A DNA stretch of 64,000 nt from Aneurinibacillus thermoaerophilus. GTDB lineage: Bacteria; Bacillota; Bacilli; Aneurinibacillales; Aneurinibacillaceae. Shown piece by piece: positions 1-64,000 of this stretch. Numbering within the stretch: position 1 is the first letter of the stretch; every line of letters begins with the position of its first letter. The stretch lies in NCBI RefSeq assembly GCF_900099925.1, contig NZ_FNDE01000001.1:62001-126000 (forward strand), read 5' to 3'. Made by a program: the position numbers and the translations under genes. A model generated the notes under the pieces. That model was given only the letters and a program-made list of their open reading frames with translations, did not search any database and had not been told where the DNA came from.

Positions 1-796
1 TGTTGAACCGACTGACAAGATGGCGTTAGCTCGCAGTATGAAACTCGTTCACAAGCATAATGTACCTTGGTATGTGCTGGGCAGAGGCTCAAATATGCTT
101 GTGCGGGACCGAGGAATCCGCGGCGTTGTCTTTAAACTGGCTGATGGATTTAATCACCTCGCTTTTAATGGGGAAGAGATAGAGGTGGGTGCTGGCTATT
201 CGTTTATTCGATTAGCTGTCATGGCCGGGAAAGAGGGATTAACCGGGCTTGAATTTGCCGGTGGCATTCCCGGTACGGTGGGCGGCGCCATTTATATGAA
301 TGCAGGCGCACACAATTCTGACGTTTCACGCATTCTTAAATCGGCTGAAGTGTTGCTCGAAACAGGGGAATTGGTGATTTTTTCCGCCGACGAACTCGGG
401 TTTAGTTACCGCACGTCCATCTTGCAGAAGAGGCGGGGCATTGTTGTAAGCGCGGTGTTTAAGCTGGCTTACGGCGACCGTAAAGAGATCGCCCGTCATA
501 TGGCAGCATATAAAGATAGAAGACGCCAGACACAGCCGTTGTCGCTGCCGTGCGCGGGAAGCGTGTTTCGTAATCCGCCAGGCGACCACGCCGGACGTTT
601 AATTGAAAGCGCGGGACTTAAGGGGCTTCGGGTCGGCGGTGCACAAATTTCGGAGAAGCACGCCAATTTCATCGTAAATCGAGGGAACGCGACGGCCCAG
701 GATGTCCTCGACCTGATGGAACAAGTAATAAAAATCGTAAATGAACGGTATAATATTAAACTTGTTCCGGAAGTATTGGTGGTGGGCGAGGGGTAA
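1..796 (+). CDS. murB: UDP-N-acetylenolpyruvoylglucosamine reductase, 5' end missing
   Basis: Reduces UDP-GlcNAc-enolpyruvate to UDP-MurNAc with NADPH and FAD, the second committed step of peptidoglycan precursor synthesis in the cytosol. The frame is open from base 2 (VEPTDK precedes the first Met at base 20), so the gene starts left of the window; 264 residues are visible of about 300 expected. FAD-binding landmarks are RGSNMLV near the start and GGIPGTVGGAIYMNAG in the middle; SCAGSVFRNP-type active-site sequence (here PCAGSVFRNPPG) and the C-terminal HANFIVN motif follow. It ends 14 bases before murA, so the two wall-precursor enzymes are probably co-transcribed. Identity is secure; only the N-terminus is unknown. 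Confidence 0.96.
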   Translation, partial: VEPTDKMALARSMKLVHKHNVPWYVLGRGSNMLVRDRGIRGVVFKLADGFNHLAFNGEEIEVGAGYSFIRLAVMAGKEGLTGLEFAGGIPGTVGGAIYMNAGAHNSDVSRILKSAEVLLETGELVIFSADELGFSYRTSILQKRRGIVVSAVFKLAYGDRKEIARHMAAYKDRRRQTQPLSLPCAGSVFRNPPGDHAGRLIESAGLKGLRVGGAQISEKHANFIVNRGNATAQDVLDLMEQVIKIVNERYNIKLVPEVLVVGEG

Positions 797-810
797 ACGG
801 AGGTGAAATC

Positions 811-2064
811 TTGGAGTCATTCGTAATAGAGGGGGGAACCCCTCTTTCAGGAGAATTGCGCATTCAAGGCGCAAAGAATGCGGCACTTCCGATTCTTGCG
901 GCTACCGTGCTGACCGGAGGTTCCTACACCATCTACGATGTACCCCGTCTCTCTGATATTGATGTAATGCTTAAGATTTTGACAAAACTTGGTGCCGTAT
1001 GCAGTCATACAGGAACGACTGTTCACGTAGATACGACGAATCTTTCTTCTTCGTTTGTTCCACAAGATCTAATGGGGCAGATGCGTTCTTCTATCTTTTT
1101 AATGGGGCCGCTTTTGGCGAGATTCGGGCAAGTGACGCTTTCACGTCCGGGCGGCTGTGCTATCGGGGAGAGGCGCATCAATCTTCATCTTAAAGGATTG
1201 AAAGCTCTCGGAGCCACAATTACGACTCAAGACGGATTGATTCATTGTACAGCTAATAAGCTCAAAGGTAGCGTCATCTTTCTTGATTATCCGAGTGTCG
1301 GAGCTACGGAGAACATTATGATGGGAGCGGTGTTGGCAAAAGGGGAGACCATTCTTTCCAATGCAGCGCGTGAACCGGAAATTATCGATTTGCAAAATTT
1401 CCTTAACCGTTTGGGCGCGCGCGTACGCGGCGCTGGAACGGATCGGATTATCATCGAAGGGGTCTCCCGACTTCATGCCACAGATTATCAGGTGATTCCC
1501 GATCGGATTGTAACCGGGACGATGATGCTGGCGGCGGCTATTACACGCGGAAGCATTACTTTGCGAAACGTCAACCCAATGCATCTTGTGTCTTTGTTAG
1601 ATGTTGTCAAACAAAGCGGTGTTGAAATCACATATGGGCATGATATAATTACGGTAAAGGCCAGCAGATCATTTCGCGCCATTGATCGAATTATGACGGC
1701 ACCCTATCCTGGATTTCCAACCGACATGCAATCTCAGATGATGGCGTTTCTTTCACTGGCACGAGGATGCAGTATCATTAAAGAGACGGTGTTTGACGGG
1801 AGATTCCGGCATGTGAATGAATTATGTCGGTTGGGTGCTGATATTTACGTGGATTTGAATACGGCTTTTATTCGTGGTGTGCCGCGTTTATCGGGCGCGG
1901 TAGTAGAAGCAACTGATTTGCGAGCCGGTGCGGCGCTGATTATTGCCGGGCTCGCTGCGGAAGGAGAAACGAGAGTGACGCAATCCTATCATATTGATCG
2001 CGGTTATGATAGGATTGAAGACCAGCTTGTGAGTCTGGGGGCTCGTATTCGGCGGGTTCAGTGA
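811..2064 (+). CDS. murA: UDP-N-acetylglucosamine 1-carboxyvinyltransferase
   Basis: Transfers enolpyruvate from PEP to UDP-GlcNAc, the first committed step of peptidoglycan synthesis and the fosfomycin target. The 417-residue length fits the family. K22-N23 in the KNAALP segment binds substrate, Cys116 in RPGGCAIGERR is the fosfomycin-reactive residue, and PGFPTDMQSQ holds the catalytic Asp. The start is TTG at 811, chosen because GGAGGTGA lies at 799-806. In Bacillus subtilis murA genes are not in this cluster, so finding it between murB and divIB puts the two consecutive pathway enzymes in one unit. A hairpin follows the gene and may lower read-through into divIB. Confidence 0.97.
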   Translation: MESFVIEGGTPLSGELRIQGAKNAALPILAATVLTGGSYTIYDVPRLSDIDVMLKILTKLGAVCSHTGTTVHVDTTNLSSSFVPQDLMGQMRSSIFLMGPLLARFGQVTLSRPGGCAIGERRINLHLKGLKALGATITTQDGLIHCTANKLKGSVIFLDYPSVGATENIMMGAVLAKGETILSNAAREPEIIDLQNFLNRLGARVRGAGTDRIIIEGVSRLHATDYQVIPDRIVTGTMMLAAAITRGSITLRNVNPMHLVSLLDVVKQSGVEITYGHDIITVKASRSFRAIDRIMTAPYPGFPTDMQSQMMAFLSLARGCSIIKETVFDGRFRHVNELCRLGADIYVDLNTAFIRGVPRLSGAVVEATDLRAGAALIIAGLAAEGETRVTQSYHIDRGYDRIEDQLVSLGARIRRVQ

Positions 2065-2099
2065 AGCGGCACTTTCAACAAGCATATTTTGTGCATGTG

Positions 2100-2127
2100 A
2101 AGCGGCATATGGGAGTATGCCGCTTTT
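2100..2127 (+). terminator. Hairpin between murA and divIB
   Basis: A perfect 10-bp stem, AAGCGGCATA (2100-2109) with TATGCCGCTT (2116-2125), has a 6-base loop and ends in a run of only four T. It looks like a weak or partial intrinsic terminator inside the wall and division cluster. Confidence 0.55.
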
Positions 2128-2162
2128 GTAAGTTTACAGGTTTAAAAGCGGAGGAATACGGA

Positions 2163-2936
2163 ATGGCGAATATAGAAAAAATCCCGCGTTTACGGAAGGA
2201 AAACCGGAAGAAAAGGACGAACCGCCAATTGCTTATACTGCTGTTGCTATTTTTTCTCGTGTTACTCCTCGTTCTTTTTTTTCAATCCTCTATCAGCCGG
2301 GTACAGGATATTTCCGTAACCGGAGCCCAACTTGTGTCTCCGGGAGAAGTGATCAAACAATCTCACCTTCATTTTGATATGCAGTATTTGCTGGTGAATA
2401 AAGAGAAAGTAGCCACCTCTATCGTATCAGCGATTCCTGCGATTGAAAGCGTAGAAGTGCGTAAAACGTTTCCTGGGAAAATTGAACTGGTGGTTAAAGA
2501 ACGCCCACGTGTGGCGTTTTTGATGAATAACCGCGGCGAACTTTATCCGGTAACAAACAAAGGCGTTGTCTTGCGACAGTATCCGTCGAGCGACGAAATG
2601 GTGGACAAGCCGATTATCCGGTTGTGGAAGACAGAGCAGCTGTTGCCTGAATTTGCGGAGCAACTCGACAAGTTAGATCCAGGAATTCGTCGACAAATTT
2701 CGGAGATTAGGCATGAACCTACGAAAAATAATCCAGATCGTCTCATTCTTTTTATGAAAGACGGTTTTGAGGTTCATACCGTAATCCAGGATTTTGCGGA
2801 TAATATGGCATGGTACCCTTCATTTGTACAGAGCTTGAAGCGGGAAGGAAAGACGGAAGGGATTATTAATTTATCAGAGGTGAAGTGGTTTGAACCGTAT
2901 AAGCAGCAACAAACAAACGGTAATAAACAACCTTAA
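2163..2936 (+). CDS. divIB: Cell division protein DivIB/FtsQ
   Basis: Bitopic membrane protein of the divisome that works with DivIC and FtsL in septal wall synthesis. The 257 residues show a basic cytoplasmic N-terminus (LRKENRKKRTNRQ), one membrane segment at about residues 20-40, then a POTRA/FtsQ region (ISRVQDISVTGAQLVSPGEV, IPAIESVEVRKTFPGKIELVVKERP) and the beta domain. I start it at ATG 2163 because GGAGGAA sits at 2150-2156; the frame stays open upstream to about 2061 but that part overlaps the murA end and the hairpin. Its 3' end overlaps the next gene by 47 bases. Sequence in the beta domain is diverse in this family, so naming rests on layout, POTRA pattern and context. Confidence 0.9.
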   Translation: MANIEKIPRLRKENRKKRTNRQLLILLLLFFLVLLLVLFFQSSISRVQDISVTGAQLVSPGEVIKQSHLHFDMQYLLVNKEKVATSIVSAIPAIESVEVRKTFPGKIELVVKERPRVAFLMNNRGELYPVTNKGVVLRQYPSSDEMVDKPIIRLWKTEQLLPEFAEQLDKLDPGIRRQISEIRHEPTKNNPDRLILFMKDGFEVHTVIQDFADNMAWYPSFVQSLKREGKTEGIINLSEVKWFEPYKQQQTNGNKQP

Positions 2937-3657
2937 GATTCGTAGAATCCACGTATACTTAGCGCTTGTGTTCCTCGTATTTGGATTTATTGTTGCTTAT
3001 TCGGTGCAGTTGACCATGGAAGGTGCAAGCAATGTTCCTGCTTCAAGCGATAGTGAGTGGGAGAAAAAAGTTAAGCTAAATGAAAAGCTTATCCAGGAAA
3101 AAGAAACGAACGAGGAACTGGAAAAAAGATTGCAAAAGTTGCGGCTGGAAGTGAATCAAAAAGAAAAGGAACTGTCGGAAAGACAGGCAGTTTCTCGACA
3201 GGTATTGAATGAATTGGAACAAATGCGAATGAAGGCGGGATTGATACCGGTTGTCGGATCGGGGGTGACGGTCACACTTGAAGACAGTAAATCGGCCCGC
3301 AGCTTTAATAATGTTGCCGACGGGATTGTGCACGATCAGAATATTCGGGATGTGGTCAACGAATTATTTGCTGCTGGTGCGGAAGGTATCGCCATCAATG
3401 ATCAACGTTTGGTGGGCGGTTCAAGCGTCCGCTGTGTCGGGCCGACAGTGATTGTCAATGATACAAAACTTGCGCCTCCGTTTGTGATTAAGGCGATTGG
3501 TGACAAGGAAACTCTTCTTTCAGCTCTAAAATTGCCCGGTGGGGTCATTGACATGCTGAAGCAACGTACGATTGAAATTACCATCAACAGTTCAGACAAA
3601 ATTGAACTGCCGGCCTATGTCGGTGAAACGCAAGCGAAGGCGTCGACAGAAGCCTAA
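2890..3657 (+). CDS. ylxW: DUF881 membrane-anchored coiled-coil protein, first copy
   Basis: Member of the DUF881 family found in Bacillales division clusters; exact role unknown. The 255 residues hold one N-terminal membrane segment (about residues 22-42), a long charged coiled coil (about 55-115, rich in KEKELSERQ-type heptads), then the conserved DUF881 domain with GSGVTVTLEDS, AAGAEGIAINDQRL and PPFVIKAIGD. The TTG start at 2890 lies inside divIB and is preceded by AGAGGTGA at 2876-2883, so translational coupling is likely. It is paralogous to the following gene, which carries the same three motifs. Being next to sbp and ftsA suggests a role at the membrane in division, but this is inference. 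Confidence 0.85.
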   Translation: MNRISSNKQTVINNLKIRRIHVYLALVFLVFGFIVAYSVQLTMEGASNVPASSDSEWEKKVKLNEKLIQEKETNEELEKRLQKLRLEVNQKEKELSERQAVSRQVLNELEQMRMKAGLIPVVGSGVTVTLEDSKSARSFNNVADGIVHDQNIRDVVNELFAAGAEGIAINDQRLVGGSSVRCVGPTVIVNDTKLAPPFVIKAIGDKETLLSALKLPGGVIDMLKQRTIEITINSSDKIELPAYVGETQAKASTEA

Positions 3658-3762
3658 AGCATCAAGGGAATGATAGTTTGACATCACTTTTTCCCTTATA
3701 ACGTCGATGAATGTTAGTATCTTAAGGTGTATTTAATAGGAGCGGTAAGGAAGCGATGAAAA

Positions 3763-4494
3763 ATGAAAAATAATCGACAGGTCCCATTCATAATTACAGT
3801 AATAAGTATTATTATTGGGTTCATGCTAGCGCTCCAATTTCGCTCAAATCAGATGATTTTTGCAACGGAACGCCAAGACTTGTTTCAACTGCGTCAGAAT
3901 GTACAAAAAGAAATGGAGCGTCACCAGAAGCTATTAAATGACATTTCCAAGTATGAAAAACTGTTGAGAGAATATGAAACGTCGATGAATGAAGGCGGGG
4001 GGCTTTCTGTCATTCAGGAAGAGTTTGCCCGCATTAAAAGAGAGAATGGTTTTTCCGATGTGACGGGACCTGGCGTGATTATTACGATTGAAGATAATCC
4101 TGTCGCCCCAGGAATGAACAAGCTTCAATCTCCAGTTATTGACCAAGATTTAACCGATTTGACAAGCCTGTTATTCGCGAACGGTGCCAAAGCGATCGCC
4201 ATTAACGGGAATCGGTTGATCGTGAGCAGTTCCATTCGTACCGTCGGTGAAGGCATTCAGGTAGATACAAAGCCAATTGAGATGCCTTATATTATAAAGG
4301 CAATCGGAGAACCACAGAGCTTGGAAGCTGCGCTGCGCCTTCCCGGTTCGGACCGTGAATCAATGGAAGCCTGGTTTCAATTTTTAAATAAAAAGTTTAT
4401 CATTCAAAAATCGGAAAGCGTGACGGTTCCCGCGTATCAAGGAACTGTAAGAGTAAAATATATGAAGCCTATGGAACAAAAAGGAGCGTCGTAA
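3763..4494 (+). CDS. ylxX: DUF881 membrane-anchored coiled-coil protein, second copy
   Basis: Second DUF881 protein, 243 residues: membrane segment at about 8-26, coiled coil at about 38-75, then the DUF881 domain with GPGVIITIEDN, ANGAKAIAINGNRL and MPYIIKAIGEP. These match the motifs of the upstream paralogue in order and spacing, pointing to an old tandem duplication. The start at ATG 3763 lies seven bases after another ATG (3756) that opens a five-codon frame ending at 3773 and is closer to the AAGG at 3747-3750; this could reduce initiation at the real start. Sbp follows after four bases. Function is unknown; context argues for the division machinery. Confidence 0.87.
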   Translation: MKNNRQVPFIITVISIIIGFMLALQFRSNQMIFATERQDLFQLRQNVQKEMERHQKLLNDISKYEKLLREYETSMNEGGGLSVIQEEFARIKRENGFSDVTGPGVIITIEDNPVAPGMNKLQSPVIDQDLTDLTSLLFANGAKAIAINGNRLIVSSSIRTVGEGIQVDTKPIEMPYIIKAIGEPQSLEAALRLPGSDRESMEAWFQFLNKKFIIQKSESVTVPAYQGTVRVKYMKPMEQKGAS

Positions 4495-4498
4495 GCGA

Positions 4499-4861
4499 AT
4501 GTGGTTACCAATTCTCGGTTTAGTCATTGGTGTGATTCTCGGGCTATCATTTCAATTCCGGGTACCGGAGGAATACAGCAGCTATTTGTCCATCGCAGTG
4601 CTGGCCGCCCTTGACACCATTTTTGGAGGCTTGCGCGCATATTTGCAGAATTCCTTTGACATTAAAGTATTTATGTCGGGCTTTTTCTTTAATACGTTAC
4701 TGGCGGCCGGGCTTGCTTTTCTTGGCGTGTATATGGGGATCGATTTGTATTTAGCGGCCATTTTTGCTTTTGGCGTTCGCCTGTTTAACAATATTGCTGT
4801 GATCCGCCGTATACTCATCGGGCGCTGGTTCAGGGAAAAAGAGGAGAAAACGCTCCCTTAA
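4499..4861 (+). CDS. sbp: Small basic family membrane protein (DUF1290)
   Basis: A 120-residue integral membrane protein with about three to four hydrophobic segments (LPILGLVIGVILGLS at the start, then YLSIAVLAALDTIFGGLRA, FMSGFFFNTLLAAGLAFLG, and LAAIFAFGVRLFNNIAVIR) and a basic tail. This matches the small basic protein encoded just before ftsA in Bacillales; no biochemical role is established. AAGGAGCG at about 4480-4487 precedes the ATG, and only four bases separate it from the DUF881 gene. A gap of 131 bases to ftsA holds a possible sigma-H promoter. Confidence 0.9.
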   Translation: MWLPILGLVIGVILGLSFQFRVPEEYSSYLSIAVLAALDTIFGGLRAYLQNSFDIKVFMSGFFFNTLLAAGLAFLGVYMGIDLYLAAIFAFGVRLFNNIAVIRRILIGRWFREKEEKTLP

Positions 4862-4894
4862 CGCATATTTTTTATAAATTTTCGCGTTGAAAAA

Positions 4895-4922
4895 AGAGGG
4901 GAAATACTGCGCGATGTGGAAG
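4895..4922 (+). promoter_or_regulatory. Possible sigma-H-type promoter before ftsA
   Basis: AGAGGGGAA (4895-4903) resembles the sigma-H -35 pattern RnAGGAwww at seven of nine positions, and GTGGAAG (4916-4922) resembles RnnGAAT at six of seven, 12 bases apart as expected. B. subtilis ftsAZ is known to have a sigma-H promoter. The match is imperfect and would need a mapped transcript start. Confidence 0.35.
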
Positions 4923-4992
4923 TAAATACAGTACATCATTTTTATTGCTACGCTAGACACTACCAAAAATAAAAATAGAGGAGGTGCCAAAT

Positions 4993-6267
4993 TTGAACAG
5001 CAGTGAATATATTGTCAGCTTAGATATTGGTACATCCAAAGTCAGAGTAATCATTGGAGAAATTAACAGCGGAACCATTAATATTATTGGGGTTGGAACG
5101 GCGGATTCGCATGGAATAAAAAAAGGTGCCATTGTAGATATTGACGAGACTGTGCAATCGATTCGGGAAGCCGTAGAAAAAGCGGAGCGTATGGTCGATT
5201 TGCCGATCCGTCATGTTGTGGTCGGTATTTCAGGCAACCATATTCAGTTGCAGCCGAGCCACGGAGTGGTTGCTGTGTCCAGCGAGAACAGAGAGATTAC
5301 GGACGAAGATATTGAACGTGTAATGAAGGCGGCGCAGGTGATAGCCGTTCCCCCGGAACGCGAAATTATCGATGTGGTTCCTATTCAATATATTGTTGAC
5401 GGCCTTGGAGAAATCAGCGACCCAAGAGGTATGATGGGCGTACGCCTCGAGATGGAAGGTACGATCATTACAGGAGCAAAGACTGTCATACATAACCTCG
5501 TACGCTGCGTAGAACGGGCGGGATTATCCATCGCCGGAATGTACCTTATGCCGCTTGCATCCAGTGAGATTGCGTTGACGAAGGATGAAAAAAATTTAGG
5601 GGTAGTGCTTGTGGATATCGGCGCCGGTTCTACGACAGTGTCAGTATTTGAGTCAGGAACGCTGAACGCTTTTTCCGTGTTGCCAATCGGTGGCGATTAT
5701 ATTACAAACGATATTGCGATCGGATTCAGGACGACAACAGAAGAAGCGAAGCAAATTCAATTAAACAGCGGGTGCGCGCTTATCGAAGAAGCGAGTGAGG
5801 ACGAGCGCTTTCTTGTGAAGCGGATAGGGAGCGATGTGGAGAAGGAATATACCCAGTTAGAATTGGCTAATGTGATTGAACCTCGTGCTGCGGAAATTTT
5901 TAATTTGGTAGAAGACGAATTATATCTTATGGGTTATGATACAAGCATACCGAATGGTTTCGTATTGACCGGGGGAGTGGCCAATATTCCGGGTTTGTTA
6001 GAGTTGGCGCGTTATGAGCTACAGGCCCCTGTGCGGATTGCGATTCCGGATTACATAGGTGTGCGTGATCCATCCTATACAACGGGAGTGGGGCTGATCA
6101 AATACGCGTCCAAATACTATATGAATCAGATGCCTCAGCAACCGGAAGTGAAACAGCCTCAGCCGAAAAGCAAAAAAACGAATAATGCACTGAAAACTTC
6201 AAAAGAGCTGAAGGAACATGGGGGAGTTTTCAAGAAGGTTAAGGAATGGTTTAGTGAATTTATTTAG
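4993..6267 (+). CDS. ftsA: Cell division protein FtsA
   Basis: Actin-like ATPase that tethers FtsZ filaments to the membrane. The 424 residues open with the phosphate-1 motif SLDIGTSKVRVIIGE, continue through the SHS2 subdomain 1C (IKKGAIVDIDETV, VVGISGNHI), the phosphate-2 motif VDIGAGSTTVSVF and the adenosine motif LTGGVANIPGLLEL, and end after a Pro/Gln/Lys-rich linker in the amphipathic membrane helix FKKVKEWFSEFI. I place the start at TTG 4993, eight bases after the strong AGGAGG at 4979-4984; the GTG at 4984 overlaps that site. It is followed 36 bases later by ftsZ, its partner. Confidence 0.97.
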   Translation: MNSSEYIVSLDIGTSKVRVIIGEINSGTINIIGVGTADSHGIKKGAIVDIDETVQSIREAVEKAERMVDLPIRHVVVGISGNHIQLQPSHGVVAVSSENREITDEDIERVMKAAQVIAVPPEREIIDVVPIQYIVDGLGEISDPRGMMGVRLEMEGTIITGAKTVIHNLVRCVERAGLSIAGMYLMPLASSEIALTKDEKNLGVVLVDIGAGSTTVSVFESGTLNAFSVLPIGGDYITNDIAIGFRTTTEEAKQIQLNSGCALIEEASEDERFLVKRIGSDVEKEYTQLELANVIEPRAAEIFNLVEDELYLMGYDTSIPNGFVLTGGVANIPGLLELARYELQAPVRIAIPDYIGVRDPSYTTGVGLIKYASKYYMNQMPQQPEVKQPQPKSKKTNNALKTSKELKEHGGVFKKVKEWFSEFI

Positions 6268-6303
6268 AACTGTGTGCATGATAAGTGAGGGGGACTTTTA
6301 TAC

Positions 6304-7491
6304 ATGTTAGAATTCGACTTGGAAATGGATACGCTAGCGCAGATAAAGGTCATCGGTGTTGGCGGCGGTGGGAGCAATGCGGTAAACCGGATGATCGAAA
6401 GCGGGATTCAGGGCGTTGAATTCATCGCAGTCAATACTGATTACCAAGCGCTTAATCTGTCAAAGGCGCAGCATAAGCTGCAAATTGGCGCCAAGTTAAC
6501 GCGCGGGCTTGGCGCTGGAGCCAATCCGGAAGTTGGAAAGAAGGCGGCGGAAGAAAGCCGTGAACAAATCGAACAGGCGCTACGGGGAGCCGATCTTGTT
6601 TTCGTGACTGCCGGAATGGGTGGTGGGACGGGAACAGGAGCTGCTCCAGTCATCGCGGAAATCGCAAAAGAAATCGGAGCACTTACAGTAGGCGTTGTAA
6701 CCCGTCCATTTACATTTGAAGGTCGTAAACGCGCCGTGCAAGCAGAGCAGGGGATTATCGGACTAAAAGACAAGGTTGACACGCTTATTGTCATTCCAAA
6801 CGATCGGCTGCTAGAAATTGTTGATAAAAATACTCCAATGCTTGAAGCGTTTCGTGAGGCGGATAACGTGCTTCGCCAGGGTGTGCAAGGCATTTCCGAC
6901 TTGATTGCCGTACCGGGATTAATTAATCTTGACTTTGCTGATGTGAAGACGATTATGACGGAGCGGGGCTCTGCACTTATGGGGATTGGGATTGCTACGG
7001 GAGAAAATCGGGCGGCCGAAGCGGCGAAAAAAGCGATTTGTAGTCCGTTGCTTGAGACATCGATTGACGGCGCGCGCGGCGTGCTAATGAATATTACTGG
7101 TGGTACGAATTTGAGTCTATATGAAGTAAATGAAGCGGCCGATATTGTTGCTTCTGCTGCTGATTCGGAAGTAAACATGATTTTTGGTGCTGTAATTAAC
7201 GAGAACCTGAAAGACGAGATCGTCGTGACAGTCATTGCGACCGGATTTGAAGAGTCACAACAACAAATGGCGCGCCGACCACAAATAGATGCAGGTCGCG
7301 ATAAGGCGCTAAGCGTGCAGAACTTGCGACCGCTGCGTCGTACAAATCAGGCTGAGCCGGAGCGAGACAGCGAAGAGCCACAAATTCTGTCCCGTCCAGA
7401 GCCGCGTCAAGCTCCATCATACAGCGGAATGGACAATCTTGACATTCCGACATTCCTGCGCAATCGCAGACGCAAAAATAAAGAAAGATAG
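6304..7491 (+). CDS. ftsZ: Cell division GTPase FtsZ
   Basis: Tubulin homologue that polymerises with GTP into the Z ring at mid-cell. At 395 residues it has family length. Visible are [15 protein letters not shown] near the N-terminus, the tubulin signature GGGTGTG at 106-112, the T7-loop region [11 protein letters not shown], and a variable Gln/Arg/Glu-rich linker leading to the conserved C-terminal peptide DIPTFLRNR, which binds FtsA and SepF; SepF is encoded about 6 kb downstream. GAGGGGG precedes the ATG at 6304. A strong hairpin right after the stop ends the division transcript before the sporulation genes. Confidence 0.99.
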
Positions 7492-7501
7492 CTGGAATAG
7501 C

Positions 7502-7538
7502 AAAAGCCTTGAGTGAAATGCAATCACTCAAGGCTTTT
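7502..7538 (+). terminator. Terminator after ftsZ
   Basis: Perfect 15-bp stem, AAAAGCCTTGAGTGA (7502-7516) with its complement (7524-7538), 7-base loop, closing T run of four. It separates the division cluster from spoIIGA and could work in both directions. Confidence 0.85.
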
Positions 7539-7651
7539 GGCTTGAAAAATGGGAATAACTTATCTTTATTATAGAACATACATTTTCAAAAAGCGAGTGC
7601 GGCATATTCATGATTTACTTTTCCTCTTTTTCCCTTTATTATGTCATATCC

Positions 7652-7729
7652 TGTCTAAAATTCCTCTCATATTTTGTCTTAATTTTTCATACGATTTAAG
7701 GACAATGCCATCTTTTTCTATGTGATAAT
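7652..7729 (+). promoter_or_regulatory. Possible spoIIG promoter region with Spo0A-like boxes
   Basis: Upstream of spoIIGA lie TGTCTAA (7652-7658) and TTGTCTTAA (7674-7682), each close to the Spo0A box TTGTCGAA and about two helical turns apart. GATAAT at 7724-7729 could be a -10 element; no good -35 stands 17 bases upstream. The B. subtilis spoIIG promoter is a Spo0A-activated sigma-A promoter with abnormal spacing, so this arrangement is plausible but weakly supported. Confidence 0.35.
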
Positions 7730-7768
7730 AAGAACACGAGAAAATGGGAGAGGAGGTTCAGAACGAAT

Positions 7769-8695
7769 GTGACGGTGTATGCCGACATGGTATTTGTTAT
7801 CAATATGGTTATTGATTATATGTTGTTGTTTTTAACCGGTCATATTTGTCGTCAGCCTCTTCGAAAACGCAGGTTGTTACTCGCTTCCGCCGTTGGCGCC
7901 GCGTATACGGTTTTTTTGTTTTTTCCGCCCTTATCCTTCGCGTTTACTTTTCTTGCGAAATTTATTTTTTCTTGCATTATGATTTTGCTTGCGTTCCGCT
8001 GGACGAGAATATGGACTACGCTTCGTCTTCTTGGTGCCTTTTACGCTGTTTCCTTTTTTATCGGCGGTGGGCTCATGGCTACCCACACTATGCTGGAATC
8101 CAAGAGTGAAGTCGTAAATGGGATCGTATTGACGCATACAGGCTCTGCTGGAACGAATCCGACATTTCTATTTATTGCTTTTGGTTTTCCAATTTTTTGG
8201 TGGTGTACACGTCACGGGTATTATAGCGTGAAAGCCAACCGGCAGGTTGATGTGCAGCACGTCTGTCTTGAAGTGGATGTGTTTGGTCACACGATTCGCT
8301 GCCGCGGCTTTATTGATACAGGCAACCAATTGCATGATCCGTTGTCACGCATCCCCGTCACTATTATGGAAGCCGAATTGTGGAAAGAGGTATTGCCGGA
8401 TGGAATTTTGCGGCAGATATATTGTGAAGAAATAGATATTGCAAGCGCCGTGCCTGACGGAGAGGAAAAGTGGTTAGAAAGAATGAGATTTATCCCGTAC
8501 TGTACGGTATCCAGCAAAGCAAGTTTTCTTATTGCTATTCGTCCGGACGAAGTGCGGGTATATGCGGGTAACAAAACATATCGTTTACGCCGGATGTTGA
8601 TTGGTTTGCGAGCTTCCCCGTTATCTGCGGATGGAAGCTATCAGGCGGTAGTACATCCAAAAGCGACGGCAGAAAAGGATGAGCTCGCTTCCTAA
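7769..8695 (+). CDS. spoIIGA: Sporulation sigma-E processing aspartic protease SpoIIGA
   Basis: Membrane-embedded aspartic protease that removes the pro-sequence of sigma-E in the mother cell when triggered by SpoIIR from the forespore. The 308 residues comprise about five N-terminal membrane segments (residues 1-145) and a cytoplasmic protease domain in which [10 protein letters not shown] carries the catalytic Asp at 183, the same number as in B. subtilis. The C-terminal region [21 protein letters not shown] is also conserved. Start is GTG 7769 after GAGAGGAGGT at 7748-7757; GTG 7775 is an alternative. Its substrate gene sigE follows after 19 bases, as in other spore formers. Confidence 0.96.
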
Positions 8696-8714
8696 CGATA
8701 AAAGGAGGGATACA

Positions 8715-9437
8715 ATGATTGCAAAGCTACGCTTGCTAGTACAATTGTGGTGGTACCGATTCCTTATTAGCATTGGCGCGAAAACCGAAGAAGTTCATTA
8801 TATCGGCGGCAGTGAAGCGCTCCCGCCTCCGTTAAACCGTGAGGAAGAAGACTATTTGCTAAGCCGTTTACACACCGGGGATCCAGCTGTTCGCTCCATC
8901 TTGATTGAACGAAATTTGCGACTTGTTGTATATATTGCCCGCAAGTTTGAGAATACGGGCATTAATATCGAAGATTTGGTTAGTATCGGAACCATTGGCT
9001 TGATTAAAGCTGTTAATACGTTTGATCCGGAAAAGAAAATTAAGCTTGCAACATACGCATCCCGCTGCATTGAAAACGAAATTCTTATGTTCTTGCGTCG
9101 TAATAGCAAAGTTAAATCGGAAGTGTCGTTTGATGAGCCACTTAATATTGACTGGGATGGGAACGAATTGCTGCTGTCCGATGTACTAGGCACAGAGAAC
9201 GATATTATTTACCGTGATCTGGAAGAACAAGTGGACAAAAATCTTCTGTATAAAGCGCTTGATAAACTGTCGGAACGCGAGCGTATTATTATGGAAATGC
9301 GTTTTGGGTTAAATGGGGAAGAAGAAAAAACGCAAAAAGACGTAGCCGATATTCTCGGCATTTCACAATCTTACATTTCCCGCCTTGAAAAGCGCATTAT
9401 TAAACGGCTTAAGAAAGAGTTTAACAAAATGCTATAA
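8715..9437 (+). CDS. sigE: Sporulation sigma factor E, pro-form
   Basis: Early mother-cell sigma factor, made as an inactive membrane-associated precursor. The 240 residues begin with a hydrophobic and amphipathic pro-sequence (about residues 1-28, [18 protein letters not shown]) followed by the cleavage area just before [12 protein letters not shown]. Region 2 is complete ([51 protein letters not shown]) and region 4 ends in the helix-turn-helix [25 protein letters not shown] 8715 is chosen for AAAGGAGGG at 8701-8709; the same frame is open upstream. It is translated right after its activating protease. Confidence 0.98.
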
Positions 9438-9489
9438 TAACCGCATGAATTGCGTGATAATTCGAAAGCGAATGTATCATGTCGATGCT

Positions 9490-9518
9490 GCATAATTTTT
9501 CCCTTCGCGGAGATACTT
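9490..9518 (+). promoter_or_regulatory. Possible forespore (sigma-F/G type) promoter of sigG
   Basis: GCATA (9490-9494) matches the sigma-F/sigma-G -35 pattern, and GGAGATACTT (9509-9518) matches the sigma-F -10 pattern GGnnAnA, with 14 bases between. B. subtilis spoIIIG has its own sigma-F promoter in the equivalent 116-base gap. Spacing is slightly short, so confidence is moderate. Confidence 0.45.
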
Positions 9519-9553
9519 ATCAGTAACGCTGGCTCCATTAGGAGGGAAAATAC

Positions 9554-10330
9554 GTGACACGCAACAAGGTAGAAATCTGCGGAGTGGACACATCCAAGCT
9601 TCCTGTGCTAACTAACGCACAAATGCGGGAATTGTTTGTCCAACTGCAAAATGGAGATTATGCAGCAAGAGAGCAACTAGTGAATGGCAACTTGCGCTTA
9701 GTGTTAAGTGTAATCCAGCGCTTTAACAATCGCGGAGAATACGTGGATGACTTGTTTCAGGTGGGCTGCATTGGGCTGATGAAAGCCATAGACAATTTCG
9801 ATTTGAGCCAGAACGTCAAGTTTTCTACGTATGCTGTCCCGATGATTATTGGGGAAATCCGCAGGTACCTTAGGGATAACAATCCCATCCGCGTCTCCCG
9901 CTCATTGCGAGATATTGCGTATAAAGCGTTGCAAGTAAGGGATGCGCTAACGAATAAAAATTCCCGTGAACCTACTATTATGGAAATCTCGGAAGAATTA
10001 AACGTTCCGAAGGAAGATGTAGTGTTTGCTCTGGATGCAATTCAGGATCCAGTCTCGTTGTTTGAACCGATTTATCAGGACGGTGGTGACCCGATTTTTG
10101 TTATGGATCAAATCGGCGACGAGCGAAATAGGGATAGCCAGTGGACAGAAGAGATCGCGTTGCGGGAGGCGATGCAGCGGCTCACGGAAAGAGAAAAATT
10201 GATTCTTTCTATGCGCTTTTTTGAAGGAAAAACCCAGATGGAAGTTGCCGAAGAAATCGGCATTTCCCAGGCGCAAGTATCGAGGCTGGAGAAGGCCGCC
10301 ATATCGCAGATGTATAAGCACGTACAGTGA
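9554..10330 (+). CDS. sigG: Late forespore sigma factor G
   Basis: Sigma factor that takes over forespore transcription after engulfment. The 258 residues start with RNKVEICGVDTSKLPVLTNAQM, a signature of SigG. Region 2 (GNLRLVLSVIQRFNNRGEYVDDLFQ, KFSTYAVPMIIGEIRRYLRD), region 3 (IRVSRSLRDIAYKALQ) and region 4 with TQMEVAEEIGISQAQVSRLEK are all intact. The GTG start at 9554 follows AGGAGGG at 9541-9547. It has its own terminator and probably its own forespore promoter, and can also be reached by read-through from spoIIGA-sigE. Confidence 0.98.
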   Translation: MTRNKVEICGVDTSKLPVLTNAQMRELFVQLQNGDYAAREQLVNGNLRLVLSVIQRFNNRGEYVDDLFQVGCIGLMKAIDNFDLSQNVKFSTYAVPMIIGEIRRYLRDNNPIRVSRSLRDIAYKALQVRDALTNKNSREPTIMEISEELNVPKEDVVFALDAIQDPVSLFEPIYQDGGDPIFVMDQIGDERNRDSQWTEEIALREAMQRLTEREKLILSMRFFEGKTQMEVAEEIGISQAQVSRLEKAAISQMYKHVQ

Positions 10331-10353
10331 AGAAGTGAGTGGATCAATAACAG

Positions 10354-10383
10354 AAACGGACGCGTTGTACCGCGTCCGTTTTT
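10354..10383 (+). terminator. Terminator after sigG
   Basis: Perfect 11-bp stem AAACGGACGCG (10354-10364) with CGCGTCCGTTT (10371-10381), 6-base loop, run of five T to 10383. It lies only 12 bases from the end of the convergent binding-protein gene and may serve that gene as well. Confidence 0.9.
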
Positions 10384-10395
10384 CAATTATTACTT

Positions 10396-11181
10396 TTATT
10401 TTTTGAAATACTTATTGTAGATTTGGTCGAACTCGCCGTTTTCCTTTATAGCGGCAAGACCTTTGTTCAGCTTATCCAGCAATTCTTTGTTCCCTTTTTT
10501 CACCGCGATGCCGTACTGTTCTTGTTTGGCTGAAGTGTCTTCAATAATGTTCACATCGTCAAGCTTTAGCTTTTCCATGAATTTTTTCACAACCGCGTTG
10601 TCGGCAACAACCACGTCAATGCGGCCGTTCCTCATATCTTCAATCGCGCCCGCTACCTCTTCGTAGCCTTTTAAGCCGCTATAACCTTTTCCGAGTTTTT
10701 CTTCCACAAGGAGTTGACCTGTTGTACCGGATTGAACGCCGATTTTCTTGCCTTTCAGGTCAGCTACCGTTTTCACAGCCGGCGCGTTCTTTTTAACGAG
10801 AATCCCTTGTTCTGCTGTAAAGTAAGGGGTTGTAAAGTCAAACACTTTTTTGCGATCATCGGTAATGGTAATACCGGCGATGGCGATGTCAACGGAACCG
10901 TTTTTAAGACCGGCCATCATCGGATCCCAGCCCGTATGCTTTACTTCGATCTCCATGTTTTGCGCTTTGGCGATCGCTTTAATCAAATCAATATCAAATC
11001 CTTCCGGCTCTCCGGTCGGAGACATTGATTCAAACGGAGGGAACGCAGCATCCGTTGCTACTATGAGCTTCTTTTTTTCTGCCCCTGCCGCATTTCCCCC
11101 ATTGCTTTCCTTGCTGCCACAAGCTGCAAGTCCAAACGCGAGCAAGCAGGCGATAAGTGTGAATAAAAACTTTTTCCCCAT
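10396..11181 (-). CDS. Amino-acid ABC transporter substrate-binding lipoprotein, probably basic amino acids
   Basis: Extracytoplasmic solute receptor of the family 3 (polar amino acid) type, 261 residues. A lipoprotein signal peptide ends in LAAC with the acylated Cys at 21, followed by a Gly/Ser/Lys linker and the binding domain: IVATDAAFPPFE, EGFDIDLIKAIAK, GWDPMMAGL, ITDDRKKVFDFTTPYF and KIGVQSGTTGQ are typical. I use ATG 11181 because AGGAGGT precedes it; the frame is open 13 codons further up. No permease or ATPase gene is adjacent, so it is an orphan receptor here. Two ArgR-like boxes upstream suggest arginine or a related ligand; the ligand is inferred, the family is not in doubt. Confidence 0.9.
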   Translation of the reverse strand: MGKKFLFTLIACLLAFGLAACGSKESNGGNAAGAEKKKLIVATDAAFPPFESMSPTGEPEGFDIDLIKAIAKAQNMEIEVKHTGWDPMMAGLKNGSVDIAIAGITITDDRKKVFDFTTPYFTAEQGILVKKNAPAVKTVADLKGKKIGVQSGTTGQLLVEEKLGKGYSGLKGYEEVAGAIEDMRNGRIDVVVADNAVVKKFMEKLKLDDVNIIEDTSAKQEQYGIAVKKGNKELLDKLNKGLAAIKENGEFDQIYNKYFKK

Positions 11182-11232
11182 TGTGTATAGACCTCCTATA
11201 TTTTTGTACATAATGTGCATTTCCTCATTTAG

Positions 11233-11238
11233 ACTATA
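11233..11238 (-). promoter_or_regulatory. Possible -10 element of the binding-protein gene
   Basis: Reverse-strand TATAGT (plus-strand ACTATA) is five of six matches to TATAAT and lies about 50 bases before the start codon. No convincing -35 is found at normal spacing, so the promoter may depend on an activator. Confidence 0.35.
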
Positions 11239-11270
11239 GCACGATGTTGCAATTTCAAACGGATTTATAC

Positions 11271-11310
11271 AAAATGTTTATTCATAAGGTAACATGAATA
11301 AGTATACGAG
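11271..11310. promoter_or_regulatory. Pair of ArgR/AhrC-like operator boxes
   Basis: ATGAATAAGTATAC (11294-11307) on the plus strand and ATGAATAAACATTT on the minus strand (11285 back to 11272) both fit the arginine-box core TGAATnnnnAT. Together they form the inverted repeat TTATTCAT (11278-11285) and ATGAATAA (11294-11301). They lie about 35-75 bases upstream of the -10 candidate for the amino-acid-binding protein. Resemblance to the ArgR consensus is seen; regulation is inferred. Confidence 0.5.
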
Positions 11311-11434
11311 CATAATACGTTATTGGCAAGTGCTTTGAAGATAAAAAATACTTTTAGGACATTTACTAAATCTCGTACATATACTGGTTATATAAACCGA
11401 GAAGCCGGGCGCTGCAAAGCGAGGTGAACAAATA

Positions 11435-11725
11435 ATGGTAAAAATTTCAGAATTTCAGGAGAAAGATGTGGTAAACATATTAGATGGAAAAAATCTCGGC
11501 CAGGTGATCGATTTGGAAATTAACCTACAAGCGGGGCGCGTCGAGGCAATTGTTGTCCCGGGCAAAGGGAACGGAAAGTTTTTCGGGTTGTTTGGCGGAG
11601 GAGAAGAAATTACAATTCCGTGGCGCAACATCGTAAAAATCGGGAAAGATGTAATTCTTGTCCGGCTGGATGATGGGGTGGCACTTATGAAACAGGGTAT
11701 GGACGAAGGCTCGTACCGTTCATAA
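11435..11725 (+). CDS. ylmC: PRC-barrel domain protein YlmC/YmxH
   Basis: A 96-residue protein made of a single PRC-barrel fold: KDVVNILDGKNLGQVIDLEINLQAG, VEAIVVPG, then GEEITIPWRNIVKIGKDVILV. The same small protein is found between sigG and the ylm genes in B. subtilis; its role is unknown, though members are linked to sporulation. GCGAGGTGA ends about six bases before the ATG. It is read in the same direction as pgeF, 66 bases further on. Confidence 0.88.
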   Translation: MVKISEFQEKDVVNILDGKNLGQVIDLEINLQAGRVEAIVVPGKGNGKFFGLFGGGEEITIPWRNIVKIGKDVILVRLDDGVALMKQGMDEGSYRS

Positions 11726-11791
11726 ATCCGTATTCTTTCTTTTCTTATAAGGACGGGAATGGTAAGATTCTTATTGTGAGGAGGGAAGAGG

Positions 11792-12622
11792 ATGGAGCCA
11801 TTCGTCATGCAGGAGAAGGGGCTTATGCTCCGCCTTACGGGATGGGAAAGCAAGTGGCCGCAGCTTGTGGCCGGCTTTTCCACGAGGAACGGCGGCGTAA
11901 GTAGGAGAGAATATGAAAGTCTGAATTGTGGGTTGCACGTTGGAGATACAGTGGAGCATGTCATTCAAAATAGACGAAAACTTGTTGAAGCAAACGGTTT
12001 TTCTTTTGCTTCTTGGACGTGCGCAGAACAAGTACACGGAAGCAATATTCGCGTGATAACGGACGATGATGTAGGCGCGGGCAGAATGGCGCACAGCGAC
12101 GCGATTGCAGAAACGGATGGTCTGCTGACCGATAAGCGAAACGTGTTTCTTGCTTCGTTTTACGCCGATTGTGTGCCGCTTTTCTTTTATGCATCAAAAG
12201 CAAAAGCGCAAGTGATTGGTGTGGCGCATGCGGGCTGGCGCGGAACGGTCGCGCGTATCGGTCCGAAAATGGTTGAGACAATGCGGAAAATATGGGCGAT
12301 TGGTCCGGAGAATATATACGCAGCAATCGGGCCGTCTATCGGTGCCTGCTGCTACGAAGTGAATGATATAGTGGCCGATGAGATTAAAAATGTGCTTGGT
12401 GCAAAAGCCTTTCGTGTATTGACAGAGACGCGCGAAGGAAAGTATATGTTAAATTTGCAGGAAACGAATCGAATTTTGCTTGAAAGAGCAGGAATTTTGC
12501 CATCTCATATCGAAGTGAGTCATTTATGTACAAGTTGCCGAAGCGATGTATTTTATTCCTATAGGAAAGAAAAAGGAAAAACGGGCCGGATGACGGCTTT
12601 TATCGCATTGAAAGAGGGGTAA
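11792..12622 (+). CDS. pgeF: Purine nucleoside/adenosine phosphorylase-type enzyme PgeF (YlmD, LACC1 family)
   Basis: Cytosolic copper/zinc enzyme of the multicopper-oxidase-fold YfiH/LACC1 family; E. coli PgeF cleaves a mis-incorporated peptidoglycan stem and other members cleave purine nucleosides, so the in vivo role here is open. The 276 residues show the metal and active-site motifs EQVHGSNI (about 79-86), YADCVPLFF (about 124-132) and VAHAGWRGT (about 144-152), and the C-terminal CTSCRSDVFYSYR. GAGGAGGGAAGAGG precedes the ATG. It forms a tight unit with ylmE, ylmF (sepF), ylmG and ylmH. Confidence 0.93.
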   Translation: MEPFVMQEKGLMLRLTGWESKWPQLVAGFSTRNGGVSRREYESLNCGLHVGDTVEHVIQNRRKLVEANGFSFASWTCAEQVHGSNIRVITDDDVGAGRMAHSDAIAETDGLLTDKRNVFLASFYADCVPLFFYASKAKAQVIGVAHAGWRGTVARIGPKMVETMRKIWAIGPENIYAAIGPSIGACCYEVNDIVADEIKNVLGAKAFRVLTETREGKYMLNLQETNRILLERAGILPSHIEVSHLCTSCRSDVFYSYRKEKGKTGRMTAFIALKEG

Positions 12623-12631
12623 GGGAAGACA

Positions 12632-13324
12632 TTGTCATATATTGCGGAAAATTTACGACGGGTACAAGCAATGATTGAAGCCAGCTGCGAACGTGTGGGG
12701 CGTAAACCGTCCGAAGTGCAAATTGTAGCGGTCACGAAATATGTGTCTTTGGAGACGACGCGTGCGGCTATTTCGGCCGGCATCCATCATATTGGGGAAA
12801 GCCGGACACAGGATGCCGTGCCGAAGTGGCAGGCAATCGGCACGGAAGCAGCCACCTGGCATTTTATCGGTCATTTACAGACCAATAAGGTGAAAGACAT
12901 GGTTGGCCGGTTTACATATGTGCACTCCTTGGATCGTTTTTCGCTCGCTAAAGAATTAAATAAGCGCGGAGCGCAACACGACGTAGTGACAAAATGCATG
13001 GTGCAAGTAAATGTTTCCGGTGAAGAGACGAAACATGGGCTTGCGCCGCAAGAGGTACCTGATTTTCTTGCGGCTATTCAGGACATGCCGCACATTGAAG
13101 CATGTGGATTTATGACGATGGCCCCATATGTCGAAAATCCTGAGGAAACAAGGTGGATTTTCCGGGAACTGCGTCAGTTGCGCGATCGGATGCGGAAACA
13201 GTATGCACATATGCCGCTGCATCATTTAAGCATGGGAATGTCCAACGATTACCATATCGCTGTCGAGGAAGGAGCAACCTTTATCCGTTTGGGGTCCACG
13301 CTGGTCGGCGACGAACGAAATTGA
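12632..13324 (+). CDS. ylmE: PLP-binding homeostasis protein of the YggS family
   Basis: A pyridoxal-phosphate carrier/homeostasis protein with a TIM-barrel fold and no known catalytic activity; loss disturbs B6 and amino-acid pools in other bacteria. The 230 residues have the PLP-binding Lys at 36 in VAVTKYVS, then GESRTQDAVPKW, WHFIGHLQTNKVK, HSLDR, CMVQVNVSGEETKHGL and the phosphate site LSMGMSNDYHIAVEEGAT. The start is TTG 12632 after AAGGGAAG. It sits 9 bases after pgeF and 22 before sepF, the order found throughout Bacillales. Confidence 0.95.
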   Translation: MSYIAENLRRVQAMIEASCERVGRKPSEVQIVAVTKYVSLETTRAAISAGIHHIGESRTQDAVPKWQAIGTEAATWHFIGHLQTNKVKDMVGRFTYVHSLDRFSLAKELNKRGAQHDVVTKCMVQVNVSGEETKHGLAPQEVPDFLAAIQDMPHIEACGFMTMAPYVENPEETRWIFRELRQLRDRMRKQYAHMPLHHLSMGMSNDYHIAVEEGATFIRLGSTLVGDERN

Positions 13325-13346
13325 AATTATTTAGGTAAGGAGAGCG

Positions 13347-13790
13347 ATGAACATGGGCGTCGTTAGCAAGATTAAGGAGTTTTTCGGGCTTGGGGGCGAG
13401 GCAGAAGTGTATGAAGAAATTATCGATGAGGCGGAGGAGTATGAAGAGGAAGAAGCGTATGTAAAGCCGCGCAAAAACCGCCAGATGAATAACGTCGTCA
13501 GCCTGCACGCCGTAAAAGAGCAGGCGCCCCGTGTCATGCTGGTTGAACCGAAATCTTATGAAGAAGTACAGGAGATTGCGGATCACCTATGCTCCAGACG
13601 CGCCGTTGTCATCAATTTGCAGCGTGTACCGGGCGAACAGGCAAAGCGGATTATCGACTTTTTAAGCGGTACGGTGTACGCTATTAACGGCAGCATTCAA
13701 CGGGTTGGACACAAGACGTTTTTGTGCTTACCTGAACATATGGAAGTACAAGGAAATATTACGGAAATGATATATGATGATAGAGGTTAA
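13347..13790 (+). CDS. sepF: Cell division protein SepF
   Basis: FtsZ-binding membrane anchor that arranges Z-ring filaments. At 147 residues it shows an N-terminal amphipathic membrane helix (VVSKIKEFFGLGG), a very acidic linker (about residues 18-45, rich in Glu/Tyr) and the SepF core from about 58: RVMLVEPKSYEEVQEIADHL, AVVINLQRV, AKRIIDFLSGTVYAINGSIQRVG and FLCLPEHMEV. AAGGAGAG at 13337-13344 fits either ATG 13347 or ATG 13353; I keep the first. Its partner FtsZ is encoded 6 kb upstream in the same direction. Confidence 0.97.
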   Translation: MNMGVVSKIKEFFGLGGEAEVYEEIIDEAEEYEEEEAYVKPRKNRQMNNVVSLHAVKEQAPRVMLVEPKSYEEVQEIADHLCSRRAVVINLQRVPGEQAKRIIDFLSGTVYAINGSIQRVGHKTFLCLPEHMEVQGNITEMIYDDRG

Positions 13791-13808
13791 AGTAGTCGAG
13801 GTGAGGAA

Positions 13809-14072
13809 ATGGCGCAAATTATCAGCCTGATCCATTTTGGATTCAATGTATACTATTATATGATTATTATTTATATTGTAATGTCTTGGATTCCCCAGGT
13901 ACGCGAAACATCTTTTGGTGAAATGTTGGGACGGCTAGTGGAGCCGTATCTGCAAATTTTCCGCCGCTTTATCCCGCCGCTTGGCATGATTGACATTTCG
14001 CCGATTGTGGCGCTGTTTGCGCTATATTTCGCCCAGATCGGGCTTATCAGCATCCTGATGTCGCTGGTGTAA
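13809..14072 (+). CDS. ylmG: YggT family membrane protein
   Basis: An 87-residue membrane protein with two hydrophobic segments (about 10-30 and 63-85) and the conserved YggT sequences MSWIPQVRETSFGEMLGRLVEPYL and FRRFIPPLGMIDISPIVALF. Family members are linked to division and to thylakoid/nucleoid distribution in other organisms; no activity is known. It starts 18 bases after sepF and ends 4 bases before ylmH, so it belongs to the same transcript. Confidence 0.93.
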   Translation: MAQIISLIHFGFNVYYYMIIIYIVMSWIPQVRETSFGEMLGRLVEPYLQIFRRFIPPLGMIDISPIVALFALYFAQIGLISILMSLV

Positions 14073-14076
14073 CTAG

Positions 14077-14850
14077 ATGAGCATATACCAGCACTTTCGG
14101 CGGGATGAGCATCCGTTCGTGGAGCGGGTGCTGGAATGGACCGAGCGCGTTCGCGCTCGGTATCAGGTGCTCCGCACCGATTTTCTTGATCCGCGTCAAG
14201 CATTTATTGCGAGATCGATTGCGAACCGAGAAGCGGGCGTATATTTTGAAACATATGGCGGATACGAAAAGGCGGAGCGAGTAAGAGGCCTTTTTTACCC
14301 TGAATATGTGGAACCATCGCGGGAAGAGTTTGGGTTAGCCCTGCTTCAGGTCAAAGGGACAAATCGTTTTTTGACGCTGGAACATCGGGATTATTTAGGC
14401 GCTCTGATTGGGTTAGGTATAAAGCGGGAAAAATTTGGAGATATACTTGTTCATACTGATGGCGCACAGCTTTTGGTGGCGGAAGAAATTGCTGGTTACG
14501 TGCGTTTATATATGAATCAGGTTCACCGTGTTCGTGTAACAGTGGAGGAGGTTCCACTTGAGGGGATTTCTGTACCTGAGCAGTCGTTTCATCCGTTGTC
14601 GTTTACCGTACAATCCCCCCGACTGGATGCGGTAGTTGGAGATGTATACCGCTTGTCCCGGGCCAAAGTGGTCGCTCCGATCCAAAACGGACGGGTGAAG
14701 GTGAATTTTCGTGAAATAAACGATCCGTCTTTTTATCTGGAAGAAGGGGACATTGTTTCGTTTAAAGGTTTTGGCCGCTTTAAAGTAACTTCTATTGGCG
14801 GAGAAACAAAAAAAGGCCGCATTAAAATGGAAGTTGTTGTATTTGACTGA
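14077..14850 (+). CDS. ylmH: S4-domain RNA-binding protein YlmH (RqcP-like)
   Basis: A 257-residue protein with an N-terminal YlmH domain and a C-terminal S4 RNA-binding domain (about residues 180-250: SPRLDAVVGDVYRLSRAKV, NGRVKVNFREINDPSFYLEEGDIVSFKGFGRFKV). B. subtilis YlmH binds ribosomal particles and can act with RqcH in quality control of stalled 50S subunits; rqcH itself is present at 33-35 kb here. It follows ylmG by four bases. The division-cluster location is conserved although the function is in translation. Confidence 0.94.
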   Translation: MSIYQHFRRDEHPFVERVLEWTERVRARYQVLRTDFLDPRQAFIARSIANREAGVYFETYGGYEKAERVRGLFYPEYVEPSREEFGLALLQVKGTNRFLTLEHRDYLGALIGLGIKREKFGDILVHTDGAQLLVAEEIAGYVRLYMNQVHRVRVTVEEVPLEGISVPEQSFHPLSFTVQSPRLDAVVGDVYRLSRAKVVAPIQNGRVKVNFREINDPSFYLEEGDIVSFKGFGRFKVTSIGGETKKGRIKMEVVVFD

Positions 14851-14891
14851 TTCTATGTTTTGCTTTTTAGATTTATGGGAGGTGCACTGTC

Positions 14892-15386
14892 GTGTCGCTT
14901 ACACCACTGGATATTCATAATAAGGAATTCAGCCGCGTGTTTCGCGGGTATGACGAAGACCAAGTCAATGAATTTCTTGATCAAATTATCAAAGAGTTTG
15001 ATATTTTGCTAAAGGAAAAACGCCAGCTTGAAGAGCGCGTGGCTACGTTGAACGAGAGGTTGTCCCAGTTCTCCAACATCGAAGAGACGCTCAAAAAATC
15101 GCTCGTTATGGCTCAGGAAGCGGCGGACGAGCTGAAGGCAAACGCGCGCAAAGAAGCGCAGCTCATTATTAAAGAAGCGGAAAAGAACGCAGATCGCTTG
15201 ATTAACGAGGCGTTGGCGAAGTCCCGCAAGCTTGTTTCCGAAATCGATGAGCTAAAGCGTCGCGCTTCCGTATATCGCATGCGTTTCCGCTCCATCTTGG
15301 AAGCGCAGCTTGAAATGCTGGACAACGGCGATTGGGAAGACTTCGAAAAAATTGAAGAAGACCTTGCGAAAAATATGACAGAATAA
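14892..15386 (+). CDS. divIVA: Cell division/polarity protein DivIVA
   Basis: Coiled-coil scaffold that recognises negative membrane curvature at septa and poles and recruits Min and sporulation factors. The 164 residues start with the membrane-binding domain SLTPLDIHNKEFSRVFRGYDEDQVNEFLDQI (first about 55 residues) and continue as a nearly unbroken charged coiled coil (KRQLEERVATLNERL, ADELKANARKEAQLIIKEAEKNADRLI). The GTG start at 14892 follows GGGAGGTGC. It closes the ylm group; a new promoter for ileS lies just downstream. Confidence 0.97.
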   Translation: MSLTPLDIHNKEFSRVFRGYDEDQVNEFLDQIIKEFDILLKEKRQLEERVATLNERLSQFSNIEETLKKSLVMAQEAADELKANARKEAQLIIKEAEKNADRLINEALAKSRKLVSEIDELKRRASVYRMRFRSILEAQLEMLDNGDWEDFEKIEEDLAKNMTE

Positions 15387-15412
15387 GCAGCAACATGTGA
15401 AAACTCTGTCGG

Positions 15413-15442
15413 TTGACGTTAGGGCATTGATTGGTCTATAAT
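15413..15442 (+). promoter_or_regulatory. Sigma-A promoter of ileS
   Basis: TTGACG (15413-15418) and TATAAT (15437-15442) are 18 bases apart, the best plain sigma-A match in this part of the window. Transcription would begin near 15449, giving ileS a leader of about 100 bases. Confidence 0.75.
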
Positions 15443-15477
15443 TCTTAGAATATACCAGATTTTTACGAGGGATAGCG

Positions 15478-15519
15478 TAGCCTTCTCGTCCCGTTTGCAT
15501 GGGCTGGGAAGGCTATTTT
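15478..15519 (+). terminator. Terminator-like hairpin in the ileS leader
   Basis: TAGCCTTC (15478-15485) pairs with GAAGGCTA (15508-15515), with an inner CCC/GGG pairing, and is followed by four T. It lies downstream of the ileS promoter and 32 bases before the ileS start, so it can act as an attenuator as well as ending divIVA transcripts. No T-box element is visible. Confidence 0.55.
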
Positions 15520-15551
15520 GCGATGATTATACTGTAGGAGATGAAACGAGG

Positions 15552-18323
15552 ATGGATTACAGTAAAACATTGAAGCTTCCAAAAACCGATTTCCCGATGC
15601 GGGGAAACCTGCCAACACGCGAACCTGAAATGCAGGCATGGTGGGAAGAAAACAAAATGTATGAGAAAGTGCAGGCACGCACCAAAGGCCGGCCTAAGTT
15701 TATCCTACATGACGGACCGCCGTACGCGAATGGTGATATCCATATCGGACACGCATTGAATAAAGTGCTGAAAGACTTTATTGTGCGCTCGAAATCGATG
15801 CTGGGATTTGACGCACCGTATGTGCCGGGCTGGGACACGCATGGACTGCCGATTGAGCATGCCATTATCAAAAACGAGAAAATTGATCGGCATAAAGTGG
15901 GCGTCGTCGAGTTCCGTGAGCGTTGCGCCGAGTACGCGTACAAGTACGTGGATAAGCAGAAAGAACAGTTCAAACGTCTCGGTGTGCGCGGCGACTGGGA
16001 CAACCCGTATATTACGCTGAAGCCAGAATATGAGGCCCGCCAGATTAAAATCTTTGGTGAAATGGCGAAAAAGGGCTATATTTATAAAGGATTAAAAGCC
16101 GTATATTGGTCTCCGTCTTCGGAAACGGCGCTGGCGGAAGCGGAAATCGAATACAAGGACAAACGCTCTGCATCCATTTATGTCGCGTTTTCTGTGACGG
16201 ACGGCAAGGGCAAACTGGCAGAAGGCGATAAAGTCGTTATCTGGACAACCACACCGTGGACGATTCCGGCTAACCTGGCAATTGCGGTTCATCCAGAACT
16301 GGAATATTCGCTTGTGAAAGTAGGAGCCGACAAGTTTCTCGTCGCATCCGGACTGCTTGAAAATGTAGCGCAGACGATCGGTTGGGAACAGTACGAGGTG
16401 ACCGCTACATACAAAGGAGCGGAGCTGGAAGGCGTCGTATGTCGCCATCCGTTCTATGATCGCACATCACCAGTGCTGTTAGGTGAACACGTTACGCTCG
16501 ATGCTGGTACAGGCTGCGTTCATACCGCGCCCGGCCACGGGGAAGACGACTTTATGCTTGGCCAGAAGTATGGGCTAGATGTACTCTGCCCTGTGGACGA
16601 AAAAGGGATGATGACCAAAGAAGCGCCGGGATTCGAAGGCGTATTCTACGATGATGCCAACAAGCTGGTTACTGAGAAGTTAAAAGAAGCGGGTGCGCTG
16701 CTTCATATGGGCTTTATTACTCACTCGTATCCGCACGACTGGCGTTCCAAACAGCCGGTTATTTTCCGGGCGACCGAGCAATGGTTTGCGTCCATTGACG
16801 GGTTCCGCGAGCAGATGCTTCAGGCGATTAAAGATGTGAAATGGATACCGCATTGGGGCGAGCAGCGTTTGCATAATATGATCGCGGACCGCAGTGACTG
16901 GTGTATCTCCCGCCAGCGTGTCTGGGGCGTGCCGATTCCGATTTTTTACTGCCGCGATTGTAATGAGCCGCTGGTGAATGACGATACGATTCATCATATT
17001 TCCGAACTGTTCCGTAAGGAAGGTTCTTCCGTTTGGTTCGCAAAAGATGTAGAAGAGTTGATGCCGGAAGGCACCGTTTGCCCGAAATGCGGCGGCAAGC
17101 ACTTCCGTAAAGAAACAGACATTATGGACGTATGGTTTGACTCAGGTTCTAGCCACGAAGCAGTGTTGCGCGAACGGGAAGAACTGGTGTGGCCGGCGGA
17201 CTTGTATCTGGAAGGTTCTGACCAGTACCGCGGCTGGTTTAACTCGTCTTTGTCCACCGCTGTGGCTGTGTATGGACGGGCACCATACAAAGCGGTATTG
17301 AGCCATGGTTTTACGCTGGACGGCGAGGGACGGAAAATGTCCAAATCGCTCGGGAACGTGATTGTGCCGCAGAAGATTATGGATCAGTTGGGCGCAGACA
17401 TTCTCCGTCTGTGGGTTGCTTCTGTAGACTATCAGGCGGACGTGCGCATTTCGGACGCTATTCTCAAACAAATTGCCGAAGCGTACCGTAAAATCCGCAA
17501 CACATTCCGTTTTCTGCTTGGTAACTTGGAAGGCTTCGATCCGGCCGCAGACCGTGTGCCTTATGAACAACTGGAAGAGCTTGACCGTTATATGATAGCT
17601 AAAACCCAGAAGGTCATCGAAAAAGTGCGTAAAGCGTATGAGGAGTATCAATTCCATACGGTATACCATGTGATTCACAACTTCTGCTCGATCGAGCTAA
17701 GTTCCTTCTATCTGGATATCTCGAAAGACCGCTTGTACGCGGACGGGGAGAAATCGCTTCGCCGGCGCTCCGCGCAAACTGTGATGTATGACATTCTGCT
17801 GGCTCTTGTGCGTCTTGTAGCACCGATTATCCCGCATACGGCGGACGAAGTGTGGAAGTACATTCCGGGAACTGACGCGGAAAGCGTACAGCTGACCGAT
17901 ATGCCGGAAGCGCGGAGTGAAAGGAGCGATGAGGCGCTGGAAGCGAAGTGGGATCGCCTTGTGGAAATTCGTGATGAAGTGCTGAAGGCTCTTGAAGAGG
18001 CACGTCGCGAGAAAGTCATCGGTCAATCGCTGGCTGCATCCGTCGCGATTTATCCAGGCGAAGAGGTGGAAAAAGCGCTTAAAGGCGCGGACGAGCATTT
18101 GAAAGAACTGTTCATTGTATCGCATGTGACGCTTCACTCCTCTTCCGAAGTGGCACCGGAAAATGCTGTGCAGCTGGAAGGTCTCGCGGTTGTCGTAACG
18201 CCTGCGGAAGGCGAAAAATGCGAGCGTTGCTGGGTGATTACGCCGGAAGTAGGACATGATGCTGACCATCCAACGCTGTGCGTACGCTGTGCAACGGTAG
18301 TTAAACAGGAAGTAAACGCATAA
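15552..18323 (+). CDS. ileS: Isoleucyl-tRNA synthetase
   Basis: Charges tRNA-Ile, with editing of misactivated valine. The 923 residues carry HIGH at 64-67 ([11 protein letters not shown]), the CP1 editing domain ([33 protein letters not shown]), the KMSKS loop at 595-599, the anticodon-binding domain, and a C-terminal zinc finger ([12 protein letters not shown] and CVRCATVV) typical of bacterial IleRS type with zinc. I choose ATG 15552, which gives the conserved [20 protein letters not shown] start; the nearest SD, AGGAG, ends 11 bases before it, and an out-of-frame ATG lies at 15541. Unusually for Bacillota, the leader shows no T-box. Confidence 0.97.
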
Positions 18324-18338
18324 CCGGGAGGAAGGCTG

Positions 18339-18809
18339 TTGATTTATTATTATGTGATTGCGCTGCTGGTTTTTCTTGTTGATCGCTTCACGAAATGGCT
18401 GGTTGTAACTTATATGGAAATCGGCCAGTCTATCCCCCTGTGGGAGGGTGTGTTTCATCTTACTTCGCACCGGAACAAAGGGGCAGCGTTTGGTATCCTT
18501 CAAAACCAGCGCGCCTTTTTTATCATCATTACCCTGGTTGTCATTGTCGGGATCGTGTGGTATTTGCGGAAAATGGTGAAAGAAAGCACGCTTGTTTCCT
18601 GGGCGCTGGCGCTTATTTTGGGCGGCGCGGCCGGCAACTTTTATGACCGGTTGCTGACCGGGGAGGTTGTGGATTTCTTTGATTTTACATTGATTCATTT
18701 TCCGATTTTTAATGTTGCCGATTCAGTGATTGTGATTGGGGTAGGTCTGTTTATGATAGACGCGCTGCGGGAGCTACTTATGAATGAACGGGGTAAAACG
18801 TATGAATAA
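18339..18809 (+). CDS. lspA: Prolipoprotein signal peptidase
   Basis: Membrane aspartic peptidase that removes the signal peptide from diacylglyceryl-modified lipoproteins, for example the binding lipoprotein at 10.4-11.2 kb. The 156 residues have four membrane segments; the catalytic aspartates are D103 in GNFYDR and D128 in FNVADS, and NKGAAFG at about 46-52 is conserved. The start is TTG 18339 after GGGAGGAAGG. It overlaps rluD by eight bases, a pairing common in Bacillota. Confidence 0.96.
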   Translation: MIYYYVIALLVFLVDRFTKWLVVTYMEIGQSIPLWEGVFHLTSHRNKGAAFGILQNQRAFFIIITLVVIVGIVWYLRKMVKESTLVSWALALILGGAAGNFYDRLLTGEVVDFFDFTLIHFPIFNVADSVIVIGVGLFMIDALRELLMNERGKTYE

Positions 18810-19746
18810 CGAAGAACGTTATGAACGGCATGATTGGATTATCGAGCCGGAGGATGCAGGCGAGCGCGTAGATAAATTTTTGGCTTCTGTGCAGGATGAT
18901 TGGTCTCGCAGCCAATTGCAGGGCTGGATTAAAGACGGATTGCTTTTCGTTAATGGAAAGTCGGTCAAAGGAAATTATCGGTTACAGGAAGATGATGAAG
19001 TCGTACTGCACGTGCCGCCGGCAAGAGAATTGAACATTGAGCCGGAAAACATTCCGCTGGATATTGTGTACGAAGACAGCGATGTCATTGTGGTAAATAA
19101 GCCGCGTGGGCTGGTCGTACATCCGGCACCGGGTCATTACTCCGGCACGCTGGTAAACGCGCTGCTTTACCATTGCCAAGATTTATCCGGCATTAATGGG
19201 GTACTTCGTCCCGGAATCGTACACCGGATCGACAAAGATACATCCGGCTTACTGATGGTGGCGAAAAATGATAAAGCGCACGAATCGCTGGCGCGTCAAC
19301 TGAAAGATCACACGGTGACGCGCCGCTACGTAGCGCTCGTGCACGGTGTGATTTCGCACGATAAAGGAACCATTGATGCGCCCATTGGCCGTGATCCGAA
19401 AAATCGCCAGCAAATGGCGGTTGTATTTGAGTATAGCAAGCCGGCGGTTTCGCATTTCGTCGTGCTGGAGCGTTTTAAAGAGCATACGCTTGTCGAATTG
19501 AAACTGGAGACCGGGCGCACGCACCAGATTCGTGTGCATATGAAATACATTGGCCATCCGTTGGTCGGCGATCCAAAGTACGGACCCAAGAGCTTCTTTA
19601 AGATTGAGGGGCAAGCGTTGCACGCGAAAACGCTCGGATTTACTCATCCTTCGACCGGAGAGTACCTAGAATTTCATGCTGCATTGCCGGATGATATGGA
19701 ACAAATTTTGAAGCGCTTAAGATTTGGAGCGTTTATGGAGCAGTGA
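18802..19746 (+). CDS. rluD: Ribosomal large-subunit pseudouridine synthase, RluD family
   Basis: Isomerises uridines to pseudouridine, in RluD at positions of 23S rRNA helix 69; the exact target of this Bacillales copy (YlyB) is not shown. The 314 residues consist of an N-terminal S4 domain (about 20-80: ERVDKFLASV, RSQLQGWIKDGLLFVNGK) and the synthase domain with the catalytic Asp144 in HRIDKDTSGLL, then ETGRTHQIRVHMKYIGHPLVGDPKYG. ATG 18802 overlaps the lspA stop and is favoured over the in-frame ATG 18784. The pyr operon promoter begins 36 bases later with no clear terminator between. Confidence 0.94.
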   Translation: MNNEERYERHDWIIEPEDAGERVDKFLASVQDDWSRSQLQGWIKDGLLFVNGKSVKGNYRLQEDDEVVLHVPPARELNIEPENIPLDIVYEDSDVIVVNKPRGLVVHPAPGHYSGTLVNALLYHCQDLSGINGVLRPGIVHRIDKDTSGLLMVAKNDKAHESLARQLKDHTVTRRYVALVHGVISHDKGTIDAPIGRDPKNRQQMAVVFEYSKPAVSHFVVLERFKEHTLVELKLETGRTHQIRVHMKYIGHPLVGDPKYGPKSFFKIEGQALHAKTLGFTHPSTGEYLEFHAALPDDMEQILKRLRFGAFMEQ

Positions 19747-19781
19747 AAAATCCACGAGTTTACCTTATTTCTAAAAAGTAG

Positions 19782-19810
19782 TTGACATACTCCCGTTTTC
19801 GTGTCATACT
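19782..19810 (+). promoter_or_regulatory. Sigma-A promoter of the pyr operon
   Basis: TTGACA (19782-19787) and CATACT (19805-19810) are spaced by 17 bases. The transcript would start near 19817, just before the first PyrR-binding hairpin. Confidence 0.8.
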
Positions 19811-19829
19811 TCTTTTAACTACAAAGGAA

Positions 19830-19860
19830 CCTTTAAATCAGTCCTGTGAGGCTGGCAAGG
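19830..19860 (+). promoter_or_regulatory. PyrR-binding anti-antiterminator hairpin 1
   Basis: CCTT (19830-19833) pairs with AAGG (19857-19860) around the conserved PyrR-binding core CAGTCCTGTGAGGCTG. With UMP bound, PyrR stabilises this hairpin and lets the downstream terminator form; this is the established mechanism in Bacillus. It heads the leader of pyrR. Confidence 0.9.
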
Positions 19861-19927
19861 AGAACGAATAGGTTTGGCATAGGGATGGGGAGTTGTGCGC
19901 TCACTCATTCTTTGTCGAGCACAAAAA

Positions 19928-19958
19928 AGCTTTCTGCCGCCCGCAGAAAGCTTTTTTT
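19928..19958 (+). terminator. pyrR leader attenuator terminator
   Basis: AGCTTTCTGC (19928-19937) pairs with GCAGAAAGCT (19943-19952), followed by six T. It lies between the first PyrR site and pyrR and completes the first attenuator. Confidence 0.92.
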
Positions 19959-19984
19959 GTGTCGGGGTTTTATTTTATGGATAA

Positions 19985-20578
<594 letters not shown>

Positions 20579-20603
20579 CAGAGCACAGAAAAAAGAACAG
20601 TGA

Positions 20604-20640
20604 CCTTTAACTCAGCTCCGTGAGGCTGATAAGGAAGGAG
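20604..20640 (+). promoter_or_regulatory. PyrR-binding hairpin 2, abutting the pyrP ribosome-binding site
   Basis: CCTT (20604-20607) pairs with AAGG (20631-20634) around the core CAGCTCCGTGAGGCTG. The Shine-Dalgarno AAGGAG (20635-20640) starts right after the stem and pyrP begins at 20651. The whole gap is 72 bases and has no terminator, so PyrR probably acts here on translation. Confidence 0.8.
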
Positions 20641-20650
20641 AAGAAATTCA

Positions 20651-22021
20651 ATGATAAAAAAGGATTATGTTGATGTGCATGAGATACCGGCGCTGCAAAA
20701 AGTAGTTCCGCTAAGCTTGCAGCACCTGTTTGCGATGTTTGGCTCAACCGTTCTGGTGCCCCTTTTGACCGGGCTTGACGTATCGGTGGCGCTTCTTACG
20801 AGCGGAATTGGAACGCTTCTGTTCCTGCTCATTACTAAAGGCAAGCTGCCGAACTATCTTGGTTCCTCGTTCGCGTTTATTGGCCCAATTCTTACGGTAA
20901 GCCACAGTCACGGTGTCGGCACTGCAATGCTCGGCTGCTTTATGGCCGGTCTCGTATATTTAATTGTGGCAGCCATTGTCAAATGGACGGGCGTTCATTG
21001 GCTCAATCGTTTGTTGCCGCCTGTTGTTATTGCATCGATTATCGTTGTAATTGGCCTTAGCGTATCCGGCGTGGCGGTTGGCTGGGCGCTAAATGACCCG
21101 CTAAGCGATCCGGCGAAGCCGGCCTACTCCCTCGGAGCGGTGGAAGTGGCGTTTGTTACGCTGGCGGCTACGGTTGTGGCGACGATTTTCTTCCGCGGAT
21201 TTTTATCGGTGCTCCCGGTGTTAACCGGAATGATCGTCGGCTATGCGTACGCGGCGGTTCGCCATCCAGAATGGATTGATTTTGCGAAAATCAAGGAAAC
21301 GCCCTGGTTTATTAGCCCAGGCATGTGGGTGAACGAGCATTTCATAACAGGTCAGGTATTGGACGCATTTGCTTCTCCGGGCGCCTTGCTGGCCGCGCTC
21401 GTAATCGCACCGGTGGCGTTTGTCACGCTGGCTGAGCACATTGGCCACCTGCTCGTAACAGCCAACATTATGAACCGTGATTTGATGCGCGACCCGGGCT
21501 TGCACCGCTCGCTTGCGGGAGATGGGGTAGCGGTGATAGTCGCATCGTTCCTTGGTGGACCACCGAGCACAACCTACGGCGAAAACATGGGCGTTCTTGC
21601 GTTAACTAAAGTATACAGCCGCGTGGTTATTGCCGGAGCCGCCTGCTTTGCTATCCTGTTCGCGTTCATTGGAAAAATCGGCGCGTTCCTGATGACGATT
21701 CCGAAACCGGTATTAGGCGGTGTAACGATTGTATTGTTCGGCATTATCGCGGCGCAGGGGATGCGAATGTATGTAGAGCACAACATCGATTTCTCCCATA
21801 AGCGGAATATGGTTATCTCGGCCATTGTGCTCGTAACCGGAATCGGAGGATTTAAAATGGACTTCCATGAAGTAACATTTAGCACCTTCATCGCGAACCT
21901 TACGATCGACAACATTGCAATGGCAACGTTCCTTGGTATTTTCCTGCATGCGGTGTTGCCCGGCAAAGAGGTCGCTTTTGGGAAAACAAAAGAGGGACAA
22001 TTGCATAAACAGGCATCATAA
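20651..22021 (+). CDS. pyrP: Uracil permease
   Basis: Proton-coupled uracil importer of the NCS2 (UraA) family in the cytoplasmic membrane. The 456 residues form about 14 membrane segments: PLSLQHLFAMFGSTVLVPLLTGLDVSVAL at the start, YLGSSFAFIGP, then LAEHIGHLLVTANIMNRDL with the substrate-binding Glu/His area and GGPPSTTYGENMGVLALTKVYSR. It follows pyrR by 72 bases that contain a PyrR-binding hairpin directly before its SD. In B. subtilis pyrP is followed by pyrB; here the next gene is pyrC. Confidence 0.96.
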   Translation: MIKKDYVDVHEIPALQKVVPLSLQHLFAMFGSTVLVPLLTGLDVSVALLTSGIGTLLFLLITKGKLPNYLGSSFAFIGPILTVSHSHGVGTAMLGCFMAGLVYLIVAAIVKWTGVHWLNRLLPPVVIASIIVVIGLSVSGVAVGWALNDPLSDPAKPAYSLGAVEVAFVTLAATVVATIFFRGFLSVLPVLTGMIVGYAYAAVRHPEWIDFAKIKETPWFISPGMWVNEHFITGQVLDAFASPGALLAALVIAPVAFVTLAEHIGHLLVTANIMNRDLMRDPGLHRSLAGDGVAVIVASFLGGPPSTTYGENMGVLALTKVYSRVVIAGAACFAILFAFIGKIGAFLMTIPKPVLGGVTIVLFGIIAAQGMRMYVEHNIDFSHKRNMVISAIVLVTGIGGFKMDFHEVTFSTFIANLTIDNIAMATFLGIFLHAVLPGKEVAFGKTKEGQLHKQAS

Positions 22022-22023
22022 TC

Positions 22024-22058
22024 ATCCTTTAAAACAGTCCTGTGAGTCTGGTAAGGAT
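22024..22058 (+). promoter_or_regulatory. PyrR-binding anti-antiterminator hairpin 3
   Basis: ATCCTT (22024-22029) pairs with AAGGAT (22053-22058) around CAGTCCTGTGAGTCTG, the PyrR core with one change from site 1. It begins three bases after the pyrP stop. Confidence 0.88.
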
Positions 22059-22158
22059 GCCATGATGTATACTGCATATGGAGAAAAGGCTTCGTGCCCG
22101 GCTTCAGACCGGACACTTAGAGAAACCGGGCCTCGCTTCTCAGTGTGTATATAACAAG

Positions 22159-22195
22159 GCTTCTTACCAAGAAAAATGGGTAAGAAGCTTTTTTT
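22159..22195 (+). terminator. pyrP-pyrC attenuator terminator
   Basis: GCTTCTTACC (22159-22168) pairs with GGTAAGAAGC (22179-22188), 10-base loop, then seven T. With hairpin 3 it forms a complete attenuator that controls pyrC and the rest of the operon. The segment between (22060-22158) holds the competing antiterminator strands. Confidence 0.92.
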
Positions 22196-22231
22196 ATAAA
22201 TCAAATTTGATTCTAGGGCAGGAGGAGAACA

Positions 22232-23530
22232 ATGGGTACCATTTTATGCAACGGTCAAATACTTGTAGATGGAAAGCTAGTAAAGAAAGATATTCTTATC
22301 GAAGGAACGAACGTGTCACGAATTGCCGACAGCATAGAGGAAGCAGGTCACGAAGTGTTAGATGCGGCGGGTAAACTGATTGTCCCCGGTTTTATAGATA
22401 TGCATGTACATTTGCGGGAACCGGGTTTTGAAGCAAAAGAAACCATTGCTACCGGAACAGCGTCCGCGGCGCGAGGCGGTTTCACGACCGTTGCTTGCAT
22501 GCCGAACACGCGTCCCGTGATTGACACTCCCGAGACGGTTCGGTTGATTCTGCAGAAAGCAAAAGAGGAAGGAAGCGCCAGGGTGCTGCCGATGGGGGCG
22601 ATTACTGTTCGTGAACTGGGCCAAGAATTGACAGATATGGCCGCGTTGAAAGAAGCAGGGGTTATCGCAGTGTCAGACGATGGTGTAGGCGTACAATCCA
22701 GCAAAATGATGAAAGATGCGATGAAAGTAGCTACCTCCCTTGGGCTGCCGGTTGTGGCACATTGTGAGGATGATAGTCTTGTGGAAGGCGGCTGCGTGCA
22801 TGAGGGTGTGTTCAGTGAAAAGCATGGTTTGAAAGGCATTCCATCTGAGGCGGAGTCGATTCATGTCGGACGTGATATCTTGCTGGCAGAGGCGACGGGG
22901 GCACACTACCATGTATGCCATATCAGCACAGCCGAATCAGTGCGGCTTGTTCGTGAGGCGAAACAGCGGGGCGTGCGCGTAACCGCGGAAGTTTGCCCGC
23001 ACCATTTGCTGCTGTGCGACGAGGATATTCCAGGTCCGGATGCTAACTACAAGATGAACCCGCCGCTTCGTTCACGACGTGACCGTCAAGCGTTGCTCCA
23101 AGGATTAAAGGACGGCACGATTGACATGATTGTAACGGATCACGCACCACATACAGCAGAGGAAAAAGGGCGTGGCATTGAACTGGCACCGTTCGGCATC
23201 GTTGGCTTGGAGACTGCATTCCCGCTTTTATATACGAAGCTAGTATTGACAGGCGAATTTACCTTACAGGAAATTGTGGATCGGATGACCCGCGTTCCTG
23301 CGGAAGTATTTAACCTGCCGTGGGGTGCGCTGGAGGAAGGCAAGAGCGCCGATATTGCGGTAATTGACTTAGAAACGGAAAAAGAAGTGAATCCGGAAAC
23401 ATTCGCGAGCAAAGGGCGCAATACACCGTTTACTGGCTGGAAGTTAAAAGGTTGGCCGGTGCTGACCATGCTAGAAGGCCGTATCGTGTGGCAAGCGGAA
23501 GAGATGAACAGCGAAGGAGCGAGACAATAA
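22232..23530 (+). CDS. pyrC: Dihydroorotase
   Basis: Zinc amidohydrolase that cyclises carbamoyl-aspartate to dihydroorotate. The 432 residues have metal-binding H58 and H60 in DMHVHLREPG, a third ligand region VVAHCEDD, VCHISTA and TDHAPH with the catalytic Asp. This is the long, type I form used in Gram-positive pyr operons; in some bacteria such forms need aspartate carbamoyltransferase for stability, which makes the missing pyrB notable. GGAGGAG precedes the ATG. The stop overlaps the carA start by one base. Confidence 0.96.
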   Translation: MGTILCNGQILVDGKLVKKDILIEGTNVSRIADSIEEAGHEVLDAAGKLIVPGFIDMHVHLREPGFEAKETIATGTASAARGGFTTVACMPNTRPVIDTPETVRLILQKAKEEGSARVLPMGAITVRELGQELTDMAALKEAGVIAVSDDGVGVQSSKMMKDAMKVATSLGLPVVAHCEDDSLVEGGCVHEGVFSEKHGLKGIPSEAESIHVGRDILLAEATGAHYHVCHISTAESVRLVREAKQRGVRVTAEVCPHHLLLCDEDIPGPDANYKMNPPLRSRRDRQALLQGLKDGTIDMIVTDHAPHTAEEKGRGIELAPFGIVGLETAFPLLYTKLVLTGEFTLQEIVDRMTRVPAEVFNLPWGALEEGKSADIAVIDLETEKEVNPETFASKGRNTPFTGWKLKGWPVLTMLEGRIVWQAEEMNSEGARQ

Positions 23531-24633
23531 TGAAAAAACAAGCAAGACTTGTATTGGAAGATGGAACAGTATTTACTGGCAAATCGTTTGGGGCACAGGG
23601 AGAATCGCTGGGCGAGGTCGTCTTTAACACCGGAATCACCGGCTATCAGGAAGTGCTGTCAGACCCATCGTATTGCGGGCAAATCGTGACAATGACATAT
23701 CCTTTAATCGGAAATTATGGCATAAACCGCGATGATTTTGAAACGATGAGGCCGTTCGTGCATGGTTTCGTTGTCCGGGAGCACTGCGAGGTTCACAGCA
23801 ATTGGCGCAGCGAGCAAACGGTTGATTCGCTGCTGAAAGAATACAATATTCCGGGCATCGAAGAAGTCGATACGCGCAAGTTAACTCGTATTATCCGCCA
23901 GCATGGCACGCTGAAAGGGCTCATTACTACCTCGGATGAGCCGGTAGAATCCTTATTGGAGAAGCTAAAAGCGCCGCTGATGGAAGACCAGGTGGCCCGC
24001 GTATCTACCAAAAATATGTTTGCTGCACCAGGACGTGGTTCTAAAATCGTGCTTGTAGATTTCGGAGCCAAATACGGTATTTTACGCGAGCTGATCAAAC
24101 GGGGCTGCGACGTTATCGTGGTGCCGTATAATGTGACCGCAGACGAAATCCGCCGCATTCGTCCGGATGGTATTATGCTGTCCAATGGACCGGGAGATCC
24201 GAAAAACGTTCCGAAAGCGATTCGCATGATTCAGGAGATTCTGGGTGAATATCCGCTGTTCGGCATCTGTCTCGGCCATCAACTGCTCGCGCTGGCGTGC
24301 GGCGCTGATACGCATAAAATGAAGTTTGGCCATCGCGGCGGCAACCACCCGGTGAAAGAGTTAGCGACCGGACGCACCTATATTACGTCCCAAAACCATG
24401 GCTATGCGGTTAGCAAGGAATCATTGACAGACACTGATTTGGAAATTAGTCACATCGCGCTCAATGACGGTACGGTAGAAGGCCTTACACATAAAAAATA
24501 TCCGGCATTTTCCGTACAGTACCATCCGGAAGCTGCGCCAGGACCATACGATTCCGATTATCTGTTTGACCGTTTCTTAGAGCAAGTTGCCAAATTCACA
24601 AAGGAGGAGAAGAATTATGCCGCGACTCGATAA
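23530..24633 (+). CDS. carA: Carbamoyl-phosphate synthase small subunit
   Basis: Glutaminase subunit that feeds ammonia to CarB. The 367 residues show the N-terminal CPSase small domain ([33 protein letters not shown]) and a class I amidotransferase domain with the nucleophile Cys in [13 protein letters not shown] and the His/Glu pair in [11 protein letters not shown]. The start is ATG 23530, overlapping the pyrC stop (TAATG), with AAGGAG about 15 bases upstream; upstream extension runs into pyrC. It overlaps carB by 17 bases. As part of the PyrR-controlled unit this is the pyrimidine-specific copy (PyrAA). Confidence 0.96.
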
Positions 24634-27600
24634 CATCAAGAAAATTCTTGTAATTGGATCAGGCCCTATTGTCATCGGCCAGGCCGCTGAATTCGACTAT
24701 GCCGGAACGCAGGCTTGTCAGGCGCTGAAAGAAGAGGGATTTGAAGTCATTCTGGTCAACAGCAACCCGGCCACCATTATGACTGACACGAACATGGCGG
24801 ACAAAGTCTATATCGAACCACTGACGAAAGGCTTTCTCGCGCGCATTATCCGTCAGGAGAAGCCGGACGGTCTACTTGCCACGCTCGGCGGACAAACCGG
24901 CCTGAATCTCGCCATGGAACTGCATGAAGCAGGCATTTTAGAAGAGGAAAATGTAACGCTTTTAGGCACGAATCTTGAAGCGATCAAGAAAGCGGAAGAC
25001 CGGGAACAGTTCCGCGCCCTGATGCAGGAGATCGGCGAACCGGTTCCACCGAGCGATATCATTCATACAGTGGAGGAGGCGCTTGCGTTTGCCGAGGAAA
25101 TCGGCTATCCGATTATCGTGCGTCCGGCCTATACGCTCGGGGGAACGGGTGGCGGCATTGCATCCAATGAGGAAGAATTGCGCGAAATCGTAGCAAGCGG
25201 TCTAAAATACAGCCCGATTCACCAGTGTCTTGTCGAAAAAAGCATTGCCGGTTTTAAGGAAATTGAGTACGAAGTCATGCGCGACGCGAATGACAATGCG
25301 ATTGTCGTATGTAACATGGAAAACGTTGATCCGGTTGGGATCCATACCGGCGACAGTATCGTTGTAGCACCGAGCCAAACCCTTTCGGATCGCGAGTATC
25401 ATATGCTGCGTTCTGCGTCCCTCAAGATCATCCGCGCTTTGAATATTCAGGGAGGCTGTAATGTACAGCTGGCGCTCGATCCGGACAGTTTCCAATATTA
25501 CGTTATTGAAGTCAATCCGCGCGTAAGCCGTTCTTCTGCACTGGCATCCAAAGCGACCGGTTATCCGATTGCGAAAATGGCTGCCAAAATCGCGGTTGGT
25601 TACACGCTTGATGAACTGAAAAATCCGGTGACTCAGCAAACTTACGCTTGCTTTGAACCCACGCTCGACTATATCGTAACAAAAATTCCGCGCTGGCCAT
25701 TCGATAAGTTTACTTCGGCCAACCGGAAACTGGGCACACAGATGAAGGCAACAGGCGAAGTTATGGCGATTGGGCGCACGTTTGAAGAATCGCTCCACAA
25801 AGCCGTGCGTTCGCTCGAGATTGGCTTGCACAGCCTGGATTTGCCAGAGGCGAAAGAGCTTAGTCAAGAAGAACTGGAGCGCCGCCTTATAAAGGCAGAC
25901 GACGAGCGTTTGTTCCTCGTTATGGAAGGTTTGCGCCGCGGTATAACCGAACAGAAAATTCATGAATGGACGAAAATCGATTCCTTCTTCTTGGCGAAGT
26001 TCAAAAATATTGTGCGCTTTGAAACAGAAATGGCAGAAGCGGCAAAAGAAGGCGCGCTTAGTTCCGACATGCTGCGCCAGGCGAAGCGCATGGGCTTTAC
26101 TGATCGCCGCATTGCGGAAGTAACCGGTATTCCGGTTGCGGACATTGAAGCAAAACGCAAAGAAGCAGGCATCGTGCCTGTATATAAAATGGTTGATACC
26201 TGCGCGGCCGAATTTGAAGCGGCCACACCGTACTACTATTCTACATATGAAGAGGAAGACGAACGCGTCGATTCAGGCAAACCGCGCGTAATCGTACTCG
26301 GCTCCGGCCCGATCCGCATCGGACAGGGAATTGAGTTTGACTACTCAACCGTTCACGCTGTATGGGCGCTCAAAGAAATGGGCTATGAAGCCGTGATTAT
26401 TAATAACAATCCGGAAACGGTATCGACTGACTTCAGCACATCTGATCGTCTGTATTTTGAGCCACTCTATATTGAGGACGTGCTGCACATTATTGAAAAA
26501 GAAAAGCCGGAAGGCGTCATTGTGCAGTTCGGCGGGCAGACTGCGATTAATTTGGCGGCAGGACTGGAAAAAGCAGGTGTAAAAATTCTCGGTACCGACC
26601 TTGCCAGCATTGATGCGGCGGAAGACCGCGAAAAGTTTGAAAAGCTGTTGCGTTCGCTGGACATCGCGCAGCCGCCGGGTCAAACGGTAACATCCATCGA
26701 AGCGGCTGTCGAAGCAGCGGCATCTCTCGGTTATCCGGTGCTTGTTCGTCCGTCATACGTGCTGGGCGGCCGAGCAATGGAGATTGTGTACAACGAGCAG
26801 GAATTGTTGACATATATGCGCGAAGCCGTAAAAGTGAATCCCGAACACCCGGTGCTTGTGGATACGTATTTGATGGGGGCAGAAGTAGAAGTAGATGCTA
26901 TTAGCGACGGCGAAAACGTGTTAATTCCGGGAATTATGGAACATATCGAGCGGGCCGGCGTCCATTCTGGCGACTCGATTGCCGTATACCCGACGCAGAC
27001 CATTTCACAGTCGCTAAAAGACGAATTAGTCGATATGACGACTCGCATCGCGCGCGGTTTGCATATCAAAGGGCTGTTGAACATTCAGTTTGTTATCCAT
27101 AAAAACAAAGCGTACGTGCTGGAAGTAAACCCGCGTTCTTCCCGTACCGTACCGTTCTTGAGCAAAATCACAAACATTCCGATGGCGAACATTGCAACCA
27201 AAGTGATTCTCGGGGCTACCATTCCGGAATTGGGCTATGAGCCTGGCTATCAAAAAGAAACGGAACACGTATCCGTAAAAGTGCCGGTGTTCTCGTTCGC
27301 TAAGCTGCGTCGCGTTGACACGACGCTCGGACCGGAAATGAAGTCTACGGGCGAAGTCATGGGCCGCGACAAAACGCTGGCCAAAGCGCTTTACAAAGGT
27401 TTGCTTGCATCCGGCATGAGCATTCCGACACACGGCTCACTCCTAGTGACCATTGCCGATAAAGACAAGGAAGAAGCGAAAGACCTTATCAAAGGCTTTA
27501 ACCGACTCGGATTTAAGCTGCTGGCGACAGAGGGAACGGCCAAATTCCTTGAAGCGGAGGGCATGCGCGTAACCCGCGTTCGCAAGGTGAATGAGGCTTC

Positions 27601-27842
27601 GCCAAATATGCTCGATATCATCCGCAAAGGTGAAGCAAGCTTCGTCATTAACACGTTGACGAAAGGCAAAACGCCGGAGCGGGACGGGTTCCGCATCCGC
27701 CGCGAATCAGTGGAGAATGGCGTCGTATGTTTGACATCGCTTGACACTGCACGCGCCCTTCTGAAAGTGCTTGAAGCGATTACGTTTACAGCGGAATCCA
27801 TGCCAGGATTTGAAGCGCCGCAGTCGAAGGAGGCATACGTGC

Positions 27843-27850
<8 letters not shown>
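24617..27850 (+). CDS. carB: Carbamoyl-phosphate synthase large subunit
   Basis: Makes carbamoyl phosphate from bicarbonate, ammonia and two ATP. The 1077 residues contain two homologous ATP-grasp halves ([22 protein letters not shown] near 11, and [22 protein letters not shown] near 557) with the glycine-rich loops [11 protein letters not shown] and [11 protein letters not shown], then a C-terminal MGS-type allosteric domain (from about 935: [21 protein letters not shown]) expected to bind UMP/PRPP. ATG 24617 follows AAGGAGGAG. It overlaps pyrK by eight bases. Confidence 0.97.
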
Positions 27851-30285
<2,435 letters not shown>

Positions 30286-30302
30286 ACAGGGAGTGAACCA
30301 AT

Positions 30303-30944
30303 ATGCAAACGAATATAGATACGGCAAAACAAATCGCGGCAAAGCTGCTTGAAATCGATGCGGTGGCGTTACGTCCAGACGCGCCGTTCACGTGGACATC
30401 CGGTATGAAAAGCCCTATTTATTGCGATAATCGGCTGACGATGTCTTATCCGGAAGTGCGCCGTTTGATCTGTCTTTCTTTCGCCGCGCTTATTAAAGAG
30501 AGATACCCGGAAACGGAAGTGATTGCCGGAACGGCAACGGCGGGCATTCCCCATGCGGCCTGGGCAGCAGAACAATTAAATTTGCCGATGATATACGTAC
30601 GCTCTAAGCCGAAAGGACATGGAAAAGGCAACCAGATTGAGGGGAGATTAGAGCCGGGTGCGAAAGTGGTTGTGATTGAGGATTTAATTTCTACTGGTGG
30701 CAGTTCGATTGAAGCGGCGAGGGCAGTAAAAGAAGCGGGTGGAAATGTGCTCGGCGTACTCGCTATCTTTTCGTATCAGTTCCCACAGGCGGAGCAGGCA
30801 TTTGCGGAAGCTGGCTTTCCATTTGAAACATTAAGCAACTATACGACGTTGCTCGAAGTCGCTCAGGAAAAAGGTGCCATCCGCCCCGAGCAACTGGAGG
30901 CACTCCATGCATGGCGCAAAAATCCCGCAGCGTATAAAGGCTAA
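30303..30944 (+). CDS. pyrE: Orotate phosphoribosyltransferase
   Basis: Joins orotate to PRPP to form OMP. The 213 residues carry [46 protein letters not shown] with the catalytic loop, and the PRPP motif [24 protein letters not shown] precedes the ATG. It is the last gene of the operon and is followed by two terminators. Confidence 0.97.
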
Positions 30945-30973
30945 CCTTATATGTTTCGTCGTTATCATAGATA

Positions 30974-31019
30974 AATGAGAAGCCTCGCTGGACAAACCTA
31001 GCGGGGCTGCCTCATTTTT
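30974..31019 (+). terminator. First terminator after pyrE
   Basis: AGCCTCGCT pairs with AGCGGGGCT, extended by AATGAG and CTCATT with one bulge, and is followed by five T. It ends the pyr operon. Confidence 0.85.
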
Positions 31020-31034
31020 GTTTTAGAACAGTAC

Positions 31035-31068
31035 GTGGACATCCTGCTTAAGGAAGTCCACTTTTTTT
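31035..31068 (+). terminator. Second terminator after pyrE
   Basis: GTGGAC (31035-31040) pairs with GTCCAC (31056-31061), with an inner TCCT/AGGA stem, and is followed by seven T. It backs up the first terminator. The rest of the gap to 31184 shows no gene. Confidence 0.88.
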
Positions 31069-31184
31069 GCGTGTGCCCGGCATGAGCGTTATCTCTAGGG
31101 TTCAAGTTCCGAGTGGTGGTGTACATTAAAATATTTTTTCGAGAAGGACTTGCATTTTTTCATAGATGAGAGGGCGGGGGCTAG

Positions 31185-33170
31185 TCACCCCCTCCTACTT
31201 GATTGTTGATTTACAGGAGCGGTATACTCTGGGACAATCCGGTAGCGTGCCAGAAGGTGATATGCTTTCTGTGCTACCCGTGGGAAATAGCGGATTTCCT
31301 GCACGTCAATTCCCTTTAACCAGAACAGCGCGATACCATAACCGGCAAGGCTAAAAATGGCGATGACAGCTGATTCAATACCAAAGAACAGAAATGCCGG
31401 CATTGGAATGAGCGGTTGTACCTTGAGTCCGAGCCATACAATACTGAGACCAATGGCGCTAAGCAGTAGAGATGACAGCAAAAATCCGCGCCACTTTTCG
31501 CCGAGAATAATCAGGCGAGTATATTGACTGATTGCACGCAAATTCAGCGCCATAACGACAATGAAGCACAACGATGTCGCCGCAATAATTCCATAAATCC
31601 CAAACAGCGGTGCCAGCGCATAGTTGCCGCCCCATTTTACGAGAATGCCGATCGCGACATGGCGCATGGGCAGGTCGGTACGCCCCAGTCCCTGAAGAAT
31701 GCCGGACGAGGTCATCATCAAAATTTGAAAGATTGTTCCAAAGCAGAGAAAACCGATAATCCAGGCCGCTTTTGAATACGTTTCCTCCGTGTTGCTGAAC
31801 AGAAATCCATTTACTGGATATGCGGCTACCGTTAAATATAGAGCCGCTGGAACCCCGGTAATGAGCGCCACACGCAATGCCATTGAACTCATGCGTTGCA
31901 CTTCGCGTTCGTCATCGCGCGAGTGCGCAGACGAGACAACAGGAATAATAGACGAACTAAGCGCAATTGCGAGAATAATCGGCAGACCTGCCAGTGACTG
32001 GGCGCTTCCACCGAGAATGCCGAGCGTGTCCATCGCTTCCTTGTACGTATGCAACTGCTCGGTAAAGAAACGGAGTGGCACGCACGGAATGTTTGTGTTT
32101 TCCGCATACTGGAACGGTCCGAGTGACTTGCTGTCCAGTTTGATATTTTCACCCAACGTAAGCGTTATTTTTACTTTTCCTCGCTCATAGAAGGCGTATT
32201 TTCTGTTTTTATCCCACGTAACTTTGCCGCCCATCGCTTCAGCTACCGGTTCAAGCGGCACCATCGTTGTATTATTGTTGTGCAGGTAAGGAGCCACTGG
32301 CAGAATTATTTCTTTGTTGCCGATGGTTGCCTCTTTATGACCGACCGCGAACGAAATGCGCTCTTCCTGCGGCGTCAACAGGCGCAGCGATGTGGATGAA
32401 TCAATAAAGTAAATGAGCGGCACCGCCAATGCTGATAGAGTAATCGGCAGCGACAGGCGGAGCATTTTGCTGTAAATTTGCCGATACGTAAGTTTTTTAT
32501 ACCTTTTTTGCGTGGCGAGTTCACGCTTTTGTTCCGGGCGTCGCTTTTTATAGAAATAGATCATGACCCCGCAGGCGGCAATGCTGCCGGTTACAGCTCC
32601 GAATGAAGCGCCGGCGACAGCCACGTCTTTGTTATAGCCTAGATGAAGCAGCACAAGCGGCAGCGCCACTGCGGTTATGACGCGCAAAATTTGCTCCATA
32701 ATTTGCGACAGACCGGTCGGTTGCATGAACTGCAGCCCCTGGAAGTATCCCCGCATGATCGCGATTAACGGGAAGAGGAGCATCGCTGGAGCGATGGCGC
32801 GGATCGCCAGCTCCGCCTGCGGTGCGAGCGTATATTTGGCGTAGTATGGCGCGATGATCATCATCAATGCGAACATGACAAAACCGGTCACAAGCGCAAA
32901 ATTGCGGGCTGCTTTATAGGTCTGATACGCCTCGTGATATTGGCCGATAGCCGTATATTCCGAGATTTGTTTGCTTAAGGCGCTCGGCACGCCCAGCGTG
33001 GCGATAATAAGCAGCATGCTATAAATATTGTAGGAAATAGTGTACAGCGTCATCCCGTCATTCCCCATAATATGCTGGAGCGGAACGCGCTGGCCGACGC
33101 CCAGTACGCGCGAAATGACGGCTGCCAAGGTTAGAATCAGCGTGCCTTTTAAAAATGAGTTCTTTGACAT
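31185..33170 (-). CDS. Lipid-flippase-like membrane protein (MurJ/SpoVB family) with an inserted domain
   Basis: Member of the MOP/MATE-like polysaccharide flippase group that includes MurJ, SpoVB and YtgP; relatives move lipid-linked wall precursors across the membrane. The 661 residues begin with the family start KGTLILTLAAVISRVLG and have about 14 membrane segments; MRGYFQGLQFMQPTGLSQIMEQ and the Asp of PLIYFIDSST are typical. Usual length is about 520-550; the excess is an extra domain at residues 270-373 between membrane segments 7 and 8. ATG 33170 follows TGAGGAATG and lies 10 bases after the rqcH stop, so the two are co-transcribed. The precise substrate (lipid II or another precursor) cannot be told. 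Confidence 0.88.
   Translation of the reverse strand: MSKNSFLKGTLILTLAAVISRVLGVGQRVPLQHIMGNDGMTLYTISYNIYSMLLIIATLGVPSALSKQISEYTAIGQYHEAYQTYKAARNFALVTGFVMFALMMIIAPYYAKYTLAPQAELAIRAIAPAMLLFPLIAIMRGYFQGLQFMQPTGLSQIMEQILRVITAVALPLVLLHLGYNKDVAVAGASFGAVTGSIAACGVMIYFYKKRRPEQKRELATQKRYKKLTYRQIYSKMLRLSLPITLSALAVPLIYFIDSSTSLRLLTPQEERISFAVGHKEATIGNKEIILPVAPYLHNNNTTMVPLEPVAEAMGGKVTWDKNRKYAFYERGKVKITLTLGENIKLDSKSLGPFQYAENTNIPCVPLRFFTEQLHTYKEAMDTLGILGGSAQSLAGLPIILAIALSSSIIPVVSSAHSRDDEREVQRMSSMALRVALITGVPAALYLTVAAYPVNGFLFSNTEETYSKAAWIIGFLCFGTIFQILMMTSSGILQGLGRTDLPMRHVAIGILVKWGGNYALAPLFGIYGIIAATSLCFIVVMALNLRAISQYTRLIILGEKWRGFLLSSLLLSAIGLSIVWLGLKVQPLIPMPAFLFFGIESAVIAIFSLAGYGIALFWLKGIDVQEIRYFPRVAQKAYHLLARYRIVPEYTAPVNQQSSRRG
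32052..32363 (-). other. Copper-amine-oxidase-N-like domain inserted in the flippase
   Basis: Residues 270-373 of the flippase read as a Cu_amine_oxidN1-type domain: GNKEIILPVAPYLHNNNTTM, then VPLEPVAEAMGGKVTWD, a GKVKITLTLGEN strand pair, and a second IPCVPLRFFTEQL half-repeat. This domain is otherwise common in secreted and wall proteins of Paenibacillaceae. It falls exactly between SLRLL and YKEAMDTLGI, which are neighbours in ordinary SpoVB-like proteins. By MurJ topology the loop is extracellular. Reading frame and base composition are continuous with the host gene. Confidence 0.75.
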
Positions 33171-33180
33171 ACTTCATTCC

Positions 33181-34908
33181 TCAAGACGTTGTAGTTTTCG
33201 TTTTCATTAGTTTGCGGACAACTTCTTCGTCCGGTGTGACAAATAGTGTTTTTTGTTGCTCGTAGATCACAAATCCCGGTTTGGCGCTTTTCGGTTTTTT
33301 CACATGACGTATAAGTGTATAATCGACAGGAACTTGGCTGGAATGACGCGCCTTGCTGTAATAAGCGGCAAGCGTTGCTGCTTCCGACAGCGTCGTTTCG
33401 CCGAAATCTGTTCCGCGGATGACCACATGCGAACCGGGAATGTCTTTCGTATGCAACCATGTGTCGTTTGGAGAGGCCAGCCGGTTAGTTAGATAATCGT
33501 TTTGCTTGTTGTTTTTCCCTACATAAATATCTACGCCTTCACTGGAGATATAACGTTCAAGCACAGGTTTTTTCGGCTTTCCTTTTTTCATTTTTTCCGG
33601 GCGCTTCCGCAGATAGCCCTGTTCGGACAGTTCTTCGCGAATTTCTTCAATGTCCAAAAGCCCTGCATTCTCAATTTGCTGTAGTACGGTATCCAGATAA
33701 TGTACTTCCTCTTCCGCTGCGGCGATTTGTTCATCGATGACAGCGAGGCTATTCTTCGCTTTTGTATACCGCTTAAAATACGCCTGTGCGTTCTCCGCTG
33801 GCGTAAGTGCCGGATCAAGCGGAATCGTGATCTCGGGCGCCTCTTCCTCGTAGTAGTTTACCACTTTTGCTTCCGTTTGGCCTTTAGTCATTTGGTATAG
33901 ATTTGCTGTAATCAGTTCACCGTATATCTGGTATTTGCGCGCGTTTTCCGCCTGCTGTTTCGTTTCTAGTAATTTTTCGATCTTCTTCTCGTTTTTGTTC
34001 CTCTCATTGGTGATAAACCGTACCAAATCGTGCATACGCTGCTTGACGGTGTCGCGTTCCGCTTTGCCTTGGTAGAACGCTTCAAGACATTCGCTAACCG
34101 TAGGGAACGTTTCGCTTTCTTTCGCTGGTAAGTGGGTTAAAGGAATGACGGAAAAATATTCTTTTTTATCCGTGCGAATAAGCATGGGTGTATAGGAATG
34201 GCGTCGGGTCGGCTCCAGCGTTTCCGAGAAAGCAGACCATAGCCGATCCTGCGTCGCAAGTCCTGCACGATGCACGATTTCATCCGCGATCAGAGGGCTT
34301 ATCCCCGCGAAAGCCCCGACGATTTGTTTGGAAATTTTCCCTTCATTAAAATGGATTTTGCGCATAAAGTCTTCTTTTGTCGCGGCGAGCGGGTTAAGCT
34401 TGTTTTGTGGTGGCGGAGCCACATATGGACGTCCGGGCAGAACAACTCGATAACGACTGACCGCGGGGGTGACATGGTGGATCCCGTCGTGAATCATTCC
34501 GCTCTCAGGGTCCATAAGAATTAAGTTGCTGTGGCGGCCCATGATTTCAAGCACAATTCGCTTTGGCCGCTCATCTCCGAGTTCGTCGCGGCTTCTAAGG
34601 TCAATATGGATGATGCGCTCCATATTCGTTTGGCGGATGGCTTCAATAATAGCCCCTTCGCAGTATTTGCGAAGTAGCATGCAGAACATCGGCGCTTCCA
34701 GCGGGTTTTGGTAGCTTATATTCGTGATATGTATACGCGGAAAACTCAGGCTTGCCGAAAGCAGAACCCGGACGTTTCCAGATCGTGTTCTTACTTGCAT
34801 GACAATATCCGTATCGGTCGGCTGATAGACTTTCATAATGCGGCCGGTGGCGAGCTTTTCATGCAGCTCGTGGGCCACCGCGCGCGTCACAATGCCGTCA
34901 AAGGCCAT
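33181..34908 (-). CDS. rqcH: Ribosome quality-control protein RqcH (NFACT family, FbpA)
   Basis: Binds stalled 50S-peptidyl-tRNA and adds C-terminal alanine tails for degradation; also described as a fibronectin-binding protein in older work. The 575 residues have the NFACT-N domain (MAFDGIVTRAVAHEL, RIHITNISYQNP, LEIMGRHSNLILMD), a helix-hairpin-helix region (GISPLIADEIVHRAG), a long coiled coil (about 300-430) and the NFACT-R domain (VDIYVGKNNKQNDYL, PNDTWLHTKDIPGSHVVIRG, DYTLIRHVKKP). AAGGTGAG precedes the ATG. The ylmH product at 14 kb is a known partner in this pathway. It is divergent from the ATPase gene and heads the two-gene flippase unit. Confidence 0.95.
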   Translation of the reverse strand: MAFDGIVTRAVAHELHEKLATGRIMKVYQPTDTDIVMQVRTRSGNVRVLLSASLSFPRIHITNISYQNPLEAPMFCMLLRKYCEGAIIEAIRQTNMERIIHIDLRSRDELGDERPKRIVLEIMGRHSNLILMDPESGMIHDGIHHVTPAVSRYRVVLPGRPYVAPPPQNKLNPLAATKEDFMRKIHFNEGKISKQIVGAFAGISPLIADEIVHRAGLATQDRLWSAFSETLEPTRRHSYTPMLIRTDKKEYFSVIPLTHLPAKESETFPTVSECLEAFYQGKAERDTVKQRMHDLVRFITNERNKNEKKIEKLLETKQQAENARKYQIYGELITANLYQMTKGQTEAKVVNYYEEEAPEITIPLDPALTPAENAQAYFKRYTKAKNSLAVIDEQIAAAEEEVHYLDTVLQQIENAGLLDIEEIREELSEQGYLRKRPEKMKKGKPKKPVLERYISSEGVDIYVGKNNKQNDYLTNRLASPNDTWLHTKDIPGSHVVIRGTDFGETTLSEAATLAAYYSKARHSSQVPVDYTLIRHVKKPKSAKPGFVIYEQQKTLFVTPDEEVVRKLMKTKTTTS

Positions 34909-35191
34909 GGTTATCTCACCTTCCTATTTCTCTTACCGCTGCACAACGATCAAAATATCAAAAGAAACAAATGTATGCGGCGGAAAAACGATGCAGACTA
35001 ACATTGTAGATTATACTATAAACTTTTCACGCGTGTTGGTAAATCTATGATAAATATAGTTTGACGTATCTACATTCTTATACCATTGTTGCGAAGTCGA
35101 TATATCAAGTTCAATGCAGATAGCATTTTTTGCAGCTTGTCAGAATACATTAGGTTTGAAAAACAAGGATCGGAGCAAAGGAGGCACCTGC

Positions 35192-37942
35192 ATGAATGGG
35201 CAGCATTATTGGTTTAGCTATTCAGAAGAGGAACTTTCGCGCACTCTCAAAACGGATGTAAAACAAGGGTTGACCGAAGAAGAAGCGCAGTTACGGCTTC
35301 GGACAATCGGGCCGAACGTGCTGGCGGAGAAGCAGAAAATTTCGCCGCTTATGATGTTTCTCGGGCAATTCAAGGATTTTATGGTGCTTGTGTTGCTTGT
35401 TGCTACGCTTATTTCTGGCTTCTTGGGCGAATATGTGGATGCGATCACCATTATTGCGATTGTGATCATTAACGGTATTCTCGGTTTTATTCAAGAGTAC
35501 CGGGCGGAGCGTTCGTTATCTGCGCTGAAAGAATTGACTGCTCCGATGGCATATTGCGTAAGGGACGGGCAACTTGTTCATATTCCTGCCAAACAATTGG
35601 TCCCAGGTGATATTATTTATCTGGAAGGCGGTGACCGCATCCCGGCTGATGTCCGTTTTCTGTCCGCAAACGGTTTGCATGTGGAAGAATCCACACTGAC
35701 AGGCGAATCGGTTCCAGTTATGAAAAAAAGCACGGTATTGCCTCATGAAGCGATTCCGCTCGGTGATCAAATCAACATGGGGTTTATGGGCACGATGGTC
35801 ACTGCCGGAACAGGATATGCCGTAGTACTCACTACGGGCATGATGACGGAAATGGGGAAAATCGCCCATTTGCTACAAACGACGGAAACGCTCCAGACAC
35901 CGTTGCAGGCTAAGTTGGAACAGCTTGGAAAAATCCTTATCGCAGTCGCACTTACGCTTACTGCTCTTGTAGTAGCGGCCGGAATTTTTCATGGGCAGAA
36001 AGCTTATGAGATGTTTCTTGCCGGGGTTAGTTTGGCTGTCGCCGCGATTCCGGAAGGATTGCCCGCAATTGTCACGGTAGCGCTCGCGCTGGGCGTACAA
36101 CGCATGATTAGGCGTCGTGCCATCGTCCGCAAGCTTCCGTCGGTTGAAACGCTCGGCAGCGCCAGCGTGATTTGCTCGGACAAAACCGGAACCTTGACGC
36201 AGAATAAAATGACGGTAACTCATGTGTGGCTGGAGAACTCTATTATTGGAGTAACAGGCACTGGCTATGAGCCAGAAGGAAAATTTTTTACGGGCAACCA
36301 GCAGGTTCGGGCTCAGGCCCATGGAACGCTTTATAAACTTTTGCAGCTTGGCGTTTTGTGCAATAATGCGCATTTAGAGCATCAGCAGGAGGAAAGAAAA
36401 GGGCTTTTTAGGAAAACGGAAGAGCAGTGGGTGGTAAATGGCGATCCAACGGAAGGTGCATTGCTTGTGGCGGCAGGAAAAGCGGATATTACACGCGCGA
36501 AGATGGAGGAAACATGGACGAGAGTCCGCGAATTTCCGTTCGATTCCACCCGAAAGATGATGTCCGTCATCGTACAGGATCGATACAACAAAAGAATGTT
36601 GGTCGCCAAGGGGGCTCCCGATGTACTGCTAAGCCGCTGCACGCATGTTTTATGGAAGGGACATCCGACTCCGCTTACGCCGACAATGCGCCGTCATATT
36701 ATTTCCGCCAACGAAACGCTGGCCAGGCAGGCGTTGCGCGTGCTGGCGATTGCATATCGCGATTTGCGCGCGGGCGAGACGCCGGGTAACGAGCAGATGG
36801 CAGAACGTGGCCTCGTGCTCGTCGGTCTTGTGGGAATGATTGATCCGCCGCGCCCGGAAGCGAAAGCGGCCATCCGCCGCTGCCGCCAGGCCGGAATCAA
36901 GACAGTGATGATTACGGGCGATCATCAGACAACGGCGGAAGCGATCGCTGACCAGCTCAGCATTTTGCCGCCGGGCGGGTTGACATTAAATGGACAGGAT
37001 TTATATAATATGTCCGATAGTGAGTTCGAGTCGATTGTGGATAATGTATACGTTTACGCTCGTGTATCGCCGGAACACAAGCTTCGAATCGTGAAGGCTC
37101 TTCAGAAGAGGGGGCATGTTGTGGCGATGACAGGCGACGGCGTAAACGATGCGCCTGCGATTAAAGCGGCCGACATCGGAATCGCGATGGGGATTACCGG
37201 AACTGATGTGACGAAGGAAGCGGCTTCTTTGGTGCTTGCCGACGACAATTTTGCCACGATTGAGGCGGCGATTGAAGAAGGGCGCACGATTTATGACAAC
37301 ATTCGCAAGTTTATTCGCTATTTGCTCGCCTCTAACGTGGGGGAAATTATGGTCATGTTTTTTGCGATGCTGGCCGGATTGCCTTTGCCGCTCGTTCCGA
37401 TTCAGATTCTTTGGGTCAATCTTGTTACGGATGGATTACCAGCTTTGGCGCTTGGAGTAGATCAACCGGAAGAAGCGACGATGAAGCGCCCTCCGCGCTC
37501 ACGGCATGAAAATGTGTTCGCGCGTGGACTGGCCTGGAAAATTGTATCGCGTGGCCTGCTCATCGGTCTTGTAACGCTTACGGCGTTCTGGATTGCGTAT
37601 GAAGCGTATCCCGGCGAGCTTACGCGGGCACAGACAATTGCGTTTGCGACGCTCGTGATGGCACAGTTAATCCACGTGTTTGACTGCCGGAGCGAGATTT
37701 CAATTTTTAGCCGTAATCCGCTGCAGAATAAATACCTTGTGCTGGCGGTGCTCTCTTCCGTACTGCTGGTGCTACCGGTGATTTACTTGCCGGTGCTACA
37801 GCCGATTTTTGGCACGGTGGCGCTCACGGCATACGAATGGTTATTTATTGTACTGCTGGCCGGAATACCGACGTTTGCGACAGGATGTTTCTCCCTGCTG
37901 CGTATAAAGTCCGGCAAGCAGGGAAGGGTGAGAGAGAGTTGA
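35192..37942 (+). CDS. yloB: P-type cation-transporting ATPase, calcium type (YloB-like)
   Basis: P2A-type pump, most like bacterial Ca2+ ATPases; exports cations using an aspartyl-phosphate. The 916 residues show the N-terminal cation_ATPase_N domain, TLTGESVPV in the actuator domain, the [15 protein letters not shown] segment in M4 with metal-binding Glu, the phosphorylated D330 in [21 protein letters not shown] in the nucleotide domain, and [18 protein letters not shown]. About ten membrane segments are present. ATG 35192 follows AAAGGAGGCAC; the frame is open further upstream without an SD. The stop overlaps dapF by two bases. Calcium is inferred from family resemblance. Confidence 0.93.
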
Positions 37943-38775
37943 ATTTTACGAAAATGAATGGGTTGGGCAACGATTTTATTATCGTTGCCCATTTTGAGAC
38001 TTTGCCGGAGAATGCATCTGATATGGCTCGTGTGATGTGTGACCGGCATTTTGGAATTGGTGCGGACGGACTTGTGTTTGTATTGCCGTCAGACAAGGCG
38101 GATGTATGCATGCGCATTATCAATGCGGACGGTTCGGAAGCTGAACAGTGCGGCAATGCCGTGCGCTGTGTAGCCAAGTATGCGTATGACCACGGGATTG
38201 CGCGAAAAGAAGCGCTCACCGTGGAGACACTTGCCGGGATTCAGCGCGTATGGTTAACCGTGGAGAACGAAAAAGTTTCCTTGGTAAAAGTTGATATGGG
38301 TGCGCCGATTTTATACGGGCCTTCCATTCCGGTTGCGATTGACCGTGAGCAAGTGATCGATCATCCGATTGAAGCGGAGGGCAAGACATTTTCCTTTACA
38401 GGGGTCTCGATGGGGAATCCGCACGCAGTCATCTTCGTTGATAATGCCTTGGACTTTGATGTGGAAAAATGGGGTTCGCTTCTGGAAAAGCATTCCTTAT
38501 TTCCGAACAAAGCAAACATTGAGTTCGTATCTGTTACGTCCCCACAGGAAGTAGAGATGCGTGTCTGGGAGCGCGGGTGCGGGCAGACGTTTGCCTGCGG
38601 CACGGGAGCGTGCGCCACGGTGGTGGCTGGCGCGCTTACCGGACGGACGAATCGCCGTGCGCTTGTTCATTTGAAAGGCGGCGATCTTGAAATTGAATGG
38701 GCTGAAACGGACGACCATGTTTACATGATAGGGCCTGCCGAAGAGGTATTTACAGGAACATGGTGCAAAAGGTAG
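37939..38775 (+). CDS. dapF: Diaminopimelate epimerase
   Basis: Converts LL- to meso-diaminopimelate for lysine and peptidoglycan. The 278 residues have both catalytic Cys: C71 in AEQCGNAVRC and the second in FACGTGACATVVAG (near 217), with the opening MNGLGNDF and GVSMGNPHAVIF also conserved. The start is TTG 37939, overlapping the ATPase stop (TTGA), with GGGTGAGAGAG upstream. In B. subtilis dapF is not beside yloB/yicC, so this placement is a local rearrangement. Cotranscription with the pump looks forced by the overlap. Confidence 0.96.
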   Translation: MNFTKMNGLGNDFIIVAHFETLPENASDMARVMCDRHFGIGADGLVFVLPSDKADVCMRIINADGSEAEQCGNAVRCVAKYAYDHGIARKEALTVETLAGIQRVWLTVENEKVSLVKVDMGAPILYGPSIPVAIDREQVIDHPIEAEGKTFSFTGVSMGNPHAVIFVDNALDFDVEKWGSLLEKHSLFPNKANIEFVSVTSPQEVEMRVWERGCGQTFACGTGACATVVAGALTGRTNRRALVHLKGGDLEIEWAETDDHVYMIGPAEEVFTGTWCKR

Positions 38776-38793
38776 CGGCAGGAGGTGAGGATA

Positions 38794-39672
38794 ATGGTAC
38801 ACAGCATGACAGGATATGGTCGTGCGGAGAAAAAAGGGGAAGGCGTTTCGTTTACCGTGGAAATGCGCTCCGTTAATCATCGTTTTAGCGAAGTGGCGAT
38901 CCGCATGCCGCGCGAGTTGACCGCGCTGGAAGACGCGGTACGTAAAAAAGTTCTTTCCTATGTCCGCCGCGGACGTGTGGACGTTTTTATTACGATGGAG
39001 ACGGAAGTTTCCCCGTCTTCGCTCACTGTGAATTGGGAATTGGCCCGTCAGTATAAAGAGGCGGCAGAAAAAATGGGACAAATGTTCGACTTGGACCACC
39101 AGATGTCGGCACGTGAGCTGTTGCTTTTGCCGGATGTGGTGGAAGTAGGCAAAGAAGCGGTTGACTCGGAGACCTATCGGGAGCCGATGCTGGTCGCGGT
39201 AGAAGAAGCGGCGGCCATGCTCGTTGCCATGCGCCGCAAAGAAGGACAGGCGCTGCGCGAAGATATTCTGGGCCGCATTAATGTTATGAAACGCTTGGTT
39301 GAGGAATTAGCTGTGCTTGCTCCGAAAGTGGCTGAAGCGTACCGTGAGCGAATTTTCGCCCGGATTGAAGAATACATACAGGGCCGCTATGACATTGATG
39401 AATCGCGCCTGCTCCATGAGGTCGCGGTGTTTGCAGAGCGCGCCGACATTTCTGAAGAGATTACGCGCTTGCGCAGCCATTTTTCCCAGTTCGGACAGAT
39501 CGCGGATGAAACGGAAGCGATCGGGCGCAAGCTGGATTTTCTTGTACAGGAATGCCATCGGGAAATCAATACGATTGGCGCCAAGGCAAATCATCTGGAA
39601 ATCAGTCAGAAAGTGGTCATTTTGAAAGCTGAGTTAGAAAAAGTGAAAGAACAGGTGCAAAATATAGAATAA
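38794..39672 (+). CDS. yicC: YicC family endoribonuclease-like protein
   Basis: A 292-residue member of the YicC/YloC family; E. coli YicC takes part in degradation of the small RNA RyhB and family members have endoribonuclease activity. Conserved are the N-terminal HSMTGYGRAE, EMRSVNHRFSEVAIRMPREL, RGRVDVFI, and the C-terminal DUF1732 segment REINTIGAKANHLEISQKVVILKAELEKVKEQVQNIE. The start is ATG 38794, six bases after GGAGGTGAGG; the GTG at 38785 lies inside that SD. It is followed by remA and gmk, the order known from Bacillales. Confidence 0.93.
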   Translation: MVHSMTGYGRAEKKGEGVSFTVEMRSVNHRFSEVAIRMPRELTALEDAVRKKVLSYVRRGRVDVFITMETEVSPSSLTVNWELARQYKEAAEKMGQMFDLDHQMSARELLLLPDVVEVGKEAVDSETYREPMLVAVEEAAAMLVAMRRKEGQALREDILGRINVMKRLVEELAVLAPKVAEAYRERIFARIEEYIQGRYDIDESRLLHEVAVFAERADISEEITRLRSHFSQFGQIADETEAIGRKLDFLVQECHREINTIGAKANHLEISQKVVILKAELEKVKEQVQNIE

Positions 39673-39728
39673 AGCAGTAGAATAAGAGTTAATCCAATAA
39701 TCCCGCTGAAACAGGGAGGCGTAAATGA

Positions 39729-39989
39729 ATGGCCATTAAATTGATCAATATAGGATTCGGAAATATTGTCTCAGCCAATCGCATTATTTCGATTGTGAGC
39801 CCGGAATCTGCACCGATTAAACGCATCATCCAGGAAGCGCGGGAACGTGGTATGCTGATTGACGCAACGTACGGCAGGCGTACACGTGCGGTAATCGTCA
39901 CAGATAGCGACCATGTGATTTTGTCGGCTGTGCAACCGGAAACAGTGGCCCACCGGTTGACCAGCAAAGACGATGATTCTGAGGAATAA
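39729..39989 (+). CDS. remA: Biofilm matrix regulator RemA (DUF370)
   Basis: Small DNA-binding protein that activates matrix and osmoprotection genes in B. subtilis. The 86 residues read [51 protein letters not shown] and [13 protein letters not shown], all hallmarks of the family. GGGAGGC precedes the ATG at 39729; an out-of-frame ATG lies four bases earlier. The remA-gmk-rpoZ-coaBC order is conserved in Bacillales. Confidence 0.96.
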
Positions 39990-40005
39990 TTGAACGGGGG
40001 ATTGT

Positions 40006-40623
40006 ATGACGCAAAACAGAGGATTGTTGCTTGTTTTGTCAGGGCCGTCCGGCGTCGGAAAAGGGACGGTATGCGCCGCACTTCGGCCGCGTATGAAAGA
40101 GCTTGTATATTCGGTATCGGCGACGACGCGCGCGCCGCGCGCTGGAGAAATAGACGGGGTGAACTATTTCTTTAAGACAAAAGAAGAATTTAAAGCAATG
40201 ATCGAGAATGACGAATTGCTGGAATGGGCAGAATATGTTGGTAATTTCTACGGCACGCCCCGCAAATTTGTGGAAGATACGCTTGCGAGCGGCCTTGATG
40301 TTATTTTGGAGATTGAAGTACAGGGGGCGCTGCAAGTTAAGCAGAAGTTTCCAGAGGGAATATTCATTTTCCTTGCACCGCCCGATTTGAAAGAGCTTCG
40401 CTCCCGCATCACCGGCCGGGGGACGGAAACGGAAGAAAGCATCCACAAGCGGATGATGATGGCGAAGGCGGAAATCGAGCTGATGGATCATTATAATTAT
40501 GTTGTTGTCAACGATGAAGTGGACAAGGCCTGCGAACGCATCGAAGCCATCGTGACGGCCGAACATCTGAAAAAAGAGCGACAAATCACGAAATACCGTG
40601 ATTGGCTTAAGGAGGTTTTTTGA
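40006..40623 (+). CDS. gmk: Guanylate kinase
   Basis: Phosphorylates GMP to GDP. The 205 residues show the P-loop [16 protein letters not shown], the GMP-binding [29 protein letters not shown] and [16 protein letters not shown], and the lid sequence [19 protein letters not shown] precedes the ATG. It is 16 bases after remA and 4 before rpoZ. Confidence 0.97.
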
Positions 40624-40627
40624 CGCT

Positions 40628-40822
40628 ATGATTTATCCTTCTATTGATGTATTGCTTAAAAAAGTGGACAGCAAATATACGCTGGTGAGCATCGCTGCGA
40701 AACGCGCCCGCCAGATGCGCGAGCAGAACAAATTTTTGCTTGAAAAGCCTGTTTCCCACAAATTTGTCGGCATCGCGCTGGAGGAACTGCACGCCGGAAA
40801 AATCGATTTTGAAAGAAAGTAA
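40628..40822 (+). CDS. rpoZ: RNA polymerase omega subunit
   Basis: Small subunit that helps assemble the beta' subunit; with the neighbouring gmk it belongs to the (p)ppGpp-linked nucleotide context. The 64 residues show [28 protein letters not shown], typical of omega, then [26 protein letters not shown] 40628 follows AAGGAGG at 40609-40615. The following 144 bases hold a strong hairpin before coaBC. Confidence 0.95.
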
Positions 40823-40839
40823 GACGGCAAACAAAAGAG

Positions 40840-40898
40840 AGCGCATATCGGAACCGGGGCTCATGTAAAACATACGCGGGAACGATATGCGCTTTTTC
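40840..40898 (+). terminator. Long hairpin between rpoZ and coaBC
   Basis: AGCGCATATCG (40840-40850) pairs with CGATATGCGCT (40883-40893), followed by five T. Inside, a symmetric GAA/GAA internal loop leads to a CCG/CGG pair and an ATGT/ACAT tip. It can terminate rpoZ transcripts or attenuate coaBC. Confidence 0.75.
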
Positions 40899-40966
40899 TG
40901 CATGATGAGGGAAAAAGGCACGCATGTATTTTATGCATCAGGTTCCTGTACGGAGGGAGAAAACAA

Positions 40967-42178
40967 ATGAAGGGAAAAACGATTGTGATCGGTGTCGCGG
41001 GAGGTATCGCGATATATAAAATTGCCGATTTATGCAGCAAATTGACACAAAAGGGCGCGGATGTATGGGTTCTGATGACCGAGGCGGCGACAAAGTTTGT
41101 CCAGCCGGTTACTTTTCAAGCGCTCGTACGAAATCCGGTACTAACCGACATATTCCAAGAACCGAATCCATCGGTGATTTCTCATATTGATGTAGCGGAT
41201 CGGGCTGATTTGTTTTTGATTGCACCTGCGACAGCCAACATTATCGGTAAAATGGCGAACGGCATCGCTGACGACATTGTAACTACAGCTTATCTGGCTA
41301 CGAAAGCCCCGGTATGGATTGCGCCCGCGATGAATGTAAACATGTACAATCATCCGGCGGTTCAGCATAATATTCGCCGTCTCGCGGAATACGGCTACCG
41401 GTTTATTGAACCTGCGGAAGGGTATCTTGCGTGTGGCTGGATCGGCAAGGGCCGCCTGGCTGAGCCTATGGATATTTTGCAGGAGATGGAAAGATTTTTC
41501 GCTGCGGTAGAGCGCCAAGATATGAAGGACATCCGCCTGCTTGTAACGGCGGGCGCAACCCGAGAAGCGGTCGATCCTGTGCGTTTTTTCACGAACCGTT
41601 CGTCTGGAAAAATGGGGTACGCGATTGCGGAAGCGGCGGCCAAGCGCGGCGCGAAGGTAACGCTGGTGAGCGGAAAAACCGATCTCACTCCGCCCGCAGG
41701 CGTGGAGTTTGTGGAAGTGACGTCGGCGGAAGATATGTACCAGGCTGTTATTTCGCGTTATGATGACATGGATATTGTAGTCAAAGCGGCTGCGGTGGCC
41801 GATTATCGCCCGAAAGTTGTACATAGCCAGAAAATGAAGAAAAAATCCGGTGATCTTGTGCTGGAGCTTACGCGGACACGCGATATTCTTGCGGATCTTG
41901 GCAAACGCAAGACGCATCAATTCCTTGTAGGATTTGCCGCAGAGACGGAAAACGTGGAAGAAAACGCGCGAGGCAAGCTAGAGCGGAAAAACGCGGATAT
42001 GATCGTGGCGAATAACGTGACACAAAGCGGTGCTGGCTTTGGCGTGGATACTAACATTGTTACCATTTATACGCGGGATGGAAAAAGCGAGGCGCTGCCG
42101 CAGATGAGAAAAACGGAGATTGCCGACTGCTTGCTGGATAAAGTGCTTGAGGCACGCGGGGGGCAAAAACGGCAGTGA
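40967..42178 (+). CDS. coaBC: Bifunctional phosphopantothenoylcysteine decarboxylase/synthetase
   Basis: Two steps of coenzyme A synthesis: joins cysteine to 4'-phosphopantothenate (CoaB) and decarboxylates the product (CoaC). The 403 residues have the flavin CoaC domain at the N-terminus (VIGVAGGIAIYKIADL, ISHIDVADRADLFLIAPATANIIGK, APAMNVNMYNHPAV, ACGWIGKGRL) and the CoaB domain from about 190 (LVTAGATREAVDPVRFFTNRSSGKMGYAIAEAA, KAAAVADYRP, SQKMKKKSG). GGAGGGAGAA precedes the ATG. coaD, a later step, is at 59 kb. The stop overlaps priA. Confidence 0.96.
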   Translation: MKGKTIVIGVAGGIAIYKIADLCSKLTQKGADVWVLMTEAATKFVQPVTFQALVRNPVLTDIFQEPNPSVISHIDVADRADLFLIAPATANIIGKMANGIADDIVTTAYLATKAPVWIAPAMNVNMYNHPAVQHNIRRLAEYGYRFIEPAEGYLACGWIGKGRLAEPMDILQEMERFFAAVERQDMKDIRLLVTAGATREAVDPVRFFTNRSSGKMGYAIAEAAAKRGAKVTLVSGKTDLTPPAGVEFVEVTSAEDMYQAVISRYDDMDIVVKAAAVADYRPKVVHSQKMKKKSGDLVLELTRTRDILADLGKRKTHQFLVGFAAETENVEENARGKLERKNADMIVANNVTQSGAGFGVDTNIVTIYTRDGKSEALPQMRKTEIADCLLDKVLEARGGQKRQ

Positions 42179-44607
42179 TGTATGCCCGGGTTATTGTTGA
42201 CGTGCCGGTCATAGATACGGATCGTCCGTTTGATTACCGGATTCCTCCGGCGCTTGCACCGTTTGTACAGGTTGGAAGCCGCGTTTCCGTCCCGTTTGGC
42301 CCTCGCAAACTGCAGGGGTTTGTGATTGAGTTGTCTGAAGTGTCGGAAGTAAAAAAAACGCGTGATATTCTCGATGTGCTTGATGTGGAGCCTCCGCTGA
42401 CCGAGGAAATGGTATGGTTGGCCAGACGTATGAGCGAGCGTTACATGTGCACATACTATGCTGCGCTGCAAGCGATGATTCCAGCGGTTTTGCGCTCAAG
42501 CTACGAAAAGCAAATTTCTTTGACTCCGGCAGGAGAGATGTTTGTGCCGGTACTTCCGGAAGAACAAGCATTTTACCAATATATCGCGAAACGTCAGCCT
42601 GTGTCTTGGAATAAAGTAATAAAAGAGTTCCCTGATGCCGCAGGCTGGATTGATGAAGGCATTAAGCAAGGTCGGCTTACAGTGGAGCAGGTGGTAGGTG
42701 ATCGGGCCACCACAAAAAACGTAACGATTCTTTCGCCTGCGGTTTCCATAGAAGAGCTGGAAACTGCGCTGGAAAAGCTTCCGAAAACAGCGGTGCGGCA
42801 GAAAGAGGTTTTGTCCCACTTCATTCATTTTTACGGCCCCATTTCGCAGCCTGAGTTGCTTTCTATGCTTGGCATCTCAAACCACGCTATAAAAAGCTTG
42901 GTGGATAAAGGTTTGCTTAATAGCCAGGAGGTAGAAGATTATCGCGATCCGTTTGCCGGGCGGAAGTTTAAGCCTGTGACGAAGCACGTGTTTACCGCCC
43001 AGCAGCAGGCCGTTATCGACGGTATTACGGAGGGGATGAATCCGCCTGTTTATTTTCCGTGCCTGTTGCACGGAGTGACAGGCAGCGGAAAGACGGAAGT
43101 CTATCTTGAGATTATGGAACGTACCATTGCGCAGGGGCGAGAAGCGATTTTGCTCGTGCCAGAAATTTCGCTTACACCGCAGATGGTGAACCGGTTCAAA
43201 GGCCGGTTCGGCAGCCAGGTTGCGGTGATGCACAGCCGCCTTTCGCAAGGGGAGCGCTATGACGAGTGGCGGAAAATTCGGCGTGGCGAAGTAAAAGTCG
43301 CCATCGGCGCGCGTTCCGCTATTTTCGCTCCATTTCAAAATCTGGGTCTTATTATTCTAGATGAAGAACATGAAGGTTCGTATAAACAGGAGGAGACGCC
43401 GCGCTACCATGCCCGTACGATTGCCCAGTACCGTGGTATGCGCCACAAAGCGGTCGTTATTTTCGGCAGCGCTACTCCGTCGATGGAATCGTACCATGAG
43501 GCAAGGAGAGGAGCGATTCGTTTCTTTGAAATGAAAGACAGGGTGCATAACCGGCCGCTTCCGAAAGTCATAGTAGTGGATATGCGTGAAGAATTGCGGG
43601 AAGGAAACCGAACGATGTTCAGCAGGCCGCTTATGGCCGCCATTCACGATCGGTTAAGCAAACATGAGCAGATGGTCATGTTTTTGAATCGGCGCGGCTT
43701 TTCTACGTTCGTCATGTGTCGTTCTTGCGGTTACGTCGCTCAGTGCCCGCACTGCGACATTTCGTTAACGTACCATCGCAGCAACCGGACGCTTCGCTGT
43801 CATTACTGCGGTTTTACGGAACGTGAACCGCGTGTTTGCCCGGAATGCGGAAGCGAACACATTCGTTTCTTTGGCGCGGGCACGCAAAAAGTTGAAGAAG
43901 AGCTGGCCCGCTATTTTCCGGGGATTCGCGTCATTCGAATGGATGTTGATACTACGGGACGGAAGGGCGCACACGAAAAGTTGTTGCAGGCGTTTCGTGA
44001 AGGAAAGGGCGACGTACTTTTGGGTACGCAAATGATCGCCAAAGGACTCGATTTTCCGAACGTCACACTTGTTGGTGTGTTGGCGGCGGACAGTATGCTG
44101 CACTTGCCGGATTTCCGCGCCGCGGAGCGTACGTTCCAACTGATCACTCAAGTAGGTGGCCGGGCAGGTCGGCATGAAAAAACGGGCGAAGTCATACTTC
44201 AGACATACAATACGGAGCATTATAGCATCCGGTATGCAAGCCAGCACAATTATGAATCTTTTTTTGTGGAAGAAATCAAGCAGCGCTATGAGAAAAACTA
44301 TCCGCCCTACTATCGGCTCATCTTGTTTACGTTTGCGCATGAAAATGTACCGCTGGTAGTTAAAACAGCAGAGCGGTTTGCGAAGCGTCTCCGCGAAATC
44401 ATTCCGCCGGGCGCATATTTGCTAGGGCCGGTCGCTTCGCCCATTGCTCGTATCAAAGATAGATATCGTTTCCAATGCATGATAAAATATAAAAATGATC
44501 CGTATGTATCATCTGCCGTACACAGGATCGTGCGGGCATTTGAAGAGGAACGAAAAAAAACGGGAATTACGCTTACGGTAGACGTAGACCCGCAAATGAT
44601 GATGTAA
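42178..44607 (+). CDS. priA: Primosomal replication restart helicase PriA
   Basis: DNA helicase that reloads the replisome at stalled forks. The 809 residues start with the 3'-DNA-binding domain (ARVIVDVPVIDTDRPFDYRIP), followed by the helicase core with Walker A in GVTGSGKTEVYL, DEEHEGSYKQ, a zinc-binding insert of eight Cys (CRSCGYVAQCPHC, CHYCGFTEREPRVCPECG), and motif V-VI sequence GTQMIAKGLDFPNVTLVGVL and ITQVGGRAGR. I use ATG 42178, which overlaps the coaBC stop (TGATG); GTG 42175 is one codon earlier. Confidence 0.97.
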   Translation: MYARVIVDVPVIDTDRPFDYRIPPALAPFVQVGSRVSVPFGPRKLQGFVIELSEVSEVKKTRDILDVLDVEPPLTEEMVWLARRMSERYMCTYYAALQAMIPAVLRSSYEKQISLTPAGEMFVPVLPEEQAFYQYIAKRQPVSWNKVIKEFPDAAGWIDEGIKQGRLTVEQVVGDRATTKNVTILSPAVSIEELETALEKLPKTAVRQKEVLSHFIHFYGPISQPELLSMLGISNHAIKSLVDKGLLNSQEVEDYRDPFAGRKFKPVTKHVFTAQQQAVIDGITEGMNPPVYFPCLLHGVTGSGKTEVYLEIMERTIAQGREAILLVPEISLTPQMVNRFKGRFGSQVAVMHSRLSQGERYDEWRKIRRGEVKVAIGARSAIFAPFQNLGLIILDEEHEGSYKQEETPRYHARTIAQYRGMRHKAVVIFGSATPSMESYHEARRGAIRFFEMKDRVHNRPLPKVIVVDMREELREGNRTMFSRPLMAAIHDRLSKHEQMVMFLNRRGFSTFVMCRSCGYVAQCPHCDISLTYHRSNRTLRCHYCGFTEREPRVCPECGSEHIRFFGAGTQKVEEELARYFPGIRVIRMDVDTTGRKGAHEKLLQAFREGKGDVLLGTQMIAKGLDFPNVTLVGVLAADSMLHLPDFRAAERTFQLITQVGGRAGRHEKTGEVILQTYNTEHYSIRYASQHNYESFFVEEIKQRYEKNYPPYYRLILFTFAHENVPLVVKTAERFAKRLREIIPPGAYLLGPVASPIARIKDRYRFQCMIKYKNDPYVSSAVHRIVRAFEEERKKTGITLTVDVDPQMMM

Positions 44608-44666
44608 TGCAAGAAGGTGGTGGCTTCTAATTAAAGATGCTTCCGCTTGTGTAGGAGGAAAAAATA

Positions 44667-45125
44667 ATGAGTATTCGAATGATCGTAAAGCATCCGAACC
44701 CGGTTTTGCGGGAAAAATGTAAAGAAGTAACAAAATTTAATGCAAATCTTCACAAATTGCTTGATGATATGGCTGAAACAATGTATGACGCGGAAGGTGT
44801 CGGCCTGGCCGCGCCACAGGTAGGTATTACCAAACGCGTTATTGTCATTGATGTTGGTGATGGGATTATCGAAATGGTGAACCCGGAAATTATCGAAATG
44901 AAGGGGGAACAGTTTGGCCCGGAAGGTTGTTTAAGCATTCCGGGGCTCGTGGGCGATGTTCGCCGCGCCCGTTGGGTAAAAGCGAAAGCTCAGGATCGCC
45001 ATGGCAAAGAATTTATTATTGAAGGGGAAGACTTGCTTGCGCGTGCCATTCAACATGAGATCGATCATTTGAATGGTGTACTGTTTATCGATATTGCAGA
45101 GAAGACGTATGCAGCAAAAGAATAG
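44667..45125 (+). CDS. def: Peptide deformylase
   Basis: Metalloenzyme that removes the formyl group from new polypeptides. The 152 residues show all three motifs: [18 protein letters not shown] with the metal Cys, and QHEIDHLNG with the two His and the catalytic Glu. GTAGGAGG precedes the ATG. It stands with fmt, which adds the formyl group to Met-tRNA, and rsmB, a combination conserved widely. Confidence 0.97.
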
Positions 45126-45151
45126 AAGGGACGCAGAAGGAGTGGAAGCTT

Positions 45152-46105
45152 GTGCGAATCGTTTTTATGGGCACCCCGGATTTCGCGGTGCCCTGTTTGC
45201 AGAAGTTGGCGGAGGAAAAGTATAACATCGTCGCGGTAGTGACGCAGCCGGATCGTCCGAAGGGCCGGAAAAAGCAGCTGACTCCGCCGCCGGTGAAAGA
45301 AGCCGCTCTAAAACTGGGGATTCCGGTGTTGCAGCCGGAAAAATTAAAAAGGAACGGCACGGAAGACATTCTAGCTTATGAACCGGATTTAATCGTTACC
45401 GCCGCATTCGGACAAATTCTCCCGAAAGAGATCATTGAGTATCCGAAGTATGGCTGCATTAATGTACACGCCTCTCTTTTGCCTGCGTACCGCGGCGGCG
45501 CGCCGATTCACAAGGCCATTATTGACGGACAACAAGAAACGGGTGTAACCATTATGTATATGGTCGAAAAATTGGACGCGGGCGATATTTTGAGCCAGGT
45601 GCGTGTCACGATTGAAGAGAGCGATAATGTGGGGACAATGCACGATAAGTTGAGCAAAGCGGGAGCCCGGTTGCTCGTCGAGACGATTCCGAAGCTGATA
45701 AGCGGTGAAATTCAGCCGGTGCCGCAGGATGAGGCCCGAGTGACGTATGCCTGGAACATCCAGCGGAAAGATGAGAGGCTTGACTGGACGAAAAGCGCGC
45801 GTCAGTTGTTTAACCAAGTGCGCGGCCTGAACCCTTGGCCAGTGGCGTACACAGAGGTGGACGGTCAGGTAATGAAAGTGTGGGAGGCGTATGTACTGCA
45901 AGAAGACGGGAAAGGTGCCGAAGAGCCAGGTACGATTCTTTCGGTCGCGCCGGAAGGTATCGATGTGCAGACCGGGGAAGGCGTGCTGCGCCTGACACGC
46001 ATTCAACCGGCCGGCAAGAAAGCGATGGCGGTAGCGGATTATGTGAGGGGAAGCGCAAGCGTGGCATCGGGCATGTGTTTTGCGACGGGGTCTGGCGATG
46101 AGTAG
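45152..46105 (+). CDS. fmt: Methionyl-tRNA formyltransferase
   Basis: Formylates initiator Met-tRNA from 10-formyl-THF. The 317 residues begin [18 protein letters not shown] and show [20 protein letters not shown] with catalytic Asn/His, [10 protein letters not shown] with the Asp, and the C-terminal tRNA-binding domain ([23 protein letters not shown]). The start is GTG 45152 after GAAGGAGTGG. The end overlaps rsmB by eight bases. Confidence 0.97.
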
Positions 46106-47489
46106 GCGGAAGAAAGCGCTGCCCGAACCAGGGAACGCCCGTGAACTTGCGGTGCGTGTGCTCACGGATATCGAGAACCGGCAGGCGTACAGCAATCTGG
46201 AACTAAAGCGCGTACTGGAGCAGACAAAGCTGCTGCATCGGGATAAAGCTCTGGCAACAGAGCTTGTCTACGGGACGATAAGCCGCTTATATACGCTTGA
46301 CTGGATGCTTGCGCAATTTGTAAATCAACCGCTCGACAAACTGGAAGGATGGGCGCGCAACTTGCTGCGTATCAGCTTCTATCAACTGACCTATCTTGAT
46401 CGCATTCCGGCCCACGCCGTCGTGCATGAAGCGGTAGAAATTGCTAAAGTGTGGGGGCATAAAGGCGTTGCCGGAATGGTTAACGGCGTGCTGCGCAACC
46501 GACTGCGCCATCCAGAAAGAGTTGACATTCCGGCCGATTTACCACCAGTGGAACGCATCGCGCTTGTCCATTCCCATCCGAAGTGGATGGTGGAAGAATG
46601 GCTGCGACGCTTTGGCGAAGTGGAGACAGAGAACATGTGTGCTGCAAACAATCAGCCGCCGCGCTTGAGTCTTCGGGCTAATGTTCTTCGTGCAACGAGG
46701 GATGAACTCATCGCCCAGATTGAAAAGCAGGCCACGGATGCGGAAGTAGAGCCTTCCATGATCGCTCCGGAAGGAGTCATCGCAAGCGATGTCGGCAATA
46801 TCGCTGAATTGCCAGCCTACACGAGCGGTTCTTGCACGGTACAGGATGAAAGTTCGATGCTGGTCGCGCGGGCGCTTGCGCCGGAAGCAGGCATGAGGGT
46901 GCTCGACATGTGCGCTGCGCCGGGCGGAAAGACAACTCATATTGCTGAGCTCATGGGCAATAAGGGACAAATTATTGCGCTGGATGTGCATCCGCATAAG
47001 ATCAAGCTGATCGAAGCGAACGCATTTCGCCTTGGTATTTCGATTATTCGCGCGCGCCATGGGGATGCGCGGGATGCGGCCCGTCTGCTGGCTGGTGAGA
47101 CGTTTGACCGGATTCTTGTGGACGCACCGTGCACAGGACTTGGTGTTATCCGCCGCAAACCGGATATTAAATGGTACAAATGGCAAGAAGACGCGCGGGC
47201 CATCAGCGAAATTCAGTACGAAATATTATGTGCTGCTTCCCGTCTTGCTGCGCCAGGAAGCAAAATAGTTTACAGCACATGCACCGTGCAGCCGGAAGAA
47301 AATATCGAGCTGGTGCGCCGCTTTTTAGCCGGGCATCCGGAATGGGAACTGGACAAATCGCTCATCCAGGATATGCCCAGAGCGTTGCAGGAGAAGTATC
47401 CAACGCTTGTCGAGGGGTATGTGCAAATTTTGCCCCATCATTTCCATACAGACGGCTTTTTTATTTCTCGCCTGAAAATGAAACAATAG
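46098..47489 (+). CDS. rsmB: 16S rRNA m5C967 methyltransferase
   Basis: SAM-dependent methyltransferase of 16S rRNA cytosine 967 (E. coli numbering). The 463 residues have an N-terminal NusB-like RNA-binding domain ([21 protein letters not shown]) and the NOP2/Sun domain: [37 protein letters not shown] with one catalytic Cys, and [15 protein letters not shown] with the second. ATG 46098 overlaps the fmt stop; TTG 46080 is an alternative. A terminator follows the stop. Confidence 0.95.
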
Positions 47490-47490
47490 T

Positions 47491-47523
47491 AGGAAGCGTA
47501 TTTTATGCTTCCTTTTTCTTTTT
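47491..47523 (+). terminator. Terminator after rsmB
   Basis: AGGAAGC (47491-47497) pairs with GCTTCCT (47507-47513), 9-base loop with an inner TA/TA pairing, then TTTTCTTTTT. It separates rsmB from the rlmN promoter. Confidence 0.85.
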
Positions 47524-47549
47524 GCAAATTATTTGTGATACAATATGAT
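47522..47549 (+). promoter_or_regulatory. Possible sigma-A promoter of rlmN
   Basis: TTGCAA (47522-47527) and TATGAT (47544-47549) are 16 bases apart. It directly follows the rsmB terminator and would start the rlmN-prpC-prkC-rsgA-rpe unit. Confidence 0.5.
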
Positions 47550-47584
47550 GTGAACTTTTTGAGGAAGATATGGTGATTTAAAGC

Positions 47585-48625
47585 ATGAAATCTTTTATTT
47601 ATAGCTTAACCTTGCCCGAATTGCAAGAATGGATGCAGCAAAATGGAGAGAAAGCGTTTCGCGCCGGGCAGGTATTTGATTGGCTATATGTCAAGAGGGT
47701 GGGTTCATTCGCTGAGATGACCAACCTGTCCAAAGCGCTGCGCGAGAAGTTGGATGCATCATTTAGCATGGATGCGCTGCGCGAGATTACACGTCAAGTT
47801 TCACAAGACGGAACGGTGAAGTTCCTTTTTTCACTACATGACGGCCATGCCATTGAAACGGTCATCATGCGTCATAATTACGGCAACAGTATTTGCGTTA
47901 CAACTCAAGTTGGCTGCCGCATCGGTTGCACATTTTGTGCCTCAACGCTCGGCGGCCTGAAACGCAATCTGGAAGCGGGCGAGATTGTCGCCCAGGTGCT
48001 GACGGCACAAAAAGCGCTTGATCCGGAAGGACAGCGGGCTAGCCATGTGGTTGTGATGGGCATCGGTGAGCCGTTTGAAAACTATGATGCGCTGTTGTCA
48101 TTCCTCCGCATTATCAATGATAAGAAAGGATTAAACATCGGTCAGCGGCACATTACGGTATCAACAAGCGGTATCGTGCCGTACATTTACCGGTTTGCCG
48201 ACGAAAAAATGCAGGTCAATCTGGCGATTTCTTTGCACGCGCCGAATGCGGAAATTCGCACGCGCCTTATGCCGGTGAACCGCCGTTATCCGATGGATGA
48301 ACTGATGCGTGCCTGCGAGTATTATATTAAAACAACCGGGCGCCGTCTGACTTTCGAGTACGGCTTGTTTGGCGGGGTTAACGACCAGCCCGGGCACGCG
48401 GAAGAGCTGGCCGAATTGCTGGATGGCATGCTGTGCCATGTGAATTTAATTCCAGTTAACTATGTCCCGGAACGCAACTATGTACGCACCGCGCGCAACG
48501 ACATTTTCAAGTTCCTAAGAATTTTGCAAGCAAAAGGTATTAACGCCACGATTCGCCGGGAACACGGCAGCGATATCGCTGCGGCCTGCGGCCAACTGCG
48601 GGCCCAGCACGCTAAACAGACGTAG
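47585..48625 (+). CDS. rlmN: Dual-specificity 23S rRNA/tRNA m2A methyltransferase
   Basis: Radical-SAM enzyme that methylates C2 of A2503 in 23S rRNA and A37 in some tRNAs. The 346 residues have the cluster Cys at 111, 115 and 118 (CRIGCTFC), [32 protein letters not shown]-type sequence (here [10 protein letters not shown]) and a C-terminal catalytic Cys in [12 protein letters not shown]. The SD before ATG 47585 is weak (GGTGA about 10 bases upstream). It leads the conserved rlmN-prpC-prkC-rsgA-rpe order of B. subtilis. Confidence 0.96.
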
Positions 48626-48639
48626 GGGTGAGGATACGG

Positions 48640-49383
48640 ATGGAGTCAGTCATACAAACGCATATCGGTTGTGTGAGACAAACAAATGAGGATTCCGGGC
48701 GAGTTCAGCGCTACGATAATGGATGGATTCTTGGAATTGTGGCTGATGGTATGGGCGGCCACCAAGCAGGGGATGTTGCCAGCCAGATGGCGGTGGACAT
48801 CATTTGCGACTCGCTGCGCGAAGTGGCCGACCATCTTACGCCGAACGAATTGCAGCAAAAACTAAATGATGCGATTCAACTTGCCAACGAGCGAATTCTC
48901 GCGTACGCACAGGAGCATGAAGAATGCCACGGCATGGGAACAACGGTCGTTATCGCGCTCATGAACCGGCAGCTTGGCGTTCTCGCACATGTCGGAGACA
49001 GCCGAATTTACCGGTATAGTCACGGAATTTTGCAGCAGATCACGAACGATCATACGCTTGTGAATGAGCTTTTGCGCAATCACCAAATCACGCAGGATGA
49101 AGCGGCCAACCACCCGCGACGCAATATTTTGACCCGCGCTCTTGGCACGGACAAAAAGGTGAAAGCCGACTTTAGCATTTTGCATTGGGATACGGGCGAT
49201 ACGCTGCTTCTTTGTTCTGATGGGCTCTCCGGCAAAATCAGCGGAGAGACGATCGCGTCCGTACTCGCGAACGGTTCCCTGAAAGAAATGGCGGACGAGT
49301 TGATTGCCCGGGCATTAAAAGCGGGTGGAGAAGATAACATTACGGTTATCCTTCTGCGCAATCAACCGGAGGCTGGAGAATGA
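48640..49383 (+). CDS. prpC: PP2C-type serine/threonine phosphatase
   Basis: Metal-dependent phosphatase that reverses PrkC phosphorylation. The 247 residues show the PP2C motifs HIGCVRQTNEDSGRV, VADGMGGHQAGDVAS, GMGTTVVIAL, LAHVGDSRIYRY, LTRALGTD, LLLCSDGLSGKISGE and GGEDNITVILL, which supply the metal-binding Asp residues. I choose ATG 48640, six bases after AGGGGTGAGG; the GTG at 48628 lies within that SD. It overlaps the region just before prkC, its antagonist. Confidence 0.95.
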   Translation: MESVIQTHIGCVRQTNEDSGRVQRYDNGWILGIVADGMGGHQAGDVASQMAVDIICDSLREVADHLTPNELQQKLNDAIQLANERILAYAQEHEECHGMGTTVVIALMNRQLGVLAHVGDSRIYRYSHGILQQITNDHTLVNELLRNHQITQDEAANHPRRNILTRALGTDKKVKADFSILHWDTGDTLLLCSDGLSGKISGETIASVLANGSLKEMADELIARALKAGGEDNITVILLRNQPEAGE

Positions 49384-49400
49384 AAGGGGGGAGCCTGCAA

Positions 49401-51392
49401 ATGATTGGAAAACGAATCGGAGGCCGCTATGAGATCGAGCAAAAAATTGGGGAAGGCGGCATGGCCATTGTCTATCGTGCGCGCGATACGCTATTGAATC
49501 GTACGGTCGCGCTTAAAGTGCTGCGCTCCCAGTTCGGCAACGATGACGATTTTGTGGCCCGCTTTCATCGGGAAGCCCAGGCGGCGGCGAGCCTATCGCA
49601 TCCACACGTAGTAAATATATATGATATCGGTCAGGAAGATGATATGTACTACATCGTAATGGAGTATGTGGAAGGGATGACGCTGAAGCAGTACATCAAT
49701 GAACACGCTCCCCTCGATGTGAAAGAAGCGGTGGACATTGCGATCCAGATTTGTGATGCGCTTGACCATGCCCATCAGAATGAATTAATTCATCGCGACA
49801 TTAAGCCGCACAATATTCTTATTAACAAGTTCAGGCGCATTAAAGTTACCGACTTTGGAATTGCCCGGGCCGTCTCATCTGTCACGATCACGCATACCGG
49901 TTCCGTACTCGGTTCTGTTCATTATTTTTCGCCGGAACAGGCAAAAGGCATTGCGGCCGGCGCCAAGTCCGATTTATATTCTCTCGGGGTTGTATTATAC
50001 GAGATGCTGACGGGTGAACTTCCTTTTTCCGGGGATTCGCCGATTAGTGTGGCGCTGAAGCATTTGCAGGAACCGTATGTGCGGCCGCGCAAGTTGCGTC
50101 CAGAAATTCCGCAAAGCGTGGAAAACATTATCGTTCGCGCGATGGCTAAAGAGCCGATGTACCGGTATGAATCGGCGCGCGAAATGCTTGAGGATTTGCG
50201 GACGTGTTTGACTTCTGAACGGAGAAGCGAGGCGCCTTATGTTCTGCCGGAGAAATACGCGCCGGAAGAAGATCCGGAGATTACCCGCGTGATTCCGGCT
50301 ATCAAACCTGAGATGCTGCGCAAACGTTCGTGGGATGAAGAAGAAGGGCATACGATTCGTGAGATTCCGGCGGTGAGTGCCGCGGAAAAAGCGCCCGTAC
50401 AGGAAGAGGAAGAAGAGACGGAAGAGCGGGCGAGGCCGGTTCCGTGGAAAAAGGCGATTGGCTGGACGGGTGGTATTCTGCTGTTTTTTGTGCTGGTAGG
50501 CGCTAGCATATTTTACGGTTTCTCTTGGTTGGGCGTACCGCCTGACGTAGTCGTGCCGTCGGTGCAAAATCTACCGCTGGAAGAAGCGCGCCAGAAGCTT
50601 GAGGCCGTTCATCTGAAGCCGGCGATTCAGGAACAGTTTGATAACACGGTAGAGGCAGGACATGTTATTAAACAGAATCCGGTGGCCAACATGCCGGTAA
50701 AAGAAGGCACCGAAGTCCAGCTTATTGTCAGCAAGGGCAAGCCGAAGGCGACAATGCCAAATTTCGTCGGCCAGAATATTGACGAAATCGAAAGCCAGCT
50801 TGCAGGTAAATATAAAGACTATAAAATTGAAAAAGAACCGAGTGAAGAACAGCCTGCCGGCACAATTCTCAGGCAAACGCCAGCTGCCGGCACAGAAATC
50901 GTCGCGGGCGAAACTGAAGTTCGGCTGGTCGTAAGCGATGGACAGGATAAAGTAACCATGCCGAATTTGGTCGGGTTGACAGAAGAAGAAATGAAGGCAA
51001 AAATGGAAAGATTAGGTTTACGCCTTCAGCTTGAACGGGCGCCGAGCTACAAACCGGAAGGAATGGTTATCGAGCAGTCGTATCGCCCGGATAATCGCTT
51101 GGAGAGAGGCACGTGGGTGCGTGTGACGGTAAGTTCCGGCCTGCCGGAAGAAGCGCGCCGCGTGAAGGAAGAAGTGGATGTTTATCTGAATCCAGGCGAA
51201 AAAGCAAACATCGAGATTAAAGTAACGGATGCCACCGGGGAGAATAAGACCATAGAAAATTACACCATCACGCAAAGCATCAAGTTTCAAATCCCGGTCG
51301 TTCTTTCGCCTTCGAAAGACGCACTCATCCAGGTGTACAAGGATGGACAATTGTACCAGGAAAAACAAGTCAGATACAGCGATTTTCAATAA
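49401..51392 (+). CDS. prkC: Ser/Thr kinase with PASTA domains
   Basis: Membrane kinase that senses muropeptides and lipid II; in B. subtilis it triggers spore germination. The 663 residues have an N-terminal kinase domain with the Gly loop IGEGGMAIV, Lys39 in VALKVL, HRDIKPHN at 131-138 and DFG at 151-153, an acidic linker, a membrane segment at about 351-375, three extracellular PASTA repeats (about 381-447, 448-520 and 521-590) and a C-terminal Ig-like domain. ATG 49401 follows AAAGGGGGGAG; ATG 49380 overlapping the prpC stop is less likely. Confidence 0.96.
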   Translation: MIGKRIGGRYEIEQKIGEGGMAIVYRARDTLLNRTVALKVLRSQFGNDDDFVARFHREAQAAASLSHPHVVNIYDIGQEDDMYYIVMEYVEGMTLKQYINEHAPLDVKEAVDIAIQICDALDHAHQNELIHRDIKPHNILINKFRRIKVTDFGIARAVSSVTITHTGSVLGSVHYFSPEQAKGIAAGAKSDLYSLGVVLYEMLTGELPFSGDSPISVALKHLQEPYVRPRKLRPEIPQSVENIIVRAMAKEPMYRYESAREMLEDLRTCLTSERRSEAPYVLPEKYAPEEDPEITRVIPAIKPEMLRKRSWDEEEGHTIREIPAVSAAEKAPVQEEEEETEERARPVPWKKAIGWTGGILLFFVLVGASIFYGFSWLGVPPDVVVPSVQNLPLEEARQKLEAVHLKPAIQEQFDNTVEAGHVIKQNPVANMPVKEGTEVQLIVSKGKPKATMPNFVGQNIDEIESQLAGKYKDYKIEKEPSEEQPAGTILRQTPAAGTEIVAGETEVRLVVSDGQDKVTMPNLVGLTEEEMKAKMERLGLRLQLERAPSYKPEGMVIEQSYRPDNRLERGTWVRVTVSSGLPEEARRVKEEVDVYLNPGEKANIEIKVTDATGENKTIENYTITQSIKFQIPVVLSPSKDALIQVYKDGQLYQEKQVRYSDFQ

Positions 51393-51410
51393 CATAGTTG
51401 GAGGGGTCTC

Positions 51411-52286
51411 ATGCCGCAGGGCCGTATTGTAAAAGTGCTGGCCGGCTACTACTATGTGCAGGATGGGGATCAGTGCTGGCGGTGCCGAGCCAGGGGAGTA
51501 TTCCGGAAAAAAGGCATAACGCCGCTTGTCGGGGACGAAGTCGTATACGAAGCGAATGGAACAGAAGGGACAGTAACCGAAGTTTTGCCGCGGACGAGCG
51601 AATTAATCCGTCCGCCCATCGCTAATATCGATCAGGCGATACTCGTATTTTCCCTTGTCGAACCCGACTTTAATCCGCAATTGCTGGATAAATTTCTTGT
51701 GCACACAGAAGCGGCCGGAGTGGATGCAGTGATTTGTTTGACAAAGGCCGATTTAGTGCCGAACATAAGCGAAATTGAGCGCGTCTGGGCCTATTGTGAA
51801 GCTATCGGCTATCCGGTCGCTGTAACCAGTTCGAAAAGCAAAAGCGGAATAGAAGAAATCCGCGCCCGTCTGCGCGGACATCTCTCTGTTTTTGCCGGAC
51901 AATCCGGCGTCGGGAAGTCTTCGCTTTTAAACGCGTTGTTCAACGAATTAAACCTTGAGACGGCGCCGATTAGCCAGAAGCTGGGTCGCGGGCGTCATAC
52001 AACCCGCCATGTGGAATTAATCCGTTTGCCGGAAGGCGGCTGGGTGGCGGATACGCCCGGTTTTAGTTCGCTCGATTTTCAGGCGATTGCAGCGGGTGAA
52101 CTGGGGCTGTATTTTAAGGAAATGCGCTCAAGGCTTGGTGAATGCAAGTTCCGGGGCTGCTTGCATGTAAACGAGCCGAATTGCGCCGTGCGCGCCGCTG
52201 TCGAAGCGGGGGAAATCCAGCCTGCGCGTTATCAGCATTACGTAGAGTTTTTACAGGAAATTAAGGATAGAAAGCCGAGGTACTAG
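51411..52286 (+). CDS. rsgA: Ribosome small-subunit biogenesis GTPase RsgA
   Basis: Circularly permuted GTPase that acts late in 30S maturation. The 291 residues show an N-terminal OB fold ([18 protein letters not shown]), the permuted order with G4 (CLTKADL) before G1 ([14 protein letters not shown]) and G3 (VADTPGFSS), and a C-terminal zinc site ([16 protein letters not shown]). GAGGGGTCTC precedes the ATG. It is 18 bases after prkC and 4 before rpe; B. subtilis PrkC phosphorylates its RsgA, consistent with clustering. Confidence 0.96.
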
Positions 52287-52290
52287 ACAT

Positions 52291-52950
52291 ATGGTTAAGA
52301 TTGCACCTTCCATTCTTTCCGCGGATTTTGCCCGCTTGGGAGAGGAAATTAAAGAGGTTGAACAGGGAGGAGCGGATTGGATTCATGTCGATGTAATGGA
52401 TGGGCATTTCGTGCCGAATCTGACTATCGGTCCGTTGGTTGTCAAGGCAATCCGTCCGCATACGAACCTGACGCTTGATGTTCATCTAATGATTGAGAAT
52501 GCGGATTTCTACATTCCTGAATTTGCAAAGAGCGGCGCCGATATGATTACCGTGCATCAGGAAGCGTGCGTGCATCTGCACCGCACGATCTACCATATTA
52601 AAAATCAGGGCGTGAAGGCGGCCGTATCGCTAAATCCGGCGACGCCGGTATCCACGCTTGAGCACATACTCGAAGACATTGACATGGTGCTGTTGATGTC
52701 GGTCAACCCGGGCTTTGGCGGCCAGAAGTTTATCCCGGAAGTTGTGCGCAAGATAAAGCAACTGAGAGAGTTGCTTGTGGAGCGCGGCCTGGAAGATAAA
52801 GTAGAGATTCAAATTGATGGCGGTATCAACGCAGAGACAGCGCCGCTTGTCGTGGAAGCAGGCGCGACTTGCCTTGTGGCCGGTAACGCTATCTTCGGAC
52901 AGCAGGATCGCGCTCGGGCAATTCGGGAAATCAGGCAGGCGTGCGAATGA
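52291..52950 (+). CDS. rpe: Ribulose-phosphate 3-epimerase
   Basis: Interconverts ribulose 5-phosphate and xylulose 5-phosphate in the pentose phosphate pathway. The 219 residues form a TIM barrel with [35 protein letters not shown] with metal-binding residues, [28 protein letters not shown] and [12 protein letters not shown]. It starts four bases after rsgA and is closed by a strong terminator. No thiN gene follows, unlike B. subtilis. Confidence 0.97.
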
Positions 52951-52962
52951 CAGAAGGCCCGG

Positions 52963-53003
52963 AAATTCTCCTTTCTTTATGTTAAAGAAAGGAGAATTTT
53001 TTT
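52963..53003 (+). terminator. Terminator after rpe
   Basis: Perfect 16-bp stem (52963-52978 with 52984-52999), 5-base loop ATGTT, ending in T-rich sequence to 53003. It closes the rlmN-rpe unit. Confidence 0.93.
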
Positions 53004-53059
53004 ATTCTTTTTTATCGGTTTTCATAAATCCCCTGAATCGATCATATGTTAAATCGAGC

Positions 53060-53088
53060 GAATAAATGAAAATCGCAGATGATACACA
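53060..53088 (+). promoter_or_regulatory. Candidate sigma-E promoter of spoVM
   Basis: GAATAAA (53060-53066) matches five of seven of the sigma-E -35 pattern KMATATT, and GATACACA (53081-53088) resembles CATACAnT, with 14 bases between as expected. spoVM is a sigma-E gene in B. subtilis. The -10 lies inside a perfect dyad, CAGATG and CATCTG (53076-53092). Confidence 0.6.
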
Positions 53089-53145
53089 TCTGAGGAACCA
53101 AGGTGAATATACTAAATTGTACCTGAATTAAGGGGAGGGGTCATC

Positions 53146-53223
53146 ATGAAGTTTTATACCATTAAGCTGCCGAAGTTTCTCGGAGGATTGATTCGCGCGA
53201 TTCTCGGCGGAGGAAAACGATGA
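53146..53223 (+). CDS. spoVM: Spore coat localisation peptide SpoVM
   Basis: A 25-residue amphipathic peptide that recognises the convex forespore surface and anchors SpoIVA, the coat base layer. The translation MKFYTIKLPKFLGGLIR then AILGGGKR matches B. subtilis SpoVM in the first 14 residues and the conserved Pro9. GGGGAGGGG precedes the ATG. It stands alone between the rpe terminator and its own terminator, downstream of a sigma-E-like promoter, so it should be a single-gene mother-cell transcript. Too short for most gene finders, but the match is clear. Confidence 0.95.
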   Translation: MKFYTIKLPKFLGGLIRAILGGGKR

Positions 53224-53240
53224 GGCGGCGCAAGACATGA

Positions 53241-53270
53241 AAAAGCACCATAAATCAGGTGCTTTTCTGT
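53241..53270 (+). terminator. Terminator after spoVM
   Basis: AAAAGCACC (53241-53249) pairs with GGTGCTTTT (53258-53266), 8-base loop, T-rich end. Confidence 0.85.
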
Positions 53271-53382
53271 CTTAATAAGAAAGAAAACGATCGTGGTCTG
53301 TTAACCACAAGTCCTGACGTGAAAACAGCTTGTCAACGCCATGGCGAACTGAGGGAGTATGAAGGAAAGGCTCAAACAATGA

Positions 53383-53408
53383 AAAAGAACCTGCCATAAA
53401 TAGCAGGT
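53383..53408 (-). terminator. Terminator of rpmB
   Basis: On the reverse strand ACCTGC (53408-53403) pairs with GCAGGT (53394-53389), followed by TCTTTTTC. It lies 39 bases past the rpmB stop. The segment 53277-53382 between it and the spoVM terminator shows no gene. Confidence 0.75.
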
Positions 53409-53447
53409 CCCGTCCGGACGCAACTTGATGCGCTACGGTTTCCTTTA

Positions 53448-53636
53448 TTAAACACGGGTAACTAAACCAGAGCGTAACGCTTTTGTGCTTACGTATACGC
53501 GCTTCGGCTTACCATCCACTAGGATGCGCACTTTTTGCACGTTTACGCCCCATTTGCGCTTGTTTGCGCGGTTGGAGTGGCTGCGTTTATTACCGGTTCC
53601 TGCCCGCTTTCCAGTTACGTAACATACACGTGCCAT
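53448..53636 (-). CDS. rpmB: Large-subunit ribosomal protein L28
   Basis: L28 of the 50S subunit, 62 residues: [21 protein letters not shown] at the start, then [32 protein letters not shown]. It has only one of the paired Cys found in zinc-binding forms, so it is a zinc-free type. GGGAGGTGG precedes the ATG on the reverse strand. It is transcribed away from sdaAB, as in B. subtilis where rpmB is also opposite to its neighbours. Confidence 0.96.
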
Positions 53637-53694
53637 TTATTTCCACCTCCCTGAGATGCAGTCACACAAAATGACTCTCTTTGCATACTCAAAC

Positions 53695-53723
53695 ATAATA
53701 TCATACGCGCTGTTTAAAAGCAA
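53695..53723 (-). promoter_or_regulatory. Possible rpmB promoter
   Basis: Reverse-strand TTGCTT (53723-53718) and TATTAT (53700-53695) are 17 bases apart, 59 bases before the rpmB start. The -35 matches only three of six positions. Confidence 0.35.
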
Positions 53724-53855
53724 GCAATCTGTCAATGGTTTATCCTTTACATCGTTAGAGGATGCGCCTGCACTCTATGTGAATGAACCGTCGTAGGTTA
53801 AGGCGGATGCGGGAAGACAAAAATTGTAAGAATAGTTTTGCTATGGAGGTTGGGG

Positions 53856-53886
53856 TTGTCAGCCTTGATGCTGTATAAAGTATAAT
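53856..53886 (+). promoter_or_regulatory. Possible promoter of sdaAB
   Basis: TTGTCA (53856-53861) and TATAAT (53881-53886) are 19 bases apart. The -10 is perfect, the spacing long. Transcription would begin near 53893, just before a leader hairpin. Confidence 0.5.
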
Positions 53887-53905
53887 ATGAATAATAGATA
53901 TTGCG

Positions 53906-53940
53906 TTCCTATCATGCTTGATGATAGGAATATTTTTATT
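53906..53940 (+). terminator. Terminator-like hairpin in the sdaAB leader
   Basis: Perfect 10-bp stem TTCCTATCAT (53906-53915) with ATGATAGGAA (53921-53930), 5-base loop, followed by TATTTTTATT. It lies between the promoter candidate and sdaAB and may attenuate or stabilise the transcript. The remaining parts of the 320-base gap 53637-53956 show no gene. Confidence 0.55.
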
Positions 53941-53956
53941 GTAAGGGGGAAACGTT

Positions 53957-54622
53957 TTGAAATATCGCTCCGTATTTGACATTATTGGCCCGGTGATGAT
54001 CGGACCTTCCAGTTCACATACAGCGGGGGCGGCTCGTATTGGCAGAGTGGCACGCGTGTTGTTCGGCAGGGCGCCGGAAAGAATCGATATTACTTTTTTC
54101 GGTTCGTTTGCCAAGACGCACAAAGGTCATGGAACGGATATTGCGATTGTCGGCGGTGTGCTGGGTTTTGATACATCGGATAAACGGATCGTTGATTCGC
54201 TGGAGATTGCCCGCCGCTCCGGCGTGTCGGTAGTGTTTCATATAGATGAAGAAGAAGAAATTACCCATCCGAACATGGCGCGGATCAAGTTGCAGGATAA
54301 GGAAGAAAGCCTTGAAATTACGGGAATCTCCATCGGTGGGGGAAAAATTGAGATTACGGAAATTAACGGTTTTACGGTAAAGCTTTCAGGAAATTCTCCT
54401 GCTTTGCTTGTACTGCATAAAGACCGATTCGGCATGATTGCCAGCGTTTCCAATGTGTTAACAAGATGGCAAATGAATATCGCGGCAATGGAAGTGGCCC
54501 GTAAATCCAAAGGAAGCGAGGCATTGATGGTAATAGAAACAGACCAGGATTTGCCGGAGGATGCAGTGCGCGAAATTGAAGCGATTCCCCATGTGCTGAA
54601 AGCGTCGCTGCTGTCGCTTTAG
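53957..54622 (+). CDS. sdaAB: L-serine dehydratase beta subunit
   Basis: With SdaAA forms an iron-sulphur L-serine deaminase giving pyruvate and ammonia. The 221 residues start KYRSVFDIIGPVMIGPSSSHTAGA, the serine-dehydratase beta signature, continue KTHKGHGTDIAIVGGVLGFD, and end in an ACT domain (from about 148: LLVLHKDRFGMIASVSNVLTRWQMNIAAMEV) that probably binds serine. The start is TTG 53957 after AAGGGGG. In B. subtilis yloU and yloV separate rpmB from this gene; both are missing here. Confidence 0.95.
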   Translation: MKYRSVFDIIGPVMIGPSSSHTAGAARIGRVARVLFGRAPERIDITFFGSFAKTHKGHGTDIAIVGGVLGFDTSDKRIVDSLEIARRSGVSVVFHIDEEEEITHPNMARIKLQDKEESLEITGISIGGGKIEITEINGFTVKLSGNSPALLVLHKDRFGMIASVSNVLTRWQMNIAAMEVARKSKGSEALMVIETDQDLPEDAVREIEAIPHVLKASLLSL

Positions 54623-54675
54623 ACTTGAAACAAACATGAAAACGAAAAAAGAAATCCGTAAAGGAGAATGAGAAG

Positions 54676-55572
54676 ATGCAGTTTAAGACGGTTGCTGAGC
54701 TTGTCCAGCTTTCTGCTCACGAGAATAAACCCATTTCAGAAATTATGATTTTGGCTGAAATAGAAGTTTCAGGCCGGACACGGGAGGCCATTATGCAGGA
54801 AATGTACCGAAATCTTGAAATAATGGAGCAGGCGGTACAGCGCGGAACTATGGAGAAAGTGGCTTCACGCAGCGGATTAAGCGGGGGCGATGCTCGAAAG
54901 TTGCAGGCATATATTAAAAAAGGAAAAACGCTGGCTGGAGCGGAGGTGTTGGATGCGGTAAGCAAGGCGATTGCGACCAACGAAGTGAACGCGGCGATGG
55001 GCACGATTGTAGCAACACCGACAGCGGGCGCCTGCGGCATTATTCCAGGCACATTGTTCTCGATTGCGCCGCGTTTGCAGGCGACTCGCGAAGCCATGGT
55101 ACGTTATTTGTTTACCGCGGGCGCTATCGGTTATGTGATTGCCAATAATGCTTTTATTGCGGGCGCTACAGGCGGTTGCCAAGCGGAGGTAGGATCGGCT
55201 ACAGCTATGGCTGCTGCGGCGATTGTTGAAATGGCCGGTGGCACCGCGGAACAATCGGCGCATGCAACCGCCATTGCGCTGAAAAATTTGCTCGGCCTTG
55301 TATGTGATCCAGTAGCCGGTTTAGTTGAAGTGCCATGCGTAAAGCGGAACGCTATGGGGGCGGCGATCGCCACCGTGGCAGCCGATATGGCTTTGGCCGG
55401 TATCAAGAGCCGGATTCCCTGTGATGAAGTTATTGATGCGATGTACCGGATCGGCAAAACGATGCCGCATGCTTTAAGAGAGACTGCGTTAGGAGGGTTA
55501 GCGGCTACGCCGACAGGAAAAGCATTGGAGGCGAAAATTTTCGGTGGGCCGCTTAAGGGAAAAAGTGAGTAA
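54676..55572 (+). CDS. sdaAA: L-serine dehydratase alpha subunit
   Basis: Catalytic, [4Fe-4S]-binding subunit of L-serine deaminase. The 298 residues carry GTIVATPTAGACGIIPGTLF, GATGGCQAEVGSATAMAAAAIVEM and LVCDPVAGLVEVPCVKRN, which together supply the cluster Cys residues, and MPHALRETALGGLAATPTGK at the end. AAGGAGAATGAGAAG precedes the ATG. It overlaps recG by eight bases, linking serine breakdown and recombination genes on one message. Confidence 0.96.
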   Translation: MQFKTVAELVQLSAHENKPISEIMILAEIEVSGRTREAIMQEMYRNLEIMEQAVQRGTMEKVASRSGLSGGDARKLQAYIKKGKTLAGAEVLDAVSKAIATNEVNAAMGTIVATPTAGACGIIPGTLFSIAPRLQATREAMVRYLFTAGAIGYVIANNAFIAGATGGCQAEVGSATAMAAAAIVEMAGGTAEQSAHATAIALKNLLGLVCDPVAGLVEVPCVKRNAMGAAIATVAADMALAGIKSRIPCDEVIDAMYRIGKTMPHALRETALGGLAATPTGKALEAKIFGGPLKGKSE

Positions 55573-57625
55573 CAAATTATTGCAGCCCGTCACCGCGCTC
55601 AAAGGCATCGGGGCGGAGCGGGCGCTTGATCTCGAAGCGCTCGGCATCCGCACCATCGAAGATTTGCTCGAACACTTTCCGTATCGTTACGAAGACTACC
55701 GGGTGCGGGATGTAAGCGAGGCGGAAGACGGGGAAAAGATTACGATTGTCGGAACGGTATATGGCGAGCCCGTCGTCCGGTTCTATGGCCAGAAGAAATC
55801 GCGTTTGTCGGTGAAAGTGGTGGTAGACAGGGTGGTGCTGACCGCCATCTGGTTCAACCGCCACTTTTTGAAGCAACAGCTGCGTGCCGGGCGCGAGATT
55901 ATGCTATCCGGAAAGTTTGAGCGGGCGCGTTTGCAAATAACAGTAAGTGAACACTATTTTCTTGATACGGGAAAAAAGGTACCGAAAGAAGGAACCATTG
56001 AGCCGGTCTATTCGACGACCGCCAATATTCAAGTAAAACAAATGCGCCGCTGGGTGGCGGAAGCGTTAAGAGAATACGGGGGAGCGGTGGAAGAAATTCT
56101 ACCGCCTTACCTCGTGCAAAAATATAAGCTTGCTTCCCGGGCGGAGGCCATTCGCAATATTCATTTTCCGACAAGCATTGCAGCCGGCAAACAGGGTCGG
56201 CGCAGGCTGGCATTCGAGGAGTTGTTTTTATTTCAGTTAAAGCTTGCAGCTTACCATGCGATGAACCGGAGAGCGAGCGATGGGATGGCGCAGAAAATAC
56301 CGCTCGACAAGGTGCGCGCTTTTGTTCGGAGCTTGCCGTTTTCACTGACAAACGCCCAGAAGCGGGTGATCAAAGAGATACTGGATGACATGCAGGCGAA
56401 ATACCGGATGAATCGTCTGCTTCAGGGAGACGTGGGCTCCGGAAAAACAGTAGTGGCAGCCATTGCCCTGTTTGCCACCGCTTCTGCGGGATTTCAAGGC
56501 GCATTGATGGTGCCGACAGAAATTCTTGCCGAGCAGCATTATGCGACGCTTAAGCAATTGCTTGAGCCGCATCGGATTGAAATCGCCTTATTATCCGGCA
56601 GTGCAACGGCGCGTCAGCGCCGCGACATTCTGGCTGGGTTACAATCCGGGATGATTCATATTGTGGTTGGCACGCATGCTCTCATTCAAGAAGATGTGTA
56701 TTTCAGAGAACTTGGACTGGTCATTACGGACGAGCAGCACCGTTTCGGGGTAGAGCAGCGTCGTATTTTGCGGGAAAAAGGCTTGCATCCGGATGTGCTG
56801 TTTATGACTGCAACCCCGATTCCGCGGACGCTTGCCATTACCGCGTTTGGAGATATGGACGTATCGACCATCGATGAATTGCCGGCCGGCCGCAAGCCGG
56901 TAGAAACATACTGGGTGAAGCATGAGATGCTGGATCGGATCTTGGCCTTTATGCGTAAAGAATTGGATAAAGGGCGCCAAGCATATGTCATTTCCCCATT
57001 GATCGAGGAATCAGAAAAGCTGGATTTACAGAATGCTATCGATGTGCATGCGCAGTTAAGCCATTATTTCTCCGGAAAGTATAAGGTGGGGTTGATGCAC
57101 GGGCGGCTGCCCGCAAAGGAAAAGGATGAAGTCATGCAGCAGTTTAGCTGGGGCGAGGTGCATGTGCTTGTTTCGACGACGGTGGTAGAAGTCGGAGTCA
57201 ACGTACCGAATGCCTCTTTGATGGTTATATACGATGCCGAACGTTTTGGGCTCGCCCAATTGCACCAGTTGCGTGGCCGCGTGGGCCGTGGCTCGGAACA
57301 GTCATACTGCATCTTGATTGCCGATCCAAAAACGGAAGTCGGCAAGGAGCGGATGCGCATTATGACTGAGACGAACGACGGTTTCGAAGTGGCGCGTCGC
57401 GATCTGGAATTACGCGGCCCCGGAGATTTTTTTGGCACTAAACAGAGCGGGTTGCCAGAGTTTAAAGTGGCTGATGTTGTGCAGGATTATCGGATGCTTG
57501 AAGTAGCCCGTCAGGAGGCGGCCGATATGGTGAGCCGTCCTGCTTTTTGGGTTGGTCCGGAGTATGCGAAGCTACGCGAATATTTAAAGCGGGATGAGTA
57601 TTTCCTAGAAAGAATAAAAGACTAA
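55565..57625 (+). CDS. recG: ATP-dependent DNA helicase RecG
   Basis: Branch-migration helicase for stalled forks and Holliday junctions. The 686 residues have a wedge/OB domain (EDLLEHFPYRYEDYRVRDV, LTAIWFNRHFLKQQL), Walker A in LLQGDVGSGKTVVAAIAL, DEQH, MTATPIPRTLAIT, VVEVGVNVPNASLMVIYDAERFGLAQLHQLRGRVGRG and the C-terminal GPGDFFGTKQSGLPEFKVAD. I use GTG 55565, which overlaps the sdaAA stop; GTG 55544 is in the same frame further up. Its stop overlaps the reverse-strand mgtC stop by four bases. Confidence 0.97.
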   Translation: MSNKLLQPVTALKGIGAERALDLEALGIRTIEDLLEHFPYRYEDYRVRDVSEAEDGEKITIVGTVYGEPVVRFYGQKKSRLSVKVVVDRVVLTAIWFNRHFLKQQLRAGREIMLSGKFERARLQITVSEHYFLDTGKKVPKEGTIEPVYSTTANIQVKQMRRWVAEALREYGGAVEEILPPYLVQKYKLASRAEAIRNIHFPTSIAAGKQGRRRLAFEELFLFQLKLAAYHAMNRRASDGMAQKIPLDKVRAFVRSLPFSLTNAQKRVIKEILDDMQAKYRMNRLLQGDVGSGKTVVAAIALFATASAGFQGALMVPTEILAEQHYATLKQLLEPHRIEIALLSGSATARQRRDILAGLQSGMIHIVVGTHALIQEDVYFRELGLVITDEQHRFGVEQRRILREKGLHPDVLFMTATPIPRTLAITAFGDMDVSTIDELPAGRKPVETYWVKHEMLDRILAFMRKELDKGRQAYVISPLIEESEKLDLQNAIDVHAQLSHYFSGKYKVGLMHGRLPAKEKDEVMQQFSWGEVHVLVSTTVVEVGVNVPNASLMVIYDAERFGLAQLHQLRGRVGRGSEQSYCILIADPKTEVGKERMRIMTETNDGFEVARRDLELRGPGDFFGTKQSGLPEFKVADVVQDYRMLEVARQEAADMVSRPAFWVGPEYAKLREYLKRDEYFLERIKD

Positions 57626-58146
57626 GATTCTGCGTGTTCTTCTTCCTCTTCCTCGTCTTCTTCCTGGTGGGTGGAAAGCAGGGGAGAGTGTTCCAATCGG
57701 TGCCCGATAATAATGACAAGATACATGAGGAGCATGGCGAACGCTGTCATGCCATAATAGCCGGCTCCGATGCTGATGCCGATGCCGCCCGCGAAAAACA
57801 CCATGGCAGCGGATGTAAGCCCTTTGACAGAACGGCCACGCTGAATGATAAGACCGGCACCAAGAAAGCCGAGCCCGCTTACGATCTGAGCGGTGAGACG
57901 CATGGGATCCATCATTGTATGCCCGGCGACGGAGTAGCGCTCCACCGTGTGTATGGACACAAGCGTAAGCAGCGTGGAAGCGACCGTGACAAACGTATAT
58001 GTTTTAATACCGGCAGGTTTGGAACGGCTTGTACGTTCCAGCCCGATCGCAAATCCAAAAAAAGCGCTCAACAGCAGACGGACGTACATTTCCCAATGTT
58101 CATGGGAAATCACTGCTTGAATAATACTATTTACAAAATGTTGCAA
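57622..58146 (-). CDS. MgtC/SapB family membrane protein
   Basis: A 174-residue inner-membrane protein with about four to five membrane segments: LLLSAFFGFAIGLERTSRSKPAGIKTYTFV and TAQIVSGLGFLGAGLIIQRG, GLTSAAMVFFAGGIGISIGAGYY are the MgtC/SapB signature. In enterics MgtC inhibits the F-type ATPase and aids growth in low Mg2+; in this organism the role is unknown. The C-terminal tail is very acidic (EEDEEEEEEHAES). The start is TTG 58146 on the reverse strand after GAGAGGTGAAG. The upstream region has four hairpins, one a terminator in this gene's direction. Confidence 0.9.
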   Translation of the reverse strand: MQHFVNSIIQAVISHEHWEMYVRLLLSAFFGFAIGLERTSRSKPAGIKTYTFVTVASTLLTLVSIHTVERYSVAGHTMMDPMRLTAQIVSGLGFLGAGLIIQRGRSVKGLTSAAMVFFAGGIGISIGAGYYGMTAFAMLLMYLVIIIGHRLEHSPLLSTHQEEDEEEEEEHAES

Positions 58147-58207
58147 TGAACTTCACCTCTCTCCGTGTTTTCTATCTTACCACATTCTATTCTATGGGAA
58201 ATAAGAT

Positions 58208-58241
58208 AAAAAAAAAACCGCCCGGCAATCATACAGGGCGG
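58208..58241 (-). terminator. Terminator upstream of mgtC on the reverse strand
   Basis: Read on the reverse strand, CCGCCC and GGGCGG (58241-58236 with 58223-58218) form a stem followed by ten T (58217-58208). No annotated reverse-strand gene ends here; the only gene downstream is mgtC, 62 bases on. It is either an mgtC attenuator or the end of a small RNA. Confidence 0.75.
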
Positions 58242-58370
58242 GCAAGCCAAACGCGTAATCGTTTGGCTTGCATAATGGGAGAGGAGAAACCGGAGGAAGA
58301 GCTTATGGGGAAACGTAAGTCTTCTCCGCGGTTGTCGGCAGCACGGAAGCCCGTGCTGCTGTTATTATTT
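58218..58370. other. Four-hairpin intergenic region between mgtC and rsmD
   Basis: Besides the terminator stem, this 345-base gap (58147-58491) has GCAAGCCAAACG with CGTTTGGCTTGC (58242-58253 and 58260-58271), a bulged stem of GGAGGAAGAGCTTA with TAAGTCTTCTCC (about 58292-58328), and GCAGCACGG with CCGTGCTGC (58338-58346 and 58351-58359). On the plus strand the last one is followed by T-rich TGTTATTATTTT. Its place before rsmD (ylbH) fits the ylbH-leader RNA family known from Bacillus, but I cannot confirm membership from memory. Confidence 0.5.
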
Positions 58371-58478
58371 TGGTCGGCTTCAGCTCATAATATACATACA
58401 AAAGTAAGAAAAGGCTTTAATTATTTACCAAGATATTTCGTTTGTGTTATACTAACGACGGTTAAAAACGGAAAATAG
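58305..58478 (+). CDS. Possible 57-codon small open reading frame
   Basis: ATG 58305 follows GGAGGAAGAGCTT and the frame runs 57 codons to TAG 58478 (starts GKRKSSPRLSAARKPVLLLL). It has a basic start and one hydrophobic stretch, but no family match known to me. It runs through two of the hairpins and the rsmD promoter, which argues against coding. I give it as a weak possibility. Confidence 0.15.
   Translation: MGKRKSSPRLSAARKPVLLLLFWSASAHNIHTKVRKGFNYLPRYFVCVILTTVKNGK
58425..58453 (+). promoter_or_regulatory. Sigma-A promoter of rsmD
   Basis: TTACCA (58425-58430) and TATACT (58448-58453) are 17 bases apart and preceded by TG one base before the -10. Transcription of rsmD-coaD would start near 58460. 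Confidence 0.6.
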
Positions 58479-58491
58479 TGGAGTGGAAGCG

Positions 58492-59046
58492 ATGCGAGTG
58501 ATAGCTGGCTCGAAAAAAGGGCATCCGCTGCAAGCTGTGCCCGGCAAAAGTACACGCCCAACGGTGGATAAAGTAAAAGAGGCGATTTTTAGTATGATAG
58601 GTCCTTATTTTGAAGGGGGACTGGTTCTTGACTTGTACGCAGGCACGGGCGGGCTTGGCATCGAGGCATTGAGCCGGGGGGCGGAACGCTGCATTTTTAT
58701 CGATGCAAACCGTAAGGCGGTTCACGTTATTTTTCAAAATCTTGGGACGACCGGTCTGCGCGATCAGGCAGAAGTGTACCGAAACGATGCGAACCGGGCT
58801 TTGAATGCGCTTAAAAAGCGGAAGCTTTCGTTTCGTATTGTGTTCCTTGATCCTCCGTATGCCGAGCAGCAAATCGAAAGCCAGATTGCGATGATGATTG
58901 ATTACAGGTTGCTTGCGCCGGGCGCCGTTATTGTCGCAGAGCACGATGCCAAAGATATACTATGCAACCGGATTGGCGGTGTCGTTAAGATAAAAGAAGT
59001 AACGTATGGACAAACGACAATTACCATTTATAAGAATGAGGGATAA
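58492..59046 (+). CDS. rsmD: 16S rRNA m2G966 methyltransferase
   Basis: Methylates guanine 966 (E. coli numbering) of 16S rRNA with SAM. The 184 residues show RVIAGSKKGHPL, RPTVDKVKEAIFSMIG, the SAM motif VLDLYAGTGGLGIEALSRGA and the catalytic DPPY in IVFLDPPYAEQQ. ATG 58492 has GTGGAG about eight bases upstream. It heads the rsmD-coaD pair, as in B. subtilis ylbH-coaD. Confidence 0.96.
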   Translation: MRVIAGSKKGHPLQAVPGKSTRPTVDKVKEAIFSMIGPYFEGGLVLDLYAGTGGLGIEALSRGAERCIFIDANRKAVHVIFQNLGTTGLRDQAEVYRNDANRALNALKKRKLSFRIVFLDPPYAEQQIESQIAMMIDYRLLAPGAVIVAEHDAKDILCNRIGGVVKIKEVTYGQTTITIYKNEG

Positions 59047-59062
59047 AAAGGAGTGGGTATAG

Positions 59063-59565
<503 letters not shown>

Positions 59566-59568
59566 CTT

Positions 59569-60801
59569 CTATTTTTTGGAGGTGAAAGCGCCGAGCAGAA
59601 GGAACAGCCAGGTAGAGAGCATAAGCGTTGCACATACCAGCAGGGAAAGCGTCTGGGGGGAGGATAATGTCCAGAGTGAATCGCGCGCTGGGTCAAATGA
59701 AGACAGCCATACCGGAAGCGCTCCGTTGGCGCTTTGCTGTAGCTTGTTATACAGGAATGAGCCGATGGTATACGTGAACAGGAAGGAAAATAGTGCGTGG
59801 CACAGGCGGGCAAACAGGAACGGCAAATAGCGAATATCCGTTTCTGCAAGCAGGCTGGCCACTTGGGCATGCACAGAAAGCCCACCCCAAGCCAGAATGG
59901 CACTTGTCACCGCCATTATGAGCGCGGGCGGCTGGGAGGTGGACAGTTCGCTTGCCTGTTTCGCGCCGAGCGTGACTTCAAATAAGCCGTAGATGAACGC
60001 CTGGGCCGTTTCGAACGGATATCCGAAGAAAGAAAGTGTGGCGCCAAGTATATTAGAGAATAGAGCGATTAAACCGAGCTTCATAAATAGGGCGAGCAGG
60101 ACAGAAAAAAGAAGGATAAACCCGCCGACAACGAGCTGAGTTTGGATCGATGTCATTACGGCATCGCCCATGAGCTTGCCGAACGTCCGTCCATCCTGTA
60201 AGCGGGCACGGTGCATGGCGACGAGCGCCCGTAAAAAAATTGGCCTTGATGTATCTGGATTATATGGTGTACGGGCAGCTTTGCGATCATGGAGCGACAT
60301 GATGAATCCGACGAGAATGGCGGAAAGGTAATGTGATATTAGCAGGATAAGTCCGATCTTCGCATTGTGAAAAAAACCGATGGAGACCGCGCCGGTAATA
60401 AAGACAGGATCAGATGTCGTAGTATAGGATACGAGGCGTTCACCTTCGGCACGTGAAATGAGATTTTTTTCGCGCAGACGGACGGTGAGCTTGGCGCTGA
60501 TCGGATAGCCGGATGCAAAGCCCATCGTCCACACGAATGAACCTGATCCGGGAATGTTGAATATCGGGCGCATGAGCGGTTCAAGCAGAACGCCCATGAA
60601 ATTGGCGAGGCCTAGGCCGAGCAAAATCTCTGAGGTGATGAAAAACGGAAGCAATGCCGGAAAGACGACATCCCACCAGATTTTCAAGCCGCGTAGTGCG
60701 GCCAAAAACGACGTTTTCGGGAAGAGTAGTAAACTTGCCGCAAGAAAAAAGGAGCATAGGGCGAACAGAAGGGTGACCATATAAGGTTTTATCGTACGCA
60801 T
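59569..60801 (-). CDS. ylbJ: Sporulation integral membrane protein YlbJ
   Basis: A 410-residue protein with about eight to ten membrane segments and nucleoside-recognition (Gate) domains: FPALLPFFITSEILLGLG, GFASGYPISAKLTVRLRE, YTTTSDPVFITGAV and ILAWGGLSVHAQVASLLAETDI. In B. subtilis ylbJ is a sigma-E gene needed for spore cortex or coat development. I use ATG 60801 on the reverse strand, seven bases after AAGGAG; ATG 60825 is upstream. A sigma-E-like promoter lies at 60840-60869. It is convergent with coaD. Confidence 0.94.
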   Translation of the reverse strand: MRTIKPYMVTLLFALCSFFLAASLLLFPKTSFLAALRGLKIWWDVVFPALLPFFITSEILLGLGLANFMGVLLEPLMRPIFNIPGSGSFVWTMGFASGYPISAKLTVRLREKNLISRAEGERLVSYTTTSDPVFITGAVSIGFFHNAKIGLILLISHYLSAILVGFIMSLHDRKAARTPYNPDTSRPIFLRALVAMHRARLQDGRTFGKLMGDAVMTSIQTQLVVGGFILLFSVLLALFMKLGLIALFSNILGATLSFFGYPFETAQAFIYGLFEVTLGAKQASELSTSQPPALIMAVTSAILAWGGLSVHAQVASLLAETDIRYLPFLFARLCHALFSFLFTYTIGSFLYNKLQQSANGALPVWLSSFDPARDSLWTLSSPQTLSLLVCATLMLSTWLFLLLGAFTSKK

Positions 60802-60839
60802 GCAAATTCTCCTTACTTTATCCAACTTCTTCTCACACT

Positions 60840-60869
60840 TATATATGTACGAGCTTGCATTCTAAATTA
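60840..60869 (-). promoter_or_regulatory. Possible sigma-E promoter of ylbJ
   Basis: Reverse-strand TAATTTA (60869-60863) fits five of seven of the -35 pattern KMATATT, and CATATATA (60847-60840) resembles CATACAnT, 15 bases apart. ylbJ is sigma-E-controlled in B. subtilis. Confidence 0.4.
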
Positions 60870-60930
60870 GACCTGCTCCTAATACGGGCATACGGCGGAG
60901 AAAAGAAAACGGAGAAATGGAGGGAAGATG

Positions 60931-61710
60931 ATGTCGCGAATCGGTTTGGCCTTGGGATCGGGCGGTGCGCGCGGATTTGCGCATATCGGAGTGCTGGAAA
61001 TACTGGAAGAACACGGCATTAGACCGGCCTTTTTGGCTGGAAGCAGTATGGGAAGCCTTGTTGCTTCGCTGTATGCATGCGGATTTACGCCTTCCATGAT
61101 GGAAAAGCTGGCCGTTCATTTAAAACGGAAGCATTGGCTTGATTTATGTGTTCCTGGCATGGGGTTTGTCGTCGGGGAGAAGTTACGCCATATTGTAGAA
61201 TTGCTGACACGCGGCAAAAATATTGAAGAGTTGGATCGCCCGCTGTCCATTGTTGCCGCGGATCTCATTTCAGGTGAACGCGTGGTTTTTACGGAAGGGC
61301 CTGTGTACGAAGCGGTACGCGCCAGCGTTTCCATTCCGGGTATTTTTGTTCCGCATAAAATAGGAAATCGGTTATTAGTGGACGGAGGTGTCGTGGATCG
61401 CGTGCCGATTGAGCTTGTCCGAAGCATGGGTGCAGACTTGACCATTGGGGTCGATGTTTCACTCGCGCCTTCAGGCAGCCCGATTCGTTCACTTTTTGAT
61501 GTGATATTCCAGACGATTGATGTAATGGAGCGGGAAATTTTCCGCCACCGCACCGTGCATGCGGACATTATGATCCGCCCGGATGTAGGTCGGTTTAGCT
61601 CGACTTCCTTTACGAATGTCGCTCAGATTATTGAAGAAGGACGAAAAGCGGCGCGGTTGATGATACCGCATATTCAAGAGAAAATAGAAGAATGGAGGAA
61701 ACAAGCATGA
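60931..61710 (+). CDS. ylbK: Patatin-like phospholipase family protein YlbK (RssA-like)
   Basis: A serine esterase or lipase of the bacterial patatin family; substrate unknown. The 259 residues have the oxyanion-hole sequence GSGGARGFAHIGVL, the nucleophile Ser39 in AGSSMG and the catalytic Asp151 in VDGGVVDRVP, so the Ser-Asp dyad is complete. GGAGGG at 60919-60924 favours ATG 60931 over ATG 60928. It overlaps ylbL by four bases (ATGA). Confidence 0.94.
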   Translation: MSRIGLALGSGGARGFAHIGVLEILEEHGIRPAFLAGSSMGSLVASLYACGFTPSMMEKLAVHLKRKHWLDLCVPGMGFVVGEKLRHIVELLTRGKNIEELDRPLSIVAADLISGERVVFTEGPVYEAVRASVSIPGIFVPHKIGNRLLVDGGVVDRVPIELVRSMGADLTIGVDVSLAPSGSPIRSLFDVIFQTIDVMEREIFRHRTVHADIMIRPDVGRFSSTSFTNVAQIIEEGRKAARLMIPHIQEKIEEWRKQA

Positions 61711-62795
61711 TTCGCCACCGGCGTTTTTTTGCAAGCCGTTGGACACGGTTTATTGTGGCCGTACTGATCGCAGCGGTGCTGGCCGCAATAGCGTTTAGTC
61801 CAACGCCTTATTATATTGTCCAACCAGGCTCAGCTATCGAGCTTGAACCGATGGTAACCGTCGAAGGAGGAGAGAAAGATGAAAAAGGCGTGCTTATGCT
61901 GACGACGGTTCGTATGGGCAAAGCCAACGTGCTGGGCTATTTGTATGCCAAAATTAGCCCGTATGCGGAACTGATTAATGAAAAGGCTATTCACAGCCCC
62001 CATGAAACGGATGAGCAGTACAATCGACGTGAGTTGCAGGAAATGAAACATTCGCAGGAAAATGCGATGATCGTTGCGTTCCGCAAAGCGGGGCTGCCAG
62101 TCAAAATCAATGAGCGTGGCGCGCTTGTCGTTTTTTTAATTCCGAATATGCCGGCAGAAAAATATTTGAAGATTGGTGATGTGATTATTGGGGTGGACGG
62201 AAAGAACATCAAAAACGCTAAGCAATTGCTCACCTCCCTAAAAGGCAGACAGGCCGGGGAAAAAGTGAAGCTTACATATATCCGCGACGGACACGCGAAA
62301 ACCGTAGAGATGACGTTAAAGGCATTGCCGCAGGCGCCAGGCGAAAAAATACGGGGCGGCATTGGCATCGCCTACCCTGACCCGGATGGCGCGGTAACAG
62401 CCCGGGATGTAGAGTTGCCGAAAAGGGTAACCATTCAAACCGAGAATATTGGCGGCCCTTCTGCCGGCATGATGTTTACGCTGGAAATTATCAACCAGCT
62501 TACGCCAGGTGATTTGACGAAAGGATACCGCATTGCCGGCACAGGAGAGATTCATGAGAATGGAACGGTAGGTCCGATCGGCGGGGTTGAGCACAAAGTG
62601 CGGGCCGCCGACAAAATGAAAGCCGATATTTTCTTTGTGCCGGACAATCCGGTGCCACCGGGCAGCAAAGCGCGCTCCAATTATGCCGACGCGAAAGCGG
62701 AAGCCGAAAAGCTTAACACCGGTATGAAAATCGTGCCCGTGCGCACGGTGGATGATGCTATCCGCTATTTAGAAAGCTTACCGCCTAAGCAATAA
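61707..62795 (+). CDS. ylbL: Membrane-anchored PDZ and Lon-type serine protease YlbL
   Basis: Protease anchored by one N-terminal membrane segment (about residues 12-32) with a PDZ domain (about 120-215: LVVFLIPNMPAEKYLKIGDVIIGVDGK) and a C-terminal Lon protease domain carrying the Ser252/Lys297 dyad (GGPSAGMMFTLE and GGVEHKVRAADK). In B. subtilis YlbL and CtpA degrade the division inhibitor YneA after DNA damage. The 362 residues start at ATG 61707 after GGAGGAAAC. It overlaps ylbK and is convergent with tmcAL, four bases away. Confidence 0.96.
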   Translation: MIRHRRFFASRWTRFIVAVLIAAVLAAIAFSPTPYYIVQPGSAIELEPMVTVEGGEKDEKGVLMLTTVRMGKANVLGYLYAKISPYAELINEKAIHSPHETDEQYNRRELQEMKHSQENAMIVAFRKAGLPVKINERGALVVFLIPNMPAEKYLKIGDVIIGVDGKNIKNAKQLLTSLKGRQAGEKVKLTYIRDGHAKTVEMTLKALPQAPGEKIRGGIGIAYPDPDGAVTARDVELPKRVTIQTENIGGPSAGMMFTLEIINQLTPGDLTKGYRIAGTGEIHENGTVGPIGGVEHKVRAADKMKADIFFVPDNPVPPGSKARSNYADAKAEAEKLNTGMKIVPVRTVDDAIRYLESLPPKQ

Positions 62796-62798
62796 AGA

Positions 62799-64000
62799 CT
62801 AGACATGGTTTTCATACTGCAGTGGGGGTTGCCAGAATTCCCGCTGCATTTCTTTTTTTCTTATGCATTGAGGATAGCCGAGCGCGTAAATAGCGCCCGC
62901 CTGTACATCAAGCGAAAGCATCGGATGCCTGTTTTTGGGAACACGGGTAATTACCGGCAAGGCGCTTACTTCTTTCATTTTTTTCAGCAGTTTTCGTCCT
63001 ATTTCGTTAAAGCCGAGAACACGAATATAGGTTGGGCCTGGTGCGCATTCCGCGCGCGCCATTTTTTCGCGCGTTAGGTTGAGCATACTATACAAAAGCA
63101 AGCGTTGCAGCCGATTCCATGTGTACCGCCTTGTTTTAAGCGCGTTCATGAGTTCGAAGAACGAATCGGTTCCGGGAAGAACCTGTAGCAGACGGCGTTC
63201 GATTCCTTCATTCATTTCATGAATGGTGGCCAGCTCTTCTGGCCAGCGAGTGAGCAACTGGTGTTGCAAGTAAGGGAAAAACCGTTCCCATGACATGGGG
63301 AAGCGTCCGGCTGCCTTTTCTTGCTTTAATACTTCAAGCGTACCTGCAGGCACGTATGGCAGAAGAACATCGAGTCCGACGTTTTCTCGTTCGAATATCA
63401 TACGCCGTAGCGCGGTAGCGCTGGCGATGTTTTTATCAGTGATGTCTGTCTGATGGTATCCGGCTTTTTGTCGTTTAATAGTAACGGCTTTCATCGGGCT
63501 TTGCAGACGGTGAAGCGCCAGGCAATAATTTAGACCAAGAATATTATTCGGCTCTGCTGCATGCCTGGTGTTTTCGGCTTCTTCGGTATCTGGTAACAGC
63601 ATTTTAATCGCCCGCCCATACGCAGCAGGATAGCTTTTTCCCTGTGACAGTTCTTGCTTAAGTGCCGTTTGAAAAGCGGATGGTTCTTCCGCGAGACGCG
63701 CCGCCAGCTCTTTCATCCAGCTAATTTCTCCGCTTTCGGAGCCGAAGCAGACGGCGTCCACGACTCCGGTGGCGTGCAACGTAGCAATGGACCCGAATGC
63801 GAATCGTTCAGCGTTTTGCGTCGCATAGACGAATGGAAGTTCTAGCACAAGATCGACGCCGAGCCGAAGCGCCATATTCGCGCGCGCCCATTTGTTTACG
63901 ATGGCCGGTTCGCCGCGTTGGAGAAAATGTCCGCTCATCACAGCTACGATTGCATCGGCGCCCGTCCGTTTTTTGGCTTCTACAAAATGGTATGCGTGAC
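62799..64000 (-). CDS. tmcAL: tRNA(Met) cytidine acetate ligase, N-terminus missing
   Basis: Makes N4-acetylcytidine at the wobble base of elongator tRNA-Met by activating acetate with ATP. About 399 residues are visible; the frame stays open to the window edge (HAYHFVEAKKRTGADAIVAV precedes MSGHFLQRGEPA), so only the first 20 or so residues, with the nucleotidyl-binding motif VEYNPFHNGH-like start, lie outside. Conserved: NKWARANMALRLGVDLVLELPFVYA, PNNILGLNY, ASATALRRMI and KTRRYTWNRLQRLL. It is convergent with ylbL. Known as YlbM in B. subtilis. Confidence 0.95.
   Translation of the reverse strand, partial: HAYHFVEAKKRTGADAIVAVMSGHFLQRGEPAIVNKWARANMALRLGVDLVLELPFVYATQNAERFAFGSIATLHATGVVDAVCFGSESGEISWMKELAARLAEEPSAFQTALKQELSQGKSYPAAYGRAIKMLLPDTEEAENTRHAAEPNNILGLNYCLALHRLQSPMKAVTIKRQKAGYHQTDITDKNIASATALRRMIFERENVGLDVLLPYVPAGTLEVLKQEKAAGRFPMSWERFFPYLQHQLLTRWPEELATIHEMNEGIERRLLQVLPGTDSFFELMNALKTRRYTWNRLQRLLLYSMLNLTREKMARAECAPGPTYIRVLGFNEIGRKLLKKMKEVSALPVITRVPKNRHPMLSLDVQAGAIYALGYPQCIRKKEMQREFWQPPLQYENHV

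Follow-up and report, generated by a model that had tools for sequence, protein, structure and literature searches.

MurJ (MviN), the lipid II flippase, has a 14-TM MOP fold. Its TM7 acts as the fulcrum of the rocker-switch, and Arg255 in TM8 (Arg270 in E. coli) is essential and was proposed to be part of a substrate triad close to the outward gate (PMC6465408). Several MurJ homologues coexist in B. subtilis (PMC12096821). The MviN of Mycobacterium tuberculosis consists of MurJ, a C-terminal pseudokinase, and a carbohydrate-binding domain (PMC12599244), so that flippases bearing extra domains are already known in the form of C-terminal additions. The stalk domain (PF07833, Cu_amine_oxidN1) is known from other settings. 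The Pfam family includes domain 1 of the E. coli copper amine oxidase and the N-terminal domain of PaSOD, the Cu/Zn superoxide dismutase of Paenibacillus lautus, in which it makes the dimer according to SEC-MALS and the crystal structure 8IMD (PMC10432803). It was also reported in wall hydrolases (PMC4137172).

In this work, we analyzed a stretch of 64,000 nucleotides from Aneurinibacillus thermoaerophilus (hereafter the window) and found a flippase gene that has a stalk domain inserted between the codons for TM7 and TM8 (Table 1). Similar to MurJ, the flippase has a predicted 14-TM MOP fold (its model matches 6NC9 with Z 27.3 over 461 residues), and its TM1 residues Arg21 and Arg28 resemble, by eye, Arg18 and Arg24 of MurJ. 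Unlike MurJ, for which no inserted domain has been described, it has no acidic residue after Arg28 (Val29), has Ser389 near the position of the TM8 arginine, and scores far below the MurJ cut-off. The SpoVB and YabM-locus paralogues of Bacillales belong to the same PST branch and are 33-39% identical to it over the N-terminal half, but they form separate clades and have a TM7-8 loop of only 27-28 aa. The closest relatives are insert-free orthologues from Paenibacillales and from a sister family in the same order (f2, probably Brevibacillaceae), which are sister groups in the tree with ~41-61% identity in the aligned halves, but have a loop of 27-29 aa and mostly Arg389. In copper amine oxidase and PaSOD, both of which are soluble and secreted, the domain occupies the N terminus, whereas here it lies inside a membrane protein. 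Like the M. tuberculosis MviN, this is a MurJ-type flippase with an addition to its membrane body; the regulatory or scaffold domains of MviN are C-terminal and have other folds, whereas here the addition is a TM7-TM8 insertion. The anatomy of this stalk insertion is well supported and unusual. Our literature search, which covered open-access publications, found no description of a stalk domain inside a flippase, in agreement with the first-pass annotation, which knew of none.

Table 1. Features of the flippase locus, with positions in the window, strand, and basis.
Feature	Position	Strand	Basis
MOP/PST-type flippase CDS, 661 aa	31185..33170	-	Pfam, TIGR profiles, AF2 model
NFACT (RqcH/FbpA-type) gene, directly upstream of the flippase gene, 10 bp gap	33181..34908	-	
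TM6-7 loop, residues 207-238, 13 Lys/Arg	32457..32552	-	Hydropathy and charge
TM7, residues ~249-265	32376..32426	-	Hydropathy and AF2
Inserted segment, residues ~267-376	32043..32372	-	Alignment with insert-free orthologues
PF07833 Cu_amine_oxidN1 (stalk) match, residues 283-373, model positions 2-93 of 108	32052..32324	-	Pfam
Stalk motif 1 (strand, helix a1, strand), residues 301-320, TTMVPLEPVAEAMGGKVTWD	32211..32270	-	Pfam and AF2 models
Stalk motif 2, helix a2, residues 363-376, CVPLRFFTEQLHTY	32043..32084	-	AF2 model and conservation
Ser389	32004..32006	-	Alignment with insert-free orthologues
TM8, residues ~391-412	31935..32000	-	Hydropathy and AF2

Family placement and gene neighborhood

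A Pfam search with the whole protein matched residues 7-269 to Polysacc_synt (PF01943, E 1.5e-27) and the part from residue ~390 onward to the MurJ and MatE profiles. Together with a predicted MOP fold in the expected range of 12-14 TM helices, these matches place the protein among the PST-type members of the MOP superfamily. The first-pass annotation had called it a MurJ/SpoVB-type flippase, which holds at the level of the superfamily but not for SpoVB or MurJ proper, because the protein misses both TIGR cut-offs (TIGR02900 for SpoVB, 226.6 bits against 372.3; TIGR01695 for MurJ, 37.6 bits against 235.55). The insert-free orthologues also stay below the SpoVB cut-off, with 238-254 bits, and a true SpoVB, encoded elsewhere in the same genome, scores 500. 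An assignment to the YabM locus (spoVT-mazG) was rejected because the paralogue of that locus is found separately on contig C5 of this genome (G000); the gene names are those we take to apply from the gene order of B. subtilis. Sequence comparison thus identifies the flippase as a third PST paralogue, neither SpoVB nor MurJ sensu stricto. By family, its substrates would be lipid-linked envelope-glycan precursors, namely, a polyprenyl-diphosphate-linked glycan, for which lipid II is plausible.

Two further observations concern other members of this branch. The same genome has another PST paralogue (contig C82:26458-27822) with a profile match that spans a TAA stop, such that this copy may be truncated or end early. 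In two sister-family genomes (L099 and L100), a second protein exceeds the TIGR02900 cut-off and forms its own deep branch beside the normal SpoVB.

The NFACT and flippase genes are probably co-transcribed. Their adjacency is retained in six named Aneurinibacillaceae loci, and the pyr operon is located on the other side of the flippase gene in the same six, where the contig reaches that far. By contrast, the seven loci inspected in f2 and Paenibacillaceae showed neither NFACT next to the insert-free orthologue nor the NFACT/pyr arrangement. In the window, a terminator-like hairpin of 11 pairs (30981-31008) directly follows pyrE, in the gap where the pyr operon and flippase gene converge. Among the Paenibacillaceae loci with an insert-free orthologue, HAD hydrolase and DUF456 genes precede it in both L118 and L119; in L119, the next gene, three genes from the orthologue, encodes a class B penicillin-binding protein.

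Fold and predicted location of the inserted domain

The first-pass annotation had placed a copper-amine-oxidase-N-like domain at 32052-32363, in an outward-facing loop between membrane helices 7 and 8. The peptides and coordinates were right, although the real insertion is slightly wider. The match to PF07833 is strong, with an E-value of 8.9e-15 in the whole protein and 5.6e-26 (91 bits, cut-off 24.2) for the insert alone, and all of the nine aligned inserts match this profile. The insert is not a full two-motif domain (model positions 1-108): the match stops at model position 93, and the final beta hairpin, which corresponds to the last 15 positions, is absent, with a2 leading into TM8 instead.

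When folded alone by AF2, the insert had a pLDDT of 86. The first 17 Foldseek matches of this model are all E. coli copper amine oxidase (prob 0.85-1.00). Domain 1 of this enzyme ranks first with Z 8.6-8.9 over 73-76 residues, whereas the next fold entry reaches Z 4.4 and 8IMD, the domain from PaSOD, Z 2.9. The aligned part extends from before a1 through a2 (residues 302-378). A PDB search with the insert as a single sequence gave no match, and a profile search of the PDB reached amine oxidase and 8IMD with poor E-values (0.4-1.6); the identification of the fold therefore rests on the fold search. Domain 1 of copper amine oxidase, the enzyme that gave the domain its name, contains no active site, which is in another domain, so copper chemistry is not expected of the insert.

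Hydropathy suggests 14 helices, 13 clear and one weaker near residues 500-520. Because of the high number of Lys/Arg in the TM6-7 loop, the positive-inside rule predicts that this loop is cytoplasmic and that the TM7-8 loop is outside, the topology expected of a MurJ-type protein. The AF2 model of the whole flippase, based on nine sequences, has a pLDDT of 76 (mostly 73-86 across the insert). Its best PDB matches are MurJ and MATE structures, with Z 24-30 for outward-facing structures versus 15-20 for inward-facing ones. The order of Pfam matches, hydropathy, and AF2 agree on an insertion between helices 7 and 8, and most of the best stalk matches in the host genome have export-signal-like N-termini. 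On this evidence, the outward position proposed earlier is upheld by prediction, and the stalk domain would be outside the cell and near the membrane, held by a2 as it runs into TM8 by the exit gate.

Distribution, origin, and conservation of the insert

The insert is present, with the reading frame open throughout, in all 11 of the Aneurinibacillaceae genomes examined. Full-length proteins were found in A. aneurinilyticus, A. tyrosinisolvens, A. danicus, A. terranovensis, Aneurinibacillus sp. Ricciae_BoGa-3, and a Paenibacillaceae MAG. The Aneurinibacillaceae proteins have 129-137 aa between the last residue of TM7 and the first of TM8, versus 27-29 aa in all other aligned relatives, and the insert is absent in all four f2 genomes. 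No inserted copy was found outside Aneurinibacillaceae with a profile of the insert and its flanks in 346 Paenibacillales, 399 class-sample, and 398 phylum-sample genomes, scans that scored only 8-9 candidates from each genome against an Aneurinibacillaceae-derived profile, which a divergent stalk insert could escape. Many matches in the Paenibacillales scan start exactly at the post-insert junction and represent insert-free orthologues. In line with the first-pass annotation, the insert is thus not general among relatives. Several candidates were rejected. Three phylum-scan matches that reach toward the flanks (L076, L081, and L083) come from ORFs that lack a flippase body and contain a stalk domain complete with both motifs, and two Paenibacillales flippase frames of >640 aa (G823 and G895) have loops of 27 aa and hence no insert.

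Two quick maximum-likelihood trees group the insert-bearing proteins into one clade that is sister to f2, then to the Paenibacillaceae orthologues, and is apart from both SpoVB and the spoVT-mazG-locus paralogue. The simplest reading of these sequences is a single gain of the insert on the Aneurinibacillaceae stem. Most of the Aneurinibacillaceae genomes examined have 14-45 stalk matches each, so donor copies were at hand. Chance or an assembly artefact is excluded by the same in-frame insertion in 11 independent genomes and by the dN/dS values.

These values, at 0.03-0.06 where dS could be estimated, are close to that of the membrane body and indicate that the insert is under purifying selection. 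Conservation is uneven within the insert. The pairwise identity is highest in a2 (78%), followed by motif 1 (65%) and the distal part (41-45%), with 80% and 74% in the two membrane halves. As judged from the alignment, the a2/TM8 junction equals the membrane body in conservation, which is a new observation, while variation is concentrated in the distal face; this pattern fits a rigid mount bearing a partner-facing surface.

Only four clade-specific changes are found in the membrane body, one of which is at position 389. This residue is Ser in all 11 insert-bearing proteins, while among the 25 insert-free orthologues it is Arg in 22, Gln in two, and Lys in one; among paralogues, the YabM-locus proteins have Arg and SpoVB has Met. 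That Ser389 is common to every insert-bearing protein in the alignment is a new observation. Position 389 appears to lie near the TM8 arginine of MurJ. The alignment to MurJ begins one residue after Arg270 and would set 389 about one helical turn earlier; the register is uncertain and we do not claim equivalence. With the same uncertainty of register, the residues of the flippase that compare with the Arg24-Asp25-Arg255 triad are Arg28, Val29, and Ser389.

Candidate roles of the domain

Starting from this graft, whose fold, conservation, and single origin are established by sequence and prediction, we tentatively propose an exit-side docking role, a complete account to which we give slightly less than an even chance. 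The ancestor of Aneurinibacillaceae would have gained one stalk domain in the outward TM7-8 loop of a PST-type MOP flippase. The a2 helix would keep this domain close to the membrane beside the exit gate, where it may dock next to extracytoplasmic wall-building or wall-remodelling proteins or a wall polymer, with the membrane body meanwhile transporting the substrate by the usual rocker-switch. This would be the most likely role, with putative partners and substrate. The host itself couples stalk domains to wall hydrolases, as its genome encodes two stalk-AMIN-Amidase_3 N-acetylmuramoyl-L-alanine amidases (L032 on contig C18 and L033 on contig C12). Docking is supported by these amidases, by the occurrence of PF07833 in wall hydrolases elsewhere, and by the one orthologue near a class B penicillin-binding protein gene. 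Conservation is lowest in the distal part, the one presumed to face a partner, which does not favor one fixed ligand. Against docking, domain-free orthologues persist in neighboring families, the NFACT neighbor offers no wall-related hint, and the outward side is a matter of prediction.

The conserved a2/TM8 junction may instead suggest that the domain sits on the TM7-TM8 outward gate and tunes it, altering the rocker-switch or substrate range in concert with the missing TM8 arginine (Ser389). The insert links TM8 to TM7, the fulcrum in MurJ, and the arginine of the proposed MurJ triad is located near the same gate. The contrast at position 389 between insert-bearing proteins and their orthologues is one of so few such changes, and the AF2 model is outward-facing. 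However, a state modelled from a nine-row alignment means little, and because the insert and Ser389 arose on one stem, their link is a single event. Moreover, the arginine is also lacking in proteins without the insert, namely, SpoVB and two Paenibacillales orthologues, and equivalence of position 389 to MurJ Arg270 is not established. We consider gate tuning unlikely.

Somewhat less likely still is that two flippases pair outside the membrane through their stalk domains, as in PaSOD. Both the profile search and the fold search with the insert recover 8IMD, albeit weakly and with a far lower Z than that of the amine oxidase domain. The single a1 of PaSOD pairs in trans, whereas the insert already has a1 and a2 in cis, and MOP flippases are generally considered monomeric.

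The insertion could also be a tolerated passenger, fixed by drift and required only to fold without disturbing the flippase. The abundance of stalk domains means that copies for recombination are plentiful, and evolution is faster in the insert (38-76% identity to the query) than in the membrane body (60-93%). Such a passenger is improbable, given its retention in all 11 genomes, which span four genera and protein identities as low as 61%, the low dN/dS, and core motif residues and an a2 that are invariant or nearly so. A topology error that leaves the TM7-8 loop in the cytoplasm is highly improbable in view of the TM6-7 charge, the 14 helices, the MurJ fold, and the mostly exported stalk proteins of the host.

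Regardless of the role, these proteins indicate that a length-constrained TM7-8 loop can take up an entire domain. The docking account addresses the open question of how flippases pass precursors to wall-building enzymes, for which a natural flippase with a folded exit-side domain, together with close domain-free orthologues, provides a ready comparison for the role of the module. A bolder and quite unlikely possibility is that the added outer domain acted together with the altered TM8 residue to rewire the outward gate, coupling precursor release to an extracytoplasmic partner. If true, transport and wall assembly would be physically joined in one polypeptide.
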